Positions 1 through 64,000 of a stretch of DNA of 64,000 bases are shown in pieces. The stretch comes from Kineosporia succinea (lineage in GTDB: Bacteria; Actinomycetota; Actinomycetes; Actinomycetales; Kineosporiaceae). The stretch spans positions 4,275,241 through 4,339,240 of the forward strand of contig NZ_JAUSQZ010000001.1 of assembly GCF_030811555.1 (NCBI RefSeq). Reading direction: 5' to 3'. Below the pieces are notes generated by a model. The model had not been told where the DNA came from and ran no database searches. It saw only the letters and a program-made list of their open reading frames with translations. Numbering within the stretch: position 1 is the first letter of the stretch; the number at the start of each line of letters is the position of its first letter. Both the position numbers and the translations under genes were made by a program.

Positions 1-355
1 CGATGTGCCGCAGGCTGCGGATCTTCGCCACCGCGGCCAGGCCCTCGGCGGTGACCAGGGTGCCGCGCAGGTCGAGCCAGCGCAGCTCGCGGCAGCGGCG
101 GGCGATGAAGCGCACGTCGTCGTCGGTGGCGGGCAGTCCGGCCAGCGAGAGGCCGCGCAGGTGCTGGGGAATGTCGCTCAGACGGTGCAGTGCCTCGGGG
201 GCGGCGTCGAGGGCGAGGGCGATGCGGTTCACGTCGACCGCGCCCTGGGCGTCGTACCAGCGTTCCCAGCCGGAGGTGGTGGAGATCAGGTAGGTGCCGA
301 GGTAGGTGCCGTCGCACCAGGAGTTCATCGCCCAGACGGGGCTGGGGGCGGTCAC
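1..355 (-). CDS. Leucine-rich-repeat protein, N-terminal part (cut by window edge)
   Basis: Reading the minus strand from a GTG at 355 gives 118 uninterrupted codons running out of the window. The protein has a soluble start (TAPSPVWAMNSWCDGTYLG) followed by leucine-rich repeats of the ribonuclease-inhibitor type (LRGLSLAGLPATDDDVRFIA, then LRWLDLRGTLVTAEGLAAV). The GTG lies one base after the stop of the AAA ATPase upstream on the same strand, so the two are probably one transcript. LRR proteins generally bind partner proteins; the partner is unknown here. No signal peptide or membrane segment is seen in this portion. The C-terminus lies outside the window, so total length and any extra domain are unknown. 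Confidence 0.7.
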   Translation of the reverse strand, partial: MTAPSPVWAMNSWCDGTYLGTYLISTTSGWERWYDAQGAVDVNRIALALDAAPEALHRLSDIPQHLRGLSLAGLPATDDDVRFIARRCRELRWLDLRGTLVTAEGLAAVAKIRSLRHI

Positions 356-356
356 G

Positions 357-1652
357 TCAGCCGATCTTGTGGGTGCGCAGGTAGCCGCGCAGCTCGTCGA
401 AGTCCTCACCGGCGCCGGCGTGCGCCAGGTAGGTGGCGGCCGTGGACAGCCAGGCGCGGGTGCTGGGCGGGGTGTCGCGCAGCGCGGCCCGCAGGTCGGC
501 GTCGGTGACCGGGCTGACCAGGCCGACCTGCATCGACCGCTCGAGGGCGCGCTCGGTGGCGGCCTCGACCAGGCGCACCAGGTCGGCGCCGGAGAACATC
601 TCGGTGCCGCGGACCAGGGAGTCCACGGCTGCCTGATCGACGTCGGGAGCGATCGGGCGGCCCTCGAACTGCAGGCGCAGCAGGGCTTCGCGGGCCGGGG
701 CGTCGGGCGGCAGCACCAGCACGGTGCGGTCGAAGCGGCCCGGGCGGCGCAGGGCCTCGTCGACGTCCCAGGGCGCGTTGGTGGCGGCGAGAACGTAGAC
801 GCCGTCGTTGCTCTCCATGCCGTCGAGCTCGACCAGCAGCTGGTTGACCACGGCGCGGGCCTGGTCGGTGTTGCGGCGTGAACGGCGGCCGCCGATGGCG
901 TCGAGCTCGTCGAGGAACACCACGCCGGGGGTCTCCTGGCGGGCCTCGATGAACAGGCGGGCGATGTTCTGCTCGCTCTGGCCGAAGTAGCTGCCGTAGA
1001 TGTCGGCCGGGGTGGCGGAGAAGAACTTGGCGCCGAGCTCACCGGACAGGGCGCGCGCGATGAAGGTCTTGCCGGTGCCGGGCGGGCCCCAGAGCATCAG
1101 GCCGCCGCGCAGCTGCTTGCCGAACGCCTCACGCAGCTGCGGGTTCTGCATCGGCCCGAGCAGGGAGCGGTGCAGGCGCTGCTTGACGTCGGTCATGCCG
1201 GCGACGTCGGCCAGCGTGACCAGGTTGGGGTCGCTGGAGTCCCAGCCGGCGGGTGGGACGACCGGGTCGAGGACCGGTGCGGGTGCCGGGGACGCCGTGG
1301 GCGCCGGGGCCGCCGGTTCGGGGCTGCCGGGCGTCTTGGCCTCGGCCGGGGCCGTCCCGCCGCTGAGGAGCGCCGCGTGCACGGCCCGGTAGCCCTCGGC
1401 CAGCTGCTCGTTGCCCGCCGCGGAGGCGGAGGCGGCCGCCACGGACAGGGCCGTGGTGTCGTGCGGGGAGGCCGCGAGGGCGGCGGTGGCGTGCTGCAGC
1501 GCGAGGGCGGCGTCGCCGGCGGACAGGTACAGCCCGGCCAGGTGCACGCGGAGCGGAACCCCCGTGGGATCGGTGGGTGCCATGTTCGCCGCCGCGGTTT
1601 CCAGCGCCTGGAACACCGACCGATCCACCGTCATCCGCCTGAAGCCTCTCAC
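357..1652 (-). CDS. TPR-containing AAA+ ATPase (Vps4/SpoVK-like)
   Basis: 431 residues. Residues about 30-100 are alpha-helical and TPR-like (alanine-rich helical pairs), followed by an Ala/Pro linker (100-135) and a classical AAA module. Visible motifs: Walker A GPPGTGKT (189-196), Walker B VVFLDELDAI, and the second region of homology ATNAPWDVDEALRRPGRFDR with its arginine fingers. All catalytic residues appear intact, so it should hydrolyse ATP and remodel or unfold proteins as a hexamer. A second in-frame ATG at 1634 (MTVDRSVF) is an equally good start. It is followed after one base by the LRR gene, suggesting the LRR protein is its adaptor or substrate (inference). Similar TPR-AAA architecture occurs in EccA of type VII secretion, but no other secretion gene is visible here. 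Confidence 0.85.
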   Translation of the reverse strand: MRGFRRMTVDRSVFQALETAAANMAPTDPTGVPLRVHLAGLYLSAGDAALALQHATAALAASPHDTTALSVAAASASAAGNEQLAEGYRAVHAALLSGGTAPAEAKTPGSPEPAAPAPTASPAPAPVLDPVVPPAGWDSSDPNLVTLADVAGMTDVKQRLHRSLLGPMQNPQLREAFGKQLRGGLMLWGPPGTGKTFIARALSGELGAKFFSATPADIYGSYFGQSEQNIARLFIEARQETPGVVFLDELDAIGGRRSRRNTDQARAVVNQLLVELDGMESNDGVYVLAATNAPWDVDEALRRPGRFDRTVLVLPPDAPAREALLRLQFEGRPIAPDVDQAAVDSLVRGTEMFSGADLVRLVEAATERALERSMQVGLVSPVTDADLRAALRDTPPSTRAWLSTAATYLAHAGAGEDFDELRGYLRTHKIG

Positions 1653-1811
1653 TCACCAACTGCCGACACCCGTTCGACACAGTACCGACGAGTCCGCTGG
1701 TCCGGGAGGGTTACGGGGGAACGGGGACTGTCTGACCGTTTGCGCCTCCTGTGTGACCGCTTCGCCCGGGGACCTGTGATCGGTGCCCCGGGGCGTCCTA
1801 TCGTTTCTGGG

Positions 1812-3301
1812 GTGAAAGCAACGCCGCTGACTGCCAAGACGCTGCCCGACCTCGACGCGCGGGTGGCGCGGCCGGGGTACGATCGATCCCAAGTCTCCGT
1901 GGGCATCGTGCATTTCGGTGTCGGGGGTTCCACCGCGCGCACCAGGCGATGTACCTCGACACCCTGATGAACGAGGGCAAGGCGCTCGACTGGGGTGTGT
2001 TCGGGGTGGGGGTGATGCCCTCCGACCGGGCCATGGGTGAGGCCCTGGCGAAGCAGGACCACCTCTACACGCTGCTGGTCAAGGACGGGCACGGCAACCT
2101 CGACGCCCGGGTGATCGGCTCGATCGTGGGCTACGCCTACGCCCCCGACGACCCGCAGCGGGTGCTCGACGTGCTCACCGCGCCCACCACCCGCATCGTG
2201 TCGCTGACGGTGACCGAGGGGGGCTACAACATCGACAACACCACCGGTGAGTTCGACGTGAGCAACCCGGTGATCGTGGACGAGGTGGCCGGGTTCGCGT
2301 CCGGGAAGCCGCCGGTGACGATGTACGGCTACGTCGCGGAGGCCCTGCGGCTGCGGCAGGAACGCGGCATCGCCCCGTTCACGGTGATGTCGTGCGACAA
2401 CATCCAGAGCAACGGCGAGGTGGCGCGCTCGGCGATCGCCTCGTTCGCGGGGCTGGTCTCGCCGGCGCTGGCCGAGCACATCCGCCACGAGGTGCCGTTC
2501 CCGAACGCCATGGTCGACCGGATCACGCCCGTCACCACGCCGGACGTGCTGGAGGCGGTGGCCTCGTTCGGCATCGACGACGCCTGGCCGGTCGCCTGTG
2601 AACCCTTCACGCAGTGGGTGCTGCAGGACTCGTTCGGCTCAGGGCGCCCGCCCTTCGAGGACGTCGGCGTGCAGCTGGTCGACGACGTAGAGCCCTACGA
2701 GCTGATGAAGCTGCGCCTGCTCAACGCCGGGCACCAGGCCATCGCCTACGCCGGGCACCTGGTCGGGTACACGTACGCCCACGAGACGGCCGCCGACCCG
2801 CTGTTCGTGCAGTTCCTGCGCGACTACTGGAACCACGAGGCCCGGCTGACGCTGGCGCCGGTCGAGGGCATCGACGTGGACGAGTACTGCGACACCCTGA
2901 TCGAGCGGTTCGCCAACCCCCAGGTGCGGGACACGCTGGCCCGGCTGGGCTCGTACGGGTCCGACCGCATCCCGAAGTTCGTGGTGCCGGTGATCCGTCA
3001 CAACCTGGCGGCCGGGCTGGTCAGCACCCGGGCGATCGCGATCGCGGTGACCTGGGCGCGCTACGCCGAGGCGGTCGACGAGCAGGGGGCGCCGATCACC
3101 GTGGTCGACGTGGAGAAGGACGAGGTGCTCTCCCGGGCGTCCCGCCAGACGGACGACCCGCTGGCCCTGGCCCGCTCCACCCGCTGGTTCGGTGACCTGG
3201 CCGACGACCCGCGCTTCGCCGAGGTCTACACGGCCCAGCTGGCGCTGATCCACGAGGTCGGGGCGCGGGAGTTCCTGACGATCCTGAACAAGAGCGCCTG
3301 A
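1812..3301 (+). pseudogene. Mannitol/polyol dehydrogenase with a one-base frameshift near the N-terminus
   Basis: This belongs to the polyol-specific long-chain dehydrogenases (NAD-dependent oxidation of mannitol, arabinitol or similar to a ketose, or fructuronate reduction). The N-terminus runs from GTG 1812 to VGIVHFGVGG at 1928; the expected continuation FHRAHQAMYLDTLMNEG is found only in the next frame. One T is missing at 1928-1929, so the first frame terminates at 1967. From 1929 to the TGA at 3301 the frame is intact, with both the Rossmann remainder and the C-terminal domain, including the catalytic helix pattern K-x4-N-x2-H in KLRLLNAGHQ. Without repair, only a protein from ATG 1949, lacking the cofactor glycine motif, could be made. 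A sequencing or assembly error is a real alternative. The convergent xylulokinase suggests arabinitol-to-xylulose or similar polyol use. Confidence 0.8.
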
Positions 3302-3365
3302 GTTCCCGGGCGCCCACGAGAGGTGGGCGCTCCGGGGCCCCACGCGTCCCACATCGAGCCCGGGA

Positions 3366-3410
3366 GCAGAGGTACCCGCTATACCGATTCGGTATGGCGG
3401 GTACCTCTGC
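3366..3410. terminator. Bidirectional terminator hairpin between convergent genes (family A)
   Basis: A 20-bp stem (3366-3385 with 3391-3410, one G:T pair) closes a five-base loop GATTC. It sits between the convergent polyol dehydrogenase and xylulokinase and should terminate both. The loop-proximal part CTATACC/GGTAT is shared with the hairpin at 26033-26077 although the outer arms differ. Confidence 0.75.
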
Positions 3411-3419
3411 GCTCCCCGC

Positions 3420-4826
3420 TCAGGCGGTGAGGTCCCGCACCGCGGCGTACTGCTCGCGCACCTGCGGGGTGAGCTCCTTCGCGCTCAGCACCGTCGGCTC
3501 GCCCGAGGCCGACCAGTTCGGCTGCTCGGCCGAACCCGACAGCACCCAGGCCGCCTGCCGCGCCGCCCCGTCGGCCACGTACTCACCCGGCGTCGGCACC
3601 AGCACGTCGAGCCCGAGGATGCCGGGCGCCAGCTGCTGCACGGCCTGCGACTGGGCCGCCCCGCCGATCAGGAACGCCCGGGACACCGGCACTCCCGCCG
3701 CCCGCACCGCGTCGATGCCGTCGGCCAGCGAGCACAGCAGCGCCTCGACCGCGGCCCGGGCGATGTGCGCCGGAGTGGTGTTCGACAGGCGCATCCCGTG
3801 CAGCGAGGCCGTGGCCCGCGGACGGTTGGGCGTGCGCTCGCCCTCGAAATAGGGCACCAGCACCAGGCCTTCGGCGCCCAAGGGGGCCTGCAGGGCGAGG
3901 TCGGCCAGGCCCTGGTGGTCGACGCCGAGCAGGTTCGCCGCCCAGTCGAGCACCCGCGCGGCGTTGAGGGTGCAGGCCAGGGGCAGGTAGCGGCCGGTCG
4001 CGTCGGCGAAGCCGGTGACCAGGCCGGAGCCGTCGGCGGTGGGTTCCCCGGCGATCGCCGAGACCACGCCGGACGTGCCGATCGACACCGCCACGTCACC
4101 CGGCTGGAGCGCCAGGGCAAGAGCGGCGGCCGCGTTGTCGCCCGCCCCCGGGCCGAGAGCCGGGGCGTTGCCCGCGAACAACCCGGCCGTGCCCGTTCCT
4201 GCCCGTTCCGCCGGTCCGAGCACCCGCGGCAGCACGGCACCGCGGCCGAGCGCCCGCTCGAGCAGGTCCTCCCGGTAGGCCTCCTGCGCCGGTGACCAGT
4301 AACCGGTGCCGGACGCGTCCGAGCGGTCGGTGACCAGGTTCTCCCAGCCGCCCCCGGCCAGCTTCCAGGTCAGCCAGTCGTGGGGGAGGGCCACCGCGTG
4401 CGTGCGCTTCGCGTTCTCCGGCTCGGCGTCGCGCAGCCAGCGCAGCTTGCTCACGGTGAGGCTGGCGACCGGGACCGAGCCGATCGCGTCGGCCCACTGC
4501 TGCTCGTCGAGCTCGGCGATCAGATCGGTCGCGGCGCCGGCGGAACGGGTGTCGTTCCACAGCAGGGCGTCGCGCACCACCTCGCCGTTCTCGTCGAGGG
4601 CGATCATGCCGTGCTGCTGCCCGCCCACCGAGAGGGCGGCGACGTCGTGCAGGCCACCGGCGTCGTCCGCCGCGCTCTGCAGTGCCTCCCACCAGCGGTC
4701 GGGGTGAACCTCGGTGCCGTCCGGATGCTTCGCCCGGCCGGAGCGCACGAGCTCCCCGGTGTCGGCGTCTCGGATCACGATCTTGCAGGACTGGGTGGAC
4801 GAGTCCACGCCGGCGACGAGGGCCAT
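3420..4826 (-). CDS. xylB: Xylulokinase (FGGY family)
   Basis: 468 residues, close to the usual 480-500. It phosphorylates D-xylulose with ATP to xylulose 5-phosphate, feeding the pentose phosphate pathway. The N-terminal actin-like phosphate loop is [10 protein letters not shown]; the substrate region GGQQHGM matches the xylulokinase GQMHG pattern; the catalytic aspartate lies in [11 protein letters not shown]; the C-terminal FGGY lobe has a glycine-rich nucleotide motif ([13 protein letters not shown]). The start is ATG 4826 behind an AAGGGAAG ribosome binding site on the minus strand. It is convergent with the polyol dehydrogenase, a common pairing in which the dehydrogenase makes the ketose that this kinase traps. 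L-ribulokinase and related FGGY kinases are less likely given the QQHG motif. Confidence 0.9.
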
Positions 4827-4913
4827 CGATGGCTTCCCTTGCGGTCGACTTTGGCCGCCTGATCACGGTTGCGCTCAGCTTACTGTCCGGTTCAAGACGA
4901 GTTCAGGGGCGTG

Positions 4914-5037
4914 TAGCGGGACGTGCGGGACGTGTGGTGGGACGTGTGGTGGGGCGTGTGGTGGGGCGTGTGGTGGGGCGTGTGGTGGGGTGTGTGGCGG
5001 GGCGCGTGACGGGACATGTGACGGGACATGTGGGACG
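4914..5037 (+). repeat. 12-bp G-rich tandem repeat array
   Basis: About ten degenerate copies of a 12-bp unit, consensus RCGTGTGGTGGG, with the central copies nearly identical and the edges decayed. It lies between the start of xylB and a decayed transporter. The purine-rich strand carries regularly spaced GGG runs, so it could fold into G-quadruplexes. The unit shares GTGGTGGGGCGTG with the array at 11336-11510. The long frames through it in both orientations are low-complexity and not believable genes. Confidence 0.85.
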
Positions 5038-5092
5038 GTCCGCGCCTCGTCTCGGGCCACCGTGCTGCCGCCATGTCGCGCGCGGTGAGATC

Positions 5093-5915
5093 CGCCAGGT
5101 GCTGTCGGTCCGGCCGGAGGTGCCGGTGCTCGGTGGGTTGATCCTCGGCCGGGGCGAACGGCGCCGGCTGTTCCTCGTCAACCTGTCGATCAGGGCTCGT
5201 CCTGTCGATCGGGGCCTGTCTCGTTCACCGTGCGGGCGGTGCGCGTGCCGAACGCGCTGATCGACGTGCGCCTGCCGGGCGGAAGGGGCGTGGCGTCGTC
5301 CTCAATTCTGCTGTTCCTGACCGGGTTCTGTATCTGCGGGGCCAGGCTCCTGCTCCCTCTCCAGGGGCGGAACCGGCGCGGCGGGAGGGTGCTCGACACC
5401 GTCCTGCTGCTGGTTCCGCAGGGGGTGGGATCGTCGCTGAGCAGGCCGGGGGCCGGGCGGCTGCGGGACACGGCCGGTCCGCGGGTCGTGGCGCGGGTGG
5501 GCCTCGCGCCGATCGCCGTCACCACGGTTCCCTCCGCCCTCGCGGATGCCGGGACGTCCCGGATGTGGCTGGAAATCGTGCTCCTGCTGCGGGGTCTGGG
5601 GCCGGGGCGGTGCTGGTCCCGGTGATGTCGGTGGCGTACCCCGGGCTGCGCGGACGGGCCGTCGCCCGCTCCGCGATGATCACCCGCTCGGCCCAGTAGG
5701 TCGGCGGGGTACTCGGCACCGCGGTCGCCGGTGTGGTGTTGCAGAGTGTGATGTCTTCGGGGGCTGAACCGGTCTCGGCCTACCGGCAGGCGTTCTGGTG
5801 GATGATCGCCTTCGCCGCGCTCGCGGCCGTGATCACCCCGGCGCTTCCCCGCGAGACCGGAAACGCGGAGTTGAGTATTCCGAAAGTGGCAGCAGGGCAG
5901 CATGATCGGGCGTAG
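5093..5915 (+). pseudogene. Decayed DHA2-family MFS drug transporter
   Basis: Fragments of one 14-helix drug:H+ antiporter are recognisable in three frames. About 5111-5192 encodes VLGGLILGRGERRRLFLVNL, matching the GPVLGGLIL...WRWLFLVN helix motif. After an internal deletion, 5251-5600 encodes IDVRLPGGRGVASSSILLFL, LLVPQGVGSSLSRPGAGRL and TVPSALADAGTS. A frameshift near 5600 moves the reading to LVPVMSVAYPGLRGRAVARS. An in-frame TAG at 5697-5699 then interrupts before VGGVLGTAVAGVVLQSVMSS and the last helix FWWMIAFAALAAVITPALPR. With the deletion, at least one frameshift and a nonsense codon this cannot be functional. The N-terminal third is absent; the repeat array occupies its place. An intact relative lies at 12518-14020. 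Confidence 0.8.
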
Positions 5916-5987
5916 ATGCCGGATTGTGTCGTCGCGGGGCCGCCGAACGGGTTAACATGGCGCGACGTGAACGGAAAGTTTTGCTAG

Positions 5988-6015
5988 GCCGGGCGAGATC
6001 CGCCAGGCCCGGCCG
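5988..6015 (+). other. GC hairpin downstream of the MFS remnant
   Basis: An 8-bp perfect stem (GGCCGGGC at 5988-5995 with GCCCGGCC at 6008-6015) with a 12-base loop. It may be the old terminator of the decayed transporter. A second 8-bp hairpin (6143-6150 with 6165-6172, GAGGGCGC/GCGCCCTC) lies 45 bases before the next gene in its presumed leader. The rest of the 300-base gap 5916-6215 shows nothing else recognisable. Confidence 0.4.
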
Positions 6016-6215
6016 CCGCTCACGTCGGGGGCCCGGCGTCACGTATTGCTGTGGCGTGAAATCACTGTCGATGTTCTGGGCTTTCCACGCCCGCGTGCCG
6101 ATGCATTGAAGCAAGACGTCCTTGGTGCGCGATCAGTACAGCGAGGGCGCTTCTGAGATGCCTTGCGCCCTCGGACAAATGCACACGCGACAACAGAAGA
6201 TCGGATTCGACGATC

Positions 6216-7196
6216 ATGGTGGCGGACAGTAGCGACACATCGGCCCTCTTCGGTGCGATCGGTGGGGTCATCCCGCCGATCTGCACACCCCTGACGCCCG
6301 ATCGGCGTCTTGACCTCGACTCGCTTCGAAACCTGCGCACCCACCTGCTGAAACAGGGAGTGAGCGGCATCTTCGCGCTCGGCACGATGGGTGAGGGCCA
6401 CTACCTCACCCCGGGCGAGTCGGCCACGGTCGTCGAGACCCTGGCCGCCGAGAAGAACGACGAGCCGCTCCTGGTCGGCATCGTGGAGCCCACCACTCCG
6501 CGCGTGCTCGAGGGGATCGACCGCCTGGTGTCCGACCGGGTCGACGGCATCGTCGTCACCGGGCCGTTCTACGCCAACGTCAGTGAGCCGGAGATCCTGC
6601 GGCACTTCGAGCTGGTCGCAAAGCATTCTCCGGTGCCGGTTCTCGCCTACAACATGCCCAGCAACACCGGTTACGCCCTCACGGCCCACAACATGATCGA
6701 GCTGATGGCCGAAGACCTGATCGTCGGCATCAAAGACAGTTCGCTCGACCTGACCAACCTGCGCCGCGTCACCGTCGACGTGCCGAACGTGGACAAGAAA
6801 CTCATCTTCACCGGCTCCGACACGCTGCTCGACTGTGCTCTCGACATCGGGGCGAACGGTGCGGTCACGGGTCTGTCGAACGTCGCGGCCGACCACTTCG
6901 TCGCGGCGATGGCCGCCCACGCCGGGGGCCGGCGGGCCGAACTGTCCGGCATTCTGCGGGTGCTCAACATCCTGGTGCAGATCTACGTGCCCACCGAGGT
7001 CGAGCGGGGTCCCAACAGCACGGCGATCGGCGCGCTGAAGTCGGCGCTGGTCGAGCAGGGCGTCATCACCAGCGATGCGCTGAGTGAGCCGATGACCCCG
7101 GTCACCGAGGGGCGCCGCGAGCATGTGCGCTCGATCCTCGCCGAGGCCCGGCAGCTGGCGGGCCTCGACCCGGCGCCGAGCGGGCTGACGGTGTAG
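6216..7196 (+). CDS. Dihydrodipicolinate synthase/N-acetylneuraminate lyase family aldolase
   Basis: 326 residues with the class I TIM-barrel aldolase fold. The Schiff-base lysine is Lys173 in IVGIKDSS and the catalytic tyrosine Tyr145 in PVLAYNMPSNTG. The carboxylate-binding motif is GTMGE (56-60), where true dihydrodipicolinate synthases have GTTGE; the changed threonine and the isolated location away from lysine genes argue against a lysine-biosynthetic DapA. A sugar-acid or keto-acid aldolase/dehydratase is more likely (inference). ATG 6216 is the natural start although the ribosome binding site is weak. It stands alone, followed by a strong terminator. Confidence 0.85.
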   Translation: MVADSSDTSALFGAIGGVIPPICTPLTPDRRLDLDSLRNLRTHLLKQGVSGIFALGTMGEGHYLTPGESATVVETLAAEKNDEPLLVGIVEPTTPRVLEGIDRLVSDRVDGIVVTGPFYANVSEPEILRHFELVAKHSPVPVLAYNMPSNTGYALTAHNMIELMAEDLIVGIKDSSLDLTNLRRVTVDVPNVDKKLIFTGSDTLLDCALDIGANGAVTGLSNVAADHFVAAMAAHAGGRRAELSGILRVLNILVQIYVPTEVERGPNSTAIGALKSALVEQGVITSDALSEPMTPVTEGRREHVRSILAEARQLAGLDPAPSGLTV

Positions 7197-7223
7197 GCGC
7201 GAAAGCGTCCACAACGCACGAGG

Positions 7224-7255
7224 CGCGGGTGGTCCCGGTGACGGGACCACCCGCG
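7224..7255 (+). terminator. Intrinsic terminator of the aldolase gene
   Basis: A perfect 14-bp stem (CGCGGGTGGTCCCG at 7224-7237 with its complement at 7242-7255), a GTGA loop and a following pyrimidine-rich TCCTTCATTTT. It lies 28 bases after the stop of the aldolase gene. The remaining gap 7256-7521 contains only a weak hairpin (7386-7391 with 7404-7409) and presumably the acyltransferase promoter. Confidence 0.85.
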
Positions 7256-7521
7256 TCCTTCATTTTGCGCCCCTCCTGACGTTGCTCTGTGTCACGGCTG
7301 GCCGGTCGTTATCCCCGTAAACCGATCGAGGGTTTTCGAAAGTCATTACTGCGCGAGAGAAGGGGTTACTCCGCAGGAAGGCAATCTGAGAACTGGCGGT
7401 GCCTCTCAGCTACCTCTCCCCTTACGTGAGGTTAGAGTTCGGGAGTCCGATCAGACCGTGACCACAGACCCGCTCGCCAAGTCGATCTGACCCCTCCAGA
7501 AGACGACGGAACGAGGACCCC

Positions 7522-8697
7522 TTGATCACCCTCGCGCGCCGAAAAACGGCAGTGACCAGCACAGCCACCCTGGCTACGGAGTTCGACCCCCGCCGCAACT
7601 CCCTCAACCTGATCCGGCTCGGCCTGGCGACCGGTGTCGCCGTGGTGCACTCCATGTTTCTCGGCTTCGGGCACCAGCCCGGCGTCCGGCACACCGATCT
7701 CGGCTCGCTGTTCGTCGACGCGTTCTTCGTGATCAGCGGATTCCTCGTCACCCGAAGCCTTCTGCGCCTCGACTCGCTGCCGCGCTACCTGTGGCACCGG
7801 GCGTTGCGGATCCTGCCGGGGTTCTGGACGGTGATGGTGGCCGGCGCGTTCGTGGTGGCCCCGCTGATGGCGGTGCTGGCCGGGCGCAGTGCGACATCGG
7901 TGTTCAGTGGTACCGACTCGTCGTTCGGCTACTTGATCAACAATGCGGCCCTGCTGATGCGCCAGTTCGGCATTCAGGGGCTGCCCGGTGCGGGCGGCAA
8001 TCCCGAGGTGATCAACGGGTCGCTGTGGACGCTGTTCTACGAGGCCCTCTGCTACCTGATGGTGGCGGCGCTCGGGGTCGTCGGGGTGCTGCGTCGTCGG
8101 CCCTGGACGGTTCTCGCCCTGATCGCCGCACTCTGGTGGCTCACGGTCGCGACCGAGGCCGGCATCAATCCGCTGGGCTCTTCGTACATGCTGCGTTTCG
8201 CCCTGGTGTTCCTGCTCGGTGCGGCCGGCCGGCTGTTCGCCGACGGCATCCCGATCAGCAAGTACCTGGCCCTCGGCAGCCTCGCCGTGGTGGTCGCCAG
8301 TCTCTTCCTGCTCGACAACTGGCACGTCGCCGGGGCTCCGGCATTCGCCTACCTGGTGCTCTACGCGGTGGTGCGGCTGCCGGCGTGGGAACCGCGGTGG
8401 GACCTGTCGTACGGCATGTACGTGTGGCACTGGCCGATCGCCCAGCTGCTGGTCGGGTTCGGCGTGGCGCAGTACACGCACGTGCCCTTCATCCTGCTCA
8501 CGGTCGCTCTGGCGGCGGGCGTGGCCGCGCTCTCCTGGAACCTGGTCGAGAAGCCGATGATGGGCTTCAAGAACGCCGAATGGGTGACGCGGTGGTCGCG
8601 TTCGCATCGGCAGACCCCCTCCGGATCGGTGGTGCGTCAGCGGGTCAGGAGCTCTTCACCGTCCCGTAGCTCGTCAGATCAGCCGGTTCGTTCCTGA
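7522..8697 (+). CDS. Membrane acyltransferase-3 family protein (OafA/YrhL-like)
   Basis: 391 residues with about ten hydrophobic segments. Family signatures: an early histidine in AVVHSMFLGF, FVDAFFVISGFLVTRS and RALRILPGFW, characteristic of acyltransferase-3 enzymes that O-acylate sugars of exopolysaccharide, antibiotics or peptidoglycan in the membrane. The start is TTG 7522 behind GGAACGAGGA. The last 53 bases (low-complexity tail RQRVRSSSPSRSSSDQ) overlap the 3' end of the convergent hydrolase gene. Acyl donor and acceptor cannot be told from sequence. Confidence 0.85.
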   Translation: MITLARRKTAVTSTATLATEFDPRRNSLNLIRLGLATGVAVVHSMFLGFGHQPGVRHTDLGSLFVDAFFVISGFLVTRSLLRLDSLPRYLWHRALRILPGFWTVMVAGAFVVAPLMAVLAGRSATSVFSGTDSSFGYLINNAALLMRQFGIQGLPGAGGNPEVINGSLWTLFYEALCYLMVAALGVVGVLRRRPWTVLALIAALWWLTVATEAGINPLGSSYMLRFALVFLLGAAGRLFADGIPISKYLALGSLAVVVASLFLLDNWHVAGAPAFAYLVLYAVVRLPAWEPRWDLSYGMYVWHWPIAQLLVGFGVAQYTHVPFILLTVALAAGVAALSWNLVEKPMMGFKNAEWVTRWSRSHRQTPSGSVVRQRVRSSSPSRSSSDQPVRS

Positions 8698-10000
8698 AGG
8701 TGGCCAGCAGGAAGGCCTGCGTCGCGCCGGTGACGGCGGCGTAGGCCTTCTCGCGGGACGCCGACCCGAACAGCACCGGCACGCGGGGCAGCAGGAACGG
8801 GGCGTCGGTGAGACTCAGGTGCTTGGTGTCGGCCACGGTGACCTGCCGGCTGTTCGGGTTCCCGGCCAGCGCGGAGTCGAGCGCCGCCGCGTACCGGGTG
8901 TCGTTGTCCTCGTTGCCCGTGCCGTCGCCGGCCACCAGCGCGAGCACCGGCTGATCGGGGCGGGCGCCGTCGCGCGGCTTGCCGTCGATGTCGATGGCCG
9001 CCCGGAACCGGTCGTCTCGGCCGGCGGCCAGCAGGGCGGCCGCACCACCGGCCGAGTGCCCGGCGACGGCCACCCGGCCGGTGTCGATCCGGCTCCCGAA
9101 CTCCGGGGACGCCTCGATCTGGGTCAGGGCGAAACTCAGGTCGTCGGCCCGTACCGCGGTGAGACGGTCGGCCTCCCGGTTGTCGGACGAGTCGCTGCCC
9201 GTGCCGCCGACCTTCGACCACAGTGGACGCCCCTGCTCGTCGACCGTGACCGCCGAGTCGTAGGGATGATCGAGCGCCACCACCAGATACCCGCGGGCCG
9301 CGAGATATTCGGCCCAGGCGGTGTTCTGGAAGCGCACACCGATCAGCCCGGGGGAGAAGAGCACGATCGGGAGCTTGCCCCCGCCGGTGGTGAGGGCGGC
9401 GTTCTGGGTGGAGTGGCCGTGGCCCCTCGCCGCCTCGCCGAGCAGGAAGGCGGGCACCCCGAGCAGGTTGGCCAGCCCCTTCTGGGTGGTCTGCGGGTGT
9501 GGGCCGAGGTAGGGCGCGGGCGCACCGCGGCTGTCGGTGGGGTACCAGATCTGCGCGACCACGAGCCGGTGGTCGAGCGGGTCGGTGGTGGCGGGTTCAC
9601 CACGGGACGCGTCTGTCCAGTAGGCGGTTCGGGTGCCGACGGGGTGGTCGCCACCCGGATCGGGCAGGTCGAGCGGGCGGAATCCCCAGATCGCGGCGGC
9701 GCCGGTGAGCAGGCTGACGAACGCCAGGGTGAGCGCGGCCCCGAAGACCACGCCGCCGGGACGGCTGCGGGGCCGGGCGGTGCGCACCCGGAACCCCGCC
9801 AGAGCCGCGCCGGACAGCCCGGCCACCAGCACCCCGACGAGCTGCCAGCGCAGCCCCTGCTGCGCCAGGATCGCTGCGCCCACGACCAGAAAGAGGGACG
9901 TGGTGGTCACCGTGGCGCGCCCGCGCACCGGGGTGGGCGCCAGGGCGGCCAGCAGGCAGAGCACCGCGCAGGCTGCCAAAGCGCTCTCGATCAGGTTCAT
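8645..10000 (-). CDS. Membrane-anchored alpha/beta hydrolase (PAF-acetylhydrolase-like)
   Basis: 451 residues. Four hydrophobic helices occupy about residues 4-22, 33-47, 52-70 and 84-106; an alpha/beta hydrolase domain follows. The nucleophile elbow is AGHSAGGA with Ser316; LPIVLFSPGLIG provides the oxyanion region; a candidate Asp (ALVAGDGTGN) and His (VADTKHLSLTD) follow in the expected order. The GHSxGG pattern and lid resemble bacterial platelet-activating-factor-acetylhydrolase-like esterases. The domain would face one side of the membrane; substrate unknown. Its 3' end overlaps the acyltransferase gene by 53 bp on the opposite strand, so the two transcripts are antisense at their ends. 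Confidence 0.85.
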   Translation of the reverse strand: MNLIESALAACAVLCLLAALAPTPVRGRATVTTTSLFLVVGAAILAQQGLRWQLVGVLVAGLSGAALAGFRVRTARPRSRPGGVVFGAALTLAFVSLLTGAAAIWGFRPLDLPDPGGDHPVGTRTAYWTDASRGEPATTDPLDHRLVVAQIWYPTDSRGAPAPYLGPHPQTTQKGLANLLGVPAFLLGEAARGHGHSTQNAALTTGGGKLPIVLFSPGLIGVRFQNTAWAEYLAARGYLVVALDHPYDSAVTVDEQGRPLWSKVGGTGSDSSDNREADRLTAVRADDLSFALTQIEASPEFGSRIDTGRVAVAGHSAGGAAALLAAGRDDRFRAAIDIDGKPRDGARPDQPVLALVAGDGTGNEDNDTRYAAALDSALAGNPNSRQVTVADTKHLSLTDAPFLLPRVPVLFGSASREKAYAAVTGATQAFLLATFRNEPADLTSYGTVKSS

Positions 10001-10095
10001 TTCACCATGATCGGACGGATCGAGCCGGGTGTCGTCAGCCTGTGGGGCGATCGCGGATCAGCCCGTGGTCTTACGCCTGCGGGCCAGGTCTTGAG

Positions 10096-11019
10096 TCAGC
10101 CCAGTGTGGAGGCGTCGGTGTTGGCGCCGCAGATGATCACCGCGACGCGCTCACCCTCGGCCGGCACGTAGGCCCCGGAGGTGAGGGCCGCGTACGCCGC
10201 CGCCGCGCCGTGCTCGGCCGGAATGCGGTAGTCCGCCCACAATTTGGTGCGCGCCTCGACGATCGCCTCGTCGGTGACCAGCACCGAGGTCGGCTCCGTG
10301 CGCCGGGCCAGGTCCCAGCCGATGTCGCCGATGCGGCGGGCGCCGAGCGAGTCGGCGGCGACGCCGGACACCGAGATGTCGGCCGGCCCGCCGTGGTCCA
10401 GTGCGGACCGCAGGGTGGGGCAGTTCTCCGGCTCGACCGCAACCACCCGGGCCCGGCCCTGTGCGGATGCGGCGATCCCGGCGAACAGCCCGCCGCCGCC
10501 GACCGCGACCACGAGGGTGTCGACCTCGGCGTCGTCGAGGATCTCCTCCGCGACCGTGCCTGCCCCGGCGGCGATCTCCGGCTGGTCGTAGGCGTGGCAG
10601 AACAGGGCGCCGGTGTCGGCCACGTGCTCGATCGCGGCCGCGTAGGCCTCGGCGTACTCGGAGCCCACCTGCACCACCTCGGCCCCGTAGGCCCGCAGTC
10701 GCGCCACCTTCACCGCGGGAGCGGTCTGCGGCACGAACACCGTGGCCCGCACCCCCAGCACCGAGGCCGCGTGGGCGTGGGCCAGCCCGGCGTTGCCGCC
10801 CGACGCCGTGACCACGCCCGCCCCGGCGTCGAGCTCGCCCCGCTCGCGTGCCGCGAGCTGCCGGTTGAACGCGCCCCGGGCCTTGAAAACGCCGGTCCTC
10901 TGCAGGAACTCGCACTTGAACCAGAGCCCGTCAGCCTGCAGTAGCGGGGTGCGGCGCACGTGGCGGGCGATGCGGGTGCCGGCGGTGAGGACATCGTCGC
11001 GGGAGATCACGGCGTTCAC
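10096..11019 (-). CDS. Threonine/serine dehydratase-like PLP enzyme
   Basis: 307 residues of fold-type II PLP enzyme. The cofactor lysine is in VFKARGAFN, the substrate loop is TASGGNAGLA, and the phosphate-binding loop is VAVGGGGLFAGI; the PLP-ring residue is probably the cysteine in VAVIICGANTD. It lacks a C-terminal ACT regulatory domain, so it is a catabolic-type or racemase-like dehydratase rather than an isoleucine-regulated IlvA. It removes water and ammonia from threonine or serine to give an oxo acid (family knowledge). It is an isolated gene; nothing nearby suggests a specific pathway. Confidence 0.85.
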   Translation of the reverse strand: MNAVISRDDVLTAGTRIARHVRRTPLLQADGLWFKCEFLQRTGVFKARGAFNRQLAARERGELDAGAGVVTASGGNAGLAHAHAASVLGVRATVFVPQTAPAVKVARLRAYGAEVVQVGSEYAEAYAAAIEHVADTGALFCHAYDQPEIAAGAGTVAEEILDDAEVDTLVVAVGGGGLFAGIAASAQGRARVVAVEPENCPTLRSALDHGGPADISVSGVAADSLGARRIGDIGWDLARRTEPTSVLVTDEAIVEARTKLWADYRIPAEHGAAAAYAALTSGAYVPAEGERVAVIICGANTDASTLG

Positions 11020-11025
11020 TGTACT

Positions 11026-11245
11026 TCTGAGGGGCGGGCCCGGGCGGCGACTCAGGGGCGGGTTCCGGGCGGCGGCTCAGGGAGGGGTCGAGGGCAGTTC
11101 CGGGCAGCTAAGGGGCGGTTCAGAGGATGGCTCGGCGGGCGGTTCAGGGGACGGTTCAGGGGGCAGTTGAGGGGGCGGCTGAGAGGCTGGCTGAGGGGGT
11201 GGTTCCGGGCAGCGGCCCAGGGGGTGGTCCCGGAGGATGCTCCCG
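11026..11245 (+). repeat. Degenerate GGGCGGTTC-type direct repeats
   Basis: Irregular copies of GGGGCGGTTCCGGGC and GGGCGGTTCAGGGG alternate over about 200 bases upstream of the dehydratase gene start. No coding signal is seen. Together with the elements at 11288-11730 it forms a gene-free, repeat-filled stretch of 766 bases. Confidence 0.5.
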
Positions 11246-11287
11246 GCCGCTCAGCACTCGGTTTGAGCGCATGTGCTCGGGACGGCG

Positions 11288-11331
11288 GACGTCGCTGCTT
11301 TCGATTATCGATAATCGAAAGCAGCGACGTC
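11288..11331. repeat. 44-bp perfect palindrome, family B, copy 1
   Basis: A gap-free 22+22 palindrome. Its AT-rich centre TCGATTATCGATAATCGA contrasts strongly with the surroundings. The inner 28 bp (TGCTTTCGATTATC and its complement) are identical to those of the palindrome at 32461-32504. The outer eight bases of each arm (GACGTCGC and complement) differ from that copy but still pair perfectly. There is no T-tract, so function as terminator, protein-binding site or cruciform is open. Confidence 0.9.
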
Positions 11332-11335
11332 TCGC

Positions 11336-11510
11336 CGTGGTGGGCCGTGCCGTGGTGGGCCGTGCCGTGGTGGGCCGTGCCGTGGTGGGCCGTGCCGTGG
11401 TGGGCCGTGCCGTGGTGGGCCGTGCTGTGGTGGGCCGTGCTGTGGTGGGCCGTGCGGTGGTGGGCCGTGCGGTGGTGGGGCGTGCGGTGGTGGGGCGTGC
11501 CGTGGTGGGA
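11336..11510 (+). repeat. 15-bp tandem array, 11 full copies
   Basis: Unit CGTGGTGGGCCGTGC, with 11 complete copies from 11336 to 11500 and a partial copy to 11510; only the first base and one internal base vary (C/T/G). It begins five bases after the palindrome at 11288-11331. Because 15 is a multiple of three, every frame stays open (for example repeated WWAVP), but such frames have no family and no start context and are not considered genes. Confidence 0.95.
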
Positions 11511-11580
11511 GGGCTAGGGGCGCCGGGTCGTGCGCGGTTCGGGTCGTGCAAGGTGATCGTGTGGGGCGCCGGGTCGTGGG

Positions 11581-11670
11581 GTGCGGGGTCGTGTGGTGCG
11601 GGGTCGTGTGGTGCGGGGTCGTGTGGTGCGGGGTCGTGTGGTGCGGGGTCGTGTGGTGCGGGGTCGTGTG
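11581..11670 (+). repeat. 15-bp tandem array, six perfect copies
   Basis: Unit GTGCGGGGTCGTGTG, six identical copies in a row, 11581-11670, in the same gene-free stretch. Perfect identity suggests recent expansion. Confidence 0.95.
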
Positions 11671-11685
11671 GGGGCCGGATCGTGT

Positions 11686-11730
11686 GCGGTGCGGTGCGGT
11701 GCGGTGCGGTGCGGTGCGGTGCGGTGCGGT
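11686..11730 (+). repeat. 5-bp tandem array (GCGGT)9
   Basis: Nine perfect copies of GCGGT at 11686-11730, fading into GCGGGTCGC. It follows the 15-bp array and lies just downstream of the TetR gene's stop. Confidence 0.95.
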
Positions 11731-11785
11731 GCGGGTCGCCGGTCGCGGGTGGCCGGTCGCGAGTGGCGGGTGGCGGGTCGCGGGG

Positions 11786-12352
11786 TCAGTGCATCGGGCC
11801 GGTCTCGCGGGTGAGGGCCAGCAGCAGGTCTCGGGTCTGGGCGAGTTCGGTGTGGGTGTGGCCGCCCTCGTAGAGCCCGGCGATGGCGGCGCCGTCAGTG
11901 GCCCGCAGGATGAGGGTCACTCGCTGTGGGTCGAGGCCGTCGTCGGCGAAATAGGCCTGCCAGCGGGTCTTGTCCTTGCGCATGACCTCGGCCACGCCCG
12001 GCACCTTCACCACGGCGGCCACCAGGGCCACCTGCTCGGCGGGGGACGCCTCCTCGAAGACCTCGTTGAACGACGCCCGCACGTAGCCGCGCAGCAGCCG
12101 TCCCTCGGCCCGGTCGGTGGGCTCGACCGCCGCCTGCACCGCCTGGTGGAACTGCTCGAGCAGGTCCTCGGCCACCGCCAGGATGAGCCCGTCACGGGAC
12201 TGGAAGTGATGCAGCACACCGCCTTTCGACACCCCGGCCTCGCGCGCGATCGCGTCGATGCTGACCCCGGCCCCCTTCGACGCCACCAGCCGGGCCGCGG
12301 CGTCCAGCACCGTGCGTCGCGTCCTCGCCGGATCGCGCTCGCGTTCCGCCAA
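11786..12352 (-). CDS. TetR family transcriptional regulator
   Basis: 188 residues. The N-terminal helix-turn-helix reads VSIDAIAREAGVSKGGVLHH; the C-terminal helical domain would bind an inducing ligand. The TTG start at 12352 is chosen because GAGGAGG sits about five bases upstream, while in-frame valines further upstream are GTC codons. It is divergent from an MFS exporter, with palindromic operators in the shared gap at 12466-12503, the usual arrangement for a repressor controlling its own efflux pump. Its stop is followed by simple tandem repeats. Confidence 0.9.
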   Translation of the reverse strand: MAERERDPARTRRTVLDAAARLVASKGAGVSIDAIAREAGVSKGGVLHHFQSRDGLILAVAEDLLEQFHQAVQAAVEPTDRAEGRLLRGYVRASFNEVFEEASPAEQVALVAAVVKVPGVAEVMRKDKTRWQAYFADDGLDPQRVTLILRATDGAAIAGLYEGGHTHTELAQTRDLLLALTRETGPMH

Positions 12353-12465
12353 CCTGACCTCCTCGTAGATGCCGACCCGCCGGCCAGCCGGACGGACCCG
12401 CTCGGGGCGACCGCGTCGTCCACCATTGGCCGCCCATGAAACCCGTGACGACCCCCACAGCCTAA

Positions 12466-12503
12466 TAGCCGACCAATTGGATTGCTTAGCCGACCATATG
12501 GTC
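12466..12503. promoter_or_regulatory. Putative TetR operators between regulator and exporter
   Basis: Two related elements about 21 bp apart: TAGCCGACCAATTGG (12466-12480) and TTAGCCGACCATATGGTC (12486-12503). The second contains the perfect 12-bp palindrome GACCATATGGTC. Both lie in the AT-richer gap between the divergent TetR and MFS genes, 15 bases before the MFS start, where bound repressor would block transcription. Confidence 0.65.
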
Positions 12504-12517
12504 TGTAGCTTGAGAGT

Positions 12518-14020
12518 ATGAGTACTACCGTCATGCCGCCGGGGCCGGTCAGGCTCGCCGGGGCCCGCGAATGGGCGGCCCTCGTGCCCCTCACGCTCGC
12601 CGTCACACTGCTCGCGGTCGACGGCACCGTGCTCGCGCTCGCCGTGCCCTCGCTCACCGCCGATCTCGACGCGTCCGCCACGCAGGTGCTGTGGATCGGC
12701 GACATCTACTCGTTCGCGCTGGCCGGTCTGCTGATCAGCATGGGCACGCTGGCCGACCGCATCGGGCGGCGGCGTCTGCTGCTCATCGGCGGCACCGCGT
12801 TCGGGCTGGCCTCGCTGGTGGCGGCCTTCGCGCCGGGAGCCGGCTGGCTGATCGCGGCCCGTGCCCTGCTCGGTGTCGCCGGCGCGACGCTGATGCCCTC
12901 GACGCTGTCGATCGTGCGCAACCTCTTTCCGGACGCCCGTCAGCGCACCCGTGCGGTGGCGATCTGGTCGACCGGTGGTGCCGGCGGCGCCGCGCTCGGC
13001 CCCCTGGTGGGAGGTCTTCTGCTGGAGCACTTCTGGTGGGGTTCGGTGTTCGTCGTCAATCTGCCGATCATGGCCCTGATGGTGCTCACGGTGTGGTGGC
13101 TCGTGCCCGAGTCGAAGAACCCGCGGCCCGGGCGGTTCGACCTGCTCAGCGCCGTGCTGTCGGTGATCTCGATCGTGCCGCTGGTCTGGGCCGTGAAACA
13201 CACCGCGCACGAGGGGCTCGACGGGTTCGGGCTCGGTTCGGCCCTGGCCGGAGCGGCTCTCGGCGTGATCTTCGTGCAGCGTCAGCGCCGGCTGAAGGAT
13301 CCGCTGGTCGACGTGACCCTGTTCAGGCGACCGGCTTTCGCGGGAACCGTGCTGGCCTCGTTCATCGCGATCTTCGCCTTCAGCGGTCTGCTGTACTTCT
13401 TCTCGCAGTACCTGCAGCTGGTGCACGGGTACTCGCCGTTCCAGGCCGGTCTGCGCGAGATGCCGATGACGGTGGCCTCGATCGTGGTGGCCGTGCTCGC
13501 CGTGCCGCTGATCTCACGGCTCGGGGTGGGGCGCACGCTCGGGATCTCGCTGCTGGTCACGGCGGTCGGGTTCGGCGTGCTGGCGATCTTCGAGACTGCC
13601 GAGGGATACACCGGTCTGGCATTCGGCCTGGTGATCATCGGCCTGGGAGTGGGCATCGTGTTCGCCGCCGCCACCGACGCGGTGCTCAGCTCGGTGCCGC
13701 ACGAGCGGGCCGGATCGGCCTCGGCGATCTCCGAGATGTCCTACGAGCTGGGCGTTGCCGTGGGGATCGCCGTGCTCGGCAGCCTGCAGGGCGTGATGTA
13801 CCGCAACCATCTCCCCAGCCTGGCCGGGCTTCCGGACGCCGCCGCGCAGGCGGTCACGGATTCCCTGGCCCGGGCCAGTGCCGTGGTGGGAGACGGTGAG
13901 GTGCTCGTGGCGGCGCGGCACGCGTTCGCCGAGGCGATGCAGGCCACCTCGTGGATCGCGGCCGTGCTGCTGGTGCTGGCCGGGGTGCTGGCCTGGAAGG
14001 TCGTGCCTACCCGACCGTGA
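12518..14020 (+). CDS. MFS multidrug exporter, DHA2/QacA type
   Basis: 500 residues with about 14 membrane helices. The family motifs are present: DGTVLALAVPSL in helix 1, the loop GTLADRIGRRRLLLIG, helix 4 ARALLGVAGATLMPSTLSI, and GPLVGGLLLEHFWWGSVFVVNLP. It exports cationic or amphiphilic compounds in exchange for protons (family knowledge). The divergent TetR gene indicates drug-induced expression. It ends at a TGA immediately abutting the convergent stop of the PemK-like gene. It is the intact counterpart of the decayed transporter at 5093-5915. Confidence 0.9.
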   Translation: MSTTVMPPGPVRLAGAREWAALVPLTLAVTLLAVDGTVLALAVPSLTADLDASATQVLWIGDIYSFALAGLLISMGTLADRIGRRRLLLIGGTAFGLASLVAAFAPGAGWLIAARALLGVAGATLMPSTLSIVRNLFPDARQRTRAVAIWSTGGAGGAALGPLVGGLLLEHFWWGSVFVVNLPIMALMVLTVWWLVPESKNPRPGRFDLLSAVLSVISIVPLVWAVKHTAHEGLDGFGLGSALAGAALGVIFVQRQRRLKDPLVDVTLFRRPAFAGTVLASFIAIFAFSGLLYFFSQYLQLVHGYSPFQAGLREMPMTVASIVVAVLAVPLISRLGVGRTLGISLLVTAVGFGVLAIFETAEGYTGLAFGLVIIGLGVGIVFAAATDAVLSSVPHERAGSASAISEMSYELGVAVGIAVLGSLQGVMYRNHLPSLAGLPDAAAQAVTDSLARASAVVGDGEVLVAARHAFAEAMQATSWIAAVLLVLAGVLAWKVVPTRP

Positions 14021-14665
14021 TCACCAGGCCTTGACCTTGCGCACAGCGGCGGCGATCTCGTCGTACAGCGGTTTGCCGAGCGCCGCGCCCTCGCGACGCA
14101 CCGCGGTCGGGTCGAGCTGCAGCACCCGGTCGAGACGCACCTCGCTGGGCCGGTTCTGGCGGTCCCAGGCCCCGGTCCCGACGTCCATCCAGATCCGGCC
14201 GTGACGGGCTTCGGCCGCCGCGTCACGGTCGTGGTCCTTGCTGGTCAGCATGAGGCCGAGCAGTTGGCCGCCGTGGCGGGCGATCACCAGCACCGGGCGG
14301 TCCTTGCCCTGCGAGTGGTCTTCCTCGAACGGCACCCAGGCCCAGACCACTTCACCGGGGTCGGGCTCACCGTCGTCCTTCGGGGCGTAGGCCAGTTTCG
14401 CGCGGCCGGTGAAGTCGCCCGCGTAAGCACGCCCGGCCGCGGTGGTTTGAGGACGCGCGGACGGACGCGGCTGCGGGGGCGCGGGTTTCGGGGCGGCCGG
14501 CTTGGGGGCGGCCGGCCTGGGAGCGCTCGGCCCACGGCCGGGCCGGGCCGTGCCCGGGTTCCGCGTACGGGTCTTGATCTTCTCCGGCGTCCGCGTCTGC
14601 CCGGCCCGAGGCTTCTGCCCCAGACCGAGCACGCGTGCCACGGTTGCCCAGAATCCTTCTGCCAT
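14021..14665 (-). CDS. PemK/MazF-like family protein with long basic N-terminus
   Basis: 214 residues. Residues about 25-80 are a Pro/Ala/Arg/Lys-rich disordered segment with PKPAAPKPAPPQPRP-type repeats. The C-terminal 120 residues resemble the PemK/MazF barrel: GEVVWAWVPFEED then GKDRPVLVIARHGGQLLGLM, matching the G-x-x-RP-V-L-V-I signature. No antitoxin-like small gene is adjacent on either side, so it may be a chromosomal homologue with another role or act alone. RNase activity is not shown by sequence. Convergent with the MFS exporter with zero spacing. Confidence 0.75.
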   Translation of the reverse strand: MAEGFWATVARVLGLGQKPRAGQTRTPEKIKTRTRNPGTARPGRGPSAPRPAAPKPAAPKPAPPQPRPSARPQTTAAGRAYAGDFTGRAKLAYAPKDDGEPDPGEVVWAWVPFEEDHSQGKDRPVLVIARHGGQLLGLMLTSKDHDRDAAAEARHGRIWMDVGTGAWDRQNRPSEVRLDRVLQLDPTAVRREGAALGKPLYDEIAAAVRKVKAW

Positions 14666-14689
14666 GCCCGAACCCTAGAGGGTCCTGCC

Positions 14690-14998
14690 TGATCCTCCAG
14701 ATGGCGAGGCCGGTCTCGCGCCACGGCAGCGTCCAGAACCGACTGCCGGGGTGACAGCGGATGAGCGGGTGGTGACCGGTGGAGGCCACCCTGTCGAAGC
14801 AGGCCTCGACGGCGACCGCCCCTCGTCGCGCGGTTCGTCACCACCCGGGCATCGGGCAGGCCGGGCGAAGGAAGCGCGTTCACACGACGCCCTCCTGCGC
14901 GGAGGAGTGGAACCGGCCTGGAACAGGGCCTCGATGTCCTCGTCGTCGAGCCCGGCCCGGCGGGCCCGCCCGATCCAGCCCTCGAGCTCGCGGCACAC
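14690..14998 (-). pseudogene. Remnants of a GntR (YtrA-like) regulator and an ABC-2 permease
   Basis: Two short minus-strand stretches look like relics. At about 14910-14998, CRELEGWIGRARRAGLDDED resembles the last helix of YtrA-type GntR regulators; an in-frame stop lies just upstream. At about 14695-14780, HHPLIRCHPGSRFWTLPWRE resembles the C-terminal helix region of ABC-2 permeases that commonly follow such regulators (usual form HPGSRFWTLQWIETG). Everything that would lie between them is missing, so a large deletion is inferred. The rest of the gap 14666-15126 shows no other gene. Recognition is by eye and uncertain. Confidence 0.35.
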
Positions 14999-15126
14999 GG
15001 TTCACCGGCGCCGGAGACCGATGAGGGCGATCCGTGTGCCGTTCGGCCGCACCGGTGACGTGCGCTGCGGCCGGGGGCGACCTCGGGCACAGTGGTGCAG
15101 AGGTTCGACGTCTGGGGGAGGCGTAC

Positions 15127-15657
15127 ATGGGGATGCAGGTCACGTGGCCGGTCGCGACGTTTCTCAAGTCGCCGCGCCTGGATCTGGAGCCGGTGCGGGT
15201 GGATCACGCCGAGGAGGCGTACCCGTGGCTGAGCGACGAGCGCATCCACGCCTTCACCGGGGGAGCGCCGGCGTCGCTCGACGAGCTGCGCGCGCAGTTC
15301 CGCCGGCAGGCCGAGGGGCACTCGCCGGACGGCTCGCAGGGCTGGCTGAACTGGATGATCCGGCACCGCACGGGCCGGGTCGTGGGCACGGTGCAGGCCA
15401 CCGTGACGCGCGGCCGGGGCGGGGCGATGCAGGGTGACCTGGCCTGGGTGCTGGCGTTCGAGGCGCAGGGGCACGGGTTCGCCCGGGAGGCGGCCGGGGA
15501 GATGGTGATCTGGCTGATGGGCAATGGGGTGCAGCGGTTCACGGCTCACATCCACCCGCGGCACAAGGCGTCGAAGGCGGTCGCCCGGGCCATCGGCCTG
15601 CACCCGACGATCAATGTGGTGCAGGGCGAGCTGGAGTGGAACAACGACGACTCGTGA
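15127..15657 (+). CDS. GNAT family N-acetyltransferase
   Basis: 176 residues. The acetyl-CoA fold shows LVPVRVDHAEEAYPWL-like opening (LEPVRVDHAEEAYPWL), a central VVGTVQATVTRG beta hairpin, and the pyrophosphate-binding loop region FEAQGHGFAREAAGEM, matching the Q/R-G-x-G-x-A signature. It resembles RimJ/RimL-type acetyltransferases. ATG 15127 (MGMQVTWP) is preferred because GGGGGAGG precedes it; a longer frame extends upstream without support. Substrate unknown; no partner genes. Confidence 0.8.
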   Translation: MGMQVTWPVATFLKSPRLDLEPVRVDHAEEAYPWLSDERIHAFTGGAPASLDELRAQFRRQAEGHSPDGSQGWLNWMIRHRTGRVVGTVQATVTRGRGGAMQGDLAWVLAFEAQGHGFAREAAGEMVIWLMGNGVQRFTAHIHPRHKASKAVARAIGLHPTINVVQGELEWNNDDS

Positions 15658-15760
15658 ACGCCTGATCACTCCTGTCACCTTCTGAGGCCCGTCGGGGTGA
15701 CCCCGGTAACGAAATCCACGGATCGGGAACTCTCCGGCCGCCCGGCGCCGTCGAGAAGGT

Positions 15761-16516
15761 GTGACTGCCCTCGCTCTGACACCGACGACAGCCCTGCCGC
15801 CGGCGCTTCTGGCGTCCAGCCGCGACTCCTCCGAGGCCGAGGCCCACACCTCGGAGATGGGGGGTCTGACCGGCTGGGTGCTGGACATGACCGCCGAGCT
15901 GGGGGCGATCGGAGTCGGCGCGCTCAGCTTCCTCGAGGTGGTGTTCCCGCCGATCCCCAGCGAGATCGTGCTGCCGCTGGCCGGTTACCAGGTGCAGGTC
16001 GGCGGGCTGAACCTGGTGGCCGTCTTCACACTCGCCACGGCCGGGTCGGTGCTCGGCTCGCTGGTGCTCTACTGGCTCGGCGCGAAGATCGGCCTGGAGC
16101 GTGCGGCCCGGCTCGCGGCCAGGATCCCGCTGGTCGACCCGGGTGACGTGTACGCCTCGGCCGAGTGGTTCAACAAGTACGACTCGGTGGCCGTCTTCAC
16201 CGGCCGGTTCGTGCCCGGGGTGCGCAGCCTGATCTCGCTGCCGGCGGGTGCCGCCGGCATGTCGCTGTGGAAGTTCACCGGGTGGACGCTGCTGGGCACC
16301 GGTATCTGGAACGCGATCCTGATCGGTGCCGGCATGGCCCTCGGCACGCAGTACGAGAAGGTCGAGGCCTACGCGGGCTGGCTCGACTACATCCTCTACG
16401 CCGCCGTCCTCGGGCTGCTGGCCTTCGGCATCGGGCGCCGCATCGTGCAGTACCGCCGCACTCCGTCGCGGCACGGCACCGACCCCAGGGCGCGTCAGTC
16501 CTCCGAGCGGGTGTGA
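15761..16516 (+). CDS. DedA family membrane protein
   Basis: 251 residues. Signatures are FLEVVFPPIPSEIVLPLAG and VFTGRFVPGVRSLISLPAG, the paired re-entrant motifs of the DedA/VTT family, which includes lipid scramblases and undecaprenyl-phosphate recyclers. Four to five hydrophobic helices follow a polar N-terminus of about 45 residues. GTG 15761 is used with AAGGT just upstream. It is co-directional with the flippase-like gene 110 bases downstream; both may act on envelope lipids (inference). Confidence 0.9.
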   Translation: MTALALTPTTALPPALLASSRDSSEAEAHTSEMGGLTGWVLDMTAELGAIGVGALSFLEVVFPPIPSEIVLPLAGYQVQVGGLNLVAVFTLATAGSVLGSLVLYWLGAKIGLERAARLAARIPLVDPGDVYASAEWFNKYDSVAVFTGRFVPGVRSLISLPAGAAGMSLWKFTGWTLLGTGIWNAILIGAGMALGTQYEKVEAYAGWLDYILYAAVLGLLAFGIGRRIVQYRRTPSRHGTDPRARQSSERV

Positions 16517-16625
16517 CCCTTCCGGCGGATTGCCGGAACCGGATTCGCGTGATGTCGGCGCGTTCTCAGCGCTGACCGTCTAATCTCTCGCCGCGTAAGG
16601 GTTCGGGCGGCGGTGGGGGTGACGG

Positions 16626-17861
16626 TTGACGCAGGTCCTCGGGGACGGGGTGGTCACCCTCGCGCGTCCGCGGCCCGGATGGCGCGTGGCCGACCAGGTG
16701 CTGTCCAGCCTCACCGTGGCCGGGCTGTCGTTCGCGGTGGCCCGCACGGTGGAGGCCCACGTCTTCGGGGTGCTCGGTCTGGTGCTGCTGGTGGCCGGGT
16801 TCGCTCTCGGCATCACCCGGGCCCTGGTCAGTGACGTCTATCTGATCCAGTTCGGTGACGTCATGCCGCGGGTGCGGCGTCAGGCCGCCCGGGACGCGAC
16901 CGGCGCCGCCGTGGCGCTGGGTCTGGCCTCGGGGGCGCTGTGCTGCCTGATGTCGGCCGTGCTGCCCGGTCATCAGACGCGGATGGCGGTGTTCGCCGTC
17001 GGCCTGGCCCTGCCCGGTCTGCTCGTGCAGGACTGCTTCCGCTTCGTCTTCATCGCGGCCGGGCGCGCGGCGCCCGCCCTGGTGCTCGCGCTGACCGGGT
17101 CCGCGGTGCAGCTGACCGTGGTCGCGCTGATCATCCGCTCCGGGCAGCACTCGACGGTCGGGGTCACAGCCGGCTGGGGAACGGCCGCCCTGCTCACCGC
17201 CGCCCTCGGCTGCGCGCTGGCCCGGCTCACCCCGTCGCTGCGCCAGGTCCCGGTGTGGTTCGCCCTGAACCGTCACCTCACGGTGCGCCTGAGCGTGGAG
17301 TACCTGCTCGGCCTCGGCTCGCTCTACCTCGCCTACTGCCTGATCGGCGCGGTGGTGGGGATCTCGGCCATCGGTGCGCTCTGGGCCGCGCAGATGTTCC
17401 TGGTGCCGGCCTACCTCGTGATCAGCGGCACTGTGGCGTTGCTGCGCGAGCCCTTCGCCCGGCGGGCGGAACAAGGACGTCCTCTGGTGCGTCCCGCCGT
17501 GGTCACCGGGCTGCTGCTGGCCACCGTCACCGCACTGTGGGGGCTGGCTCTGGTGGCACTGCCCGACCGGCTCGGGTTCCATCTCACTGGCGAGAGCTGG
17601 GAGGGGGCCAGCACGGTGCTCGAGCCGGCCGTGATCGGCGTGGTGCTGGTGGGTCTGGCTGTCGGCCCGGCCCTTGCGTTGCGGGCGCAGGGGCGAGGTG
17701 ACCGGGTGCGCCGCGCGTCGCTGGTGCGGGCCGTTCTGCTGCTCGCGCTCGGCATGATCGGGGCTGACCTCGGCGGGGTGAGCGGTGCGGCGGTGGGGCT
17801 GGTCGTGGCGCACGCGGTGGGCGCCGTCACGCTCTGGGGAATCCTCCTCCGGCGCGTGTGA
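16626..17861 (+). CDS. Multi-pass membrane protein, polysaccharide flippase-like
   Basis: 411 residues with about 12 hydrophobic segments and few charged residues apart from short loops. Helix spacing and content resemble Wzx/MATE-type (MOP superfamily) flippases, but no diagnostic motif can be cited. TTG 16626 lies behind GGTGGGGGTGAC. No glycosyltransferases are adjacent, so the cargo is unknown. Other multi-pass families cannot be excluded. Confidence 0.6.
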   Translation: MTQVLGDGVVTLARPRPGWRVADQVLSSLTVAGLSFAVARTVEAHVFGVLGLVLLVAGFALGITRALVSDVYLIQFGDVMPRVRRQAARDATGAAVALGLASGALCCLMSAVLPGHQTRMAVFAVGLALPGLLVQDCFRFVFIAAGRAAPALVLALTGSAVQLTVVALIIRSGQHSTVGVTAGWGTAALLTAALGCALARLTPSLRQVPVWFALNRHLTVRLSVEYLLGLGSLYLAYCLIGAVVGISAIGALWAAQMFLVPAYLVISGTVALLREPFARRAEQGRPLVRPAVVTGLLLATVTALWGLALVALPDRLGFHLTGESWEGASTVLEPAVIGVVLVGLAVGPALALRAQGRGDRVRRASLVRAVLLLALGMIGADLGGVSGAAVGLVVAHAVGAVTLWGILLRRV

Positions 17862-17951
17862 CTCAGGCCACCGGGCCCGAGCTCTAGAATTTGGTTCGGA
17901 CAACACTTCCGCGACGTTAGAGTTCTGCGGACTTCGCTGAAAGGTAGGGCC

Positions 17952-19460
17952 ATGAGCGCCGTTCTCGCCGATCCGTCGGCCACCGGTTCGGGGGCGGGAC
18001 GACCTCGCCGTCCCGAGTGGCTGCGCTCGTGGACGGTGCTGCGCATCGAGATCCTCGCCGGCCTGGTCACCGCGCTCGCGCTGATCCCCGAGGTGATCTC
18101 GTTCTCGATCGTGGCCGGGCTCGACCCGCGCGTCGGGCTGTTCACGTCGTTCGTCATGGCCGTCGTCATCGCCTTCACCGGCGGTCGCCCGGGCATGGTG
18201 ACGGCCGCGGCCGGGTCGGTGGCGCTGGTGATCGCGCCGCTGTCGAAGGAGCACGGGCTGCAGTACGTCATCGCGGCCGTGCTGCTGGGCGGCGCGATCC
18301 AGTTCGTGCTGGCGGTGCTCGGGGTGGCCAAGCTGATGCGGTTCATCCCGCGCAGCGTGATGATCGGCTTCGTCAACGCGCTCGCGATCCTGATCTTCAG
18401 CGCCCAACTGCGGCATCTCGTCGACGTGCCGTTCCTGGTCTACCCGCTGCTGGTGCTCTCGATCGTGATCATCGTGTTCGTGCCGCGGGTCTTCACCGCC
18501 GTTCCGGCGCAGCTGATCTCGATCGTCGTGGTGACGGCGCTGGGCATCGGCTTCAGCCTGAAGGTGCCGACCGTGGGGGACGAGGGGGCCCTGCCCGACG
18601 GCCTGCCGCTGCCCGGTCTGCCCGACGTGCCGTGGACGCTCGACACCCTGACCACGATCCTGCCCTACGCGCTCGGCCTGGCCCTGGTCGGTCTGCTCGA
18701 GACGCTGCTGACGGCCAAGCTGGTCGACGACATCACCGACACCGGCTCGGACAAGACCCGGGAGTCGTGGGGTCTCGGCGTGGCCAACCTGGCGGCCGGG
18801 TTCTTCGGCGGCATGGGCGGCTGCGCGATGATCGGCCAGACCATGATCAACGTGAAGAGCGGCGGGCGGCACCGGCTCAGCACCTTCCTGGCCGGTTTCT
18901 GGCTGCTCGTGCTGGTTCTCGTGCTCGGGCCGGTGGTGTCGCGGATGCCGATGGTGGCACTCGTCGCGGTGATGGTCGTGGTCGCGGCCACCACCTTCGA
19001 CTGGCACAGTGTGCGGCCGGCCACCCTGAGGCGGATGCCGCGCAGCGAGACCGCGGTGATGGTCGTGACCGTGGCCGTCACGGTGGCCACGAACAACCTG
19101 GCCTACGGCGTGATCATCGGGGTCGTCGCCGCCATGGTGCTCTTCGCGCGCCGGGTGGCCCACCTGGTGTCGGTCACGTCGCAGACGAGCCCGGACGGGT
19201 CGGTGAAGACCTACCAGGTGCACGGGCAGCTGTTCTTCGCCTCCAGCAACGACATCGTGCACCAGTTCGACTACGCGAACGACCCGGAGCGGGTCGTGGT
19301 CGACCTGTCCACGGCGCACATCTGGGACGCGTCGTCGGTCGCGGCGATGGACGCGATCCAGACCAAGTACGCCGGGCGCGGCAAGGAGGTCACGATCGTG
19401 GGGATGAACCCGAACAGCGAGGCGTTCCACGACCGGCTGGCGGGGACGCTCGGCAGCTGA
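17952..19460 (+). CDS. SulP/SLC26 family anion transporter with STAS domain
   Basis: 502 residues. The membrane domain begins with IEILAGLVTALALIPEVISF, the SulP entry motif, and includes GGRPGMVTAAAGSVALV and GGMGGCAMIGQTMINVKSGG. The last about 110 residues form a STAS domain (VVVDLSTAHIWDASSVAAMD). SulP proteins carry sulfate, bicarbonate or dicarboxylates with Na+ or H+. No carbonic anhydrase or sulfate genes lie nearby to choose between them. ATG 17952 follows AAAGGTAGGG. Confidence 0.9.
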   Translation: MSAVLADPSATGSGAGRPRRPEWLRSWTVLRIEILAGLVTALALIPEVISFSIVAGLDPRVGLFTSFVMAVVIAFTGGRPGMVTAAAGSVALVIAPLSKEHGLQYVIAAVLLGGAIQFVLAVLGVAKLMRFIPRSVMIGFVNALAILIFSAQLRHLVDVPFLVYPLLVLSIVIIVFVPRVFTAVPAQLISIVVVTALGIGFSLKVPTVGDEGALPDGLPLPGLPDVPWTLDTLTTILPYALGLALVGLLETLLTAKLVDDITDTGSDKTRESWGLGVANLAAGFFGGMGGCAMIGQTMINVKSGGRHRLSTFLAGFWLLVLVLVLGPVVSRMPMVALVAVMVVVAATTFDWHSVRPATLRRMPRSETAVMVVTVAVTVATNNLAYGVIIGVVAAMVLFARRVAHLVSVTSQTSPDGSVKTYQVHGQLFFASSNDIVHQFDYANDPERVVVDLSTAHIWDASSVAAMDAIQTKYAGRGKEVTIVGMNPNSEAFHDRLAGTLGS

Positions 19461-19599
19461 TCCACCGGCTCGTCGCCCGGCTGATCCGGTGCGGCGGGGG
19501 GAATTTGTCCGGTTGCATGATCCCTGTCGGGTGCAAGGCTCGGCGCGAGTGCAGACAGCCGCTCGGCTTATCGCGCATCACATTCCTTGCGAGGCTTGT

Positions 19600-20376
19600 A
19601 TGGCCGACGAATTCGGTGTGCCGACGCACGCCACGAACGCTTCCACCTCGAACTCCACCTCCACGACCACCACGGAGGCGGCCAGGGAACAGGCCGCCGG
19701 GGTCGGGCACGGTGCCGCCGACGCGGGCCGGCGCGTGGCCGGAGTGGCCGGTGAACAGGCTGCCGGGGTCGCCTCGGAGGCCGCTGACCAGGCGAGGAAC
19801 TTCTACACGCAGACCCGCCAGGAGCTGGGCACGCAAGCGTCCTCGCAGCAGCAGCGCCTGGCCGGGAGTGTCCGCTCGCTGAGCACCCAGCTGGGGTCGA
19901 TGGCCGACCGCTCCGAGTCCGGCATCGCCACCGACCTGGTGCGCGAGGCCTCGGGACGGGCCCAGGACGTGGCCGGATGGCTCGAGCAGCGCGATCCCGG
20001 CGCGGTCGCACAGGAGGTCAAGGACTTCGCGCGGCGCCGCCCGGGCACCTTCCTGGCCATCGCCGCCGGGGCCGGCCTGGTGGTGGGCCGGCTCACCCGG
20101 GGCGCGATCAGCGAGGCCCGCAACGACTCCTCCGGCAGCGACTCCGGCAGCGACTCGGGCGCCGGGTCGCCGGTGGTTGCGGGAACTGCCGCTGCACCGG
20201 TGGCGGGCAGCTCGGGCACCCCGGTGGGCGGTTACGCCCAGCCGGTCCCGGCGGTGCCGGCCGAGCCCGTCACCTACCCCACCTACGAGCGGTACGAGGA
20301 CGAGGACGAGATCCCGCGCTACGAGGAAACCGTTCCCGGCAGCGGGTTCCCGGCCGACCGGAGGCAGGGACTGTGA
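19600..20376 (+). CDS. Alanine-rich protein with C-terminal helix and acidic tail; first gene of stress-type operon
   Basis: 258 residues. The N-terminal 40 residues are Thr/Ser-rich; a long amphipathic helical stretch rich in Ala, Gln and Glu follows; one hydrophobic segment FLAIAAGAGLVVGRLTRGA lies near residue 155; then comes a low-complexity DSSGSDSGSDSG tract and an acidic tail (YERYEDEDEIPRYEE). Start ATG 19600 (MADEFGVP) is used in place of a longer upstream frame. The stop overlaps the next start (GTGA). Such proteins commonly precede holin-X and DUF3618 genes in actinomycetes; function unknown. Confidence 0.75.
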   Translation: MADEFGVPTHATNASTSNSTSTTTTEAAREQAAGVGHGAADAGRRVAGVAGEQAAGVASEAADQARNFYTQTRQELGTQASSQQQRLAGSVRSLSTQLGSMADRSESGIATDLVREASGRAQDVAGWLEQRDPGAVAQEVKDFARRRPGTFLAIAAGAGLVVGRLTRGAISEARNDSSGSDSGSDSGAGSPVVAGTAAAPVAGSSGTPVGGYAQPVPAVPAEPVTYPTYERYEDEDEIPRYEETVPGSGFPADRRQGL

Positions 20377-20804
20377 CCACCCCGTCGGGCGCGCCGGTAC
20401 CGCAACCGACCCCCTCGGGGGAGTCGCCGTCCGTCGGTGAGCTCCTCGGTGACGTCACTCGCGACCTCTCCACGCTGATGCGGCAGGAGGTCGAGCTGGC
20501 CAAGGCCGAACTGCGCCAGTCGGCCAGGCAGTCCGGCAGGGGGGCCGGGATGCTCGGCGCCGCCGGGGTCGTCGGCCATCTCGCGGTCGTCTTCGGGCTC
20601 ATCGCCGTCTGGTGGGGGCTGGGCAACGAGATCGGCCGCGGCTGGTCCGGTCTGGTGGTGGCGGTCGTGCTGGCCGTGATCGCCGCCGGGCTGGGCGTTC
20701 TCGGCCGTAACCAGGTGAGGGCGGCGCCGGGCCTGCCGCGCACGACCGAGAGCGTGAAACACATCCCGGACGCCGTGAAGGGCAACGAGGGGAGCATCCG
20801 ATGA
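20373..20804 (+). CDS. Holin-X (phage holin family/DUF1469-like) membrane protein
   Basis: 143 residues. The cytosolic helix SVGELLGDVTRDLSTLMRQE followed by VELAKAELRQ is the typical start of actinobacterial holin-X proteins. Two hydrophobic segments follow (HLAVVFGLIAVWWGLG and GLVVAVVLAVIAAGLGVL). Despite the name, these are chromosomal membrane proteins of unknown function, often near DUF3618 genes. The GTG start overlaps the previous stop by four bases and its stop overlaps the next ATG, so all three genes are translationally coupled. Confidence 0.85.
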   Translation: MTTPSGAPVPQPTPSGESPSVGELLGDVTRDLSTLMRQEVELAKAELRQSARQSGRGAGMLGAAGVVGHLAVVFGLIAVWWGLGNEIGRGWSGLVVAVVLAVIAAGLGVLGRNQVRAAPGLPRTTESVKHIPDAVKGNEGSIR

Positions 20805-21508
20805 GCCAGCCGACGAGTGGTGTCACACCGGCGCGGACGCCGGAGGAGATCCGGGCGGAGATCGAGAACACCCGCCAGGAACTGAGCACCGACGTGAACA
20901 CGCTGGCCGAGACGGTCCGGCCCGGGAACGTCGCCCGGCGCCAGGTGGACCGGGCGAAGGACCGGGCCGGGAGCGTCCGCGACCGGGTGATGGGAACCGC
21001 AGGCACCGCGAAGGAGAAGGTCATGGGTACCGCCACGAGCGCCGGGCAGGGCACGTCCTCCACCCTCGGCGACGCGAGATCGGCCGTGGGCGAGGCGGCT
21101 TCGGCGTCGCAGCAGGCCGTGGCGTCGGCGGCCTCGTCGTCGCAGCAGGCCGTGGCCGCGGCTCCCGGGGCGGTCAGGGCACGCACCGAGGGGAGCCCGC
21201 TGGCCGCCGGGCTGATCGCGTTCGGCGCGGGCTGGCTGCTCGGGTCACTGCTGCCGGCCACCCGCCCGGAGGAGCGGGCCGCGGTGGCGCTGAAGGAGAA
21301 CGCGTCCACCCTGACCGCCCCGGCCACCGAGGTCGCCAGGGAGATCGGCGAGCACCTGCAGGGCGACGCGCAGGAGGCGGCCGAGACGGTGAGGTCGACC
21401 GCCCTCGATGCCACCCGGACGGTGAAGGAGGAGGCCGTCGAGGCCGGGCAGGACGTGAAGGAGCAGGGCGTGCAGGCGAAGGACCGGGTGCGGGAGACCC
21501 GCTCCTGA
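20801..21508 (+). CDS. DUF3618 domain protein
   Basis: 235 residues. The DUF3618 signature is RTPEEIRAEIENTRQELSTD near residue 13, then a long Ala/Ser/Gln-rich helical region, a single hydrophobic segment (AAGLIAFGAGWLLGSLLPA) and a Lys/Glu/Val-rich LEA-like helix to the end (TVKEEAVEAGQDVKEQ repeats). The tail resembles late-embryogenesis-abundant type 11-mer repeats, suggesting desiccation or envelope stress protection (inference). Coupled by ATGA to the holin-X gene. Confidence 0.85.
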   Translation: MSQPTSGVTPARTPEEIRAEIENTRQELSTDVNTLAETVRPGNVARRQVDRAKDRAGSVRDRVMGTAGTAKEKVMGTATSAGQGTSSTLGDARSAVGEAASASQQAVASAASSSQQAVAAAPGAVRARTEGSPLAAGLIAFGAGWLLGSLLPATRPEERAAVALKENASTLTAPATEVAREIGEHLQGDAQEAAETVRSTALDATRTVKEEAVEAGQDVKEQGVQAKDRVRETRS

Positions 21509-21629
21509 CGATCTGAGCGGGTCCTCGTGCGAGGGGGCGGATCGGGCATGATCACGGCAGGGTGGTTTGCTGTTCGTGATCACGCCCGGTCCGTTCCCTC
21601 AGCCGCACGTGGAATGTGGAGGTCCCGCC

Positions 21630-22427
21630 ATGCCGTTCCAGCCGGTCACCGCCGTCGTCACCGGGGCCCAGTCGGGGATCGGCCGGGCCACCGCGCTGAC
21701 CCTGGCCGAGGCCGGGCTCGACGTGGGTATCACCTGGTTCGACGACGAGGCCGCCGCTCGCCGCACCGCCGATGACATCACCGCGCTCGGCCGCCGGGTG
21801 GCCGTGGCCCGGCTCGACACCGGGGCTCCGGAGACCTGCGCCGCGGTGGTCGAGGAGCTGGCCGCCGAGCTCGGCGGGCTGCACGTCTTCGTCAACAACG
21901 CCGGGACCGGCCAGGCCACACCGTTTCTCGAGATGGGCCTGGGCGAGTGGCGGCGGATCGTGGCCGTCGACCTGGACGGGGCGTTCGCCTGCGTGCAGGC
22001 CGCGGCGCGGCTCGTGGTCGCGGCCGGCGCCGGGGGCCGCATCGTCGCGGTGACGAGCGTGCACGAGCACCAGCCGCGGGTCGGGGCGTCGGCCTACGAC
22101 GCGGCCAAGGCCGGGCTGGGCGCGCTGGTGAAGACCGCGGCGCTCGAGCTGGCGTCGCACGGCATCACCGTGAACAGCGTCGCCCCGGGCGAGATCGCGA
22201 CCGCGATGAACAAGATGGAGGGCGTGGACCCGCACGGTCTGCACCGGCCCGGTATCCCGCTGGGCCGGCCCGGTGATCCGCGGGAGGTGGCCGCGGTCAT
22301 CGCCTTCCTGGCCTCCCCGGCGGCCGGCTACGTCACCGGGGCCTCCTACGCGGTGGACGGCGGCATGCTGCAGATGGGGCCGCAGGGCGGGTCGCACCTG
22401 ACGTCGGACGACTGGCGACAGGGCTGA
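21630..22427 (+). CDS. Short-chain dehydrogenase/reductase
   Basis: 265 residues. Cofactor motif TGAQSGIGRA near residue 9, structural NNAG, catalytic Ser in VTSVHEHQP, YDAAK (Tyr-x-x-x-Lys), and C-terminal DGGMLQMGPQGG are all present: an intact classical SDR, NAD(P)-dependent. ATG 21630 with GTGGAGGT upstream is preferred over a longer frame. The final TGA shares a base with the ATG of the glucoamylase-like gene, implying coupled translation. The substrate is not predictable. Confidence 0.9.
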   Translation: MPFQPVTAVVTGAQSGIGRATALTLAEAGLDVGITWFDDEAAARRTADDITALGRRVAVARLDTGAPETCAAVVEELAAELGGLHVFVNNAGTGQATPFLEMGLGEWRRIVAVDLDGAFACVQAAARLVVAAGAGGRIVAVTSVHEHQPRVGASAYDAAKAGLGALVKTAALELASHGITVNSVAPGEIATAMNKMEGVDPHGLHRPGIPLGRPGDPREVAAVIAFLASPAAGYVTGASYAVDGGMLQMGPQGGSHLTSDDWRQG

Positions 22428-23863
22428 TGCTCGACGTCGCCCCCTCGACGCACGTCTCCACCCAGGCCGGCGAGGTGCCCGCCCGGTCAACCGGAACGTC
22501 CACCGTCAAACGGGTTCTGCGGGCCCTGGCGATCGTGGGCGTGCTGCTGCTGATCACGGGGCTGGTGACGCGCATCAGCCAGCACCGCGAGCGCTTCGAG
22601 AACGCGACCGTGCCGCTGATGACCGCGGTGGTGGCGATCGGGCCGGATGGTGCACGGATCGCGATCGGGCCGGACACCGACCCCTCGGTGGTGGAGTTCT
22701 TCCCGGGAACCCGGGTGCTGACACCGGATTCGGCTGCCGCACTGACCCGCACCACGGTCACCCCGGAGAGCACACGGTCGGTGACCGAGCAGGCTCGCGC
22801 CCAGCGTCAGTGGATCGAGGCGGGCACGATCCCGGGCGGCGAGGACGGGCCGTACGCGGAGATGGTCGAGACCGCGCTGCTCGACATGCACACACTGCTC
22901 TACGCGAACGGCGCCTCGCTGGCGGCCTGGCCGGCCGCCTGGCGGTACGTCTGGCCCCGGGACGCCGCGTTCGTGGCGGTCGCGCTGGTGGAGTCCGGGC
23001 ATCCGGACGACGCCCGGCGGGTGCTGCAGTTCCTGCAGCGACAACAGCCCTCCGACGGGGTTTTCGAGGCGCGCTACCGGCCGGAGGAGGACGGGGTTCC
23101 GGACGCCCGGGGCAAGCAGACGGACGGGGTGGGCTGGGTTCTGTGGGCGACCCTCCGGCTCGTGGACTCGCTGCCCACGGCCGAGGCGGCCGAGGTGCTG
23201 GCCACGCTGGAACCGATGATCGACGCGTCCACCGATGCCGCCCTGCGCCTGACCGACACCGCCGACGCCCTGCCGCCCGCCTCCCAGGACTACTGGGAGG
23301 TGCCGATGTACCGGCTGAGTCTGGGCACGGCCGCGCCGATCGCGCTGGGGCTGCGCTCGGCGGCACGGCTGCAGGGGATGCTCGGCGAGCGCACGACGTC
23401 CCGCTCGGCCGAGGGCCGGGCCCGCAAGCTGCAGGAGAGCATCACCGCGGAGTTCGGCGTGCACGGGTATCCGCGCGAGCTGGGTGGTGACGTGCCGGAC
23501 GCGTCCGTCGCCTTCCTGCTGCCCCCCTTCACCGACCGGGCGGCACCGTCGGTGCTGCGGGCCTGGCACCGGGCGGCGCGTGGGATGCGCCGGGCCGCGG
23601 GCGGTCTGGCGCCGGGCGTGGGCTGGCGCGACGACGGCATCAGCTGGAGCCCGCAGACCTCGCTGTTCGCGCTGACCGCGGCGTCGGTGGGGGAGAAGGG
23701 GACGGCGCGGGGGTGGATGGACTGGCTGCGTGACCACCGCACCGGTTACGGAGCGATTCCGGAGAAGGTGCTCAGCACCGGGGCGCCGGCTGGTCCGGCG
23801 CCGCTGGCGTGGTCGGACGCGGTCGTGGTGATGACGGCCGGACGACTCCGAGATCTGGCGTAG
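22427..23863 (+). CDS. Membrane-anchored glucoamylase-like (GH15-type) glycosidase
   Basis: 478 residues. A short cytosolic N-terminus, one membrane anchor (VLRALAIVGVLLLITGLVT, about 28-46), then an extracellular alpha/alpha-barrel. The sequence WRYVWPRDAAFVAVALVESG is the signature of GH15 glucoamylases/trehalases (WPRDA), with SQDYWEVPMY and PQTSLFALTA later. Candidate catalytic acids are among these Asp/Glu residues but were not individually assigned. It would hydrolyse an alpha-glucan or similar outside the cell. It is coupled to the SDR upstream, a combination without an obvious shared pathway. Confidence 0.75.
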   Translation: MLDVAPSTHVSTQAGEVPARSTGTSTVKRVLRALAIVGVLLLITGLVTRISQHRERFENATVPLMTAVVAIGPDGARIAIGPDTDPSVVEFFPGTRVLTPDSAAALTRTTVTPESTRSVTEQARAQRQWIEAGTIPGGEDGPYAEMVETALLDMHTLLYANGASLAAWPAAWRYVWPRDAAFVAVALVESGHPDDARRVLQFLQRQQPSDGVFEARYRPEEDGVPDARGKQTDGVGWVLWATLRLVDSLPTAEAAEVLATLEPMIDASTDAALRLTDTADALPPASQDYWEVPMYRLSLGTAAPIALGLRSAARLQGMLGERTTSRSAEGRARKLQESITAEFGVHGYPRELGGDVPDASVAFLLPPFTDRAAPSVLRAWHRAARGMRRAAGGLAPGVGWRDDGISWSPQTSLFALTAASVGEKGTARGWMDWLRDHRTGYGAIPEKVLSTGAPAGPAPLAWSDAVVVMTAGRLRDLA

Positions 23864-23897
23864 GAGTACTTGAGTCGGGTCTTCGGGCAGGGTTCGC

Positions 23898-23913
23898 ACG
23901 TCTCATCAGACGT
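23898..23913 (+). terminator. Small hairpin with T-rich tail after the GH15-like gene
   Basis: ACGTCT (23898-23903) and AGACGT (23908-23913) form a perfect 6-bp stem with a CATC loop, followed by CTTTTCG. Weak but correctly placed, 35 bases after the stop. Confidence 0.4.
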
Positions 23914-24012
23914 CTTTTCGCGCGGAGGTCTCGGGAGCCTCTGTGGTTACGGAGTGGAGTGCTACCGTCACGTCTGGTAACCCTTCCTGATCTTCGTGCC
24001 CCCGAGGATGTC

Positions 24013-25044
24013 GTGAAAAACAGACGCTGGCTCTCGTTCGGAGTCGTCTCGTCCATCAGCCTCGGCGTGGCCGCGGTCCTGGCCGTCACCACCCTGACCG
24101 GCGCCGCGCCCGCCACGGCGGTGACTCCCAGGATCTCGTCGAAGCAGTCCGGCATGCCCTGGGCCAGTGGCTCGTTCATGCCCAGCTTCGTGCCCTCGGC
24201 CCAGGTCGACTTCGGCACCCAGCGCGGGGCCAAGTCCGACGTCGCGGTGACCTATTCGGGCCGCGTGACCTGGAACGACATCAAGAACCCGGCCTGGCTC
24301 TGGCACCAGTGGAAAGACGCGCCGCAGACGCTGGTCATCAGCAGCGCGCCGTTCCCGGAGAACCAGGGCAACACCCTGGCCGCCTGCGCCAACGGCAAGT
24401 ACGACAAGTACTGGAAGGAGTTCGGCGCCAACGCCGTCAAGGCGGGGATGTCCGACCGCACCGTCGTGCGCCTGGCCTGGGAGTTCAACGGCACCTGGGT
24501 GGAGTGGGCGGCGTACAACCCGAACACCTTCGTCAAGTGCTGGCGCCGGATCTTCAACGCGGCCGAGAGCAAGGCCCCGCGGCTGCGCTGGGACTGGACC
24601 GTCAACCGCGGCATCGGCGACGCGCTCAGTGACGCGACCAAGGCCTGGCCCGGCAAGAAGTACGTGGACTACGTCGGGGTCGACAGCTACGACGGGTATC
24701 CCGCCGTCAAGACCAAGGCCGCCTGGGAGAAGCAGCTCAACGGCAACCAGGGGCTGAACTACTGGGCCGCGTTCGCCAAGCGCAAGGGCAAGCGGCTCAG
24801 CGTTCCCGAGTGGGGGCTCTACCCGGGCTATGCCTGGAAGGGCAACGGCGGGGGTGACAATGCCAACTACATGGCGAAGATGTTCTCGTTCTTCCGGTCG
24901 AAGCGCGGCAACATGGCCTACGAGGCGTACTTCAACGACACCGATCCGGCGCACGCCGGAGCGCTCAGCCTCAACCCCCGGGGCCGTGCGGAGTACCGCA
25001 AACAGGTCAAGTCGGCGATCCGGCTGGCGAAGGCCTCCAAGTAG
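24013..25044 (+). CDS. Secreted GH26-like glycoside hydrolase
   Basis: 343 residues. GTG 24013 follows CGAGGA; the signal peptide is VKNRRWLSFGVVSSISLGVA with an AxA-type cleavage region near TGAAPATAV. The mature domain has RLAWEFNGTWVEW, resembling the acid/base glutamate motif of clan GH-A GH26 mannanase-like enzymes, and RLSVPEWGLYPGY, a likely nucleophile glutamate. A barrel strand KYVDYVGVDSYDG is also typical. It probably cleaves a beta-linked polysaccharide outside the cell. The exact substrate is not predictable. It stands alone between terminator-like hairpins. Confidence 0.75.
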   Translation: MKNRRWLSFGVVSSISLGVAAVLAVTTLTGAAPATAVTPRISSKQSGMPWASGSFMPSFVPSAQVDFGTQRGAKSDVAVTYSGRVTWNDIKNPAWLWHQWKDAPQTLVISSAPFPENQGNTLAACANGKYDKYWKEFGANAVKAGMSDRTVVRLAWEFNGTWVEWAAYNPNTFVKCWRRIFNAAESKAPRLRWDWTVNRGIGDALSDATKAWPGKKYVDYVGVDSYDGYPAVKTKAAWEKQLNGNQGLNYWAAFAKRKGKRLSVPEWGLYPGYAWKGNGGGDNANYMAKMFSFFRSKRGNMAYEAYFNDTDPAHAGALSLNPRGRAEYRKQVKSAIRLAKASK

Positions 25045-25102
25045 CCCTCCCGTAGCTCTCGGCAGTCTCTTCGCAGCGCATTGTGCGCCTGTCGCCTCCC
25101 GT

Positions 25103-25227
25103 TGAAAAGTGCTAGCGGACAGTGATGTTCGCCGCTGGAAGAACTTTTCCGCAGATACGGTGCCGTGGTGCCAAGTTGTCGGTGGGGGCGCCTACTCTCA
25201 TCCTCACCTACGGATCGTTTGGTGAGG
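25103..25227 (+). promoter_or_regulatory. Structured leader before the SprT-like gene
   Basis: Two hairpin-capable elements precede the gene: GAAAAGT (from 25103) pairing with ACTTTTC about 30 bases on, enclosing an AGCGG/CCGCT stem, and CCTCACC (25202-25208) pairing with GGTGAGG (25221-25227) just before the ribosome binding site. They could be a terminator for the upstream gene and a translation-controlling stem; neither matches a riboswitch known to me. Confidence 0.35.
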
Positions 25228-25238
25228 GAGCGGCAAGG

Positions 25239-25970
25239 GTGGAGCTCATCCAGGCGCGAGCGCTCGCTGTCGGGCTCATGAGGCGCTACGGGCTGTCCGA
25301 CTGGCGTCTCGTGTTCGACAACGCCAAGACACGGGCCGGCATCTGCCGGGCGGTACCCCGGGAGATCGGCCTCAGCCGGGTGCTGATCCAGCTGCACACC
25401 CGGGCCGAGGTGACCGAGACGGTGCTGCACGAGATCGCACACGCGCTGGTCGGCCCGGCGCACGGGCACGACGAGGTCTGGCAGGCCCAGGCCCGGGCCA
25501 TCGGCTGCTCGGGCACCCGGTGCCTGCCGCAAGACGCGCCGCGCCCGCCCGGGCCGTGGAAGGGCACCTGCCCGAGCGGGCACTCGATCACGCGGCACCG
25601 GCAGCCGATCCGGGTGCAGTCGTGCGGTGAGTGCTCGCGGTCGTTCGACCCGGCCACGCTGCTGGAGTGGACGCGTCACGGCGAGGTCGTGCCGATGCAC
25701 CCGAGCTACGTGGCCGAGCGGCGCTGGGTGCTGCAGCGGGTGCACCGGCGGGCCGCCCCGGCGGTCGCGGCGCGGGGTGCGCTGCCCGAGCCGCCGGTCA
25801 CCGGCCGCGATGCCGCACTCTTCCCGATCGGCACCCGGGTGCGGCTGATCTGCCCGGGCAAGTACGCCGACAGCGTGGGCAAGGTGGTCAAGATCGGCCG
25901 CACGCGCTACCACGTGCAGGTGCGGCGCCAGCTGCTCACCGTGCCGTTCCCGCAGGTCGAGAAGTACTGA
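25239..25970 (+). CDS. SprT-like zinc metalloprotease-domain protein
   Basis: 243 residues. The zinc motif is HEIAHALVGPAHGHDEVW: HExxH with the third histidine downstream, as in SprT/Spartan-type peptidases that act on DNA-protein crosslinks or other targets. A zinc-ribbon-like Cys set follows (KGTCPSGHS, then SCGECSRSFDP). The C-terminal FPIGTRVRLICPGKYADSVG resembles a small KOW/SH3-like barrel. GTG 25239 (VELIQARALAVGLM) with GGAGCGGCAAGG upstream is preferred; the longer frame from 25122 crosses the hairpin region. Confidence 0.8.
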   Translation: MELIQARALAVGLMRRYGLSDWRLVFDNAKTRAGICRAVPREIGLSRVLIQLHTRAEVTETVLHEIAHALVGPAHGHDEVWQAQARAIGCSGTRCLPQDAPRPPGPWKGTCPSGHSITRHRQPIRVQSCGECSRSFDPATLLEWTRHGEVVPMHPSYVAERRWVLQRVHRRAAPAVAARGALPEPPVTGRDAALFPIGTRVRLICPGKYADSVGKVVKIGRTRYHVQVRRQLLTVPFPQVEKY

Positions 25971-26032
25971 GGGCTTCCCTGCGGATCATTGCCTGACGAG
26001 GGACACCCGGGCCACCCGGTGTGCGCTCGACG

Positions 26033-26077
26033 ACAGAGACACCCCCTATACCGATCGGGTATAGGGGGTGTCTCTGT
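26033..26077. terminator. Bidirectional terminator hairpin (family A, second copy)
   Basis: A perfect 20-bp stem (26033-26052 with 26058-26077) with loop GATCG, between the convergent SprT-like and GGDEF-EAL genes. The inner CTATACC-GATNG-GGTATAG core matches the hairpin at 3366-3410, which also separates convergent genes. Confidence 0.85.
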
Positions 26078-26143
26078 GTTCCAGACGCCCCAGCCGCAGT
26101 CCTGGCACCTCCGCAGGTCGGACCTCAACCACAGGACAGTCCC

Positions 26144-28366
26144 TCAGAACGGCGCCACCGTGCGGTAACTGACGAGGTCGGCGGAGCCGCCCAGCTCGTT
26201 CGTCGGGCGGGAGAGGAGCTCGTGCACGCCGGCCTCGTCCACCGGGCGTGACCAGTAGTAGCCCTGGCCGATCGGGCAGCGCACCTGTCGCAGCCAGGCC
26301 GCCTGCTCGGCCACCTCCACCCCCTCGGCCACGGTGGAGAGGTTCATCGTGTGGCTCATCGCGATGATCGCCTCGGTCACGCTGGCGCCCTGGGCGTCGG
26401 AGGCGACCCGGTCGATGAACGACTTGTCCACCTTGAGCACGTCGATGGGCAGCTCGGTCAGATAGGCCAGGGAGCTGTACCCGGTGCCGAAGTCGTCGAT
26501 GGCGACCCGAACCCCTCGTGAGCGCAACTGCGCGAGCCGCGGGATGACGTCCTCAAGATCCTGCAGCACCACGCTCTCGGTGATCTCCAGGGTGAGGCGG
26601 TCGGCGGGCAGGCCGGACTCGGCGAGCGCCCGGTTGACCTGCTCGACGAAGTCGGGCCGCACCAGCTGCTGGGCCGAGATGTTGACGGCCATGGTGGGGC
26701 GGCGCCAGTCGTTCTGCAGCACCACGGCGAAGCGGGTGGCCTCGAAGAGCACCCAGGTGTTGAGCTGCACCACCAGGCCGGTCTCCTCGGCCATCGGCAC
26801 GAAGGCGGCGGGGGAGAGCAGGCCTCGCACCGGGTGCTGCCAGCGCACCAGGGCCTCGAAGCCGACGATCTTGCCGGTCTCCAGCTCCACGGTCGGCTGG
26901 TAGTGCAGGAGCAGTTCGTTGCTGAAGATGGCGCGCTGCAGATCGGCGCGCAGTTCCAGGCGGTCGAGGGCCTCGGCGTGCAGGCGGGAGTCGTAGGCCG
27001 CGACCGTCGACTTGCCGCGGTCCTTGGCCGAGTACATCGCCACGTCGGCGTTGCGCAGGGCCTCCTCGCTGCTGATCTCACCGGGGACGGCCTCGGCCAG
27101 GCCGACACTGGCGGTGACCGGCATGCGGGTGCCGTCGATGACGACCGGCTCGGCGATCACGTCGACGAGCTGGTTGGCCAGGGTCTCGGCCTCAGCCAGG
27201 CCGGCGGATTCGAGCAGGATGGCGAACTCGTCGCCGCCGAGGCGGGCTGCGGTGTCGCCGGGACGGGTGTGACGGCGGATGCGCCGGCCCACGACTTCCA
27301 GCACCTGGTCGCCCATGCCGTGGCCGAGACGGTCGTTGATGTTCTTGAAGTCGTCGAGGTCGATGAACATGACGACGAGGGGACGCGTGGCTCCCGCCCG
27401 GCGCACCAGGGCGTGGGAGAGGCGGTCGGCGAAGAGCTGGCGGTTGGCGAGGCCGGTGAGGGAGTCGTGAAAGGCCTGGTGGGTGAGGCGTTCCTCGAGG
27501 GCGTGGCGTTCGGTGACGTCGCGGAAGGTCAGCACGAATCCGCCCACGACCTCCTCGTGCAGCAGGTTCGCGAGCATCCCCTCGACCACGAGCAGGCGTC
27601 CGTCGGCGTGGCGCATCCAGAACTTGACCGCGGCGTCCTCACCGGCCTTGAGGGTGGCCAGGAGGTGCACGAGGCGGTTGACGTCCTCGGGCTGGAGCAG
27701 GGTGGCGAGGCGGGTGCCGAGCAGGTCGTCGGCGGGGATGCCGAGAACGGTGCGGGCCGAGGGGCTGACGAAGCTGGTGCGGGTGTCGAGGTCGAAGACG
27801 GTGACGACGTCGGTGCCGTTCTGCACCAGGGCGAGAAGACGCTGTTCGCTGGCGGTCACGGCTTCCTGCTCGGTGACGGCCTGCTGCAGGGTGCGGTGAC
27901 GCTGGACCAGACGGCGGAACCAGGCGAACCAGCCGATCGAGACGATGACCAGCAGGGACGCGTAGATCAGTTTCGCCTGGCGGTCGAGGGAGCGCTGGCG
28001 GTCGGCGAGGGTGACGCCGAGGGCGTGGACCTGGGAGGCGAGGGTGTTCTGGCCGGCCTGACGGACGCCTTCGAGGTCTTCGCGGGGGACGCCCGCCCTC
28101 TCGAGAGCGTCGAGTTCGCGGGTGATGTCCGGGATCTGGCCGTTGTCGATGACCTGCTGCTCGAGCCGGGCCTGGAGCAACTGCTGGCGCTGCACCGGTT
28201 CGTCCCGCGTGTACACGCCCACCAGGAGACCGAACTCGGCCAGGACCAGGGCGATGGTGAAGACGAAGGTGATGGTGACGCGAATGGGGGACGCGGTGGG
28301 GGACGTGTCCGTCCGGCTGAGTTTCGTGTGTCGGTCGGTGTCGCTGGTGTCAGTGTCGACGCTCAC
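26144..28366 (-). CDS. PAS-GGDEF-EAL cyclic di-GMP enzyme
   Basis: 740 residues. Membrane helices at about 31-52 and 132-150 flank an extracellular coiled segment; a PAS domain covers 174-286; GGDEF follows with intact active site RLGGDEFAILLE (GGDEF at 377-381) and an inhibitory RxxD (RPGD, 368-371); the EAL domain shows GFEALVRW, ITESVVLQD, IDDFGTGYSSL, KVDKSFID and GQGYYWSRP. Both synthase and phosphodiesterase halves look catalytically competent, so the PAS or periplasmic part probably decides the net direction (inference). The GTG start at 28366 is used. Convergent with the SprT-like gene; the next minus-strand gene upstream is the S4 protein. Confidence 0.95.
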   Translation of the reverse strand: MSVDTDTSDTDRHTKLSRTDTSPTASPIRVTITFVFTIALVLAEFGLLVGVYTRDEPVQRQQLLQARLEQQVIDNGQIPDITRELDALERAGVPREDLEGVRQAGQNTLASQVHALGVTLADRQRSLDRQAKLIYASLLVIVSIGWFAWFRRLVQRHRTLQQAVTEQEAVTASEQRLLALVQNGTDVVTVFDLDTRTSFVSPSARTVLGIPADDLLGTRLATLLQPEDVNRLVHLLATLKAGEDAAVKFWMRHADGRLLVVEGMLANLLHEEVVGGFVLTFRDVTERHALEERLTHQAFHDSLTGLANRQLFADRLSHALVRRAGATRPLVVMFIDLDDFKNINDRLGHGMGDQVLEVVGRRIRRHTRPGDTAARLGGDEFAILLESAGLAEAETLANQLVDVIAEPVVIDGTRMPVTASVGLAEAVPGEISSEEALRNADVAMYSAKDRGKSTVAAYDSRLHAEALDRLELRADLQRAIFSNELLLHYQPTVELETGKIVGFEALVRWQHPVRGLLSPAAFVPMAEETGLVVQLNTWVLFEATRFAVVLQNDWRRPTMAVNISAQQLVRPDFVEQVNRALAESGLPADRLTLEITESVVLQDLEDVIPRLAQLRSRGVRVAIDDFGTGYSSLAYLTELPIDVLKVDKSFIDRVASDAQGASVTEAIIAMSHTMNLSTVAEGVEVAEQAAWLRQVRCPIGQGYYWSRPVDEAGVHELLSRPTNELGGSADLVSYRTVAPF

Positions 28367-28425
28367 GCCGGATGCCCCCTCCCCGTCGAGCGACCATCGG
28401 CCCGGCGGGGCGGGGGCTTGAGCTC

Positions 28426-28638
28426 TCAGGCCTGGGTCACGGTCCAGCTGCCGCTGGCGGTGGTGACGACGTCACCCGGGCGGAGCTTGCGGCCCCGGCG
28501 GGTCTCCGGCTCGCCGTTCACGTCCACGTCGCCGGAGGCGATCATGAGCTTGGCGTCACCACCGGTGTCGATGGCCCCGGCGAGCTTGAGGAAGGAACCG
28601 AGGGGGATGTACTCGTCACTGATCTCGACTTCTGGCAC
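28426..28638 (-). CDS. S4-domain RNA-binding protein (YbcJ-like)
   Basis: 70 residues from GTG 28638 (VPEVEISDEYIPLGSFLKLA). The S4 fold signature is SGDVDVNGEPETRRGRKLRP with GDVV following. These small proteins bind structured RNA, probably near the ribosome. A longer frame to 28674 adds a basic 12-residue leader that overlaps the promoter region of the divergent gene. The gene lies 59 bases upstream of the GGDEF-EAL gene on the same strand. Confidence 0.85.
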   Translation of the reverse strand: MPEVEISDEYIPLGSFLKLAGAIDTGGDAKLMIASGDVDVNGEPETRRGRKLRPGDVVTTASGSWTVTQA

Positions 28639-28682
28639 AGGGCCATGATGCCGCCGGGGTGTTCGTCGTCCCAAAATGAGCC

Positions 28683-29279
28683 GTGGAATCTCACCGGCCG
28701 GCCTTCGTGCTCCATGACCACCGCGTCCCCCGGCCCCACTTCGACCTGAGGCTCGAGCAGGACGGCGTGCTGCGCTCGTGGGCGGTGCCGAGAGGACTGC
28801 CCGACTCGCCCGGGCGCAACCGCCTGGCGGTGGCCGTGCCCGATCACGGGCTCGACCATCTCACCTACACGGACGAGAACAAGTTCATCGCCGACATCGG
28901 ATGGTGGGAGGAGAACGACCGCAACGAGAAGCGATTCGTGTTCACACTGCACGGCCGGGTCGGGGTGGTGCGGTACGCGTTGATCCGTACCGATCGGGAC
29001 TGGTTGCTGCACCGGACGAAGGAGCAACCTCGACTGGCAGGTGTTTCGCCGGGGTCCGAGCCTGGTGCGATGTCGCAGATCACGGTGGGGGACAAGGTCA
29101 CCTGGAAGACGCCCCAGGGACCGACGCACGGCACGGTGGTGGAGGTGCGCACCAAGGACTTCCAGCTCGCGAAGCAGAAGTTCACGGCCGACGAGGACGA
29201 GCCCATGTTCATCGTCGAGAGCGAGAAGAGCGGGGCCCGGGCGGCGCACAGGGCGGAGGCACTGAGCAAGCGATCGTGA
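28683..29279 (+). CDS. LigD-type 3'-phosphoesterase domain fused to HVA1/DUF2945 domain
   Basis: 198 residues. Residues 1-115 match the 3'-phosphoesterase domain of bacterial LigD (FVLHDHRVPRPHFDLRLEQD, SWAVPRGLP, FTLHGRVG), which trims 3' ends during end-joining repair. From about 130, QITVGDKVTWKTPQGPTHGT plus KDFQLAKQKF and a FIVESEKSG tail match the HVA1/DUF2945 Tudor-like domain. No ligase or polymerase domain and no ku gene is present here. The fusion is unusual; the second domain may target it to nucleic acid or a partner (inference). It starts 44 bases from the divergent S4 gene. Confidence 0.85.
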   Translation: MESHRPAFVLHDHRVPRPHFDLRLEQDGVLRSWAVPRGLPDSPGRNRLAVAVPDHGLDHLTYTDENKFIADIGWWEENDRNEKRFVFTLHGRVGVVRYALIRTDRDWLLHRTKEQPRLAGVSPGSEPGAMSQITVGDKVTWKTPQGPTHGTVVEVRTKDFQLAKQKFTADEDEPMFIVESEKSGARAAHRAEALSKRS

Positions 29280-29293
29280 TCTAGATTGGGTGG

Positions 29294-29800
29294 GTGGCGA
29301 AGCGGAAGACGACGAAACGGCCGGCCTCGATCCGTCAGCTCGGTGACCCGGTGCTGCGCACCAAGGCCGACCCGGTCAGAGTGTTCGACGCGGCGCTGGC
29401 CGAGACGGTCGATCTGATGTTCGCGAGCATGTACGAGGCCCAGGGGGTCGGGCTGGCGGCGAACCAGATCGGGCTGAGTCACTCGCTGTTCGTCATGGAC
29501 TGCGAGGGGGTCGTGGCGGTCGTGGCCAATCCCCGGCTGACCTTCGTGTCCGAGGAACGGGAGACGGGGCCCGAGGGGTGCCTGTCGGTGTCCGGGCACC
29601 AGTACCCCACGTCACGTGCGGTGCGGGCCACGGTGGTGGGGCAGGACGAGACCGGCGCGGAGATCGAGATCACCGGTGAGGGTGAGGTCGCGCGCTGCCT
29701 GCAGCACGAGACCGACCATCTGATCGGCAAGGTCTATCTCGACCGGTTGTCGGGTGACGTGCGTAAACAGGCTCGGGCCGAGGTCGAAACCGCTCGCTGA
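29294..29800 (+). CDS. def: Peptide deformylase
   Basis: 168 residues. It removes the formyl group from new N-terminal methionines. All three motifs are intact: GVGLAANQIG (motif I), EGCLSV with the metal cysteine (motif II) and CLQHETDHLIG (HExxH, motif III). GTG 29294 starts 14 bases after the previous stop, so co-transcription with the phosphoesterase-HVA1 gene is likely. Length is normal. Actinomycetes often carry several def paralogues, so this may not be the main one. Confidence 0.95.
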   Translation: MAKRKTTKRPASIRQLGDPVLRTKADPVRVFDAALAETVDLMFASMYEAQGVGLAANQIGLSHSLFVMDCEGVVAVVANPRLTFVSEERETGPEGCLSVSGHQYPTSRAVRATVVGQDETGAEIEITGEGEVARCLQHETDHLIGKVYLDRLSGDVRKQARAEVETAR

Positions 29801-29878
29801 CCGGCGCCGATCGTTATTGCGGCTGCTTTCGTGCGTTGTTTCTTGAGGCTTGAATATTTGCCGCTTTAACCGGCTGGG

Positions 29879-29920
29879 CCGGGGGCCGGTGAACTTTCCG
29901 GTGCATTCACCGGCCCCCGG
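29879..29920. terminator. Terminator between def and the DUF397 gene
   Basis: A perfect 15-bp stem (CCGGGGGCCGGTGAA at 29879-29893 with its complement at 29906-29920) and 12-base loop, followed by TTTCACC, between convergent genes. Confidence 0.85.
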
Positions 29921-29956
29921 TTTCACCGCTCACTCTCCGCTGTCTGAAGAGCTGCT

Positions 29957-30166
29957 CTAGATGTCGAACTCGCCGTCCCTGGCGCCACCGACGAACGCCT
30001 CCCACTCTGCGCGAGTGAAGGTGAACGGTGTGACATCTGGGTTCTTGCTGTCACGCAAGAGAACGTTCCCCGTGCTTGGCAGCAGGTTCGTGGCTACCTC
30101 GACGCACGCGTTGCCATTACCGCTGCGGCTGCTCTTGAACCATTCGGGAGTGAGGTTCTCCGTCAC
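29957..30166 (-). CDS. DUF397 domain protein
   Basis: 69 residues, the whole length of a DUF397 domain: WFKSSRSGNGNACVEVA near the N-terminus and VLLRDSKNPDVTPFTFTRAE then EWEAFVGGARDGEF at the end. In actinomycetes these small proteins pair with an Scr1-type helix-turn-helix regulator and modulate it. Here the start lies inside the 3' end of that regulator gene (50-base overlap), so translation is coupled. Confidence 0.95.
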   Translation of the reverse strand: MTENLTPEWFKSSRSGNGNACVEVATNLLPSTGNVLLRDSKNPDVTPFTFTRAEWEAFVGGARDGEFDI

Positions 30167-31073
30167 TATGCAGTCCTTCCAGGAAGGTGATGATCAGCAG
30201 ACGACTCGCGTCCGGGTCCAGGCAATTCTTCTGGACGTCCGACCAGACCAGTCGGTAACTGTCTACCTCGGCGGGTTTGGTCAGATACATGGCGCCAGTC
30301 AGCAAGTCAGAGTACGCCATTGGTGGTTCCAGCGGTTCGTCGGTGATCGGGTCGCGGGGGAAATGCAGCAGAATGAATGCGCCGCTCGCGACGCCTCCGT
30401 GCATTCCCGCCGCCCAGGGAACGATGCTTAGTTCGACGTTGAGGCGCTGGGTCACGTCGAGCAGGTGCTGGAGCTGTTCCTCCGCGATGGCGCGGCCCAT
30501 GCCGAGCAGGCGGTGCAGCACGGCCTCGCCCATGGCGACCTCGAGACGGGGAGCCATGGGGCGGGTGAGCAGGGACTGGCGTTCGAGCCGGGCCTGAACG
30601 CGGCGGGCGGCCTCGTCGGCGGCGACGAAGCCCGGAGGGACCTGCATGACCCGCTCCGCGTACGATTTGGTCTGCAGCAGGCCGGGAACCAGCTCCTGCT
30701 CGTAGTACTGGATGACGGCGGCGGAGTCTTCGAGCGAGACGTACATCGCGAACCACGGAGGCAGTGACGTCTCGGTGTAGTCGTGCCACCAGGACTTGCG
30801 AGGTCCGAGGCGCGTCTCCGCGGTGAGGGCCATGAGCACCTCGCGGTCGGTGTCGGTGGCCCGGTACTGCTCCAGCATGTGGCGCACCTGGACGTCGCGG
30901 AACTTCACGCCGTCGGTGCCGTTCTCCATGCGGATGAGAGTGGACTTGCTCAGCTCGACCCGTTCCGCGGCCTGGTCCTGGGTGAGCCCGGCCTGTACGC
31001 GCAACCGTTCGAACTGGCGGCCGATGTGGCGGCGTAGCAAGGCGATTCCGATGGCCCCGGCAGGTTCAGCCAT
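30117..31073 (-). CDS. XRE-family regulator, Scr1/DUF5753 type
   Basis: 318 residues from ATG 31073 (MAEPAGAIG), behind GAAAGG; in-frame upstream ATGs at 31112 and 31097 are alternatives. The N-terminal HTH is LRVQAGLTQDQAAERVELSK then STLIRMENG. The C-terminal DUF5753 domain contains WFAMYVSLEDSAAVIQYYEQ and ELVPGLLQTKSYAERV, typical of Scr1-like regulators. Such proteins control morphological or antibiotic switches with a DUF397 partner (family knowledge), which here is encoded immediately downstream and overlapping. The upstream gap 31113-31246 is distinctly AT-richer than its surroundings and holds a TTGACA (minus strand, 31194-31189) that may be a -35 element. Confidence 0.9.
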   Translation of the reverse strand: MAEPAGAIGIALLRRHIGRQFERLRVQAGLTQDQAAERVELSKSTLIRMENGTDGVKFRDVQVRHMLEQYRATDTDREVLMALTAETRLGPRKSWWHDYTETSLPPWFAMYVSLEDSAAVIQYYEQELVPGLLQTKSYAERVMQVPPGFVAADEAARRVQARLERQSLLTRPMAPRLEVAMGEAVLHRLLGMGRAIAEEQLQHLLDVTQRLNVELSIVPWAAGMHGGVASGAFILLHFPRDPITDEPLEPPMAYSDLLTGAMYLTKPAEVDSYRLVWSDVQKNCLDPDASRLLIITFLEGLHSDGEPHSRMVQEQPQR

Positions 31074-31246
31074 GGTGCTTGACCTTTCCATCTGATTCAT
31101 CTTGTCAGGCAATTGAACACCATCTACCAGCGAGTCTGATTAGGTTGCAGTGATTTGCCGACAGTTTTTCAGCAAACCGCTTCTGATAGTTGTCAATTCG
31201 CCGGGGAAGGAGTTAGATGCCGTCATCTCGAGAAGTGCGGGGTTGA

Positions 31247-31819
31247 TTGATCTTCGCTCGTGCTGCGAGCTCCAACTGCGAGAGAGGCGCGGTGGTGGAG
31301 AATTCAGGGGGATCTGTTCCTGATGTGAAGGCTGGGATTGTCGTGGGGCGTGAACGGCTGCTCCGTGATCCCGGTGGTGAAACGAGCGCTGTTCGTGATC
31401 TTCCGCTTCAGGCGGCGCGTGCCTCCGTAACCCGTCGAGGTGTCAACGGTGTCACCGTTTCCGGCGCCAATTCGGTTGTCTCGACGTTGATCCCGAGAAT
31501 TCTCGGGTCTGCGTCGGACGGTGCCGGGGAATGGGTGGGCCGTTTCCGCATCGACCTGGTGAACGGTCGAGGCTGGCCCGCGCCACCCGCCGAGGTCGAG
31601 GTCCGGCGCGAAAGTGTGCATGTCCGGCACGAATTGGTGGAGGTCGCCGTGATGCCGCGGCGGATCTTCGCCGATTGGCTCTCGAACGCCGCCGCCGGCC
31701 CGATGAAGGTGGGCAACGTCGTGTGGGCCACCCGGCTGGAGGCGCTGGTCCTGACCGTGGGCAGTGCCTGCTATCGGCTGACCGACGACTCGCGGCGCCA
31801 GGTCGTGCTGCTCGTATGA
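31247..31819 (+). CDS. Hypothetical protein, divergent from the Scr1 regulator
   Basis: Up to 190 residues; TTG 31247 or GTG 31292 (VVENSGGS) are possible starts. The first about 90 residues are low-confidence coding. From about 31521 the sequence becomes convincing: GEWVGRFRIDLVNGRGWPAP, VRRESVHVRHELVEVAVMPR, and RIFADWLSNAAAGPMKVGNV up to RLTDDSRRQVVLLV. No family is recognised, no signal peptide or membrane segment is seen, and it reads as a compact beta-rich globular domain. The position next to an Scr1/DUF397 pair makes it a possible target or partner of that switch. Confidence 0.5.
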   Translation: MIFARAASSNCERGAVVENSGGSVPDVKAGIVVGRERLLRDPGGETSAVRDLPLQAARASVTRRGVNGVTVSGANSVVSTLIPRILGSASDGAGEWVGRFRIDLVNGRGWPAPPAEVEVRRESVHVRHELVEVAVMPRRIFADWLSNAAAGPMKVGNVVWATRLEALVLTVGSACYRLTDDSRRQVVLLV

Positions 31820-32271
31820 CCTGCTCCTGGCCTGGCCCCGTCGCTTCTGGCCCCGCTGTTTCTGGCCCGGCCGTTACTGGCCCCGTCGCTTCTGACTCGG
31901 CCGCTTCTGGAGTGGTCGCCTTCTTCGTTCGGCGATCGCGCCCTGACCGTTCGCCGCCGACGTGACCTTGCCGGCCGTCGGCTGTTCGCGATCTGAGGTT
32001 CTGCTGTATCTCCTGAGAGACAGGGGCTTTGGCTACTGATGGCCCGGCTGGTGGGGTCGGCTTCCGGCCTCGCGCGCTGGCTGACTGAAGTGGCTGCCTC
32101 AAGCGGCTGACCTACTGGCTGACCTACTACCGCCTGTCTTGCGGACTGACCTACTGCCTGTCTTACAGACCGACTTGCCGGCTGGCCGCGGTATGGCTCT
32201 GTTTCCGGACTCGCTGTTCCCCGACTTTCGATTCGCCGTCGCCGATCTCGATGACGAGTCCCCTTGAACGG
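31820..32271. other. Non-coding stretch with short dispersed repeats
   Basis: No convincing gene. It contains copies of a 15-bp unit like CGCTTCTGGCCCCGT between 31845 and 31915, and three to four copies of CTGACCTACTG with CCTGTCTTRC between 32107 and 32170. It is the left part of a 1.24-kb gene-free island (31820-33058). Confidence 0.6.
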
Positions 32272-32341
32272 CTCGGCCCCCACTGGCGCGTATCCCTCCA
32301 CGCGTCTGTCCTGGTTGGACGCGGTGGGGGCCGAGTCTTTT
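32272..32341 (+). terminator. Orphan intrinsic terminator or small-RNA 3' end
   Basis: CTCGGCCCCCAC (32272-32283) pairs perfectly with GTGGGGGCCGAG (32324-32335), followed by TCTTTTTG, a real T-tract rare in this GC-rich window. The 40-base loop can fold further. The nearest gene on this strand ends 450 bases upstream, so it may end a long 3' UTR or an unannotated small RNA. Confidence 0.5.
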
Positions 32342-32460
32342 TGCCCGCCGAGCCGCTCGTCGCATGTGCCCGTTAGGGCAAGTGATCCGCCCACATGCTG
32401 CCTTCGTGAGTGGTAGTGGAAGTGCGGCCTGCTGTCGACTGGGTATGGGCGCTGGACTCG

Positions 32461-32504
32461 GATGGTGGTGCTTTCGATTATCGATAATCGAAAGCACCAC
32501 CATC
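32461..32504. repeat. 44-bp perfect palindrome, family B, copy 2
   Basis: A gap-free 22+22 palindrome with the same inner 28 bp as the one at 11288-11331 and different but self-complementary outer eight bases (GATGGTGG and complement). It is followed by tandem arrays from 32650, again as at 11.3 kb. Confidence 0.9.
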
Positions 32505-32649
32505 TTGCCTCCCGCACCGCCGCCCCAAAAGCACGGCAGCGGTGTGGGGAGAGGGCTCTCCGGTAGCGCTCGCACAATGCCGGAAGGGTTTGCCTGGCTG
32601 CCCATGAATCGGGAAGGTCGCTGCTGAGTCCCGGGCGGCCGGCTCCAGG

Positions 32650-32725
32650 CAAGGCGACCAGCTCCGGGCAGGGCGGCCAGCTCCGGGCAGGGCGGCCAGC
32701 TCCGGGCAGGGCGGCCAGCTCGAGC
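32650..32725 (+). repeat. 19-bp tandem array
   Basis: About four copies of CAGCTCCGGGCAGGGCGGC, with the first copy diverged (AGGCAAGGCGAC) and the last fading into CTCGAGCGGG. Gene-free. Confidence 0.9.
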
Positions 32726-33055
32726 GGGTCGGAGCAGGGTCAGAGCGGGCCGGGTCGGAGCGAGCCGGGTCGGCCGGGGCGGGCGGGTCAGAGCGGCCGG
32801 GTCAGAGCGGGCCGGGTCAGAGCGGGCCGGGTCAGAGCGGGCCGGGCTGGCCAGGTCAGAGCAGGTCAGAGCAGGTCAGAGCAGGTCAGAGCAGGTCAGA
32901 GCAGGTCAGAGCAGGCCGGGGCCGCCGCGTCGGAGCGAGCCGTGGCGGCCTAGGCGGGCGGGGTCAGAGCGGGCCGGGGGTGGCGGGGCGGGCAGGTCAG
33001 AGCAGGCCGGGGCGGGCAGGTATGGGCGGGGACTGGGCCCATACCTGCCCCGGAT
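32726..33055 (+). repeat. Mixed 15-bp and 10-bp tandem arrays before the RecQ-like gene
   Basis: Degenerate 15-bp units GTCAGAGCGGGCCGG (four good copies around 32788-32848) merge into a perfect 10-bp array GCAGGTCAGA (six copies, 32851-32910) and then decay again to 33050. GTCAGAGC is common to both unit types, suggesting one arose from the other. The array ends a few bases before the stop codon of the RecQ-like gene on the other strand. Confidence 0.9.
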
Positions 33056-33058
33056 GTC

Positions 33059-35227
33059 TTAGCCGGCGGCCAGGACCAGCGGACGGACCGCCGTGGCTCC
33101 CGCCTGACGCAGCTGCCGGGCGGCGACCGTGAGCGTCCAGCCGGTGATGGTGCGGTCGTCGATGAGGAGGACTGACCGTCCTTCGACGCCGCCTGCCGAC
33201 CCGGGGCCGGTCTCGGTGGGCTCGGGTTCGCTCGGAGTCAGCTGATAGCGGTTGGCCACGGCCTTGACCCGGTGTGCCGAGTTCGCGGCGCCCTCTCCCG
33301 GGGTGGACGCGGGGTCTGGCACCAGCCGGGCCGTGATGGGCAGGCGCAGGTACTTGGACAGGCCCTCGGCGAGGTGCCGGACCAGCTGCGGCCGGGAGAC
33401 CGACTCGATCACCACGATGCAGTCGGGCCGCTCGGGCAGTTCCCAGGCATCGATCACCGCGACGATGGCGTGTCGCAGCGGCACTGGCACCTCGCCGTCA
33501 GGCGTCTCGGGGTTGAAGAGCGCCCGCAGTTGCGCACCCCAGCCGAGATCGGTGACTCCTGCGATCGCGCGCCCGGTCTCGGCCTGCTCGCCCGGCGCGA
33601 TGCGGCCCTTCAACGGCACGCCGAGCTCGGCCATGCCGTTCGGCCACTGCCGCCGCGCGTCGACCGCCACACCTGGCCGGTTCAGCACCTCTCCGGCGGT
33701 CTCGACGTCGGACCCGTCCACCGTCAGTTCGAACTGGACCCCACCACAGCGGTCGCAGCGCCCGCAGGCCTCGGCGACCGCGTCGTCCAAAGTGCGCCGC
33801 AAGAACTGCATCCGGCACCCGGACGTGTTGACGTAATCGAGCATCGACTGCTCTTCGGCCCGTCGGGTGGCCCGCACCCGCTCGTACCGCTCCTCGTCGT
33901 ACTGCCACGGCTGACCGGTGCTGAGCCAGCCACCACGCACCCGCTGCACCGCACCGTCGACGTCGAGCACCTTCAGCATCATGTCCAGCCGGGAGCGGCT
34001 CAGGTCGACCTGGGTCTCCAGCAGCATCGTCGACATCGGCCCGTCGCGCCCGGCCAGCGCATCGAGCGTGGCCCGCACCTGGTGCTCGGCAGGAAAAGCG
34101 AGACCCGCGAAGTAGTTCCAGACCTCACGATCTTCGCGGCCCGGCAGCAGCACCACCGTCGCCTGCGAGAGCCCACGCCCCGCACGGCCCACCTGCTGGT
34201 AATAGGCGATCGGCGAGGGCGGCGCCCCGAGGTGGATCACGAACCCCAGGTCAGGCTTGTCGAAACCCATGCCCAGCGCCGAGGTCGCGACCAGCGCCTT
34301 GACCCGGTTGCCCAGCAGATCGGCCTCAGCGGTGCGGCGCTGGGTCTCCTCGGTCTGCCCGGAGTAGGCCGCCACCTCGTAACCGGCCGCCCGCAGGTGC
34401 TCCGAGACCTGCTCGGTCGCCGCGACCGTGAGGCAGTAGATGATGCCTGAGCCGGGAAGGGTCTTGAGGTTCTCGGCGAGCCAGGCCAGACGCTGTGCGG
34501 GAGAGGGTAGTTCGACCACCCCGAGGTGCAGCGAGTCCCGGTCGAGCGTGCCCCGCAGAACCAGCACATCGTCAAGCGTCGACGTGCCGGTGACCGACAA
34601 CTGCTCGGCGACGTCGGCCGTCACCCGTTCGTTGGCCGTGGCCGTGGTGGCCAGCACCGGCACCCCGGCCGGCAACTCGGCCAGCAGCGTGCGGATACGC
34701 CGGTAGTCGGGCCGGAAGTCGTGCCCCCAGTCGGAGACACAGTGCGCCTCGTCGATCACGACCAGGCCGGTGGCACCCGTCAGCTGGGGGAGCGCCCGCT
34801 CGCGGAAGTCGGGGTTGTTCAGCCGCTCCGGTGACACGAGCAGCACGTCAACCTCACCGGCGTCGATCGCGCGGTAGACCTCGGCCCACTCGTCGAGGTT
34901 CGACGAGTTGACCGTGACAGCGCGGATGCCCGCCCGCTCGGCCGCCGCGATCTGGTTGCGCATCAGCGCCAGCAGCGGCGAGATGATGATCGTGGGGCCG
35001 ACCCCGGCCGCCCGCAGCAGGGCGGTGGCCACGAAGTACACCGCCGACTTACCCCAGCCGGTGCGCTGCACCACCAGGGCCCGCCGGTGATCGACCACCA
35101 GCGCCTCGATCGCCGCCCACTGATCGTCGTGCAGCCGGGCCTCCGGCCGCCCGACCAGCGCGCGCAGCGACTCCTCCGCGCGGTCGCGGACCTCTTGGTT
35201 ACGGCTCGCCGCAGCTGTCATCGTCAC
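33059..35227 (-). CDS. RecQ-family DNA helicase with C-terminal phosphoribosyltransferase-like domain
   Basis: 722 residues. Helicase motifs: RTGWGKSAVYFV (I, Walker A variant TGWGKS), VLLVSPERL, VVIDEAHCVSDWGHDFRPDY (II, DEAH then the RecQ aromatic loop), ATTATANERV (III), GMGFDKPDLGFVIHLGAPPS and QVGRAGRG (V, VI). A zinc-binding set SGCRMQFLRR ... CGRCDRCGG follows. The last 40 residues VLLIDDRTITGWTLTVAARQ plus LVLAAG match the PRPP loop of phosphoribosyltransferases. GTG 35227 has GGGAGGG eight bases upstream; ATG 35221 is an alternative. It unwinds DNA 3'-5' in repair (family knowledge). Confidence 0.9.
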   Translation of the reverse strand: MTMTAAASRNQEVRDRAEESLRALVGRPEARLHDDQWAAIEALVVDHRRALVVQRTGWGKSAVYFVATALLRAAGVGPTIIISPLLALMRNQIAAAERAGIRAVTVNSSNLDEWAEVYRAIDAGEVDVLLVSPERLNNPDFRERALPQLTGATGLVVIDEAHCVSDWGHDFRPDYRRIRTLLAELPAGVPVLATTATANERVTADVAEQLSVTGTSTLDDVLVLRGTLDRDSLHLGVVELPSPAQRLAWLAENLKTLPGSGIIYCLTVAATEQVSEHLRAAGYEVAAYSGQTEETQRRTAEADLLGNRVKALVATSALGMGFDKPDLGFVIHLGAPPSPIAYYQQVGRAGRGLSQATVVLLPGREDREVWNYFAGLAFPAEHQVRATLDALAGRDGPMSTMLLETQVDLSRSRLDMMLKVLDVDGAVQRVRGGWLSTGQPWQYDEERYERVRATRRAEEQSMLDYVNTSGCRMQFLRRTLDDAVAEACGRCDRCGGVQFELTVDGSDVETAGEVLNRPGVAVDARRQWPNGMAELGVPLKGRIAPGEQAETGRAIAGVTDLGWGAQLRALFNPETPDGEVPVPLRHAIVAVIDAWELPERPDCIVVIESVSRPQLVRHLAEGLSKYLRLPITARLVPDPASTPGEGAANSAHRVKAVANRYQLTPSEPEPTETGPGSAGGVEGRSVLLIDDRTITGWTLTVAARQLRQAGATAVRPLVLAAG

Positions 35228-35279
35228 ACCACCGACCCTCCCACGACCCTCCGACAGTTTTGAATTCCACTCCCCACCT

Positions 35280-36485
35280 GTGGACAAACCCCCACACCCA
35301 CAGGCGCGCTCAAGCACACGCGTCATCCGGCCGATCAGATTCCTCGTGAGTCCTGCCTCCCTCGCCCCCAGAGCCGGTGACGCGACCAGCCTCGGGCTGC
35401 CGCGTCTGTGTCTCGGCTTCGCCGCCATCCACGCCGTCAGTGCCGTGCTCGGCCTGTTCATGGATGTCGATTACCGCGGGGCTCTGATCGCCGTCGACGG
35501 CGCGTGCGCCGCCGTCTTCGTGCTGATCGCGTTCCTGGCGTCCACCCGGCGACTGCCGGGTTGGCGCCGCGAGACCGCTGCGGCCATCGTCCCCATCCTC
35601 GCCGCCACCGCCGCCTGCGCCCGCGCCGGCCTGATCGACCAGTACTGGCCGGCCGCCGAGCTGATCCTCGCCGCGGCCGCCGCCTGCGTGGTCAGCGCCC
35701 GCAACTGGTTCTGGGCCGTGCTGGCCTCGTGCGGTGCCCTCTGGGTCGGCTGTGTCGTCACCGCGGTCGCCCGGGGCGGCTTCACCACCGACGAGGCCGC
35801 CCGCTGGGTCAACATGCTGCTGATGATCGGGGCCGCCGCCGGCCTCGCGATGGCTGTCCGCCGAGCCCGCACCAGTGCGGCGATGGCCCTGGTCGACGCC
35901 CACCGCCAGGTCATGGAGCAGTCCGTCAAGGACCCGCTGACCGGCGTCGCCAACCGCAAGGGCCTCGAGCTCGTCGCCCGCCCGATGATCGACCTGGCCC
36001 GACGCCAGGGCCACGCCGTGCACGCCCTGGTCGTCGACGTCGACACCCTGCGCGGCATCAACGAGCAGCACGGCATCAAGGACGGCGACGAGGTGCTCAA
36101 GGCCGTGGCCCAGGGCCTGCTCAACGCCACCCGGGCCACCGACGTGGTCGCCCGCTGGGCCGGCGACGAGTTCGTCATGATCGGCCCGGGCACCGGCACC
36201 TCCCCGCTGGAGATGGAACGCCGAATCCGTTCCTACCTGGCCGAGAAGGTCAAGCTGCCGCGTGAGGTCTGGCAGGGCCGGGTCAGTGCCGGCATCGCGA
36301 CCCTCGTCCCGTGGGACGCCGACGACCTCGAGGGCCTGCTCGAACGCGCCATCCAGGACCTCTCCCTGCGCCGCTCGCTGAAGCGCCGGGCCGCCGCACG
36401 GATGAAGGAGGAGGACGAGGAGCTGGCCAACATCTCCTCGCCCGACGTCCGTGAGACCGCGGGCAAGCCCGATTCCGAGGCGTGA
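35280..36485 (+). CDS. Membrane diguanylate cyclase (AGDEF variant)
   Basis: 401 residues. Five to six hydrophobic helices fill residues about 40-200, then a GGDEF domain (DPLTGVANRKGLELVARP, VVDVDTLRGINEQHG). The active-site loop reads RWAGDEFVMI: the first glycine is alanine, a change tolerated in some active cyclases. An RxxD product-inhibition site (RATD) is five residues before it. The GTG 35280 start is unsupported by a ribosome binding site; GTG 35346 (VSPASLAPRAG) is an alternative. It is divergent from the RecQ-like gene 52 bases away and forms, with the gene at 26144, the c-di-GMP toolkit of this window. Confidence 0.85.
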   Translation: MDKPPHPQARSSTRVIRPIRFLVSPASLAPRAGDATSLGLPRLCLGFAAIHAVSAVLGLFMDVDYRGALIAVDGACAAVFVLIAFLASTRRLPGWRRETAAAIVPILAATAACARAGLIDQYWPAAELILAAAAACVVSARNWFWAVLASCGALWVGCVVTAVARGGFTTDEAARWVNMLLMIGAAAGLAMAVRRARTSAAMALVDAHRQVMEQSVKDPLTGVANRKGLELVARPMIDLARRQGHAVHALVVDVDTLRGINEQHGIKDGDEVLKAVAQGLLNATRATDVVARWAGDEFVMIGPGTGTSPLEMERRIRSYLAEKVKLPREVWQGRVSAGIATLVPWDADDLEGLLERAIQDLSLRRSLKRRAAARMKEEDEELANISSPDVRETAGKPDSEA

Positions 36486-36546
36486 TCCACGGGCCTGAGC
36501 CCGGCGGCGCCCCGACGGCGCCGTATCCGCGCTAGATTCGGCGTTC

Positions 36547-37452
36547 ATGGCCGGTCCTGTCGCCGTCGTCACCGATTCCACCGCCTACCTGCCGGCCGCG
36601 CTGGCCGCGGAGCTGGGCGTCACGGTGGTTCCCCTGCAGGTCGTCGTGAACGGGGTCTCCCGTCCCGAGGACATCGGGTCGGGCACCGAGATCACCTTCG
36701 ACGCCCACGACGTGGTGTCGGCGTTGCGGGCCGACCGGCCGGTCACCACCTCCCGGCCGTCGCCCCAGGTCTTCGTCGACACCTACCGTCGTCTACGGGC
36801 GCGCGGTTTCTCCGCCGTGGTCTCGGTACACCTGTCCGGTGACATCTCCGGCACCGTCGCCGCCGCCCGCCTCGCCGCCTCCGAGGTGGCGGCCGACGGT
36901 TTCACCGTCGAGGTCGTCGACTCCCGTTCGCTCGGCATGGGCCTCGGCTTCGGAGTCCAGGCCGCGGTGGGCGCGCTCGCCGCGGGCGCCGGTCCCGCCG
37001 AGGCCGCCCGGGCGGCCGCCCACCGGTCGCTCAACACCTCGATCTACATCTACCTCGACACTCTCGAGTTCCTGCGTCGTGGAGGCCGGATCGGTGCGGC
37101 GACCGCCCTGCTGGGTTCGGCGCTGACCATCAAGCCCGTCCTCGCTCTCGCCGACGGGCGCCTGGAGCCACTCGAGCGCGTCCGCACCACCCAGCGGGCC
37201 CTCACGCGTCTCCTCGAGCTGTCGATCGCCGAGGTGAGCCCGGCCGGGCCGGGGGAGCACGACGGGCGGGGCACGAGCATTGCCGTGCACCATCTCTCCG
37301 CCCCGGAGCGGGCACAGGAGCTCGCCGACCGGTTGCGCGAACAACTCCCGGCGATGGGGGACGTGCCGGTCACCGAAGTCGGTCCGGTCATCGGTGCGCA
37401 CGTGGGGCCGGGCGCGGTCGGGGTGGTCGTGTCCCGTCCGGCGGGTGCCTGA
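36547..37452 (+). CDS. DegV family fatty-acid-binding protein
   Basis: 301 residues. AVVTDSTAYLPAALAAELGV is the DegV opening, TTSRPSPQVFVDTYRRL carries the ligand-contacting TSxPS motif, and SVHLSGDISGTVAAARLAA and IYIYLDTLEFLRRGGRIGAA are also diagnostic. DegV/FakB proteins bind fatty acids, handing them to a kinase for phosphorylation (family knowledge); no fakA is nearby. It lies between the diguanylate cyclase and comEA, as in many actinomycetes. Confidence 0.95.
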   Translation: MAGPVAVVTDSTAYLPAALAAELGVTVVPLQVVVNGVSRPEDIGSGTEITFDAHDVVSALRADRPVTTSRPSPQVFVDTYRRLRARGFSAVVSVHLSGDISGTVAAARLAASEVAADGFTVEVVDSRSLGMGLGFGVQAAVGALAAGAGPAEAARAAAHRSLNTSIYIYLDTLEFLRRGGRIGAATALLGSALTIKPVLALADGRLEPLERVRTTQRALTRLLELSIAEVSPAGPGEHDGRGTSIAVHHLSAPERAQELADRLREQLPAMGDVPVTEVGPVIGAHVGPGAVGVVVSRPAGA

Positions 37453-37549
37453 CGGTTTTCTGCTTTCCACAGGCCGGTAGGAAGCCGGGGTTTTCCACAG
37501 AGGCCGGTGCGGGCCGGGGTGGGGGATGGTGGACGCCTAGGTTCGGTTC

Positions 37550-38449
37550 ATGCGATCCGACGAACCTCCGCGGCCGAGGCGGCTTCTCGAGGATTCCCCG
37601 GAGTCCGGCGGGTACGGGCCGGACGATTTCGAGGGGCACGGCGCCTGGCCGTCCGACTGGCGCTCCGGCTCGCACAGTGCTGCCGACGACGAGCAGGCCC
37701 TGCGTGATCTGAGGGAGGGGCTGGTGCGTTCCCGGGTGCCTGGCGGTGCCCGCTGGGAGGTGCCGGTCCGGGCCGCGCTGGCCGCGGCACTGCTCGCCTT
37801 CGTGATCGCGGTCGGCGCCGGTTTCCTGTTGCTGCGCAACAGGTCGGCCGAGGTCGGTGAGTCGGTTCCTCCGGCTCCGTCGGTCTCCGTCTCGGTCGCG
37901 CCGATGACGGACGCGGCGGCTCACCCCGACCTGTCCCCGTCACCTGCCGTGGTGGGCACGGTGGGGTCGGTGCGGGTGCACGTGGTCGGCCAGGTCAAGA
38001 AGCCCGGTGTGGTGTCGCTGGGTACGGACGCGCGGGTGCAGGACGCGATCGAGGCGGCCGGGGGAGCGGGTGGCCGGGCCGACCTGGGCCGTCTCAACCT
38101 GGCCCGCAAAGTGGTCGACGGTGAACGGATCCTGGTGCCCAAGCCCGGTCAGAAGCTCCCCGACGAAGCCACCGCTGCCGGTGCCGGGCCCGGGGCCGGT
38201 GCCGGGCCCGGCGGAGCGGCCGGCAGCGGTGGCACCGGTGGTCCTGCCGGTGCGGGAGCGCCGATCGACCTGAACACGGCCACGGTCGGCGAACTCGACG
38301 CGCTCCCCGGCGTCGGGCCGGTGCTGGCCGGGCGCATCCTCGATTGGCGCCAGGCCAACGGTCGTTTCACCACCGTCGACGATCTGAACGAGGTCTCCGG
38401 CATCGGCGACGCCACCATGGAGAAGCTGCGCCCGATGGTCCGGGTCTGA
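37550..38449 (+). CDS. comEA: Competence protein ComEA (DNA receptor)
   Basis: 299 residues. A cytosolic N-terminus of about 70 residues, one membrane anchor (ALAAALLAFVIAVGAGFLLL), a SLBB domain (RVHVVGQVKKPGVVSLGTDA), a Gly/Ala/Pro linker, then a double helix-hairpin-helix DNA-binding domain (DLNTATVGELDALPGVGPVL, FTTVDDLNEVSGIGDATMEK). It captures double-stranded DNA outside the membrane for uptake through ComEC. The SLBB domain is usual in the actinobacterial type. Together with comEC downstream it implies a retained uptake apparatus, though other competence genes are not in view. Confidence 0.9.
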   Translation: MRSDEPPRPRRLLEDSPESGGYGPDDFEGHGAWPSDWRSGSHSAADDEQALRDLREGLVRSRVPGGARWEVPVRAALAAALLAFVIAVGAGFLLLRNRSAEVGESVPPAPSVSVSVAPMTDAAAHPDLSPSPAVVGTVGSVRVHVVGQVKKPGVVSLGTDARVQDAIEAAGGAGGRADLGRLNLARKVVDGERILVPKPGQKLPDEATAAGAGPGAGAGPGGAAGSGGTGGPAGAGAPIDLNTATVGELDALPGVGPVLAGRILDWRQANGRFTTVDDLNEVSGIGDATMEKLRPMVRV

Positions 38450-38450
38450 C

Positions 38451-38588
38451 ATGCGCCGCGACCTGACCCGACGGGCTGCGCCGGCCCGGTGGGCTGCGCC
38501 GGCCCGGTTGACCGTGCTGACTCTGCTGGCCGCGCCGGCCGTGTCCGCGGTGACGGTCGGGCCGACGACCGTGCGGAGGCCCCGGTGA
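38451..38588 (+). CDS. Possible 45-residue peptide coupled to comEC
   Basis: ATG 38451 directly follows the comEA stop (one base apart) and reads MRRDLTRRAAPARWAAPARL, a hydrophobic stretch TVLTLLAAPAVSAVTV, and a short basic tail, ending with TGA 38588 that overlaps the comEC GTG (GTGA). Basic-hydrophobic layout resembles a signal or small membrane peptide. No homologue is known to me, and it could be only a bridge keeping ribosomes on the mRNA to start comEC. Confidence 0.35.
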   Translation: MRRDLTRRAAPARWAAPARLTVLTLLAAPAVSAVTVGPTTVRRPR

Positions 38589-41422
38589 CCCGCCGGGCGG
38601 CGCTGAACGAGGCCGCGCGCACCTGGTTCTCCCGGGGTGGAGCCCGTCGCACCGCTCCCGGTGAGACCCGTCGCCCGGCCCGTCCGCAGCGTCCGGCGTC
38701 GCGTCCCCGACCCGATCTGCGCCTGCTCCCCGGCGCGGCCGCAGCCTGGCTCCTGACCTGGGGCGCCCTGGTGCTGCCGGCCGAAGTGGTGCTGACGCTG
38801 GGCGGATTGCTCAGCATCCTGCTGCTTCTGGCGCTTCTGCTCGCGCTCGCACACCTCCGGCAGCAGACGCGGCGGAGAGGACCCGCCGATCGCGCGCTTC
38901 CCGGCAGCCGCCTCTCCCGTTCCCGGCGGGGCCGGGTGCCCGGAGAACGGCGTCCTCACCCTCTTCCTTCTCCGGGTCTCGACGACCGGCTCCCGCGACG
39001 CCCCGGGGCGTTGTGGGCCGATCTCGACCGTCTGGCGGCGAGGGCGGTGGCGACCACCGATCTGCGCGCCGGGCGCCGCCGGGGGCGCCGGGTGGCGCTG
39101 ACCTCCGCCCGGAGACGGCGAGAGTCCCGCCCGGGCCGCCGACGCTCTCCCGGGCGCTACCGCGCCCGCACGACCCCCGTCACCTGGGGCGCGGGCCTGT
39201 TGCTCGCCCTCGCGTTGACCGCGCCGGTCACCGCGATCACCGGCGTCCGCATGATGCACCGTCAGCAAGATCCACTGACCGCGGCCGCGGCCCGGCAGAG
39301 CACGGTCACCTTCGAGGGGCGGGTCTCCGGCGACCCGAAGAAGCTCACCGCGACCTCGTTCGGCGGCGAGCCCCTCGTTCTGGTGCGGCTGAAGCTGAGC
39401 CGGATCGAGGTCGGCGGGAAGGCAAGCGGGGCCCGGCGAACTCTGCGCAGTTCGGCCCAGCTCGTGGTGTTCGGCAGCGGGACGTGGGGGGATCTGGTTG
39501 CGGGGCAACGGGTCCGGGCGCCGGCGAAGCTGAAGCCCACCGACCCGGGCAAGCCGGAGGTCGCGGTGGCGTTCGTGCGCTCGGGTCCGGAGATCACCCA
39601 TCCCGGCACCTGGCCCTGGCGGTTCGCGGAGCACCTGCGTGAAGGGCTGCGCGAGGCGTGCGCCGGTCTGCCCTCCGACGCCCGGGGTCTGCTCCCCGCG
39701 CTCGTGGTGGGTGACACGTCGAACCTCGATCCAGACCTCGCGGCCGACCTGCAGGCCGGTGGTCTCACCCATCTGACCGCGGTCTCGGGCAGCAACGTGG
39801 CGATCCTGGCGGCGGTGACGTTCGTCGTGATCGGGGCGCTGCGGGGCGGCCGAAGAACGCAGGCGGCCGGAACCGTCCTCGTCATAGCGGGTTTCGTGGT
39901 GCTGGCCCGGCCGGAGCCGAGCGTGCTGCGGGCGTCGGTGATGGGTGTTCTGGCCGTGTCCGGGGTTCTGGTGGCCCGGCGGTCGGCCGGAGCGCCGGTG
40001 CTGGCGGCGACGGTGGTGATCCTGCTCGGCGTGGATCCCTGGCTGGCCCGGAGTTTCGGGTTCGCGCTGTCGGTGCTGGCCACGGCCGGGCTCCTGCTCC
40101 TGGTACCGATCTGGCTGTACCGCCTGCGGCGCTGGCCGCAGGGGCCGGTGCTGGCGCTCGCGGTACCGGTGGCCGCGCTGGTGGTCACGGCGCCGGTGAC
40201 GATCCTGCTGGATCCGGTGGTGAGCCTGGTGTCGATCCCGGCGAACCTGCTGGCCGACGCCGCGGTCGCCCCGGCCACGATCGCGGGGGTCGTGGCGGCC
40301 GCGCTCTCGCTGGTCTGGCCCGACGGCGCCACGCTGGTGGCCTGGGCCGGTGGTCTGGCCACCCAGTGGATCGCGATCGTCGCGCACCGGGCGGCCGACG
40401 TGCCGGCCGGGGCACTGCCCTGGCCGGACGGTCCGGCCGGGTCCGCGCTGTTCGCCGCCCTGAGCCTGGTCTGCGCGGGGTTGCTCGTGCGGGGTGCCTG
40501 GCGCACGGCCCTGGCCACACCCGTGCTGGTCGGGGCCTGCCTGGTGCTGCCGCGCTGGGTGCCGGTCCTGCCGGGCGGGGGGCCGCCCTCGGACTGGCTC
40601 GTGGTCCAGTGCGAGGTGGGCCAGGGGTCCGCGACCGCCATCCGAAGCGGCCCCGACCGGGCGGTCCTCGTCGACGCGGGCCCCGACCCGCAACTGGCCG
40701 ACCGCTGCCTGAGGCGGGCGGGCGTCCACCATCTGGATCTGGTGCTCGTCACCCACTTTCACGCCGATCACGCCGATGGACTCGCCGGGGCCCTCGACGG
40801 GCGCGGCGCCCCACCGGTCTACGTGAGCCCGGTCGCGCTGCCCGGCACGCAGGCCCGGGAGGTGGCGGCCCTGGCGCCCGGTTCTCGCACACTCCCGGTC
40901 ACCGGCGGCATCAGCGGCACCGCGGGAACGGGCGACTGGCAGGTGCGGTGGCGACTGGTTCCGCCGTCGGCGTCCGCGGTGCGGGCCGGGCTGGCGGCGG
41001 GCCGTGATCCTGAGGGGGAGGAGATCAACAACGTCAGCGTGGTGATGCTGGCCGAGGTGAGAGGTGTGCGGGTCGCAGCCCTGGGCGACGTGGAGCCGGA
41101 CGCACAGCGGGCGCTGCTCCGAACACTGACCACGGAAACGACGAGCACAGCAGATCCGGCCAGTGCGGTGTCGTCCCAGGACGTCGACGTGGTCGTTCTC
41201 TCGCACCACGGATCGGCGAAGCAGGAGGAGCGGCTGTACCGCTTCCTGCATCCACGGGTGGCCCTGATCGGCGTCGGGGCGGACAACGACTACGGGCATC
41301 CCGCCCCGGCGGCACTCTCGATGCTGCAGCGGGTCGGGGCCCGGGCCTTCCGCACCGACACACAGGGGCAGATCGCCGTGGTCGGCGGTCCGCGCGACCT
41401 GAGGGTGGTGACGTCGAAGTGA
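38585..41422 (+). CDS. comEC: DNA-uptake channel ComEC/Rec2
   Basis: 945 residues from GTG 38585, which has GGAGG about five bases upstream. Domains: N-terminal helices with an arginine-rich loop, DUF4131-like soluble domain (FEGRVSGDPKKLTAT), competence core with LVVGDTSNLDPDLAADLQAG and HLTAVSGSNVAILAA, ten or so helices, and a C-terminal metallo-beta-lactamase domain (LVLVTHFHADHADGLAGALD, VVVLSHHGSAKQEE). All metal ligands look intact. It moves single-stranded DNA across the membrane while the lactamase-like domain may degrade the other strand. Confidence 0.95.
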   Translation: MTRRAALNEAARTWFSRGGARRTAPGETRRPARPQRPASRPRPDLRLLPGAAAAWLLTWGALVLPAEVVLTLGGLLSILLLLALLLALAHLRQQTRRRGPADRALPGSRLSRSRRGRVPGERRPHPLPSPGLDDRLPRRPGALWADLDRLAARAVATTDLRAGRRRGRRVALTSARRRRESRPGRRRSPGRYRARTTPVTWGAGLLLALALTAPVTAITGVRMMHRQQDPLTAAAARQSTVTFEGRVSGDPKKLTATSFGGEPLVLVRLKLSRIEVGGKASGARRTLRSSAQLVVFGSGTWGDLVAGQRVRAPAKLKPTDPGKPEVAVAFVRSGPEITHPGTWPWRFAEHLREGLREACAGLPSDARGLLPALVVGDTSNLDPDLAADLQAGGLTHLTAVSGSNVAILAAVTFVVIGALRGGRRTQAAGTVLVIAGFVVLARPEPSVLRASVMGVLAVSGVLVARRSAGAPVLAATVVILLGVDPWLARSFGFALSVLATAGLLLLVPIWLYRLRRWPQGPVLALAVPVAALVVTAPVTILLDPVVSLVSIPANLLADAAVAPATIAGVVAAALSLVWPDGATLVAWAGGLATQWIAIVAHRAADVPAGALPWPDGPAGSALFAALSLVCAGLLVRGAWRTALATPVLVGACLVLPRWVPVLPGGGPPSDWLVVQCEVGQGSATAIRSGPDRAVLVDAGPDPQLADRCLRRAGVHHLDLVLVTHFHADHADGLAGALDGRGAPPVYVSPVALPGTQAREVAALAPGSRTLPVTGGISGTAGTGDWQVRWRLVPPSASAVRAGLAAGRDPEGEEINNVSVVMLAEVRGVRVAALGDVEPDAQRALLRTLTTETTSTADPASAVSSQDVDVVVLSHHGSAKQEERLYRFLHPRVALIGVGADNDYGHPAPAALSMLQRVGARAFRTDTQGQIAVVGGPRDLRVVTSK

Positions 41423-41503
41423 ATCGACGGCACTGCCCGAGCGGACCCGCCCTGGGTCACGAACCGCCCCGGACCCGGCCGGGCGAGGCCATAAGGTGTT
41501 GGC

Positions 41504-42559
41504 GTGGCTGGAGCAGGAGCGGGTTCGCGAGCACGGGGCGGCACGAAGGCGGCGGCGGGAAAGTCGGCGTCCAAGGCGAAGAACCCGATCGTCACGCCCG
41601 ACGAGGTGAAGCCGGCACCGATCCTGCTGGTGGTCGGGGCCGAAGGGGTGCTGGCCGACCGCGCGGTCGCCAATGTGCTGGCTGCCGCCCGCGCCGCCGA
41701 TCCGGAGACCGAGGTCGAGCGGATGGAGGCGGCGGGGTACCTGTCCGGCAAGCTGTCCGTGGCCACCAGCCCGTCGCTCTTCGGCGGGGGCAAGGTGGTC
41801 GTGCTGGAGAACGTCGAGCAGGCCAACGAGGCACTCGTCACCGACGTCACGACCTACCTGAAAGACCCCTCGCTGGAAGCCTGCGTGATCATCCGGCACT
41901 CGGGGGTGGTGAGGGCTCGTCCGTTGCTGGAGGCGGCCCGCGCGACCAACGCGCCCGAGGTGTCGTGCCAGCCGATCACCCGCGACGACGAGAAGGTCGA
42001 GTTCGCGACCAACGAGTTCCGTCGCGGCGACCGGCGCATCACCCCGGCCGCGGTCCGGGCCCTGGTCGACGCCGTCGGCAACGATCTGCGCGAGCTGGCC
42101 GCCGCCTGCTCCCAGCTGATGAACGACGACGAGGCCGCCCGCATCGACGTCGACTCGGTCGAGCGCTACTTCGGCGGCCGGGTCGAGGTCACCGGCTTCA
42201 AGGTCGCGGACGCCGCGGTCGCCGGCCACGCCGAAGAGGCTCTGGTGCTGCTGCGTCACGCGCTGGCCACGGGGGCGGACCCGGTCCCGCTGGTCGCCGC
42301 CGTCGCGATGAAAGTCCGTGCCCTGGCCAAGGTCTCGGCGGCCGGGCGGGGCGCGTCGGCCTCCATGGCCAAGTCACTGGGTATGGCGCCCTGGCAGATC
42401 GACCGCGCCCGCCGCGAACTCAACGGCTGGAACGAAGACGGACTGGCCCGCGCGGTCATGGCCCTCGCCGAGGCCGACGCCGCGGTGAAGGGTGGCGGCC
42501 GGGATCCGGTCTACGCCGTCGAGCGCCTCGTGCTGACGGTGGCCCAGAGCCGTCGGTAG
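41504..42559 (+). CDS. holA: DNA polymerase III subunit delta
   Basis: 351 residues. Clamp-loader subunit that opens the sliding clamp. A basic Ala/Lys-rich leader (about 35 residues) precedes the AAA-like domain PAPILLVVGAEGVLADRAVA, with SLFGGGKVVVLENVEQ and the C-terminal domain DPVPLVAAVAMKVRALAKVS. It lacks a functional Walker A, as expected for delta. It sits between comEC and rpsT, the standard order in high-GC Gram-positives. GTG 41504 is the start. Confidence 0.95.
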   Translation: MAGAGAGSRARGGTKAAAGKSASKAKNPIVTPDEVKPAPILLVVGAEGVLADRAVANVLAAARAADPETEVERMEAAGYLSGKLSVATSPSLFGGGKVVVLENVEQANEALVTDVTTYLKDPSLEACVIIRHSGVVRARPLLEAARATNAPEVSCQPITRDDEKVEFATNEFRRGDRRITPAAVRALVDAVGNDLRELAAACSQLMNDDEAARIDVDSVERYFGGRVEVTGFKVADAAVAGHAEEALVLLRHALATGADPVPLVAAVAMKVRALAKVSAAGRGASASMAKSLGMAPWQIDRARRELNGWNEDGLARAVMALAEADAAVKGGGRDPVYAVERLVLTVAQSRR

Positions 42560-42570
42560 GTCACCAGAGG

Positions 42571-42670
42571 GCCCGCCGGAGCATGACAAGGCCCGCCGGA
42601 GCGTGACAAGGCCCGCCGGAGCATGACAAGGCCCACCGGAGAACGAGAAGGCCCACCGGAGAAGGTGGGC
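42571..42670 (+). repeat. 20-bp tandem array ending in a hairpin, downstream of holA
   Basis: Five copies of GCCCGCCGGAGCATGACAAG-like units (42571-42590, -42610, -42630, -42650, partial to 42664). The last unit pairs with the following GGTGGGC (GCCCACC 42651-42657 with 42664-42670), giving a 7-bp stem that may end holA transcripts. Confidence 0.9.
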
Positions 42671-42728
42671 TGGGGAGGGTGGTGCGTCGACGCGTCCATC
42701 ATGGGTGAAAGCCGCGCCAAACAACGAA

Positions 42729-42760
42729 ATCCGGCACCCCCACGAAGGGAAGTGCCGGAT
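42729..42760 (-). terminator. rpsT terminator
   Basis: A 9-bp perfect stem (ATCCGGCAC at 42729-42737 with GTGCCGGAT at 42752-42760), followed on the minus strand by TTCGTTGT, 16 bases after the rpsT stop. Confidence 0.8.
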
Positions 42761-42775
42761 CGCGTTAGGCGAAGA

Positions 42776-43042
42776 TCAGGCGCTCAGCTTGGCCACGGCC
42801 TGGGCCAGGGCCGACTTGCGGTTGGCAGCCTGGTTCTTGTGGATGACGCCCTTGCTGGCGGCCTTGTCCAGCTGCTTCGAAGCAGTGGCCAGGGCGGCGG
42901 TCGCAGCGGCGACGTCACCGGCGGTGACAGCCTCACGAGTCTTGCGGACGACCGTGCGCAGCTGGCTGTTCACGGCCTTGTTGCGCAGACGGCGCTTCTC
43001 GTTGGTGAGGTTGCGCTTGATCTGGGACTTGATGTTAGCCAC
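42776..43042 (-). CDS. rpsT: 30S ribosomal protein S20
   Basis: 88 residues. [20 protein letters not shown] with [13 protein letters not shown] at the end is an unmistakable S20. It binds 16S rRNA early in small-subunit assembly. GTG start at 43042. It is encoded opposite to holA and lepA and has its own terminator and promoter region (43043-43313, 271 bases, no other gene seen there; a short duplication of CAGCCGAGAAC at 43170-43195). Confidence 0.98.
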
Positions 43043-43313
43043 GTGGATCTTCTTCTCTCGGATCGTCTAAGTCTGGTCAGCGGTCTGTAGGCACACCGGC
43101 AGTGCTAGGGCACCTGAGGCGCTCACGCACAGACCTCCTAGGTTACCAGCGTCCGAAGCTCAGCCCGACCAGCCGAGAACCAGCCGAGAACCGGCGGGGA
43201 ACTGGCGGGGAACCGGAGGGCGAACGGGGGACGATGCGAGGAAAGGACGAAGGACATGGGACGATGGAGAGTCCGAGCAGTCCGACGAGCCAGACGATCG
43301 AGGTAGCGCAGCA

Positions 43314-45167
43314 GTGTCTCCGATGGCCCACACGGCGCCCGAGCCGTCCGCCACCGCTCCGGAACTGATCCGGAACTTCAGCATCATCGCCCACATCGAC
43401 CACGGTAAGTCGACGCTGGCCGACCGGATGCTGCAGCTGACCGGTGTCGTCGATCAGCGGCAGATGCGCGCCCAGTACCTCGACCGCATGGACATCGAGC
43501 GTGAGCGCGGCATCACGATCAAGTCCCAGGCGGTGCGGATGCCCTGGGAGGAAGAGGGCGTCACCTACGCCCTGAACATGATCGACACCCCGGGCCACGT
43601 CGACTTCACCTACGAGGTCTCCCGGTCCCTGGCCGCCTGCGAAGGCGCCGTGCTCCTCGTCGACGCCGCTCAGGGCATCGAGGCCCAGACCCTGGCCAAC
43701 CTGTACCTGGCCATGGAGAACGAGCTCACGATCATCCCGGTGCTGAACAAGATCGACCTGCCCGCCGCGCAGCCCGAGAAGTACGCCGAGGAACTGGCGA
43801 AGCTGATCGGCTGCGAGCCCGAGGACTGCCTCAAGGTCTCCGGCAAGACCGGCATGGGCGTCGACGCGTTGCTGGCCCAGATCGTGAAGCAGGTCCCGGC
43901 CCCGGTCGGCGACCCGAACGCGCCGGCCCGCGCGATGATCTTCGACTCGGTGTACGACACCTACCGCGGCGTCGTCACCTACGTCCGGGTCATCGACGGC
44001 ATGCTGCACCCGCGTGAGCGCATCACCCTGATGTCCACCAAGACCCAGCACGAGCTCCTCGAGATCGGCGTCAGCTCACCCGAGCCGGTGCCGACCAAGG
44101 GCCTCGGCGTGGGCGAGGTGGGCTACCTGATCACCGGTGTGAAGGATGTTCGCCAGTCCAAGGTCGGCGACACTGTCACCAACTACGCCAAGCCGGCCAC
44201 CGAGGCGCTCGAGGGTTACCGCGAGCCGCTGCCGATGGTCTTCTCCGGCCTCTACCCGATCGACGGCTCCGACTACGGCCCCCTGCGTGAGGCCCTCGAC
44301 AAGCTCAAGCTGAGCGACGCCGCGCTGGTCTACGAGCCGGAGTCGTCCGTGGCCCTGGGCTTCGGATTCCGCTGCGGCTTCCTCGGCCTGCTGCACCTCG
44401 AGATCGTGCGCGAGCGCCTCGAGCGCGAGTTCAACCTCGACCTCATCTCGACCGCGCCGAACGTGGTCTACGAGGTCACGATGGACGACAACACGCAGAT
44501 CACGGTGACCAACCCGTCCGAGTTCCCGGGCGGCAAGATCAACGAGGTCCGCGAGCCCATCGTCAAGGCGACCATGCTGGCGCCCGCCGAGTTCATCGGC
44601 GCGATCATGGAGCTGTGCCAGGAACGGCGCGGATCGCTGCGGGGCATGGACTACCTCTCCGAAGACCGCGTCGAGATGCGGTACACGCTGCCGCTGGCCG
44701 AGATCGTGTTCGACTTCTTCGACCAGCTGAAGTCCCGCACCCGCGGTTACGCGTCGCTCGACTACGACCCCGACGGCGACCAGGTGGCCAACCTGGTCAA
44801 GGTCGACATCCTGCTGCAGGGCGAGCCGGTCGACGCGTTCAGCACCATCGTCCACGCCGACAAGGCCTACTCCTACGGCGTGATGATGACGGGCAAGCTG
44901 CGCAAGCTGATCCCGCGTCAGCAGTTCGAGGTCCCGATCCAGGCGGCCATCGGCGCTCGCATCATCGCCCGCGAGAACATCAGTGCCATCCGGAAAGACG
45001 TTCTCGCCAAGTGCTACGGCGGTGACATCAGCCGTAAGCGCAAGCTGCTCGAACGGCAGAAGGAAGGCAAGAAGCGCATGAAGATGGTCGGCCGGGTCGA
45101 GGTGCCCCAGGAGGCCTTCATCGCGGCGCTCTCCAGCGACGCGCCCACGGGCGAGCGCAAGAAGTAA
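43314..45167 (+). CDS. lepA: Translation elongation factor 4 (LepA)
   Basis: 617 residues. GTPase that back-translocates or helps ribosome assembly. Motifs: [16 protein letters not shown] (G1), [12 protein letters not shown] (G2), IDTPGHVDF (G3), NKIDLP (G4) and a LepA-specific C-terminal domain ending [23 protein letters not shown] 43314 has GAGG ten bases upstream; ATG 43323 is an alternative. Divergent from rpsT, the usual actinobacterial order. Confidence 0.98.
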
Positions 45168-45183
45168 GGGTTCGACTTCCAGG

Positions 45184-45858
45184 GTGCATGACATGGTGGA
45201 CGTCGCGGAGACCGGGCGGATCAGCTCGGTCTCCGTCGTGCACGGGTTGCTGCCCGCGCCTTGGGGCGTCGTGGCGCACAAGACCGCTATCGACAAACGT
45301 CCCGTGCCCGGCCCGGTGGAGATCGGTCCGCTGGGTCTGGCCGGGGACGACCAGATCGACCGCAAACACCATGGTGGACGCGGCAAAGCGGTGTACGCGT
45401 ACGCCGACGAGGACGCGGCCTGGTGGGCGGCCGAGCTCGAGCGGGAGATCGAGCCCGGGTTGTTCGGCGAGAACCTGCGCACGGCCGGCATCGACGTCAC
45501 CGGCGCGGAGATCGGCGAGCGCTGGGCGATCGGGCCCGAGGTGCTTCTCGAGGTCACGATGCCGCGTACACCCTGCCGCACGTTCGCCGAGCGGATGCGG
45601 GAGAAGGGTTGGGTGCGCCGGTACACCCAGGTCAACCGGCCCGGTGCGTACATGAGAGTGCTCCAGACAGGCCCGGTCTCGGCCGGTGACGAGGTCCGCG
45701 TGGTGTTCCGCCCGGGGCACGGCATCACGGTCGGGCACTTCCTGCGCGGTCCCGATCCGGTGGACATGCGTCAGCTGATCGACGCCTTCACGGCGCTCGG
45801 TCTCGAACTCGACCCGGACATCCGTCACGTGGCCGAAAAAGCCGTCAGACGAGGCTGA
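45184..45858 (+). CDS. MOSC domain protein (YiiM-like)
   Basis: 224 residues. MOSC signatures are GLAGDDQIDRKHHGGRGKAV, LFGENLRTAGIDVTGAEIGE and the conserved sulfur-carrier cysteine in TMPRTPCRTFAERM, followed by the C-terminal three-helix region typical of YiiM. MOSC proteins handle molybdenum-cofactor-bound or other sulfur, and YiiM detoxifies N-hydroxylated bases (family knowledge). GTG 45184 or ATG 45193 could be the start. It lies 16 bases after lepA and six before hemW, so probably in one operon. Confidence 0.9.
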   Translation: MHDMVDVAETGRISSVSVVHGLLPAPWGVVAHKTAIDKRPVPGPVEIGPLGLAGDDQIDRKHHGGRGKAVYAYADEDAAWWAAELEREIEPGLFGENLRTAGIDVTGAEIGERWAIGPEVLLEVTMPRTPCRTFAERMREKGWVRRYTQVNRPGAYMRVLQTGPVSAGDEVRVVFRPGHGITVGHFLRGPDPVDMRQLIDAFTALGLELDPDIRHVAEKAVRRG

Positions 45859-45864
45859 TTCATC

Positions 45865-47097
45865 ATGGCTGGTCCCCCTCCCGACGGCGAACCCGCGCCG
45901 CTCGACGGTTCTCTCCCGGCGTCCGCCGCGATCGGTTCGGCGGAGCGGGCGTTCGGTGTGTATCTGCACGTTCCGTTCTGTGCGGTGCGCTGCGGGTACT
46001 GCGATTTCAACACGTACACGGCGAAAGAGCTGGGCGGGGGCGCGAGTCAGGCGGCGTACGCCGGAACGGCCGTGCGGGAGCTGTCTTTCGCGTCGTCCGT
46101 GCTCGAGCGGGCGGGTGTGGCCGCGCGGCCGGTGTCCACGGTGTTCGTCGGTGGTGGCACGCCCACGCTGCTGCCGGCCGGTGACCTCGCGTTGCTGGTC
46201 GCCGGGGTGCGCGACAACTTCGGCCTGGTCGACGGCGCCGAGGTCACGGTCGAGGCGAACCCCGACTCGGTGACGCCGGAGTCGCTCGCGGCGCTGGCCT
46301 CGGGCGGCGTGACCCGGGTCTCGTTCGGTATGCAGTCGCAGGTGCGGCACGTGCTGGCCGTGCTCGACCGCACGCACGACCCGAAACGGGTTCCGGACGT
46401 GGTGAAGTGGGCTCGCGACGTGGGCCTGTCGGTGAGTCTCGACCTGATCTACGGCACGCCCGGCGAATCGCTCGACGACTGGCGGGCCAGCCTGGAGGCC
46501 GCGCTGGCCTGCGAGCCCGATCATCTGTCGGCCTACGCGCTGGTGGTCGAAGACGGCACGAAGCTTGCGGCCCGGGTGCGGCGCGGTGAGGTCAAGGCGC
46601 CCGATGACGACGACGAGGCCGACAAGTACGAGCTGGCCGACGATCTCATCTCCGCCGCCGGGCTGACCTGGTACGAGGTGAGCAACTGGGCGCGCACCCC
46701 GCAGGACGCCTGTCAGCACAACCTGGCCTACTGGCGTGGGGACGACTGGTGGGGCGTCGGTCCGGGCGCCCACTCCCACGTCGGTGGGGTGCGGTGGTGG
46801 AACGTGCGTCACCCCAGCAGTTATGCGGCGCGGATCGACGCGGGGGAGAGCCCGGCGCAGGGTCGCGAGGTACTCGACCCCGAGGCCCGTCAGCTCGAGG
46901 AAGTGCTGCTGCGCTCACGTCTGCGCGAAGGGCTCCCGCTGAAAGATGCCGGTCTGCACGGTGATCCGTCGGTGCTGCTGGCCGGGGTGCTCGAAGAGGG
47001 GCTGGTGCAGCCCGAACCGGCCGGTCAGGGCACGGTCGTGCTCACCCGCCGGGGGCGTCTGCTGGCCGATGCCGTGGTCAGGGCCCTTCTCCCGTAG
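45865..47097 (+). CDS. hemW: Radical SAM heme chaperone HemW
   Basis: 410 residues. The iron-sulfur motif is HVPFCAVRCGYCDFNTYT: C-x3-C-x2-C followed by Phe, which separates HemW from coproporphyrinogen dehydrogenase HemN (which has a fourth cysteine). GGGTPTLLP, EANPDSVTPE and LDLIYGTPGES are also typical. It transfers heme to respiratory enzymes rather than oxidising coproporphyrinogen. The start ATG follows the MOSC gene by six bases. Alternative annotation as HemN-like is common but less accurate. Confidence 0.95.
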   Translation: MAGPPPDGEPAPLDGSLPASAAIGSAERAFGVYLHVPFCAVRCGYCDFNTYTAKELGGGASQAAYAGTAVRELSFASSVLERAGVAARPVSTVFVGGGTPTLLPAGDLALLVAGVRDNFGLVDGAEVTVEANPDSVTPESLAALASGGVTRVSFGMQSQVRHVLAVLDRTHDPKRVPDVVKWARDVGLSVSLDLIYGTPGESLDDWRASLEAALACEPDHLSAYALVVEDGTKLAARVRRGEVKAPDDDDEADKYELADDLISAAGLTWYEVSNWARTPQDACQHNLAYWRGDDWWGVGPGAHSHVGGVRWWNVRHPSSYAARIDAGESPAQGREVLDPEARQLEEVLLRSRLREGLPLKDAGLHGDPSVLLAGVLEEGLVQPEPAGQGTVVLTRRGRLLADAVVRALLP

Positions 47098-47104
47098 GTG
47101 CGTC

Positions 47105-47146
47105 GAAATGATGGACGACGCGGAGCTCCACGTCGTCCACCATTTT
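47105..47146. terminator. Bidirectional terminator between hemW and the DUF4870 gene
   Basis: An imperfect palindrome centred at 47125/47126 with GGAGCTCC in the middle and GATGGACGACG/CGTCGTCCACC arms (two mismatches). The outer GAAA/TTTT gives A and U tracts in both directions, fitting the convergent gene pair it separates (stops at 47097 and 47151). Confidence 0.75.
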
Positions 47147-47150
47147 CGCC

Positions 47151-49118
47151 CTACTTCAGGAACCGGTGGGACAAGGGGTAGCGGAACGGATCGCCGCGGT
47201 ACGCGGAGGCCGCGCCGATGAGCCCGAAGACCGCCGCCAGGAGCCAGACCAGCGCGACGATGCCGTTGGGCAGGAACACCCAGCTGAGCACGGTCGCGAC
47301 CACGAATGCGCCGAGGGCACAGAGCTGGAAGTTGATGGCTTCCAAAGCCTGTTCGCGGATGTAGCGGCTGCGGTCCTTGTAGAGCAGGTAGATCAGGCCG
47401 GAGATGATCAGCGGCACGATCGGGGCGAACATGAAGACCGCGCCGGCGTGGGCGGCGGTGGCCCAGCGATTGGCCTCGACCTGACTGAGGGGTCCGCCGG
47501 GATGGCCGGGCTGGGTGGGGTTGTTCGAATAGCCGTGCGGGCCGGGCCGTCCCGGCTGGCCGTAGGAACCGGGCGGACCATACGAACCGGGTGCGCCGTA
47601 GGAACCGGGCTGGCCTTGGGGACCGGGTGCGCCGTAGGAACCAGGCTGGCCATGGGAACCGGGTGCGCCGTAGGAGCCGGGCTGGCCTTGGGAACCGGGT
47701 GCGCCGTAAGAACTGGTCTGGTCGTGAGAACCGGGCTGGTCGTGGGAGCCGGGTTGGCCGTGAGAACCGGGCGGGCCGTGAGAACCGGGCGGGCCGTACG
47801 AACCAGGCGCGTTGTGTGAACTGGGCTGGCCGTACTGATCTGACTGGCCGTAGTGCCCCGGCTGGTTGTGGGGACCTGCCTGGCCGGGGAACTGACCGGT
47901 CTGGGCTGACGGCTGGCCGGGTTGGTTCGGGAACTGTCCCGGCTGCTGGCCGTACTGCCCCGAGTGGCTGGGGAACTGACCGGACGTGGTCGGCTGCTGC
48001 CCCGGCTGGGGATACTGCCCGGGCTGGGCGGGATATTGCCCGGGCTGGGTGGGGAACTGGCCGGACGGGGTGGGGAACTGGCCGGGCTGGGTGGGGAACT
48101 GGCCCGGCTGGGTGGGGAACTGGCCGGACGGGGCGGGGAACTGGCCGGACGGGGGCGAGTACGGCCCGGACTGGTTCGGGAACTGGCCCGCCTCGGTCGG
48201 GAACTGGCCCGCCTCGGTCGGGAACTGGCCCGCCTCGGTCGGGAACTGGCCCCCCTCGGTCGGGAACTGGCCCGCCTCGGTCGGGGGCCGGCCGTACTGG
48301 CTCGGCTGGCCGTACTGGCCCGGCTGGGGGTGCTGGCCGTACGGTGCGGGCGCTCCGGGGTGGTTCGGCTGGACGGGGGACTGGTTGCCGTACGGCGGAT
48401 TGGGGACGTTGCCCGGCCGAGGGGCCCAGTTCTGTGGAGCGTTCTGGCCGGGGCCGTACGAGGGCTGGCCGTGCGAGGGCTGGCCGTACGAGGGCTGGCC
48501 GTAACCAGGCGCGGGGTAAGGGGGCTGGCCGTACTGTCCCGCGTCGTACGAGGGCTGGCCGTACTGGCTGGGGCCCTGGCCGGGCTGGTCGCTGGACGGG
48601 TACGGATGCCCCGTCGCGGTGCCAGGAGTCTGCCCGGCTTCCGTGGGTGTGCCCGGCTGGCCGGGGGTGGCCGGGCTGTAGGTCTGGCCCTGACGCCATG
48701 ACGGGCCGTTCGTCGACGCGGAGGCGTTCTGGCCCTCGGCGGGGTGATCCGGCCCGGTCTCGTGCTGACCGGTCTGGCCCTGACTCACGTCGCCCTCCTG
48801 GCGCCGGCCCGTCGGTGATTGCCCGGGCGCTGGTTGCTGCGGTGCTGATCGCTGCGGTGCTGATTGGCGCTGCGCTGCTTGAGGATCCGGCGCCGACTGC
48901 GATGCCGGCCCCTGGACGCCGAGGTTGAGGCCGCTGAACTGGGCGGGCTGTCCCTGGGGCTGGGGGCCGGTGTCGAGGGGCTGACCGGGGATGATCGGCG
49001 AGTACTGGGTCGCCTCGGCGGGTGCGCCCGACGGCCCGTGCTCGTCGTGGGCAGACGCGTCCCGGGACTCCTCGTCCCGGTCTCCCTGGTCATGCCGGTC
49101 GTGCGGTGGCTGGCTCAT
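47151..49118 (-). CDS. DUF4870 membrane protein with very long disordered N-terminus
   Basis: 655 residues. Residues 1-540 are low-complexity, built of Pro, Gly, Gln, Ser and Tyr: tandem GQFPTEAGQFPTEA-type units, GQFPTQPGQ units, PSYGQPSHGQPSYGPGQ, and a collagen-like GSHGQPGSYGAPG block. The last 110 residues are DUF4870 (ANRWATAAHAGAVFMFAPIV, RYIREQALEAINFQL, GDPFRYPLSHRFLK) with three helices. Function of DUF4870 is unknown. The N-terminus is acidic and His-rich only in its first 40 residues. Length of the repeats likely varies between strains. Confidence 0.9.
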   Translation of the reverse strand: MSQPPHDRHDQGDRDEESRDASAHDEHGPSGAPAEATQYSPIIPGQPLDTGPQPQGQPAQFSGLNLGVQGPASQSAPDPQAAQRQSAPQRSAPQQPAPGQSPTGRRQEGDVSQGQTGQHETGPDHPAEGQNASASTNGPSWRQGQTYSPATPGQPGTPTEAGQTPGTATGHPYPSSDQPGQGPSQYGQPSYDAGQYGQPPYPAPGYGQPSYGQPSHGQPSYGPGQNAPQNWAPRPGNVPNPPYGNQSPVQPNHPGAPAPYGQHPQPGQYGQPSQYGRPPTEAGQFPTEGGQFPTEAGQFPTEAGQFPTEAGQFPNQSGPYSPPSGQFPAPSGQFPTQPGQFPTQPGQFPTPSGQFPTQPGQYPAQPGQYPQPGQQPTTSGQFPSHSGQYGQQPGQFPNQPGQPSAQTGQFPGQAGPHNQPGHYGQSDQYGQPSSHNAPGSYGPPGSHGPPGSHGQPGSHDQPGSHDQTSSYGAPGSQGQPGSYGAPGSHGQPGSYGAPGPQGQPGSYGAPGSYGPPGSYGQPGRPGPHGYSNNPTQPGHPGGPLSQVEANRWATAAHAGAVFMFAPIVPLIISGLIYLLYKDRSRYIREQALEAINFQLCALGAFVVATVLSWVFLPNGIVALVWLLAAVFGLIGAASAYRGDPFRYPLSHRFLK

Positions 49119-49163
49119 GGCATGCCCCTTTCCTGCTCACACCGTAGAACGTGCGAGCAGCAC

Positions 49164-50027
49164 TCAGCGATCCTCGCCGTCACCGGTGACGAAGTCGATG
49201 AGTTCCTCGACCCGCCCCAGCAGGGCCGGTTCCAGGTCGGCGTAGCTGTTCACGGAGGCCAGGATGCGCTGCCAGCCCTCGGCCACGTCCGCCTGTTCGG
49301 CGTAGGGCCAGCCCAGCGCCTTCAGCACCCCCTCCTTCCACGGCAGACCGCGCGGGACCACCGGCCAGGCGTCCACCCCGATCACCCGCGGCCGCACGGC
49401 CTGCCAGACGTCCACGTACGGATGCCCCACGACCAGCACGTGCTCCCGGGCCCCGGAGACCTTCGCCGCGGCGGCCGCCTCGTGCCACTCCTTGCTGCCC
49501 GCCACCAGGTGGTCGACCAGGATCCCGAGCCGCCGCCCCGGACCGGGCCCGAAGTCCGCGACCGCGTCCGCCAGGTCGTCGACGCCGTGCAGCGGCACCA
49601 CCACGACCCCCTCGACCCGCAGGTCGTGGCCCCAGATCTTCTCCACCAGCTCGGCGTCGTGCTTGCCCTCGACCAGGATGCGCGAGGCACGGGCCACCCG
49701 GGCCCGGTGGTCGCGAACCGCCACCGACCCGGAAGCCGACCGAAGCGTCCCTGATGGTGGCTTCGAAACCGCGGCCGACGGCGGGACCAGCGCCACGGGA
49801 ACCCCGTCGACCCAGAATCCCGGGCCGAGCGGGAACGACCGGGTGCGACCGCGACGGTCCTCGAGCACCACGACGTGCATTCCGCCGCTCTTCTCGGTGC
49901 GCACCACGGCCCCGACCCAGCCGGTCTCCACGTCCTCGACCACCAGGCCGGCCACGGCCGGTTCTTCCCGTAGTTTCGGCTTGACCCGGGCGTTCGCCAG
50001 GACGTCCCCCGCGTACCGGTCACCCAC
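49164..50027 (-). CDS. DUF3097 domain protein
   Basis: 287 residues from GTG 50027, with AAGGAGGG four bases upstream; a longer frame to 50231 crosses the CIRCE element and is rejected. The sequence has an N-terminal SH3-like part (VAGLVVEDVETGWVGAVVRT), then a TOPRIM-like motif: ASRILVEGKHDAELVEKIWG, with glutamate at the strand end, and LGILVDHLVAGSKEW with the Asp pair position. These features suggest nucleic-acid or nucleotide chemistry, but no function is established for the family as far as I know. Divergent from hrcA across a CIRCE-containing gap. Confidence 0.85.
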   Translation of the reverse strand: MGDRYAGDVLANARVKPKLREEPAVAGLVVEDVETGWVGAVVRTEKSGGMHVVVLEDRRGRTRSFPLGPGFWVDGVPVALVPPSAAVSKPPSGTLRSASGSVAVRDHRARVARASRILVEGKHDAELVEKIWGHDLRVEGVVVVPLHGVDDLADAVADFGPGPGRRLGILVDHLVAGSKEWHEAAAAAKVSGAREHVLVVGHPYVDVWQAVRPRVIGVDAWPVVPRGLPWKEGVLKALGWPYAEQADVAEGWQRILASVNSYADLEPALLGRVEELIDFVTGDGEDR

Positions 50028-50193
50028 GCGTCCCTCCTTTGATGCACCTGTTCGTGCACCTGTGGCCTGTGGGCCGCGCGCGGAACCGGGCATCCTGGGC
50101 AGACTGGGAACCATGGCGGGACGGTAACCAGGGGGCGCCAGGAGACCTAGCCGACCCGCCGGGGACACACGCGGGTCGCTCCGGGGACGTAAA

Positions 50194-50220
50194 CTGGCAC
50201 TCCGGCAGCGTGAGTGCCAG
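50194..50220. promoter_or_regulatory. CIRCE element (HrcA operator)
   Basis: CTGGCACTC (50194-50202), nine spacer bases, GAGTGCCAG (50212-50220): a perfect 9-N9-9 inverted repeat matching CIRCE (TTAGCACTC-N9-GAGTGCTAA). It lies 54 bases before hrcA and provides autoregulated heat-shock control of hrcA-dnaJ, and possibly of the divergent DUF3097 gene. Confidence 0.95.
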
Positions 50221-50274
50221 GGTTTCCGCACCGGCCGTCACGGTCAGCGACTGAGTTGGAGAAAGGTGGGTGGC

Positions 50275-51294
50275 ATGAGCGAGGAACGCAAGCTCGCCGT
50301 GCTGCGCGCCATTGTCGAGGACTACGTCGAGACACGGGAGCCGGTCGGGTCGAGAGCGCTGGTCGAGCGGCACTCACTCGGTGTCTCCCCGGCCACCATC
50401 CGCAACGACATGGCCGCCCTGGAAGACGAGGGCTACATCGCGCAGCCCCACACCAGCGCCGGCCGGGTGCCCACCGACAAGGGCTACCGCATGTTCGTCG
50501 ACCGGCTGAGCGGTGTGAAACCGCTGTCCACGGCCGAGAAGCGGGCCATCCAGACGCTGCTCGACGGTGCCGTCGATCTGGACGACGTGGTCAACCGCAC
50601 GGTGCGCCTGCTCGCCCAGCTGACCCGTCAGGTCGCGGTGGTGCAGTACCCGTCGCTGAGTCGTTCCACCGTGCGGCACGTCGAGCTGGTCGCGCTCGAC
50701 ACCACGCGGCTGCTGGTCATCCTCATCACCAACACCGGCCGGGTCGAGCAGCGCATCGTGCCGATGACGGCCGAGTTCGCCGAGGACACGTTGGCCGGGC
50801 TGCGGGGGCGGCTCAACCAGGCCGTCGCCGGGCGCCGGCTCACCGACGTGAGTGCCCTGGTGGCCGGCCTGCCCGAGCAGTTCGACCACAACGACCGCGC
50901 GCTGGTGCGGTCGGTGCTCGACGCCCTCGAGGACTCGCTCAACATCGAGCGCGAAGAACGCATCGTGCTGGCCGGCACGGCCAACCTGGCTCGTTCCGGG
51001 CCGGACTTCGTGCAGAACATCGGCCCGGTGCTGGAGGCCATCGAGGAGCACGTGGTGCTGCTCAAACTGCTCACCGAGATGGCCGACGGCGCCGGGGGAG
51101 TGGGCGTGCTGATCGGCCGCGAGACCGCTCACATCGGCCTGCAGGAAGCATCGGTCGTCTCGAGCGGTTACGCCTCGCAGGGAGAGGTCGTCGCCCGCCT
51201 GGGCGTTCTCGGCCCGACCCGCATGGACTACCCGAACACGATGGCCGCCGTACGCGCCGTCGCCCGGTACGTGTCCCGGATCCTGGCATCGTGA
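50275..51294 (+). CDS. hrcA: Heat-inducible transcriptional repressor HrcA
   Basis: 339 residues. Winged-helix N-terminus [29 protein letters not shown] and [20 protein letters not shown], then the HrcA-specific region [23 protein letters not shown] 50275 with AAAGGTGGG upstream is preferred over GTG 50266. It represses heat-shock genes by binding CIRCE, one copy of which precedes this gene. dnaJ follows after 101 bases. Confidence 0.97.
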
Positions 51295-51395
51295 GCATCG
51301 CCAGGGGCCCGGAGCCCTGAGACCCGGGGGTCCCGTAGCATTCCGCACCGCCTTGCACTCTTTCACTGCACCGATCTGGAGAGAACACAACCGCC

Positions 51396-52514
51396 GTGAG
51401 CGATTACTACGAGGTGCTCGGGGTTTCCCGGACGGCCAGCCCCGAGGAGATCAAGAAGGCGTACCGGAAGCTGGCACGTCAGCTGCACCCGGACGTCAAC
51501 CCCAGTGAGGAGGCGGCCGAGCGTTTCAAGGAGGTCGGCCGCGCCTACGAGGTTCTCTCCAGCACGGAGAAGCGTCAGGCCTACGACACCGGGGGTGACC
51601 CCAACGGCAACGGCGGTTTCGGGGCCGGGTTCGGCTTCACCGACATCTTCGAGACCTTCTTCGGTGGCGGCGCCGCCGGGGGCGCACGGGGCCCGGTGCC
51701 CCGTCAGCGCCGCGGTCAGGACGCCCTGATCCGGATCGAGATCGACCTCGCCGAGGCGGCGTTCGGCGGTCAGCGCGAGCTGCAGCTCGACACCGCCGTG
51801 GTCTGCCCGGTCTGCAGCGGCAGCTGCTGCCAGCCCGGCACCCAGCCCGAGATCTGCGACGTCTGCAAGGGCCGCGGCCAGACCCAGCGGGTGGCCCGGT
51901 CGTTCCTCGGCCAGGTCATGACCACCCAGGCCTGCGTGAACTGCCAGGGCTTCGGCACCGTGATCCCCAGCCCGTGCCTGGAGTGCTCGGGCGAGGGCCG
52001 GGTGCGCTCGCGTCGCAGCCTCACCATCAAGGTGCCCGCCGGTGTCGAGACCGGCACCCGCATCCAGCTCTCCGGCCAGGCCGAGATCGGCCCGGGCGGT
52101 GGCCCCGCGGGTGACCTCTACGTCGAGATCGTCGAGCGTCAGCACGCGGTGTTCACACGCCGCGCCGACGACATCCACTGCACTGTCGAGGTACCGATGA
52201 CGGCCGCGGCCCTCGGCACCACGATCGAGCTGGAGACGCTCGACGGGGTGGAGAACTTCGAGGTGCGTTCGGGCTCGCAGTCCGGTGAGGCCACCACGAT
52301 GCGCGGGCTCGGCATCACCCATCTGCGGGGCGGTGGCCGGGGCGACCTGGTGGTGCACCTGGCCGTGATCACGCCCACCAAGCTCGACGAGGAGCAGGAA
52401 GAGCTGCTGCGCGCGTTCGCCAAGCTCCGCGGCGAGGACCGGCCCGCCGGTCGTATGACGCCGGTTCACACCAGCGTGTTCTCGAAGCTGCGCGACCGGT
52501 TCGCGGGGCGTTGA
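51396..52514 (+). CDS. dnaJ: Chaperone DnaJ (DnaJ2 type)
   Basis: 372 residues. J-domain [20 protein letters not shown] with HPD at [10 protein letters not shown], a Gly/Phe-rich linker, four zinc-binding repeats and a C-terminal substrate domain. The second to fourth repeats are regular ([24 protein letters not shown]); the first is CPVCSGSCC, in which the final glycine of CxxCxGxG is a cysteine. Stimulates DnaK ATPase. GTG 51396 starts it. Being next to hrcA and under CIRCE it is the HrcA-controlled paralogue, separate from the dnaK-operon DnaJ. Confidence 0.97.
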
Positions 52515-52575
52515 GTTCAGTGCTTGCGGACGCGTCGGTCCTTGCCTTCCGGTGTCCGTCGGGTAGTTCTGCATC

Positions 52576-53322
52576 ATGACGTTGCCCCGGTTCTTCACCG
52601 AGCCCGGAGCCCTGACCGGCGCCGCGCCGTCCACCACCCTCGTCCTGGACGGGGACGAGGGACGGCACGCCGCCGGGGTCCGGCGCATCCGGGCCGGCGA
52701 GGAGATCGAGCTCGCCGACGGTTCGGGCCTGGTGGCGCGCTGCACGGTCACGGCCGCGGGCAAGGCCCACCTCGACCTGCTCGTCGACGAGCTCGAGCTG
52801 ACGCCCGAGCCGGTGCTGCGGTTCGGCCTGGTGCAGGCGCTGGCCAAGGGCGGGCGGGACGAGATGGCGCTGGAGACGGCGACCGAGGCCGGCGTCGACC
52901 TGGTGCTGCCCTGGCAGGCCGCGCGCAGCGTGTCCCGCTGGGAGGGGCCGAAGGTCGAGAAGAACTCCCGGCGCTGGGCCACGATCGCCCGCGAGGCTGC
53001 GAAACAGTCGCGCCGGCCGCGGGTTCCGGTCGTGGAGCCGCTGCGTTCGACGGCGGCGCTGGCGTCTCGCCTGGCCGGCGCCGACCTGGCGCTGGTGCTG
53101 CACGAAGACGCCGGACGTCCGCTGGTCGGGCTGGACCTGCCCGCCGCCGGTGAGGTGCTGCTGGTCGTCGGGCCGGAGGGCGGCATCGGCGAGTCCGAGC
53201 TGGCCACCCTGACCGCGGCTGGTGCTCTGCCGGTGCGGCTCGGACCCGAGGTGCTGCGGACGTCGTCGGCCGGCCCCCTGGCCCTGGGCATCCTGGCCGC
53301 GGCATCGGGACGCTGGGCCTGA
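52576..53322 (+). CDS. rsmE: 16S rRNA m3U1498 methyltransferase
   Basis: 248 residues. It methylates U1498 of 16S rRNA using S-adenosylmethionine. Signatures: GDEGRHAAGVRRIRAGEEIE in the PUA-like N-terminus and GPEGGIGESE plus LGPEVLRTSSAGPLALGILA in the SPOUT knot. The position after dnaJ and before an HIT gene is conserved in actinomycetes. ATG 52576 start; no strong ribosome binding site is visible. Confidence 0.95.
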   Translation: MTLPRFFTEPGALTGAAPSTTLVLDGDEGRHAAGVRRIRAGEEIELADGSGLVARCTVTAAGKAHLDLLVDELELTPEPVLRFGLVQALAKGGRDEMALETATEAGVDLVLPWQAARSVSRWEGPKVEKNSRRWATIAREAAKQSRRPRVPVVEPLRSTAALASRLAGADLALVLHEDAGRPLVGLDLPAAGEVLLVVGPEGGIGESELATLTAAGALPVRLGPEVLRTSSAGPLALGILAAASGRWA

Positions 53323-53352
53323 GCCGGCCCCCGGGGGCGCGGAAGCGATAGC

Positions 53353-53706
53353 GTGAGACGGGTGAGCGCTGACCCGGACTGCCTGTTCTGCAAGATCATC
53401 GCCGGAGACATCCCGTCGGACATGGTGTATCGGGGCGACCGGGTGGTCGCCTTCCGGGACATCAACCCGGTGGCGTCCGTGCACATCCTGGTGGTGCCGG
53501 TCGACCATCACACCGACGTGGTGCAGCTGGTGGCCAAGGACGAGCCGTTGCTGGCCGAGGTCGTCACGGTGGCCGGGGAACTGGCCAAGGCTGAGGCGAA
53601 CGGCCAGTTCCGGCTGATGTTCAACACCGGGGCCGAGGCCGGGCAGAGCGTCTTCCACGTGCATGCCCACGTGCTGGCCGGGTCGAAGATCGGCATTCCC
53701 GGGTAG
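53353..53706 (+). CDS. Histidine-triad (HIT) nucleotide-binding protein
   Basis: 117 residues. CLFCKIIAGDIPSDMV at the start and HVHAHVLAG (histidine triad) at the end, as in HinT-type adenosine phosphoramidases. GTG 53353 or GTG 53362 (VSADPDC) could be the start. The gene follows rsmE within 30 bases. Nucleotide-monophosphate hydrolysis is expected; physiological role unclear. Confidence 0.95.
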   Translation: MRRVSADPDCLFCKIIAGDIPSDMVYRGDRVVAFRDINPVASVHILVVPVDHHTDVVQLVAKDEPLLAEVVTVAGELAKAEANGQFRLMFNTGAEAGQSVFHVHAHVLAGSKIGIPG

Positions 53707-53822
53707 ATACCCGGAAATGGGGGAGCCGCGGAATGGTGTCGGCGGCTACGATCGTTGGCGTAAGGGCTGCCCGGCTCAGAGGCAGCACGCCGAACCCGGA
53801 GAGGCGGGCGCAACGCCAGCTC

Positions 53823-54914
<1,092 letters not shown>

Positions 54915-54956
54915 GCTGGGTCCGGACCACGCCCGGGCATGCGCGAGAATGACCGG

Positions 54957-55418
54957 GTGAGCATCGAGGTCAACAACGAGAGCGGCGTCTCCGTCGACGA
55001 GGCGGAGGTCGCGGCTCTGGCGCGCAGCGTGATCAGTGCCATGCGCGTGCACGAGCAGGCCGAGCTGTCGATCGTCATGGTCGACGAAGCCTCGATGGAG
55101 CAGCTGCACATCCAGTGGATGGACGAGCCGGGCCCGACCGACGTGCTGTCCTTCCCGATGGACGAGCTGCGCCCGGGCAAGGACGACGAGGACCCGGAGC
55201 CCGGCCTGCTGGGCGACATCGTGCTGTGCCCGCAGGTCGCGCAGAAGCAGGCGCGGGCCGCCGGGCACTCGTTCGAGGAGGAGCTGCTGCTCCTCACCAC
55301 CCACGGCATCCTGCACCTGCTCGGCTACGACCACGCCGAGCCCGAGGAGGAGAAGGAGATGTTCGGCCTGCAGCGCAAGCTGCTGCTGACGTTCCTCTCC
55401 ACCCGGGGCAAGGTCTGA
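54957..55418 (+). CDS. ybeY: Endoribonuclease YbeY (rRNA maturation factor)
   Basis: 153 residues from GTG 54957 ([10 protein letters not shown], the usual family opening); ATG 54939 adds six residues. The zinc motif [11 protein letters not shown] is the UPF0054 signature, with [15 protein letters not shown] upstream. YbeY processes 16S rRNA 3' ends and takes part in ribosome quality control. Starts 42 bases after phoH and ends just before corC. Confidence 0.95.
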
Positions 55419-55426
55419 GGTAACCG

Positions 55427-56743
55427 ATGGCCGGCCTGATCGTCCTGGCGCTCGTCCTCACCGTCGTCGCCGGCCTCGCCGCGGCGTCGGAGTCGGCGCT
55501 GTCGCGCATCGGCCGCTCGCACGCCGCCGACCTGAACCACCAGGGGCGCCGCGGCGCCGCGGCCGTGGTGCGGGTGGCCGACGAGCCCGCGCCGGTGCTG
55601 AGCGTCGCCACCCTGGTCCGGGTCAGCGCCGAGGTCGGGGCGGTCGTCGCCGTGACCTTCGCCACCGTGCGCACGATCGGCCTGCACTGGACCTCCGGCC
55701 TGGTGGCCGGCCTGATCATGGCCGCGGCGTCGTTCGTCATGGTCGGCGTCGGCCCGCGCACCCTGGGCCGGCAGTACGCCGACGACGTGGCGCTGGTCGC
55801 GGCCGGCCCGCTGCTGGCGCTGACCACGGTGCTGGCCCCGCTCACCCGCCTGCTGGTGCTGATCGGCAACGCGGTCACCCCCGGGAGCGGCCTGCGCGAC
55901 GGCCCGTTCGCCTCCGAGGCCGAGCTGCGGCAGTTCGTCGACATCGCCCAGGAGAGCCAGCTGATCGAGCTGGGCGAGCAGAAGATGATCCACTCGGTCA
56001 TCGACCTCGGCGACACCCTGACCCGTGAGGTGATGGTGCCGCGCACCGACGTGGTGAGCGTCGATCACGACGCCAACCTCCACGACGCGATGTCCCTCTT
56101 CCTGCGCTCGGGTTTCTCCCGGGTGCCGGTGGTCGGGGGCGGCCTCGACGACCCGGTCGGCATCCTCTACCTGAAAGACGTGGCGCGGCGCATGCACGAG
56201 CAGCCCGGCGCCGGTCTGGTCCAGCGGGTCGAATCGGTCATGCGCAGGCCGGTGTTCGTGCCCGACAGCAAACCGGCCGACGCCCTGCTGCGCGAGATGC
56301 AGCACGCCGGGCACGCCGCGATCGTGGTCGACGAGTACGGCGGCACCGCCGGCCTGGTCACCATCGAAGACATCCTGGAGGAGATCGTCGGCGAGATCGC
56401 CGACGAGTACGACCAGGCCGAGGCCCAGGTGGAGAGCCTGCCCGACGGCCGCCGCCGGGTCAGCGCCCGCATGCACCTCGACGAGCTCGGAGACCTGTTC
56501 GGCACCGAGATAGAAGACGAAGAGGTCGACACCGTCGGCGGTCTGCTGTCCAAGGGCCTGGGCCGGGTGCCGATCGCCGGCTCCACCACGTCGGTGCAGG
56601 GGCTGCTGCTCACCGCCGACACCTTCGAGGGCCGGCGCCACAGCCTGGCCACCGTGCTGGTCAGCCGCGACGAGTCGCCCGACCAGCACGACTACGAGCA
56701 CGCCGGGGCCCAGTCCGCGGCAGAAGGAAGTGACGTCCGGTGA
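55427..56743 (+). CDS. CNNM/CorC-type hemolysin-family membrane protein
   Basis: 438 residues. A DUF21 membrane domain (three to four helices, residues 1-150), two CBS domains (DTLTREVMVPRTDVVSVDHD, VVDEYGGTAGLVTIEDILEE) and a C-terminal CorC/HlyC domain (VSARMHLDELGDLFGTEIED). This architecture is associated with Mg2+ or Co2+ efflux; the hemolysin label is historical. ATG 55427 is eight bases after ybeY; its TGA overlaps the next start by four bases. Confidence 0.95.
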   Translation: MAGLIVLALVLTVVAGLAAASESALSRIGRSHAADLNHQGRRGAAAVVRVADEPAPVLSVATLVRVSAEVGAVVAVTFATVRTIGLHWTSGLVAGLIMAAASFVMVGVGPRTLGRQYADDVALVAAGPLLALTTVLAPLTRLLVLIGNAVTPGSGLRDGPFASEAELRQFVDIAQESQLIELGEQKMIHSVIDLGDTLTREVMVPRTDVVSVDHDANLHDAMSLFLRSGFSRVPVVGGGLDDPVGILYLKDVARRMHEQPGAGLVQRVESVMRRPVFVPDSKPADALLREMQHAGHAAIVVDEYGGTAGLVTIEDILEEIVGEIADEYDQAEAQVESLPDGRRRVSARMHLDELGDLFGTEIEDEEVDTVGGLLSKGLGRVPIAGSTTSVQGLLLTADTFEGRRHSLATVLVSRDESPDQHDYEHAGAQSAAEGSDVR

Positions 56744-57174
56744 GCACCGGCTTGAGTAACCGGGCCAAGGGCCTGATCGTCGCCGTCAACGTCCTGCTCA
56801 TCCTCGTCTTCCTGCTCTGGGCGACCCAGGGCGGCTGGTGGCTGCTGCTCCTGCTCCCGGCCCTGTCGTCGGGTTACCGCATCTACCGGGTCTTCCGCCC
56901 GGTCGATCCGGCCGCCCCGGTCACCGCCGCCGCGCGGTTCACCGAGCCCGGCGACCACCGCGTCGTGCTCCAGGTCGCCGGCCCCAGCCCGATCCTGGTG
57001 ATCCGCGAGATCCGCCGCACCACCGGTCTCGGCCTGATGGCCGCCAAGCAACTGGTCGAGGAGGCTCCCGTGATCGTCCGGGAGAACCTCAGCGAAGCCA
57101 GCGCCGCACTGGTCGCCGACCACCTCACCAAGGCCGGGGCCCGAGCCCTGGCCGCACCCATCGGAGAACAGTGA
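56740..57174 (+). CDS. Membrane-anchored protein with L7/L12 C-terminal-like domain
   Basis: 144 residues. Two adjacent hydrophobic helices (GLIVAVNVLLILVFLLWATQ and GWWLLLLLPALSSGY) are followed by a soluble domain resembling the ribosomal L7/L12 C-terminal domain: VVLQVAGPSPILVIREIRRT, TGLGLMAAKQLVEEAPVIVR, DHLTKAGARA. In L7/L12 this domain recruits translation GTPases; here it would be tethered to the membrane. It is coupled by overlapping stops and starts to corC upstream (GTGAGC at 56740) and era downstream (GTGA at 57171). Confidence 0.75.
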   Translation: MSTGLSNRAKGLIVAVNVLLILVFLLWATQGGWWLLLLLPALSSGYRIYRVFRPVDPAAPVTAAARFTEPGDHRVVLQVAGPSPILVIREIRRTTGLGLMAAKQLVEEAPVIVRENLSEASAALVADHLTKAGARALAAPIGEQ

Positions 57175-58076
57175 CCACCACGCATCGTTCCGGTTTCGCC
57201 TGCCTCGTCGGGCGGCCCAACGCCGGCAAGTCCACCCTGACGAACGCCCTGGTCGGCGAGAAGATCGCGATCACGTCGAGCCGTCCGCAGACCACCCGGC
57301 ACACCATCCGCGGCATCGTGCACCGGCCCGACGCCCAGCTCGTGCTGGTCGACACCCCGGGTCTGCACAAGCCGCGCACGCTGCTCGGCGAGCGCCTCAA
57401 CAACCTGGTGCGCGAGACCCTGCTCGAGGTCGAGGTGGTCGGTTTCTGCCTGCCCGCCGACGAGAAGATCGGCCCGGGTGACAAGTTCATCGCCGCCGAG
57501 CTGAAAGAGCTGCGGCGCACGCCGATCGTGGCGATCGTGACCAAGGCCGACAAGGTCAGGCCCGAGCGTCTGGCCGAGCACCTGCTCGAGGTGCAGGAGC
57601 TGATGGAGTCGGCCGACATCATCCCGGTCTCCGCCGTCGACGGCTTCCAGGTCGAGGCGCTGGTCGACGTGCTGATGGGGCACCTGCCCGAGGGCCCGCG
57701 GATGTACCCTGACGACGAGCTCACCGACGAGCCCGAGAACGTGATGATCGCCGAGCTGGTGCGCGAGGCCGCCCTCGAGGGGGTGCGCGACGAGCTGCCG
57801 CACTCTCTCGCCGTCGTCGTCGACGAGGTGAGCGAGCGCGAGGGCCGGCCCGAGAACAGCCAGCTGCTCGATGTCTTCGTACTGCTGTACGTGGAGCGCG
57901 ACAGCCAGAAGGCGATCGTCATCGGCAAGGGAGGCAGCCGCCTGCGCGAGGTCGGTACCAACGCCCGCAAGGAGATCGAGGCCCTGCTGGGCACCCGGAT
58001 CCATCTGGACATCCGGGTCAAGGTGGCCAAGGACTGGCAGCGCGATCCGAAACAGATGCAACGACTGGGTTTCTGA
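57171..58076 (+). CDS. era: GTPase Era
   Basis: 301 residues. Small-subunit assembly GTPase: GRPNAGKSTLTNAL (G1), TTRHTIRGIVH (G2), VDTPGLHKPRT (G3), TKADKV (G4), and the C-terminal KH domain with VIGKGGSRLREVGTNARKEI. It binds the 3' end of 16S rRNA. The GTG start overlaps the preceding stop (GTGA), tying its translation to the L12-like membrane protein. Confidence 0.97.
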   Translation: MTTTHRSGFACLVGRPNAGKSTLTNALVGEKIAITSSRPQTTRHTIRGIVHRPDAQLVLVDTPGLHKPRTLLGERLNNLVRETLLEVEVVGFCLPADEKIGPGDKFIAAELKELRRTPIVAIVTKADKVRPERLAEHLLEVQELMESADIIPVSAVDGFQVEALVDVLMGHLPEGPRMYPDDELTDEPENVMIAELVREAALEGVRDELPHSLAVVVDEVSEREGRPENSQLLDVFVLLYVERDSQKAIVIGKGGSRLREVGTNARKEIEALLGTRIHLDIRVKVAKDWQRDPKQMQRLGF

Positions 58077-59381
58077 GTGACACAAGCACCGCCCGCACGT
58101 CCCCGGGGCCTCGGCCTCCTGGCCGACATCACCCCTCTGCGCCTGAGCCGGCCCTACCGCCGGATGTGGCTGGGCACCCTGCTCAGCTCGATCGGCTCCC
58201 AGCTCACCACGGTCGCCGTGGGGCTGCAGGTCTACGACCTGACCGGCTCCACGTTCAGCGTGGGGCTGGTCGGCCTGTTCTCCCTCGGCCCGCTGATCGT
58301 GTTCGGCCTGTACGGCGGCGCGCTCGTCGACCGGTTCGACCGGCGTCGCGTCATCATCACCAGTTCCGGCGGCCTGTTCGGGATCGCCGTCGCCTTCACC
58401 GCGCAGGCCCTGGCCGGCCTGGAGAACGTCTGGCTGATGTACGTTCTCGTCGCCGTGCAGAGTGGCTTCTTCGCGGTGAACTCACCGGCCCGGATGGCGA
58501 TCCTGCCGCGGTTGCTGCCTCCGGAGATGCTGCCGGCCGCGAACGCCCTGTCCGGTCTCGCGGGCAGCGTCGGCATGACGATGGGCCCGCTGCTGGCCGG
58601 GTTCTGGGTGGCCTGGTTCGGTTTCGGCGGCACCTACCTCACCGAGGTGCTGCTGCTCGGCATCGCGCTGACCACCCTGGTCGCGCTGCCGGCGATGCCG
58701 CCGCTGGGAGAGATCCGGCGCTCCGGGCTGGCCTCGGTGCTGGAGGGCCTGAACTACCTGCGCACCCGGCCGAACGTGCGCATGACGTTCATCGTCGACC
58801 TGATCGCGATGATCTTCGCGATGCCCCGGGTGCTGTTCCCGGCGCTGGGGGCCGTGGTGATCGGCGGCGGGGCCACCACGGCGGGCATTCTCGGCGCCGG
58901 CATCGCCGTCGGCGCGTTGCTGGCCGGGGTGTTCTCCGGGCCCGTCAGCCGGGTGCGGCGTCAGGGCCTCGCGGTGCTCACCGCGATCACGGCCTGGGGC
59001 GCGAGCATCGTGTTGTTCGGTGTGGTGGTCGGGCTCGCGGGTCGCACGAGTGAGGACGCGTCGGCGCACTGGCTTCTGTGGCCCGCCTTCGTGATGCTCG
59101 TCTTCTCGGGCATGGCCGACTCGGTCAGCGCGGTCTTCCGCAGCACGATCCTGCAGACGGCCACTCCCGACCACATGCGCGGACGCCTCCAGGGCGTCTT
59201 CATCGTGGTGGTCGCGGGCGGCCCGCGCCTGGGCGACCTGGTGGTCGGCTCGGCCGCCGACCTCACCGACGAGAGCATCGCCGCGATCGCCGGTGGTCTC
59301 ACCTGCATCGTGCTGGTGGTGCTGCTGGGGATCCTGCAACCGCGGTTCAGGAACTACGACGCACGGCATCCGCAGGCCTGA
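58077..59381 (+). CDS. MFS transporter (EntS/MFS-3 type)
   Basis: 434 residues, about 12 helices. MLGTLLSSIGSQLTTVAVGL and GLYGGALVDRFDRRRVIITS are typical of the MFS-3 subfamily that includes the enterobactin exporter EntS. GTG 58077 immediately follows the era stop. Cargo is unknown; no siderophore genes are near. Its final 35 bases overlap the convergent VanZ-like gene. Confidence 0.9.
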   Translation: MTQAPPARPRGLGLLADITPLRLSRPYRRMWLGTLLSSIGSQLTTVAVGLQVYDLTGSTFSVGLVGLFSLGPLIVFGLYGGALVDRFDRRRVIITSSGGLFGIAVAFTAQALAGLENVWLMYVLVAVQSGFFAVNSPARMAILPRLLPPEMLPAANALSGLAGSVGMTMGPLLAGFWVAWFGFGGTYLTEVLLLGIALTTLVALPAMPPLGEIRRSGLASVLEGLNYLRTRPNVRMTFIVDLIAMIFAMPRVLFPALGAVVIGGGATTAGILGAGIAVGALLAGVFSGPVSRVRRQGLAVLTAITAWGASIVLFGVVVGLAGRTSEDASAHWLLWPAFVMLVFSGMADSVSAVFRSTILQTATPDHMRGRLQGVFIVVVAGGPRLGDLVVGSAADLTDESIAAIAGGLTCIVLVVLLGILQPRFRNYDARHPQA

Positions 59382-59949
59382 GCCTCGGGTGACCGGACCG
59401 CTCGGGGTGCCCCGACGCGTCCCTCGTGCCGAAACGCACGAGGACCGCGCCCAGCAGCACCCCGAGCAACCCGCCGAACCCGTTCGTGATGACGTCGTCG
59501 ATGTCGGTGGAACGGGTCCAGATCCCCAGCTGCAGCACCTCCACGCCGACCGAGACCAGCGTGGTGGCGACGGCGCACAGCAGCACCGAGCGCCGCACCG
59601 CCAGGTACAGGAACAGGCCCAGGGGCACGAACATCAGCACGTTGCCGCCCACGAACATGAGCAGGTCGGCCGGGTGGTACCGATACACCCGCAGGGTGGC
59701 CAGGGGCTCCAGCTGCAGACGGCCGGGGGTGATGTCGCCGGTGCGGGGGCTGAGCGTGCTGATCGCGATCACGGCCAGCGAGCCGACGGTCAGGCACACG
59801 GCCCACGGCGTCAGCCCGAACCAGGCCTGCCGCCGCCGCACGAGAAACGCGCACACCAGCGCGATCCCGGCCACGACCAGGTCCAGCACCAGCTGGGACC
59901 CGAAGTCACCGAGAAAGAACAACGCGCTGTAGAACCAGTAACCCTCCAC
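59347..59949 (-). CDS. VanZ-like membrane protein
   Basis: 200 residues from GTG 59949 (VEGYWFYSALFFLGDFGSQL); a longer upstream frame is spurious and no good ribosome binding site is seen. Five helices, with the VanZ family signature NVLMFVPLGLFLYLA and WTRSTDIDDVITNGFGGLLG. VanZ proteins give low-level teicoplanin resistance in enterococci; the actinobacterial members are of unknown role. Convergent with and overlapping the MFS gene. Confidence 0.85.
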   Translation of the reverse strand: MEGYWFYSALFFLGDFGSQLVLDLVVAGIALVCAFLVRRRQAWFGLTPWAVCLTVGSLAVIAISTLSPRTGDITPGRLQLEPLATLRVYRYHPADLLMFVGGNVLMFVPLGLFLYLAVRRSVLLCAVATTLVSVGVEVLQLGIWTRSTDIDDVITNGFGGLLGVLLGAVLVRFGTRDASGHPERSGHPRLRPADAVRRSS

Positions 59950-60063
59950 CCGAGCATGGTGTGGAGGTGGTGCTGAGAAGGCGCTGAGGTGAACACGAAC
60001 GGCGCCACGGTCGAAGGGTGGCCGATTGGAGCGACCCCGCGATGGGGATGTAGTCTGACGACC

Positions 60064-60090
60064 GTGCGTTCGGAGCTTCTTCTCCTTGGT

Positions 60091-60111
<21 letters not shown>
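60064..60111 (+). CDS. Leucine leader peptide
   Basis: GTG 60064 reads VRSELLLLGRRGGTC then TAG at 60109-60111: 15 residues with four consecutive leucine codons (CTT CTT CTC CTT), the CTT ones being rare in this GC-rich genome. It precedes leuA by 90 bases. The same peptide type controls actinobacterial leuA by ribosome-mediated attenuation. Confidence 0.85.
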
Positions 60112-61926
<1,815 letters not shown>

Positions 61927-62084
61927 GCCGTGGTTCATCAGTCCATGCCTATTGCGGGACGCCGTCCGGACGCGTCCGGCGTGGCCCCACGTAGAACACC
62001 GCTACGAGGGGCCCCACCAGCCACGCCCAGCCGACGCCCCGGGCACCTCCTCGCCACGGCAGCGACTGATGAAACACGTCCTTG

Positions 62085-62945
62085 ATGGCGCGCACCTATC
62101 GTGACGATGCGATCGTCCTGCGGGCCCAGAAACTGGGCGAGGCCGATCGCATCGTCACGCTCCTCACCCGGGAGCACGGGCGGGTGCGGGCCGTGGCCAA
62201 GGGCGTGCGCAAGACCATGTCGCGGTTCGGCGCCCGCCTCGAGCCGTTCATGCTCATCGACGTGCAGCTGCACGAGGGCCGCTCGCTCGACACGGTCAAC
62301 CAGGTCGAGACGATCGGCGCCTACGGCCTGACCATCGCCGCCGACTACGCCCGCTACACCGCGGCGACCGCGATGCTGGAGACGGCCGAGCGGCTCACCG
62401 AGACCGAGCGGGAGCCCGCGCTGCAGCAGTTCCTGCTGCTGGCGGGCGGTCTGCGCACCCTGTCGCAGGACCTGCACGAGCCCGGCCTGGTGCTCGACGC
62501 GTACCTCATCCGGTCGCTGTCGGTCGCGGGCTGGGCGCCGAGTTTCACCGACTGCGCGCGGTGCGGCCAGACCGGCCCGCACCGCGCCTTCGCGCTGGGC
62601 ATGGGGGGCTCGGTGTGCCCGTCGTGCCGTCCGCCGGGTTCGGCCGCGCCGCACCCGGAGACCCTGCAGCTGCTGAGCGCTCTGCTCACGGGTGACTGGC
62701 CGTTCGCGGACGCCACGGAGGCCCGCCGCCGTCGTGAGGCCAGTGGGCTGGTGGCGGCCTACCTGCAGTGGCACGTGGAGCGGAGGGTGCGCTCGCTGCG
62801 CTGGGTGGAGCGTGAGGGCGACCGGCCCTCGATCGAGGTGCCGACCGGGCCGATGCTGCCGACGATCGACGTGGCCCGGATCGAGCGGGCCCAGGCCGCG
62901 GTGGCGCCACCGGAGACCACGCAGACGCCGAACCCGCCGTTCTGA
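62085..62945 (+). CDS. recO: DNA repair protein RecO
   Basis: 286 residues from ATG 62085. OB-fold N-terminus ([40 protein letters not shown]), helical middle, and a Cys4 zinc motif (CARCGQTG ... CPSC). RecO loads RecA on single-stranded DNA with RecR and anneals SSB-coated strands. The order leuA-recO-uppS is usual in actinomycetes. The C-terminal tail of about 30 residues is less conserved. Confidence 0.95.
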
Positions 62946-63021
62946 GCACGATCACGGCAAAACGGTTGGGGGGAGTACGATTCTGGCCGCCCGCCGACAC
63001 CGCTCGTGAAGAGGTCCTGCC

Positions 63022-63837
63022 TTGGCGCTCCGCCGTCGCCAGTCGCTGCCCGTCCGCACCGCCCCGCCGGTCGCGCCGCCGCCGCACCCCTCCGGGGCGA
63101 AGCCGCCCGCGATTCCCCAGGAGCTGGTGCCGGGTCACGTCGCCGTGGTCATGGACGGCAACGGCCGCTGGGCCAACGACCGTGGCCTGAGCCGCACCGA
63201 GGGCCACAAGATGGGCGAGGCCTCGCTGCTCGACGTGGTGGCCGGCGGCATCGAGATCGGCGTCAAGCACATCTCCGCCTACGCCTTCTCCACCGAGAAC
63301 TGGAAGCGCTCGCCGGAGGAGGTGCGCTGGCTGATGGGCTTCAACCGGGACGTGATCCGGCGCCGGCGCGACCAGATGCACGAGTGGGGTGTGCGGGTGC
63401 GGTGGGCGGGACGCCGCCCGAAGCTGTGGGCCAGCGTGATCAAGGAGCTCGAGATCGCCGAGGAGCTCACCCGCGGCAACGACACGATCACCCTGACGAT
63501 GTGCGTGAACTACGGCGGCCGGGCCGAGATCGCCGACGCCACGCGCGCGATCGCGCAGCTCGTGGCCCAGGGCAAGATCGACCCCGACCGCATCGACGAG
63601 CGCACGGTGCAGAAGTACCTGGACGAGCCCGACCTGCCCGACGTCGACATGTTCCTGCGCTCGTCGGGTGAGCAGCGCACGTCGAACTTCATGCTCTGGC
63701 AGAGCGCCTACGCCGAGCTGGTGTTCATGGATGTGCTGTGGCCGGACGTCGACCGGCGCACCCTCTGGGAGGCCGTCGAGATCTACGCCAGGCGTGACCG
63801 CCGTTACGGCGGAGCCGTGGACAAGCCCACGGAATAG
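63022..63837 (+). CDS. uppS: Isoprenyl transferase (undecaprenyl/decaprenyl diphosphate synthase)
   Basis: 271 residues from TTG 63022, with GAAGAGG seven bases upstream. [17 protein letters not shown] holds the catalytic aspartate and diphosphate-binding [19 protein letters not shown] and [20 protein letters not shown] are also diagnostic of cis-prenyltransferases. It elongates a prenyl diphosphate into the lipid carrier for cell wall synthesis. A Pro-rich leader of about 35 residues precedes the domain. Its TAG is directly followed by a Zur-box-like palindrome. Confidence 0.95.
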
Positions 63838-63852
63838 TGAGAACCGTTCTCA
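63838..63852. promoter_or_regulatory. Putative Zur operator
   Basis: TGAGAACCGTTCTCA, a perfect 6-N3-6 palindrome of the actinobacterial Zur-box type (TGAAAATCATTTTCA-like). It begins with the base after the uppS stop and lies 52 bases upstream of a cysteine-free rpmG, a typical Zur target. Confidence 0.75.
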
Positions 63853-63904
63853 GGTTAACCTCCATGCAACCCGGACCGGCCGGGCGCGTGAAGGAGTGAT
63901 CGAG

Positions 63905-64000
63905 ATGGCGAGCCGCACCGAACTGCGACCGATCGTGAAGATGCGTTCGACGGCGGGCACCGGGTACACCTACGTCACCCGCAAGAACCGCCGCAACAGC
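63905..64000 (+). CDS. rpmG: 50S ribosomal protein L33, zinc-independent paralogue (cut by window edge)
   Basis: First 32 codons: [20 protein letters not shown] then [12 protein letters not shown], a clear L33. In zinc-binding L33 a CxxC pair lies at about residues 9-15; here that region has no cysteine, so it is the C-minus form made when zinc is scarce. AAGGAGTGA precedes the ATG. The Zur-box-like site upstream suggests it starts a zinc-sparing ribosomal-protein operon that continues beyond the window. Confidence 0.9.

Follow-up and report, generated by a model that had tools for sequence, protein, structure and literature searches.

A dispersed family of palindromes with matched arms, centered in array-rich intergenic DNA of Kineosporia succinea

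Two perfect 44-bp palindromes in a stretch of 64,000 nucleotides of the Kineosporia succinea genome, referred to here as the window, belong to a dispersed family of 42 that is most likely species-specific. The two arms of a copy vary together, half-sites never occur on their own, the copies keep their distance from genes, and each one tested lies in a halo of tandem arrays that is centered on the palindrome and has mirrored polarity. Each element can fold as a hairpin or cruciform in which a near-fixed, AT-rich tip of 28 bp surmounts a base that is variable yet paired. Tentatively, we favor the explanation that these are dispersed hairpin elements around which new DNA has gathered, through an action at the DNA level by local synthesis and template switching. 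The host genome comprises 8,065,021 bases in a single contig, and the window corresponds to its positions 4275241-4339240.

The palindromes occupy positions 11288..11331 and 32461..32504 of the window, neither being assigned to a strand, and as the original prediction held, both are built as 22+22 bases with zero spacer and 100% complementarity. They have the inner 28 bp in common, TGCTTTCGATTATCGATAATCGAAAGCA (core at 11296-11323 and at 32469-32496), which matches twice in the window and not once in 100 shuffles. The outer eight bases are indeed unlike, GACGTCGC versus GATGGTGG, the complete pairs of arms being GACGTCGC/GCGACGTC in the first member and GATGGTGG/CCACCATC in the second. RNA folding of both strands of both palindromes gave z-scores of -7.4 to -10.0, and Rfam covariance models at gathering score returned no match in the window or in the 7 loci scanned out of the 39 others of the family that were fetched. 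The first member lies in a gene-free interval (11020..11785) between a PLP-dependent enzyme gene on its left (10096-11019, minus strand) and a TetR-type regulator gene on its right (11786-12310, minus strand). Its left array field (11030..11180) was reported by TRF and has 25- and 24-bp units in 2-3 copies each; its right field (11334..11784) holds 15-bp (x11.7), 15-bp (x7.5), 5-bp (x10.2) and 7-bp (x7.7) units and is G-rich on the plus strand, which is the strand running outward from the palindrome. The interval around the second member (31005..33058) extends from a helix-turn-helix/DUF5753 gene (30117-31004, minus strand) on the left to a DEAD-box helicase gene (33059-35227, minus strand; weak match to RecQ zinc-binding) on the right, and here TRF found a 30-bp unit (x1.9) on the left at 31847..31903 and a right field at 32633..32915 with 19-bp (x4.7), 15-bp (x7.2) and 10-bp (x6.4) units.

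The window also holds other hairpins that recur. A second repeated type, AATGRKGGACG...CGTCCMYCATT, has a fixed base and a variable tip and seems to be one of the genus's ordinary terminators; its copies (window 47106-47145; L090:13061-13108; L095:14483-14536; L099:2625-2677; L109:17511-17545) are situated some 20 bp or less from stop codons, and related GGACG...CGTCC hairpins are present in relatives. A third type with a CTATACC-like tip occurs at window positions 3366-3410 and 26033-26077 and at L106:5287-5339, with convergent genes around two of the three.

Searched in its own genome at up to 3 mismatches, the core CTTTCGATTATCGATAATCGAAAG gave 41 copies, 29 of them exact, while a reversed control pattern gave 0. 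The original prediction had named numerous copies with differing but matched arms as the outcome that would speak for a family, and a family is what the genome-wide search revealed; a local duplication consisting of only two copies is ruled out by the 41. The wider pattern TTTCGA..TCGAAA recovers all 41, one more copy with a lengthened center at 5290899 and only 2 unrelated places, so that the family is sharply delimited at 42 members. The context counts given below cover 41 copies, the copy at 5290899 entering none of them. The exact 12-base half-site CTTTCGATTATC occurs 70 times, always inside family members, and solitary half-sites number 0. There are no tight clusters, the closest pair of copies being about 6 kb apart, and the fixed core is AT-rich in a genome of 70% GC. 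The lengthened center, ATCGACTATCGAT, is nearly alike in two members (G000:C1:3276629-3276657 and 5290899-5290927) and may record slippage of the template in the tip of the hairpin.

At up to 2 mismatches the core had 0 copies in five other genomes of the genus and in 12 other genomes of the family Kineosporiaceae. A genome-contig collection did not contain the exact 22-base core, nor viral contigs the exact 24-base one, both collections perhaps lacking this genome or very near ones. In phage and plasmid collections no record matched at least 80% of the 44 bp. Presence in phages, plasmids and viral contigs was thus rejected, matches being partial and at chance level or absent. An equivalent family in other Kineosporia was likewise sought, and the samples from four of them (G002-G005, 364-400 kb each) gave other repeats instead. 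An 81-bp inverted-repeat element, GTGATCATGCAAAACCTCCCCGG with an inner GTTCTAGAAC, recurs in K. mesophila (G003; L050:16079-16159, L061:4309-4389, L066:16771-16851) and in G005 (L215:5995-6075, L217:16303-16383); it displays some compensated stem changes, and in G003 several short forms lie 6-16 bp from stop codons. In G004 there is an AT-rich two-copy hairpin, GTGTAAACAAAG...CTTTGTTTACAC (L082:240-286 and L265 ~1498-1543), one copy of which is found about 260 bp past dinB. The orthologous dinB of K. succinea faces a family member, and the DinB protein has a best-segment identity of 90% with K. mesophila and 85% with K. babensis.

Aligned on their center, the copies are nearly invariant at arm positions 1-14, and conservation fades outward. 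Pairing of the arms was counted in 40 copies, after omission from the 41 of the one whose center is changed. At positions 15-22, 227 of 320 cells form Watson-Crick pairs, compared with at most 180 across 10,000 permutations. Position 15 pairs in 36/40 copies (15.1 expected) and does so with all four pair types (GC 15, CG 16, AT 4, TA 1), and positions 17-20 are paired in 30, 28, 22 and 22 copies, where 18.8, 18.3, 10.6 and 10.3 are expected. At position 23 pairing matches the control, at 24 it is slightly up and from 25 outward it is near control, and the paired arms of individual copies extend 12-25 bp from the center. Pairing within copies thus exceeds pairing between copies; the arms covary, as had been proposed from the two window palindromes, and are not uncoupled. 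This coupling argues against plain recognition of two independent half-sites, and calls for either a folded strand, of RNA or DNA, or the copying of one arm from the other.

Among 40 copies there are 34 distinct right-arm hexamers. Across 41 copies the right side nevertheless has preferences, with C at position 16 in 38/41, exclusively A or G at position 17 and T at position 21 in 32/41, which points to selection or common descent besides copying. A consensus and a pairing requirement or habit operate jointly in the arms. The AT-rich part of the palindrome is its tip and not its base, and farther out the right flank is enriched in T at positions 21-22 and the left flank in A, although the T rarely forms a run. 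The statement that a T-tract is lacking accordingly holds for the two window copies but not for the family as a whole, in which T stands on the right side at position 21 in 32/41 and at position 22 in 22/41 copies. Past the first mismatch, pairing drops to 0.36 over six positions, and this would be compatible with short-tract copying and with a required stem length alike.

Tandem arrays had been noted beside the two window palindromes, and the same is true of all copies tested: 41/41 have a minisatellite array within 600 bp, 27 of them on both sides and 14 on one. Control positions, taken every 10 bp in intergenic DNA and hence non-independent, have an array within this distance in 42% of the 3,057 away from copies and in 55% of all 4,638. 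Gaps of at least 400 bp hold an array in 12/12 cases with a copy versus 17/41 without. The control set for arrays, gaps and placement was drawn around family members, and on that account a palindrome-free set of 400 kb was added, in which arrays make up 5.1% of intergenic DNA and occur in 6/27 gaps of at least 400 bp and in 0/7 gaps of 700-1200 bp. In the samples of four relatives they cover 1.6-4.3% of intergenic DNA. Around the palindromes, array cover rises from 0.09 at 20-60 bp to 0.47 at 180-260 bp, is highest between 140 and 260 bp, fades out by 600-700 bp and amounts to 0.01-0.04 past 660 bp. By this profile the arrays, described in the original prediction as surroundings, prove to be centered on the palindrome.

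The composition of the halo was compared within and between loci. BLAST of left against right flanks at 41 loci detected no similarity in direct orientation, and inverted similarity in four; there is consequently no sign of a palindrome landing within an existing array, and insertion into pre-existing arrays was rejected. Between loci, the flanks matched each other in four short stretches, which involve three locus pairs. A common halo motif was considered and dismissed, since the top 8-mers are explicable by G-rich composition on a rough estimate. The same applies to copying of halo sequence out of the flanking genes, for which there was one similarity in 41 loci and array-spanned gene edges in 5/79; array units can take in the end of a neighboring gene, as at 2688344 and 597862. 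With respect to polarity, 79 of 111 arrays are G-rich on the outward strand, 29 are C-rich and 3 balanced (79/108, p 1.6e-6). Counted by halves, the outward G excess is weak (49/79, binomial p 0.04; mean 0.091, t-test p 5e-4). Mean outward skew is 0.101 in the 32 halves that face a gene start and 0.084 in the 47 that face a stop, versus approximately 0 in control gaps (p 0.003 and 0.051, respectively). Since the skew is positive facing starts as well as stops, the polarity is independent of the direction of the flanking gene. Rho-type C-rich entry sites were rejected as its cause, given that mean polarity facing gene starts is no weaker. Growth of the arrays from the palindrome side was also rejected, as their uniformity follows no gradient (of 42 arrays, 16 are more and 17 less uniform toward the palindrome; p 0.41).

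If the DNA around the copies is new, relatives should have shorter gaps at the same places. Both neighbors are conserved and adjacent at 5/41 loci, none of them divergent, and at these the gap in K. succinea is longer by 496-991 bp. The gap measures 616 bp versus 3 bp in a relative at locus 2688344, 680 bp versus 24 bp in two relatives at 4915174, 1347 bp versus 365 at 5232382, 1133 bp versus 142 at 4743132, and 697 bp versus 66-201 bp in all five relatives at 597862, a locus chosen before the result was known. Among 38 comparable palindrome-free pairs, 0 are 300 bp longer here and 4 are at least 300 bp shorter, the median difference being -3. Most of the gene-free DNA at the five comparable loci (intervals of 0.6-1.3 kb) has no counterpart in the relatives. 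Loci at which one neighbor is conserved gave mixed results. Relatives are shorter at 5311703 (133 versus 635 here), 5250435 (263 versus 648) and 2813941 (0 versus 594), and at 4903987 three of four sampled relatives have 63, 26 and 152 versus 432 here, with no gene in G004 across 540 bp up to the contig end; at 2623697 it is G005 that is longer, 763 versus 324 here, beyond a weakly called gene. Both genes flanking locus 233640 are present in G004 about 4 kb apart, and those flanking 5403055 matched different places in relatives and offer no comparable orthologous gap.

An alternative reading places the action in RNA. The palindromes would be bidirectional intrinsic terminators or insulators, with an RNA hairpin whose base is kept by pairing and with A-left and T-right flanks serving as short two-way U-tracts; such an element would have replaced an ancestral terminator, and would end gene-derived or stray transcripts in long gaps. 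We regard this as unlikely, although it is the alternative we take most seriously. A terminator would be expected to have such a paired base with T next to it on the right (positions 21-22) and A on the left, and terminators with compensated stems are on record (PMC5381666). The best single point is locus 597862, where the short gaps of 5/5 relatives contain a GC-rich terminator-like hairpin (stem score 11-29) and the gap here has the palindrome alone. Similarly, G002, a relative, carries a hairpin of this kind at 5311703, 15 bp from the stop, which is missing at that place here. The idea that the core was inserted in the loop of an older terminator, which arose from the hairpins at 597862, was rejected because the arms, judged by eye, are without the relatives' stem sequence. 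Placement speaks on both sides (n=41), with 16 copies between convergent genes, 10 between divergent genes, 12 between genes in tandem and 3 with a called gene on just one side; the divergent cases, which count against a terminator, are backed in 6 of 10 by Pfam matches in both neighbors. The distance to genes is a further difficulty. No called gene is nearer than 85 bp (median 299 bp), and stops lie at a median of 342 bp, whereas of the 23 other intergenic hairpins in the same 464 kb with a stem score of at least 15, 14 are found within 20 bp of a stop; for random intergenic placements the median distance to a gene is 152 bp, and 64% of them are at least 85 bp away. These figures rest on a home-made three-periodic gene model trained on this genome, whose proteins had a Pfam match at E 0.001 in 27/30 cases (26 above curated cut-off) and which puts 0/41 copies within a called gene; a cruder first ORF list had put 3/41 within ORFs and some others less than 85 bp from one. 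Moreover, the T-tract is weak, a terminator scan reports neither 44-bp hairpin whole, and a fixed 28-bp tip is not required for termination. A hairpin near the stop is no rarer in genes that face a copy (11/47) than in others (35/178), and the relative's gap yielded no hairpin scoring 11 or more at three of the five loci compared. The distance from genes and the divergent placements imply that the family is not simply the terminator of its neighbors, and the proposal of a terminator class is weakened accordingly. If the palindrome is a terminator nonetheless, it is one with a fixed tip that replaced the relatives' hairpin at one locus at least.

Two other rivals keep the action in DNA. The palindromes could be mobile repeats of a REP- or MITE-like kind, moved by an enzyme in trans, with arms derived from or adapted to the target and arrays arising later by decay of the insertion site; the decaying sites would be the tolerated ones, away from genes. 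Such a repeat would account for near-identical dispersed cores confined to one genome, for placement that avoids genes and for DNA that is new relative to relatives at five comparable loci. A comparable repeat, the 81-bp element, exists in G003 and G005, and with 42 copies the family does consist of dispersed extragenic palindromes in large number, as REP elements do. We still find mobility improbable. A search confined to the Y1 class of transposases (PF01797) had 0 matches in the genome, whereas a control search found PF01797 in 5/14 named genomes. The tags typical of REP are rare within 20 nt outside the core (GTAG 1/41, CGTC 3/41), and REP/RAYT mobility was rejected on these two grounds. 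The longest flanking direct repeat averages 3.46 versus 3.44 with shuffled partners (41 copies), so that target duplications do not rise above chance. Conservation is central and fades outward in place of a conserved outer boundary, unlike the terminal inverted repeats of a MITE, and the phage, plasmid and viral searches described above give no hint of a carrier. Finally, copying of the whole element would carry the arms along, yet there are 34 different right-arm hexamers in 40 copies. For the original suggestion of a mobile palindromic element, then, none of the signs of a transposase (Y1 enzyme, target duplication, REP tag) turned up. The other rival, and the one we rate lowest of all, is a binding or cruciform site of a chromosome-organizing or replication factor, the arrays serving as additional binding units or resulting from blocked replication forks. 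An AT-rich fixed core in a 70% GC genome and the lack of half-sites outside dyads fit dyad recognition. A cluster of parS-like sites (G000:C1:2424122-2439034) probably marks the origin region, and the probable oriC so placed has 9/42 copies no more than 0.4 Mb away, versus 4.2 expected, an excess that is small and was spotted post hoc. The suggested chromosome-organization site has in this way received weak positional support only. A protein reading double-stranded half-sites would, however, not couple the arms of one copy, and no common motif stood out in the array fields when composition was allowed for by a rough estimate.

In the DNA-level explanation that we tentatively favor, the palindrome would have come first and the arrays later. 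The arrays are centered, no unit is common to both sides and their polarity is mirrored, and from this we infer that the palindrome is most likely the older of the two. In bacterial quasipalindromes, template switching can make arms perfect. During copying, the hairpin may stall or be cut, leading to local repair synthesis and template switching; this would rewrite one arm from the other, such that arms stay matched while their sequence drifts, and would leave tandem duplications on either side within about 500 bp. Synthesis around a stalled or cut hairpin would in this manner account jointly for arms, arrays and polarity. The near-invariant core would be best explained by sequence-specific recognition by some factor, or by a recent spread of the core. 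Counting against the DNA-level mechanism are the mixed gap comparisons at loci with one conserved neighbor, the flat uniformity of the arrays, the lack of a link between core integrity and gap length (median gap 875 for intact and 1017 for variant cores, the latter being 11/38, so that intact cores do not have the longer gaps), and array-rich gaps without a palindrome, of which the palindrome-free 400 kb contain 11 with at least 100 bp of array. Another such region, L239:2527-6134, is a 3.6-kb gap without called genes that has 744 bp of arrays and no palindrome. A more specific proposal, which we consider quite improbable, is that a core-specific factor repeatedly starts outward synthesis in both directions, building the G-rich-outward arrays and rewriting the arms, and that this amounts to de novo growth of non-coding DNA. 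If this were true, genes lying a few to a few hundred bp apart would end up about 1 kilobase apart.

To our knowledge, the origin of new intergenic DNA and of minisatellites in compact bacterial genomes is poorly understood. From this family it seems possible that growth of non-coding DNA is marked or seeded by a tiny hairpin. It provides some 42 natural replicates in one genome, with a shared center and differing surroundings, and the relatives show the likely earlier state at several of them; together, replicates and relatives make the seeding of new DNA by hairpins directly testable. In the open-access literature, no paper on the family or on a palindrome-centered arrangement of arrays appeared among the matches listed.

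Several known systems resemble the family in part. According to PMC3733652, REP elements fall into GTAG- and CGTC-tagged families, the former with a Y1 (RAYT) transposase and the latter without a dedicated one; sub-families have alternative complementary stem residues, and stems of the GTAG families are mostly 6-9 bp, with 12-13 bp in one. The palindromes described here are like these in being short, dispersed and extragenic with family-specific cores. They differ by having no GTAG/CGTC tag and no Y1 (RAYT-type) transposase in the genome, by arms that pair over 12-25 bp, by the lack of close clusters and by arrays near 41/41 copies. With bidirectional intrinsic terminators that have compensated stems (PMC5381666), they have in common A/T-leaning flanks, a base that varies with compensation and the hairpin swap at locus 597862, but the near-invariant 28-bp tip, the distance from genes and the divergent placement set them apart. 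Prokaryotic satellites, in the available sections of PMC6749651, are likewise tandem arrays in bacterial genomes; here, in contrast, the arrays are palindrome-centered and their two sides are without direct-orientation similarity. Palindrome-centered arrays are not described in those sections of this satellite survey, nor in the corresponding excerpts of a stem-loop survey (PMC1590033) and a palindrome review (PMC7999016). The latter, within the same excerpts, treats fragile palindromes and quasipalindrome template switching, to which the family is similar in its hairpin-forming perfect palindromes, in arms that can be perfected by copying and in the instability of neighboring DNA. Unlike those cases, the family repeats one core at 42 loci and has arrays flanking each tested copy, on one side or both, with a mirrored polarity.
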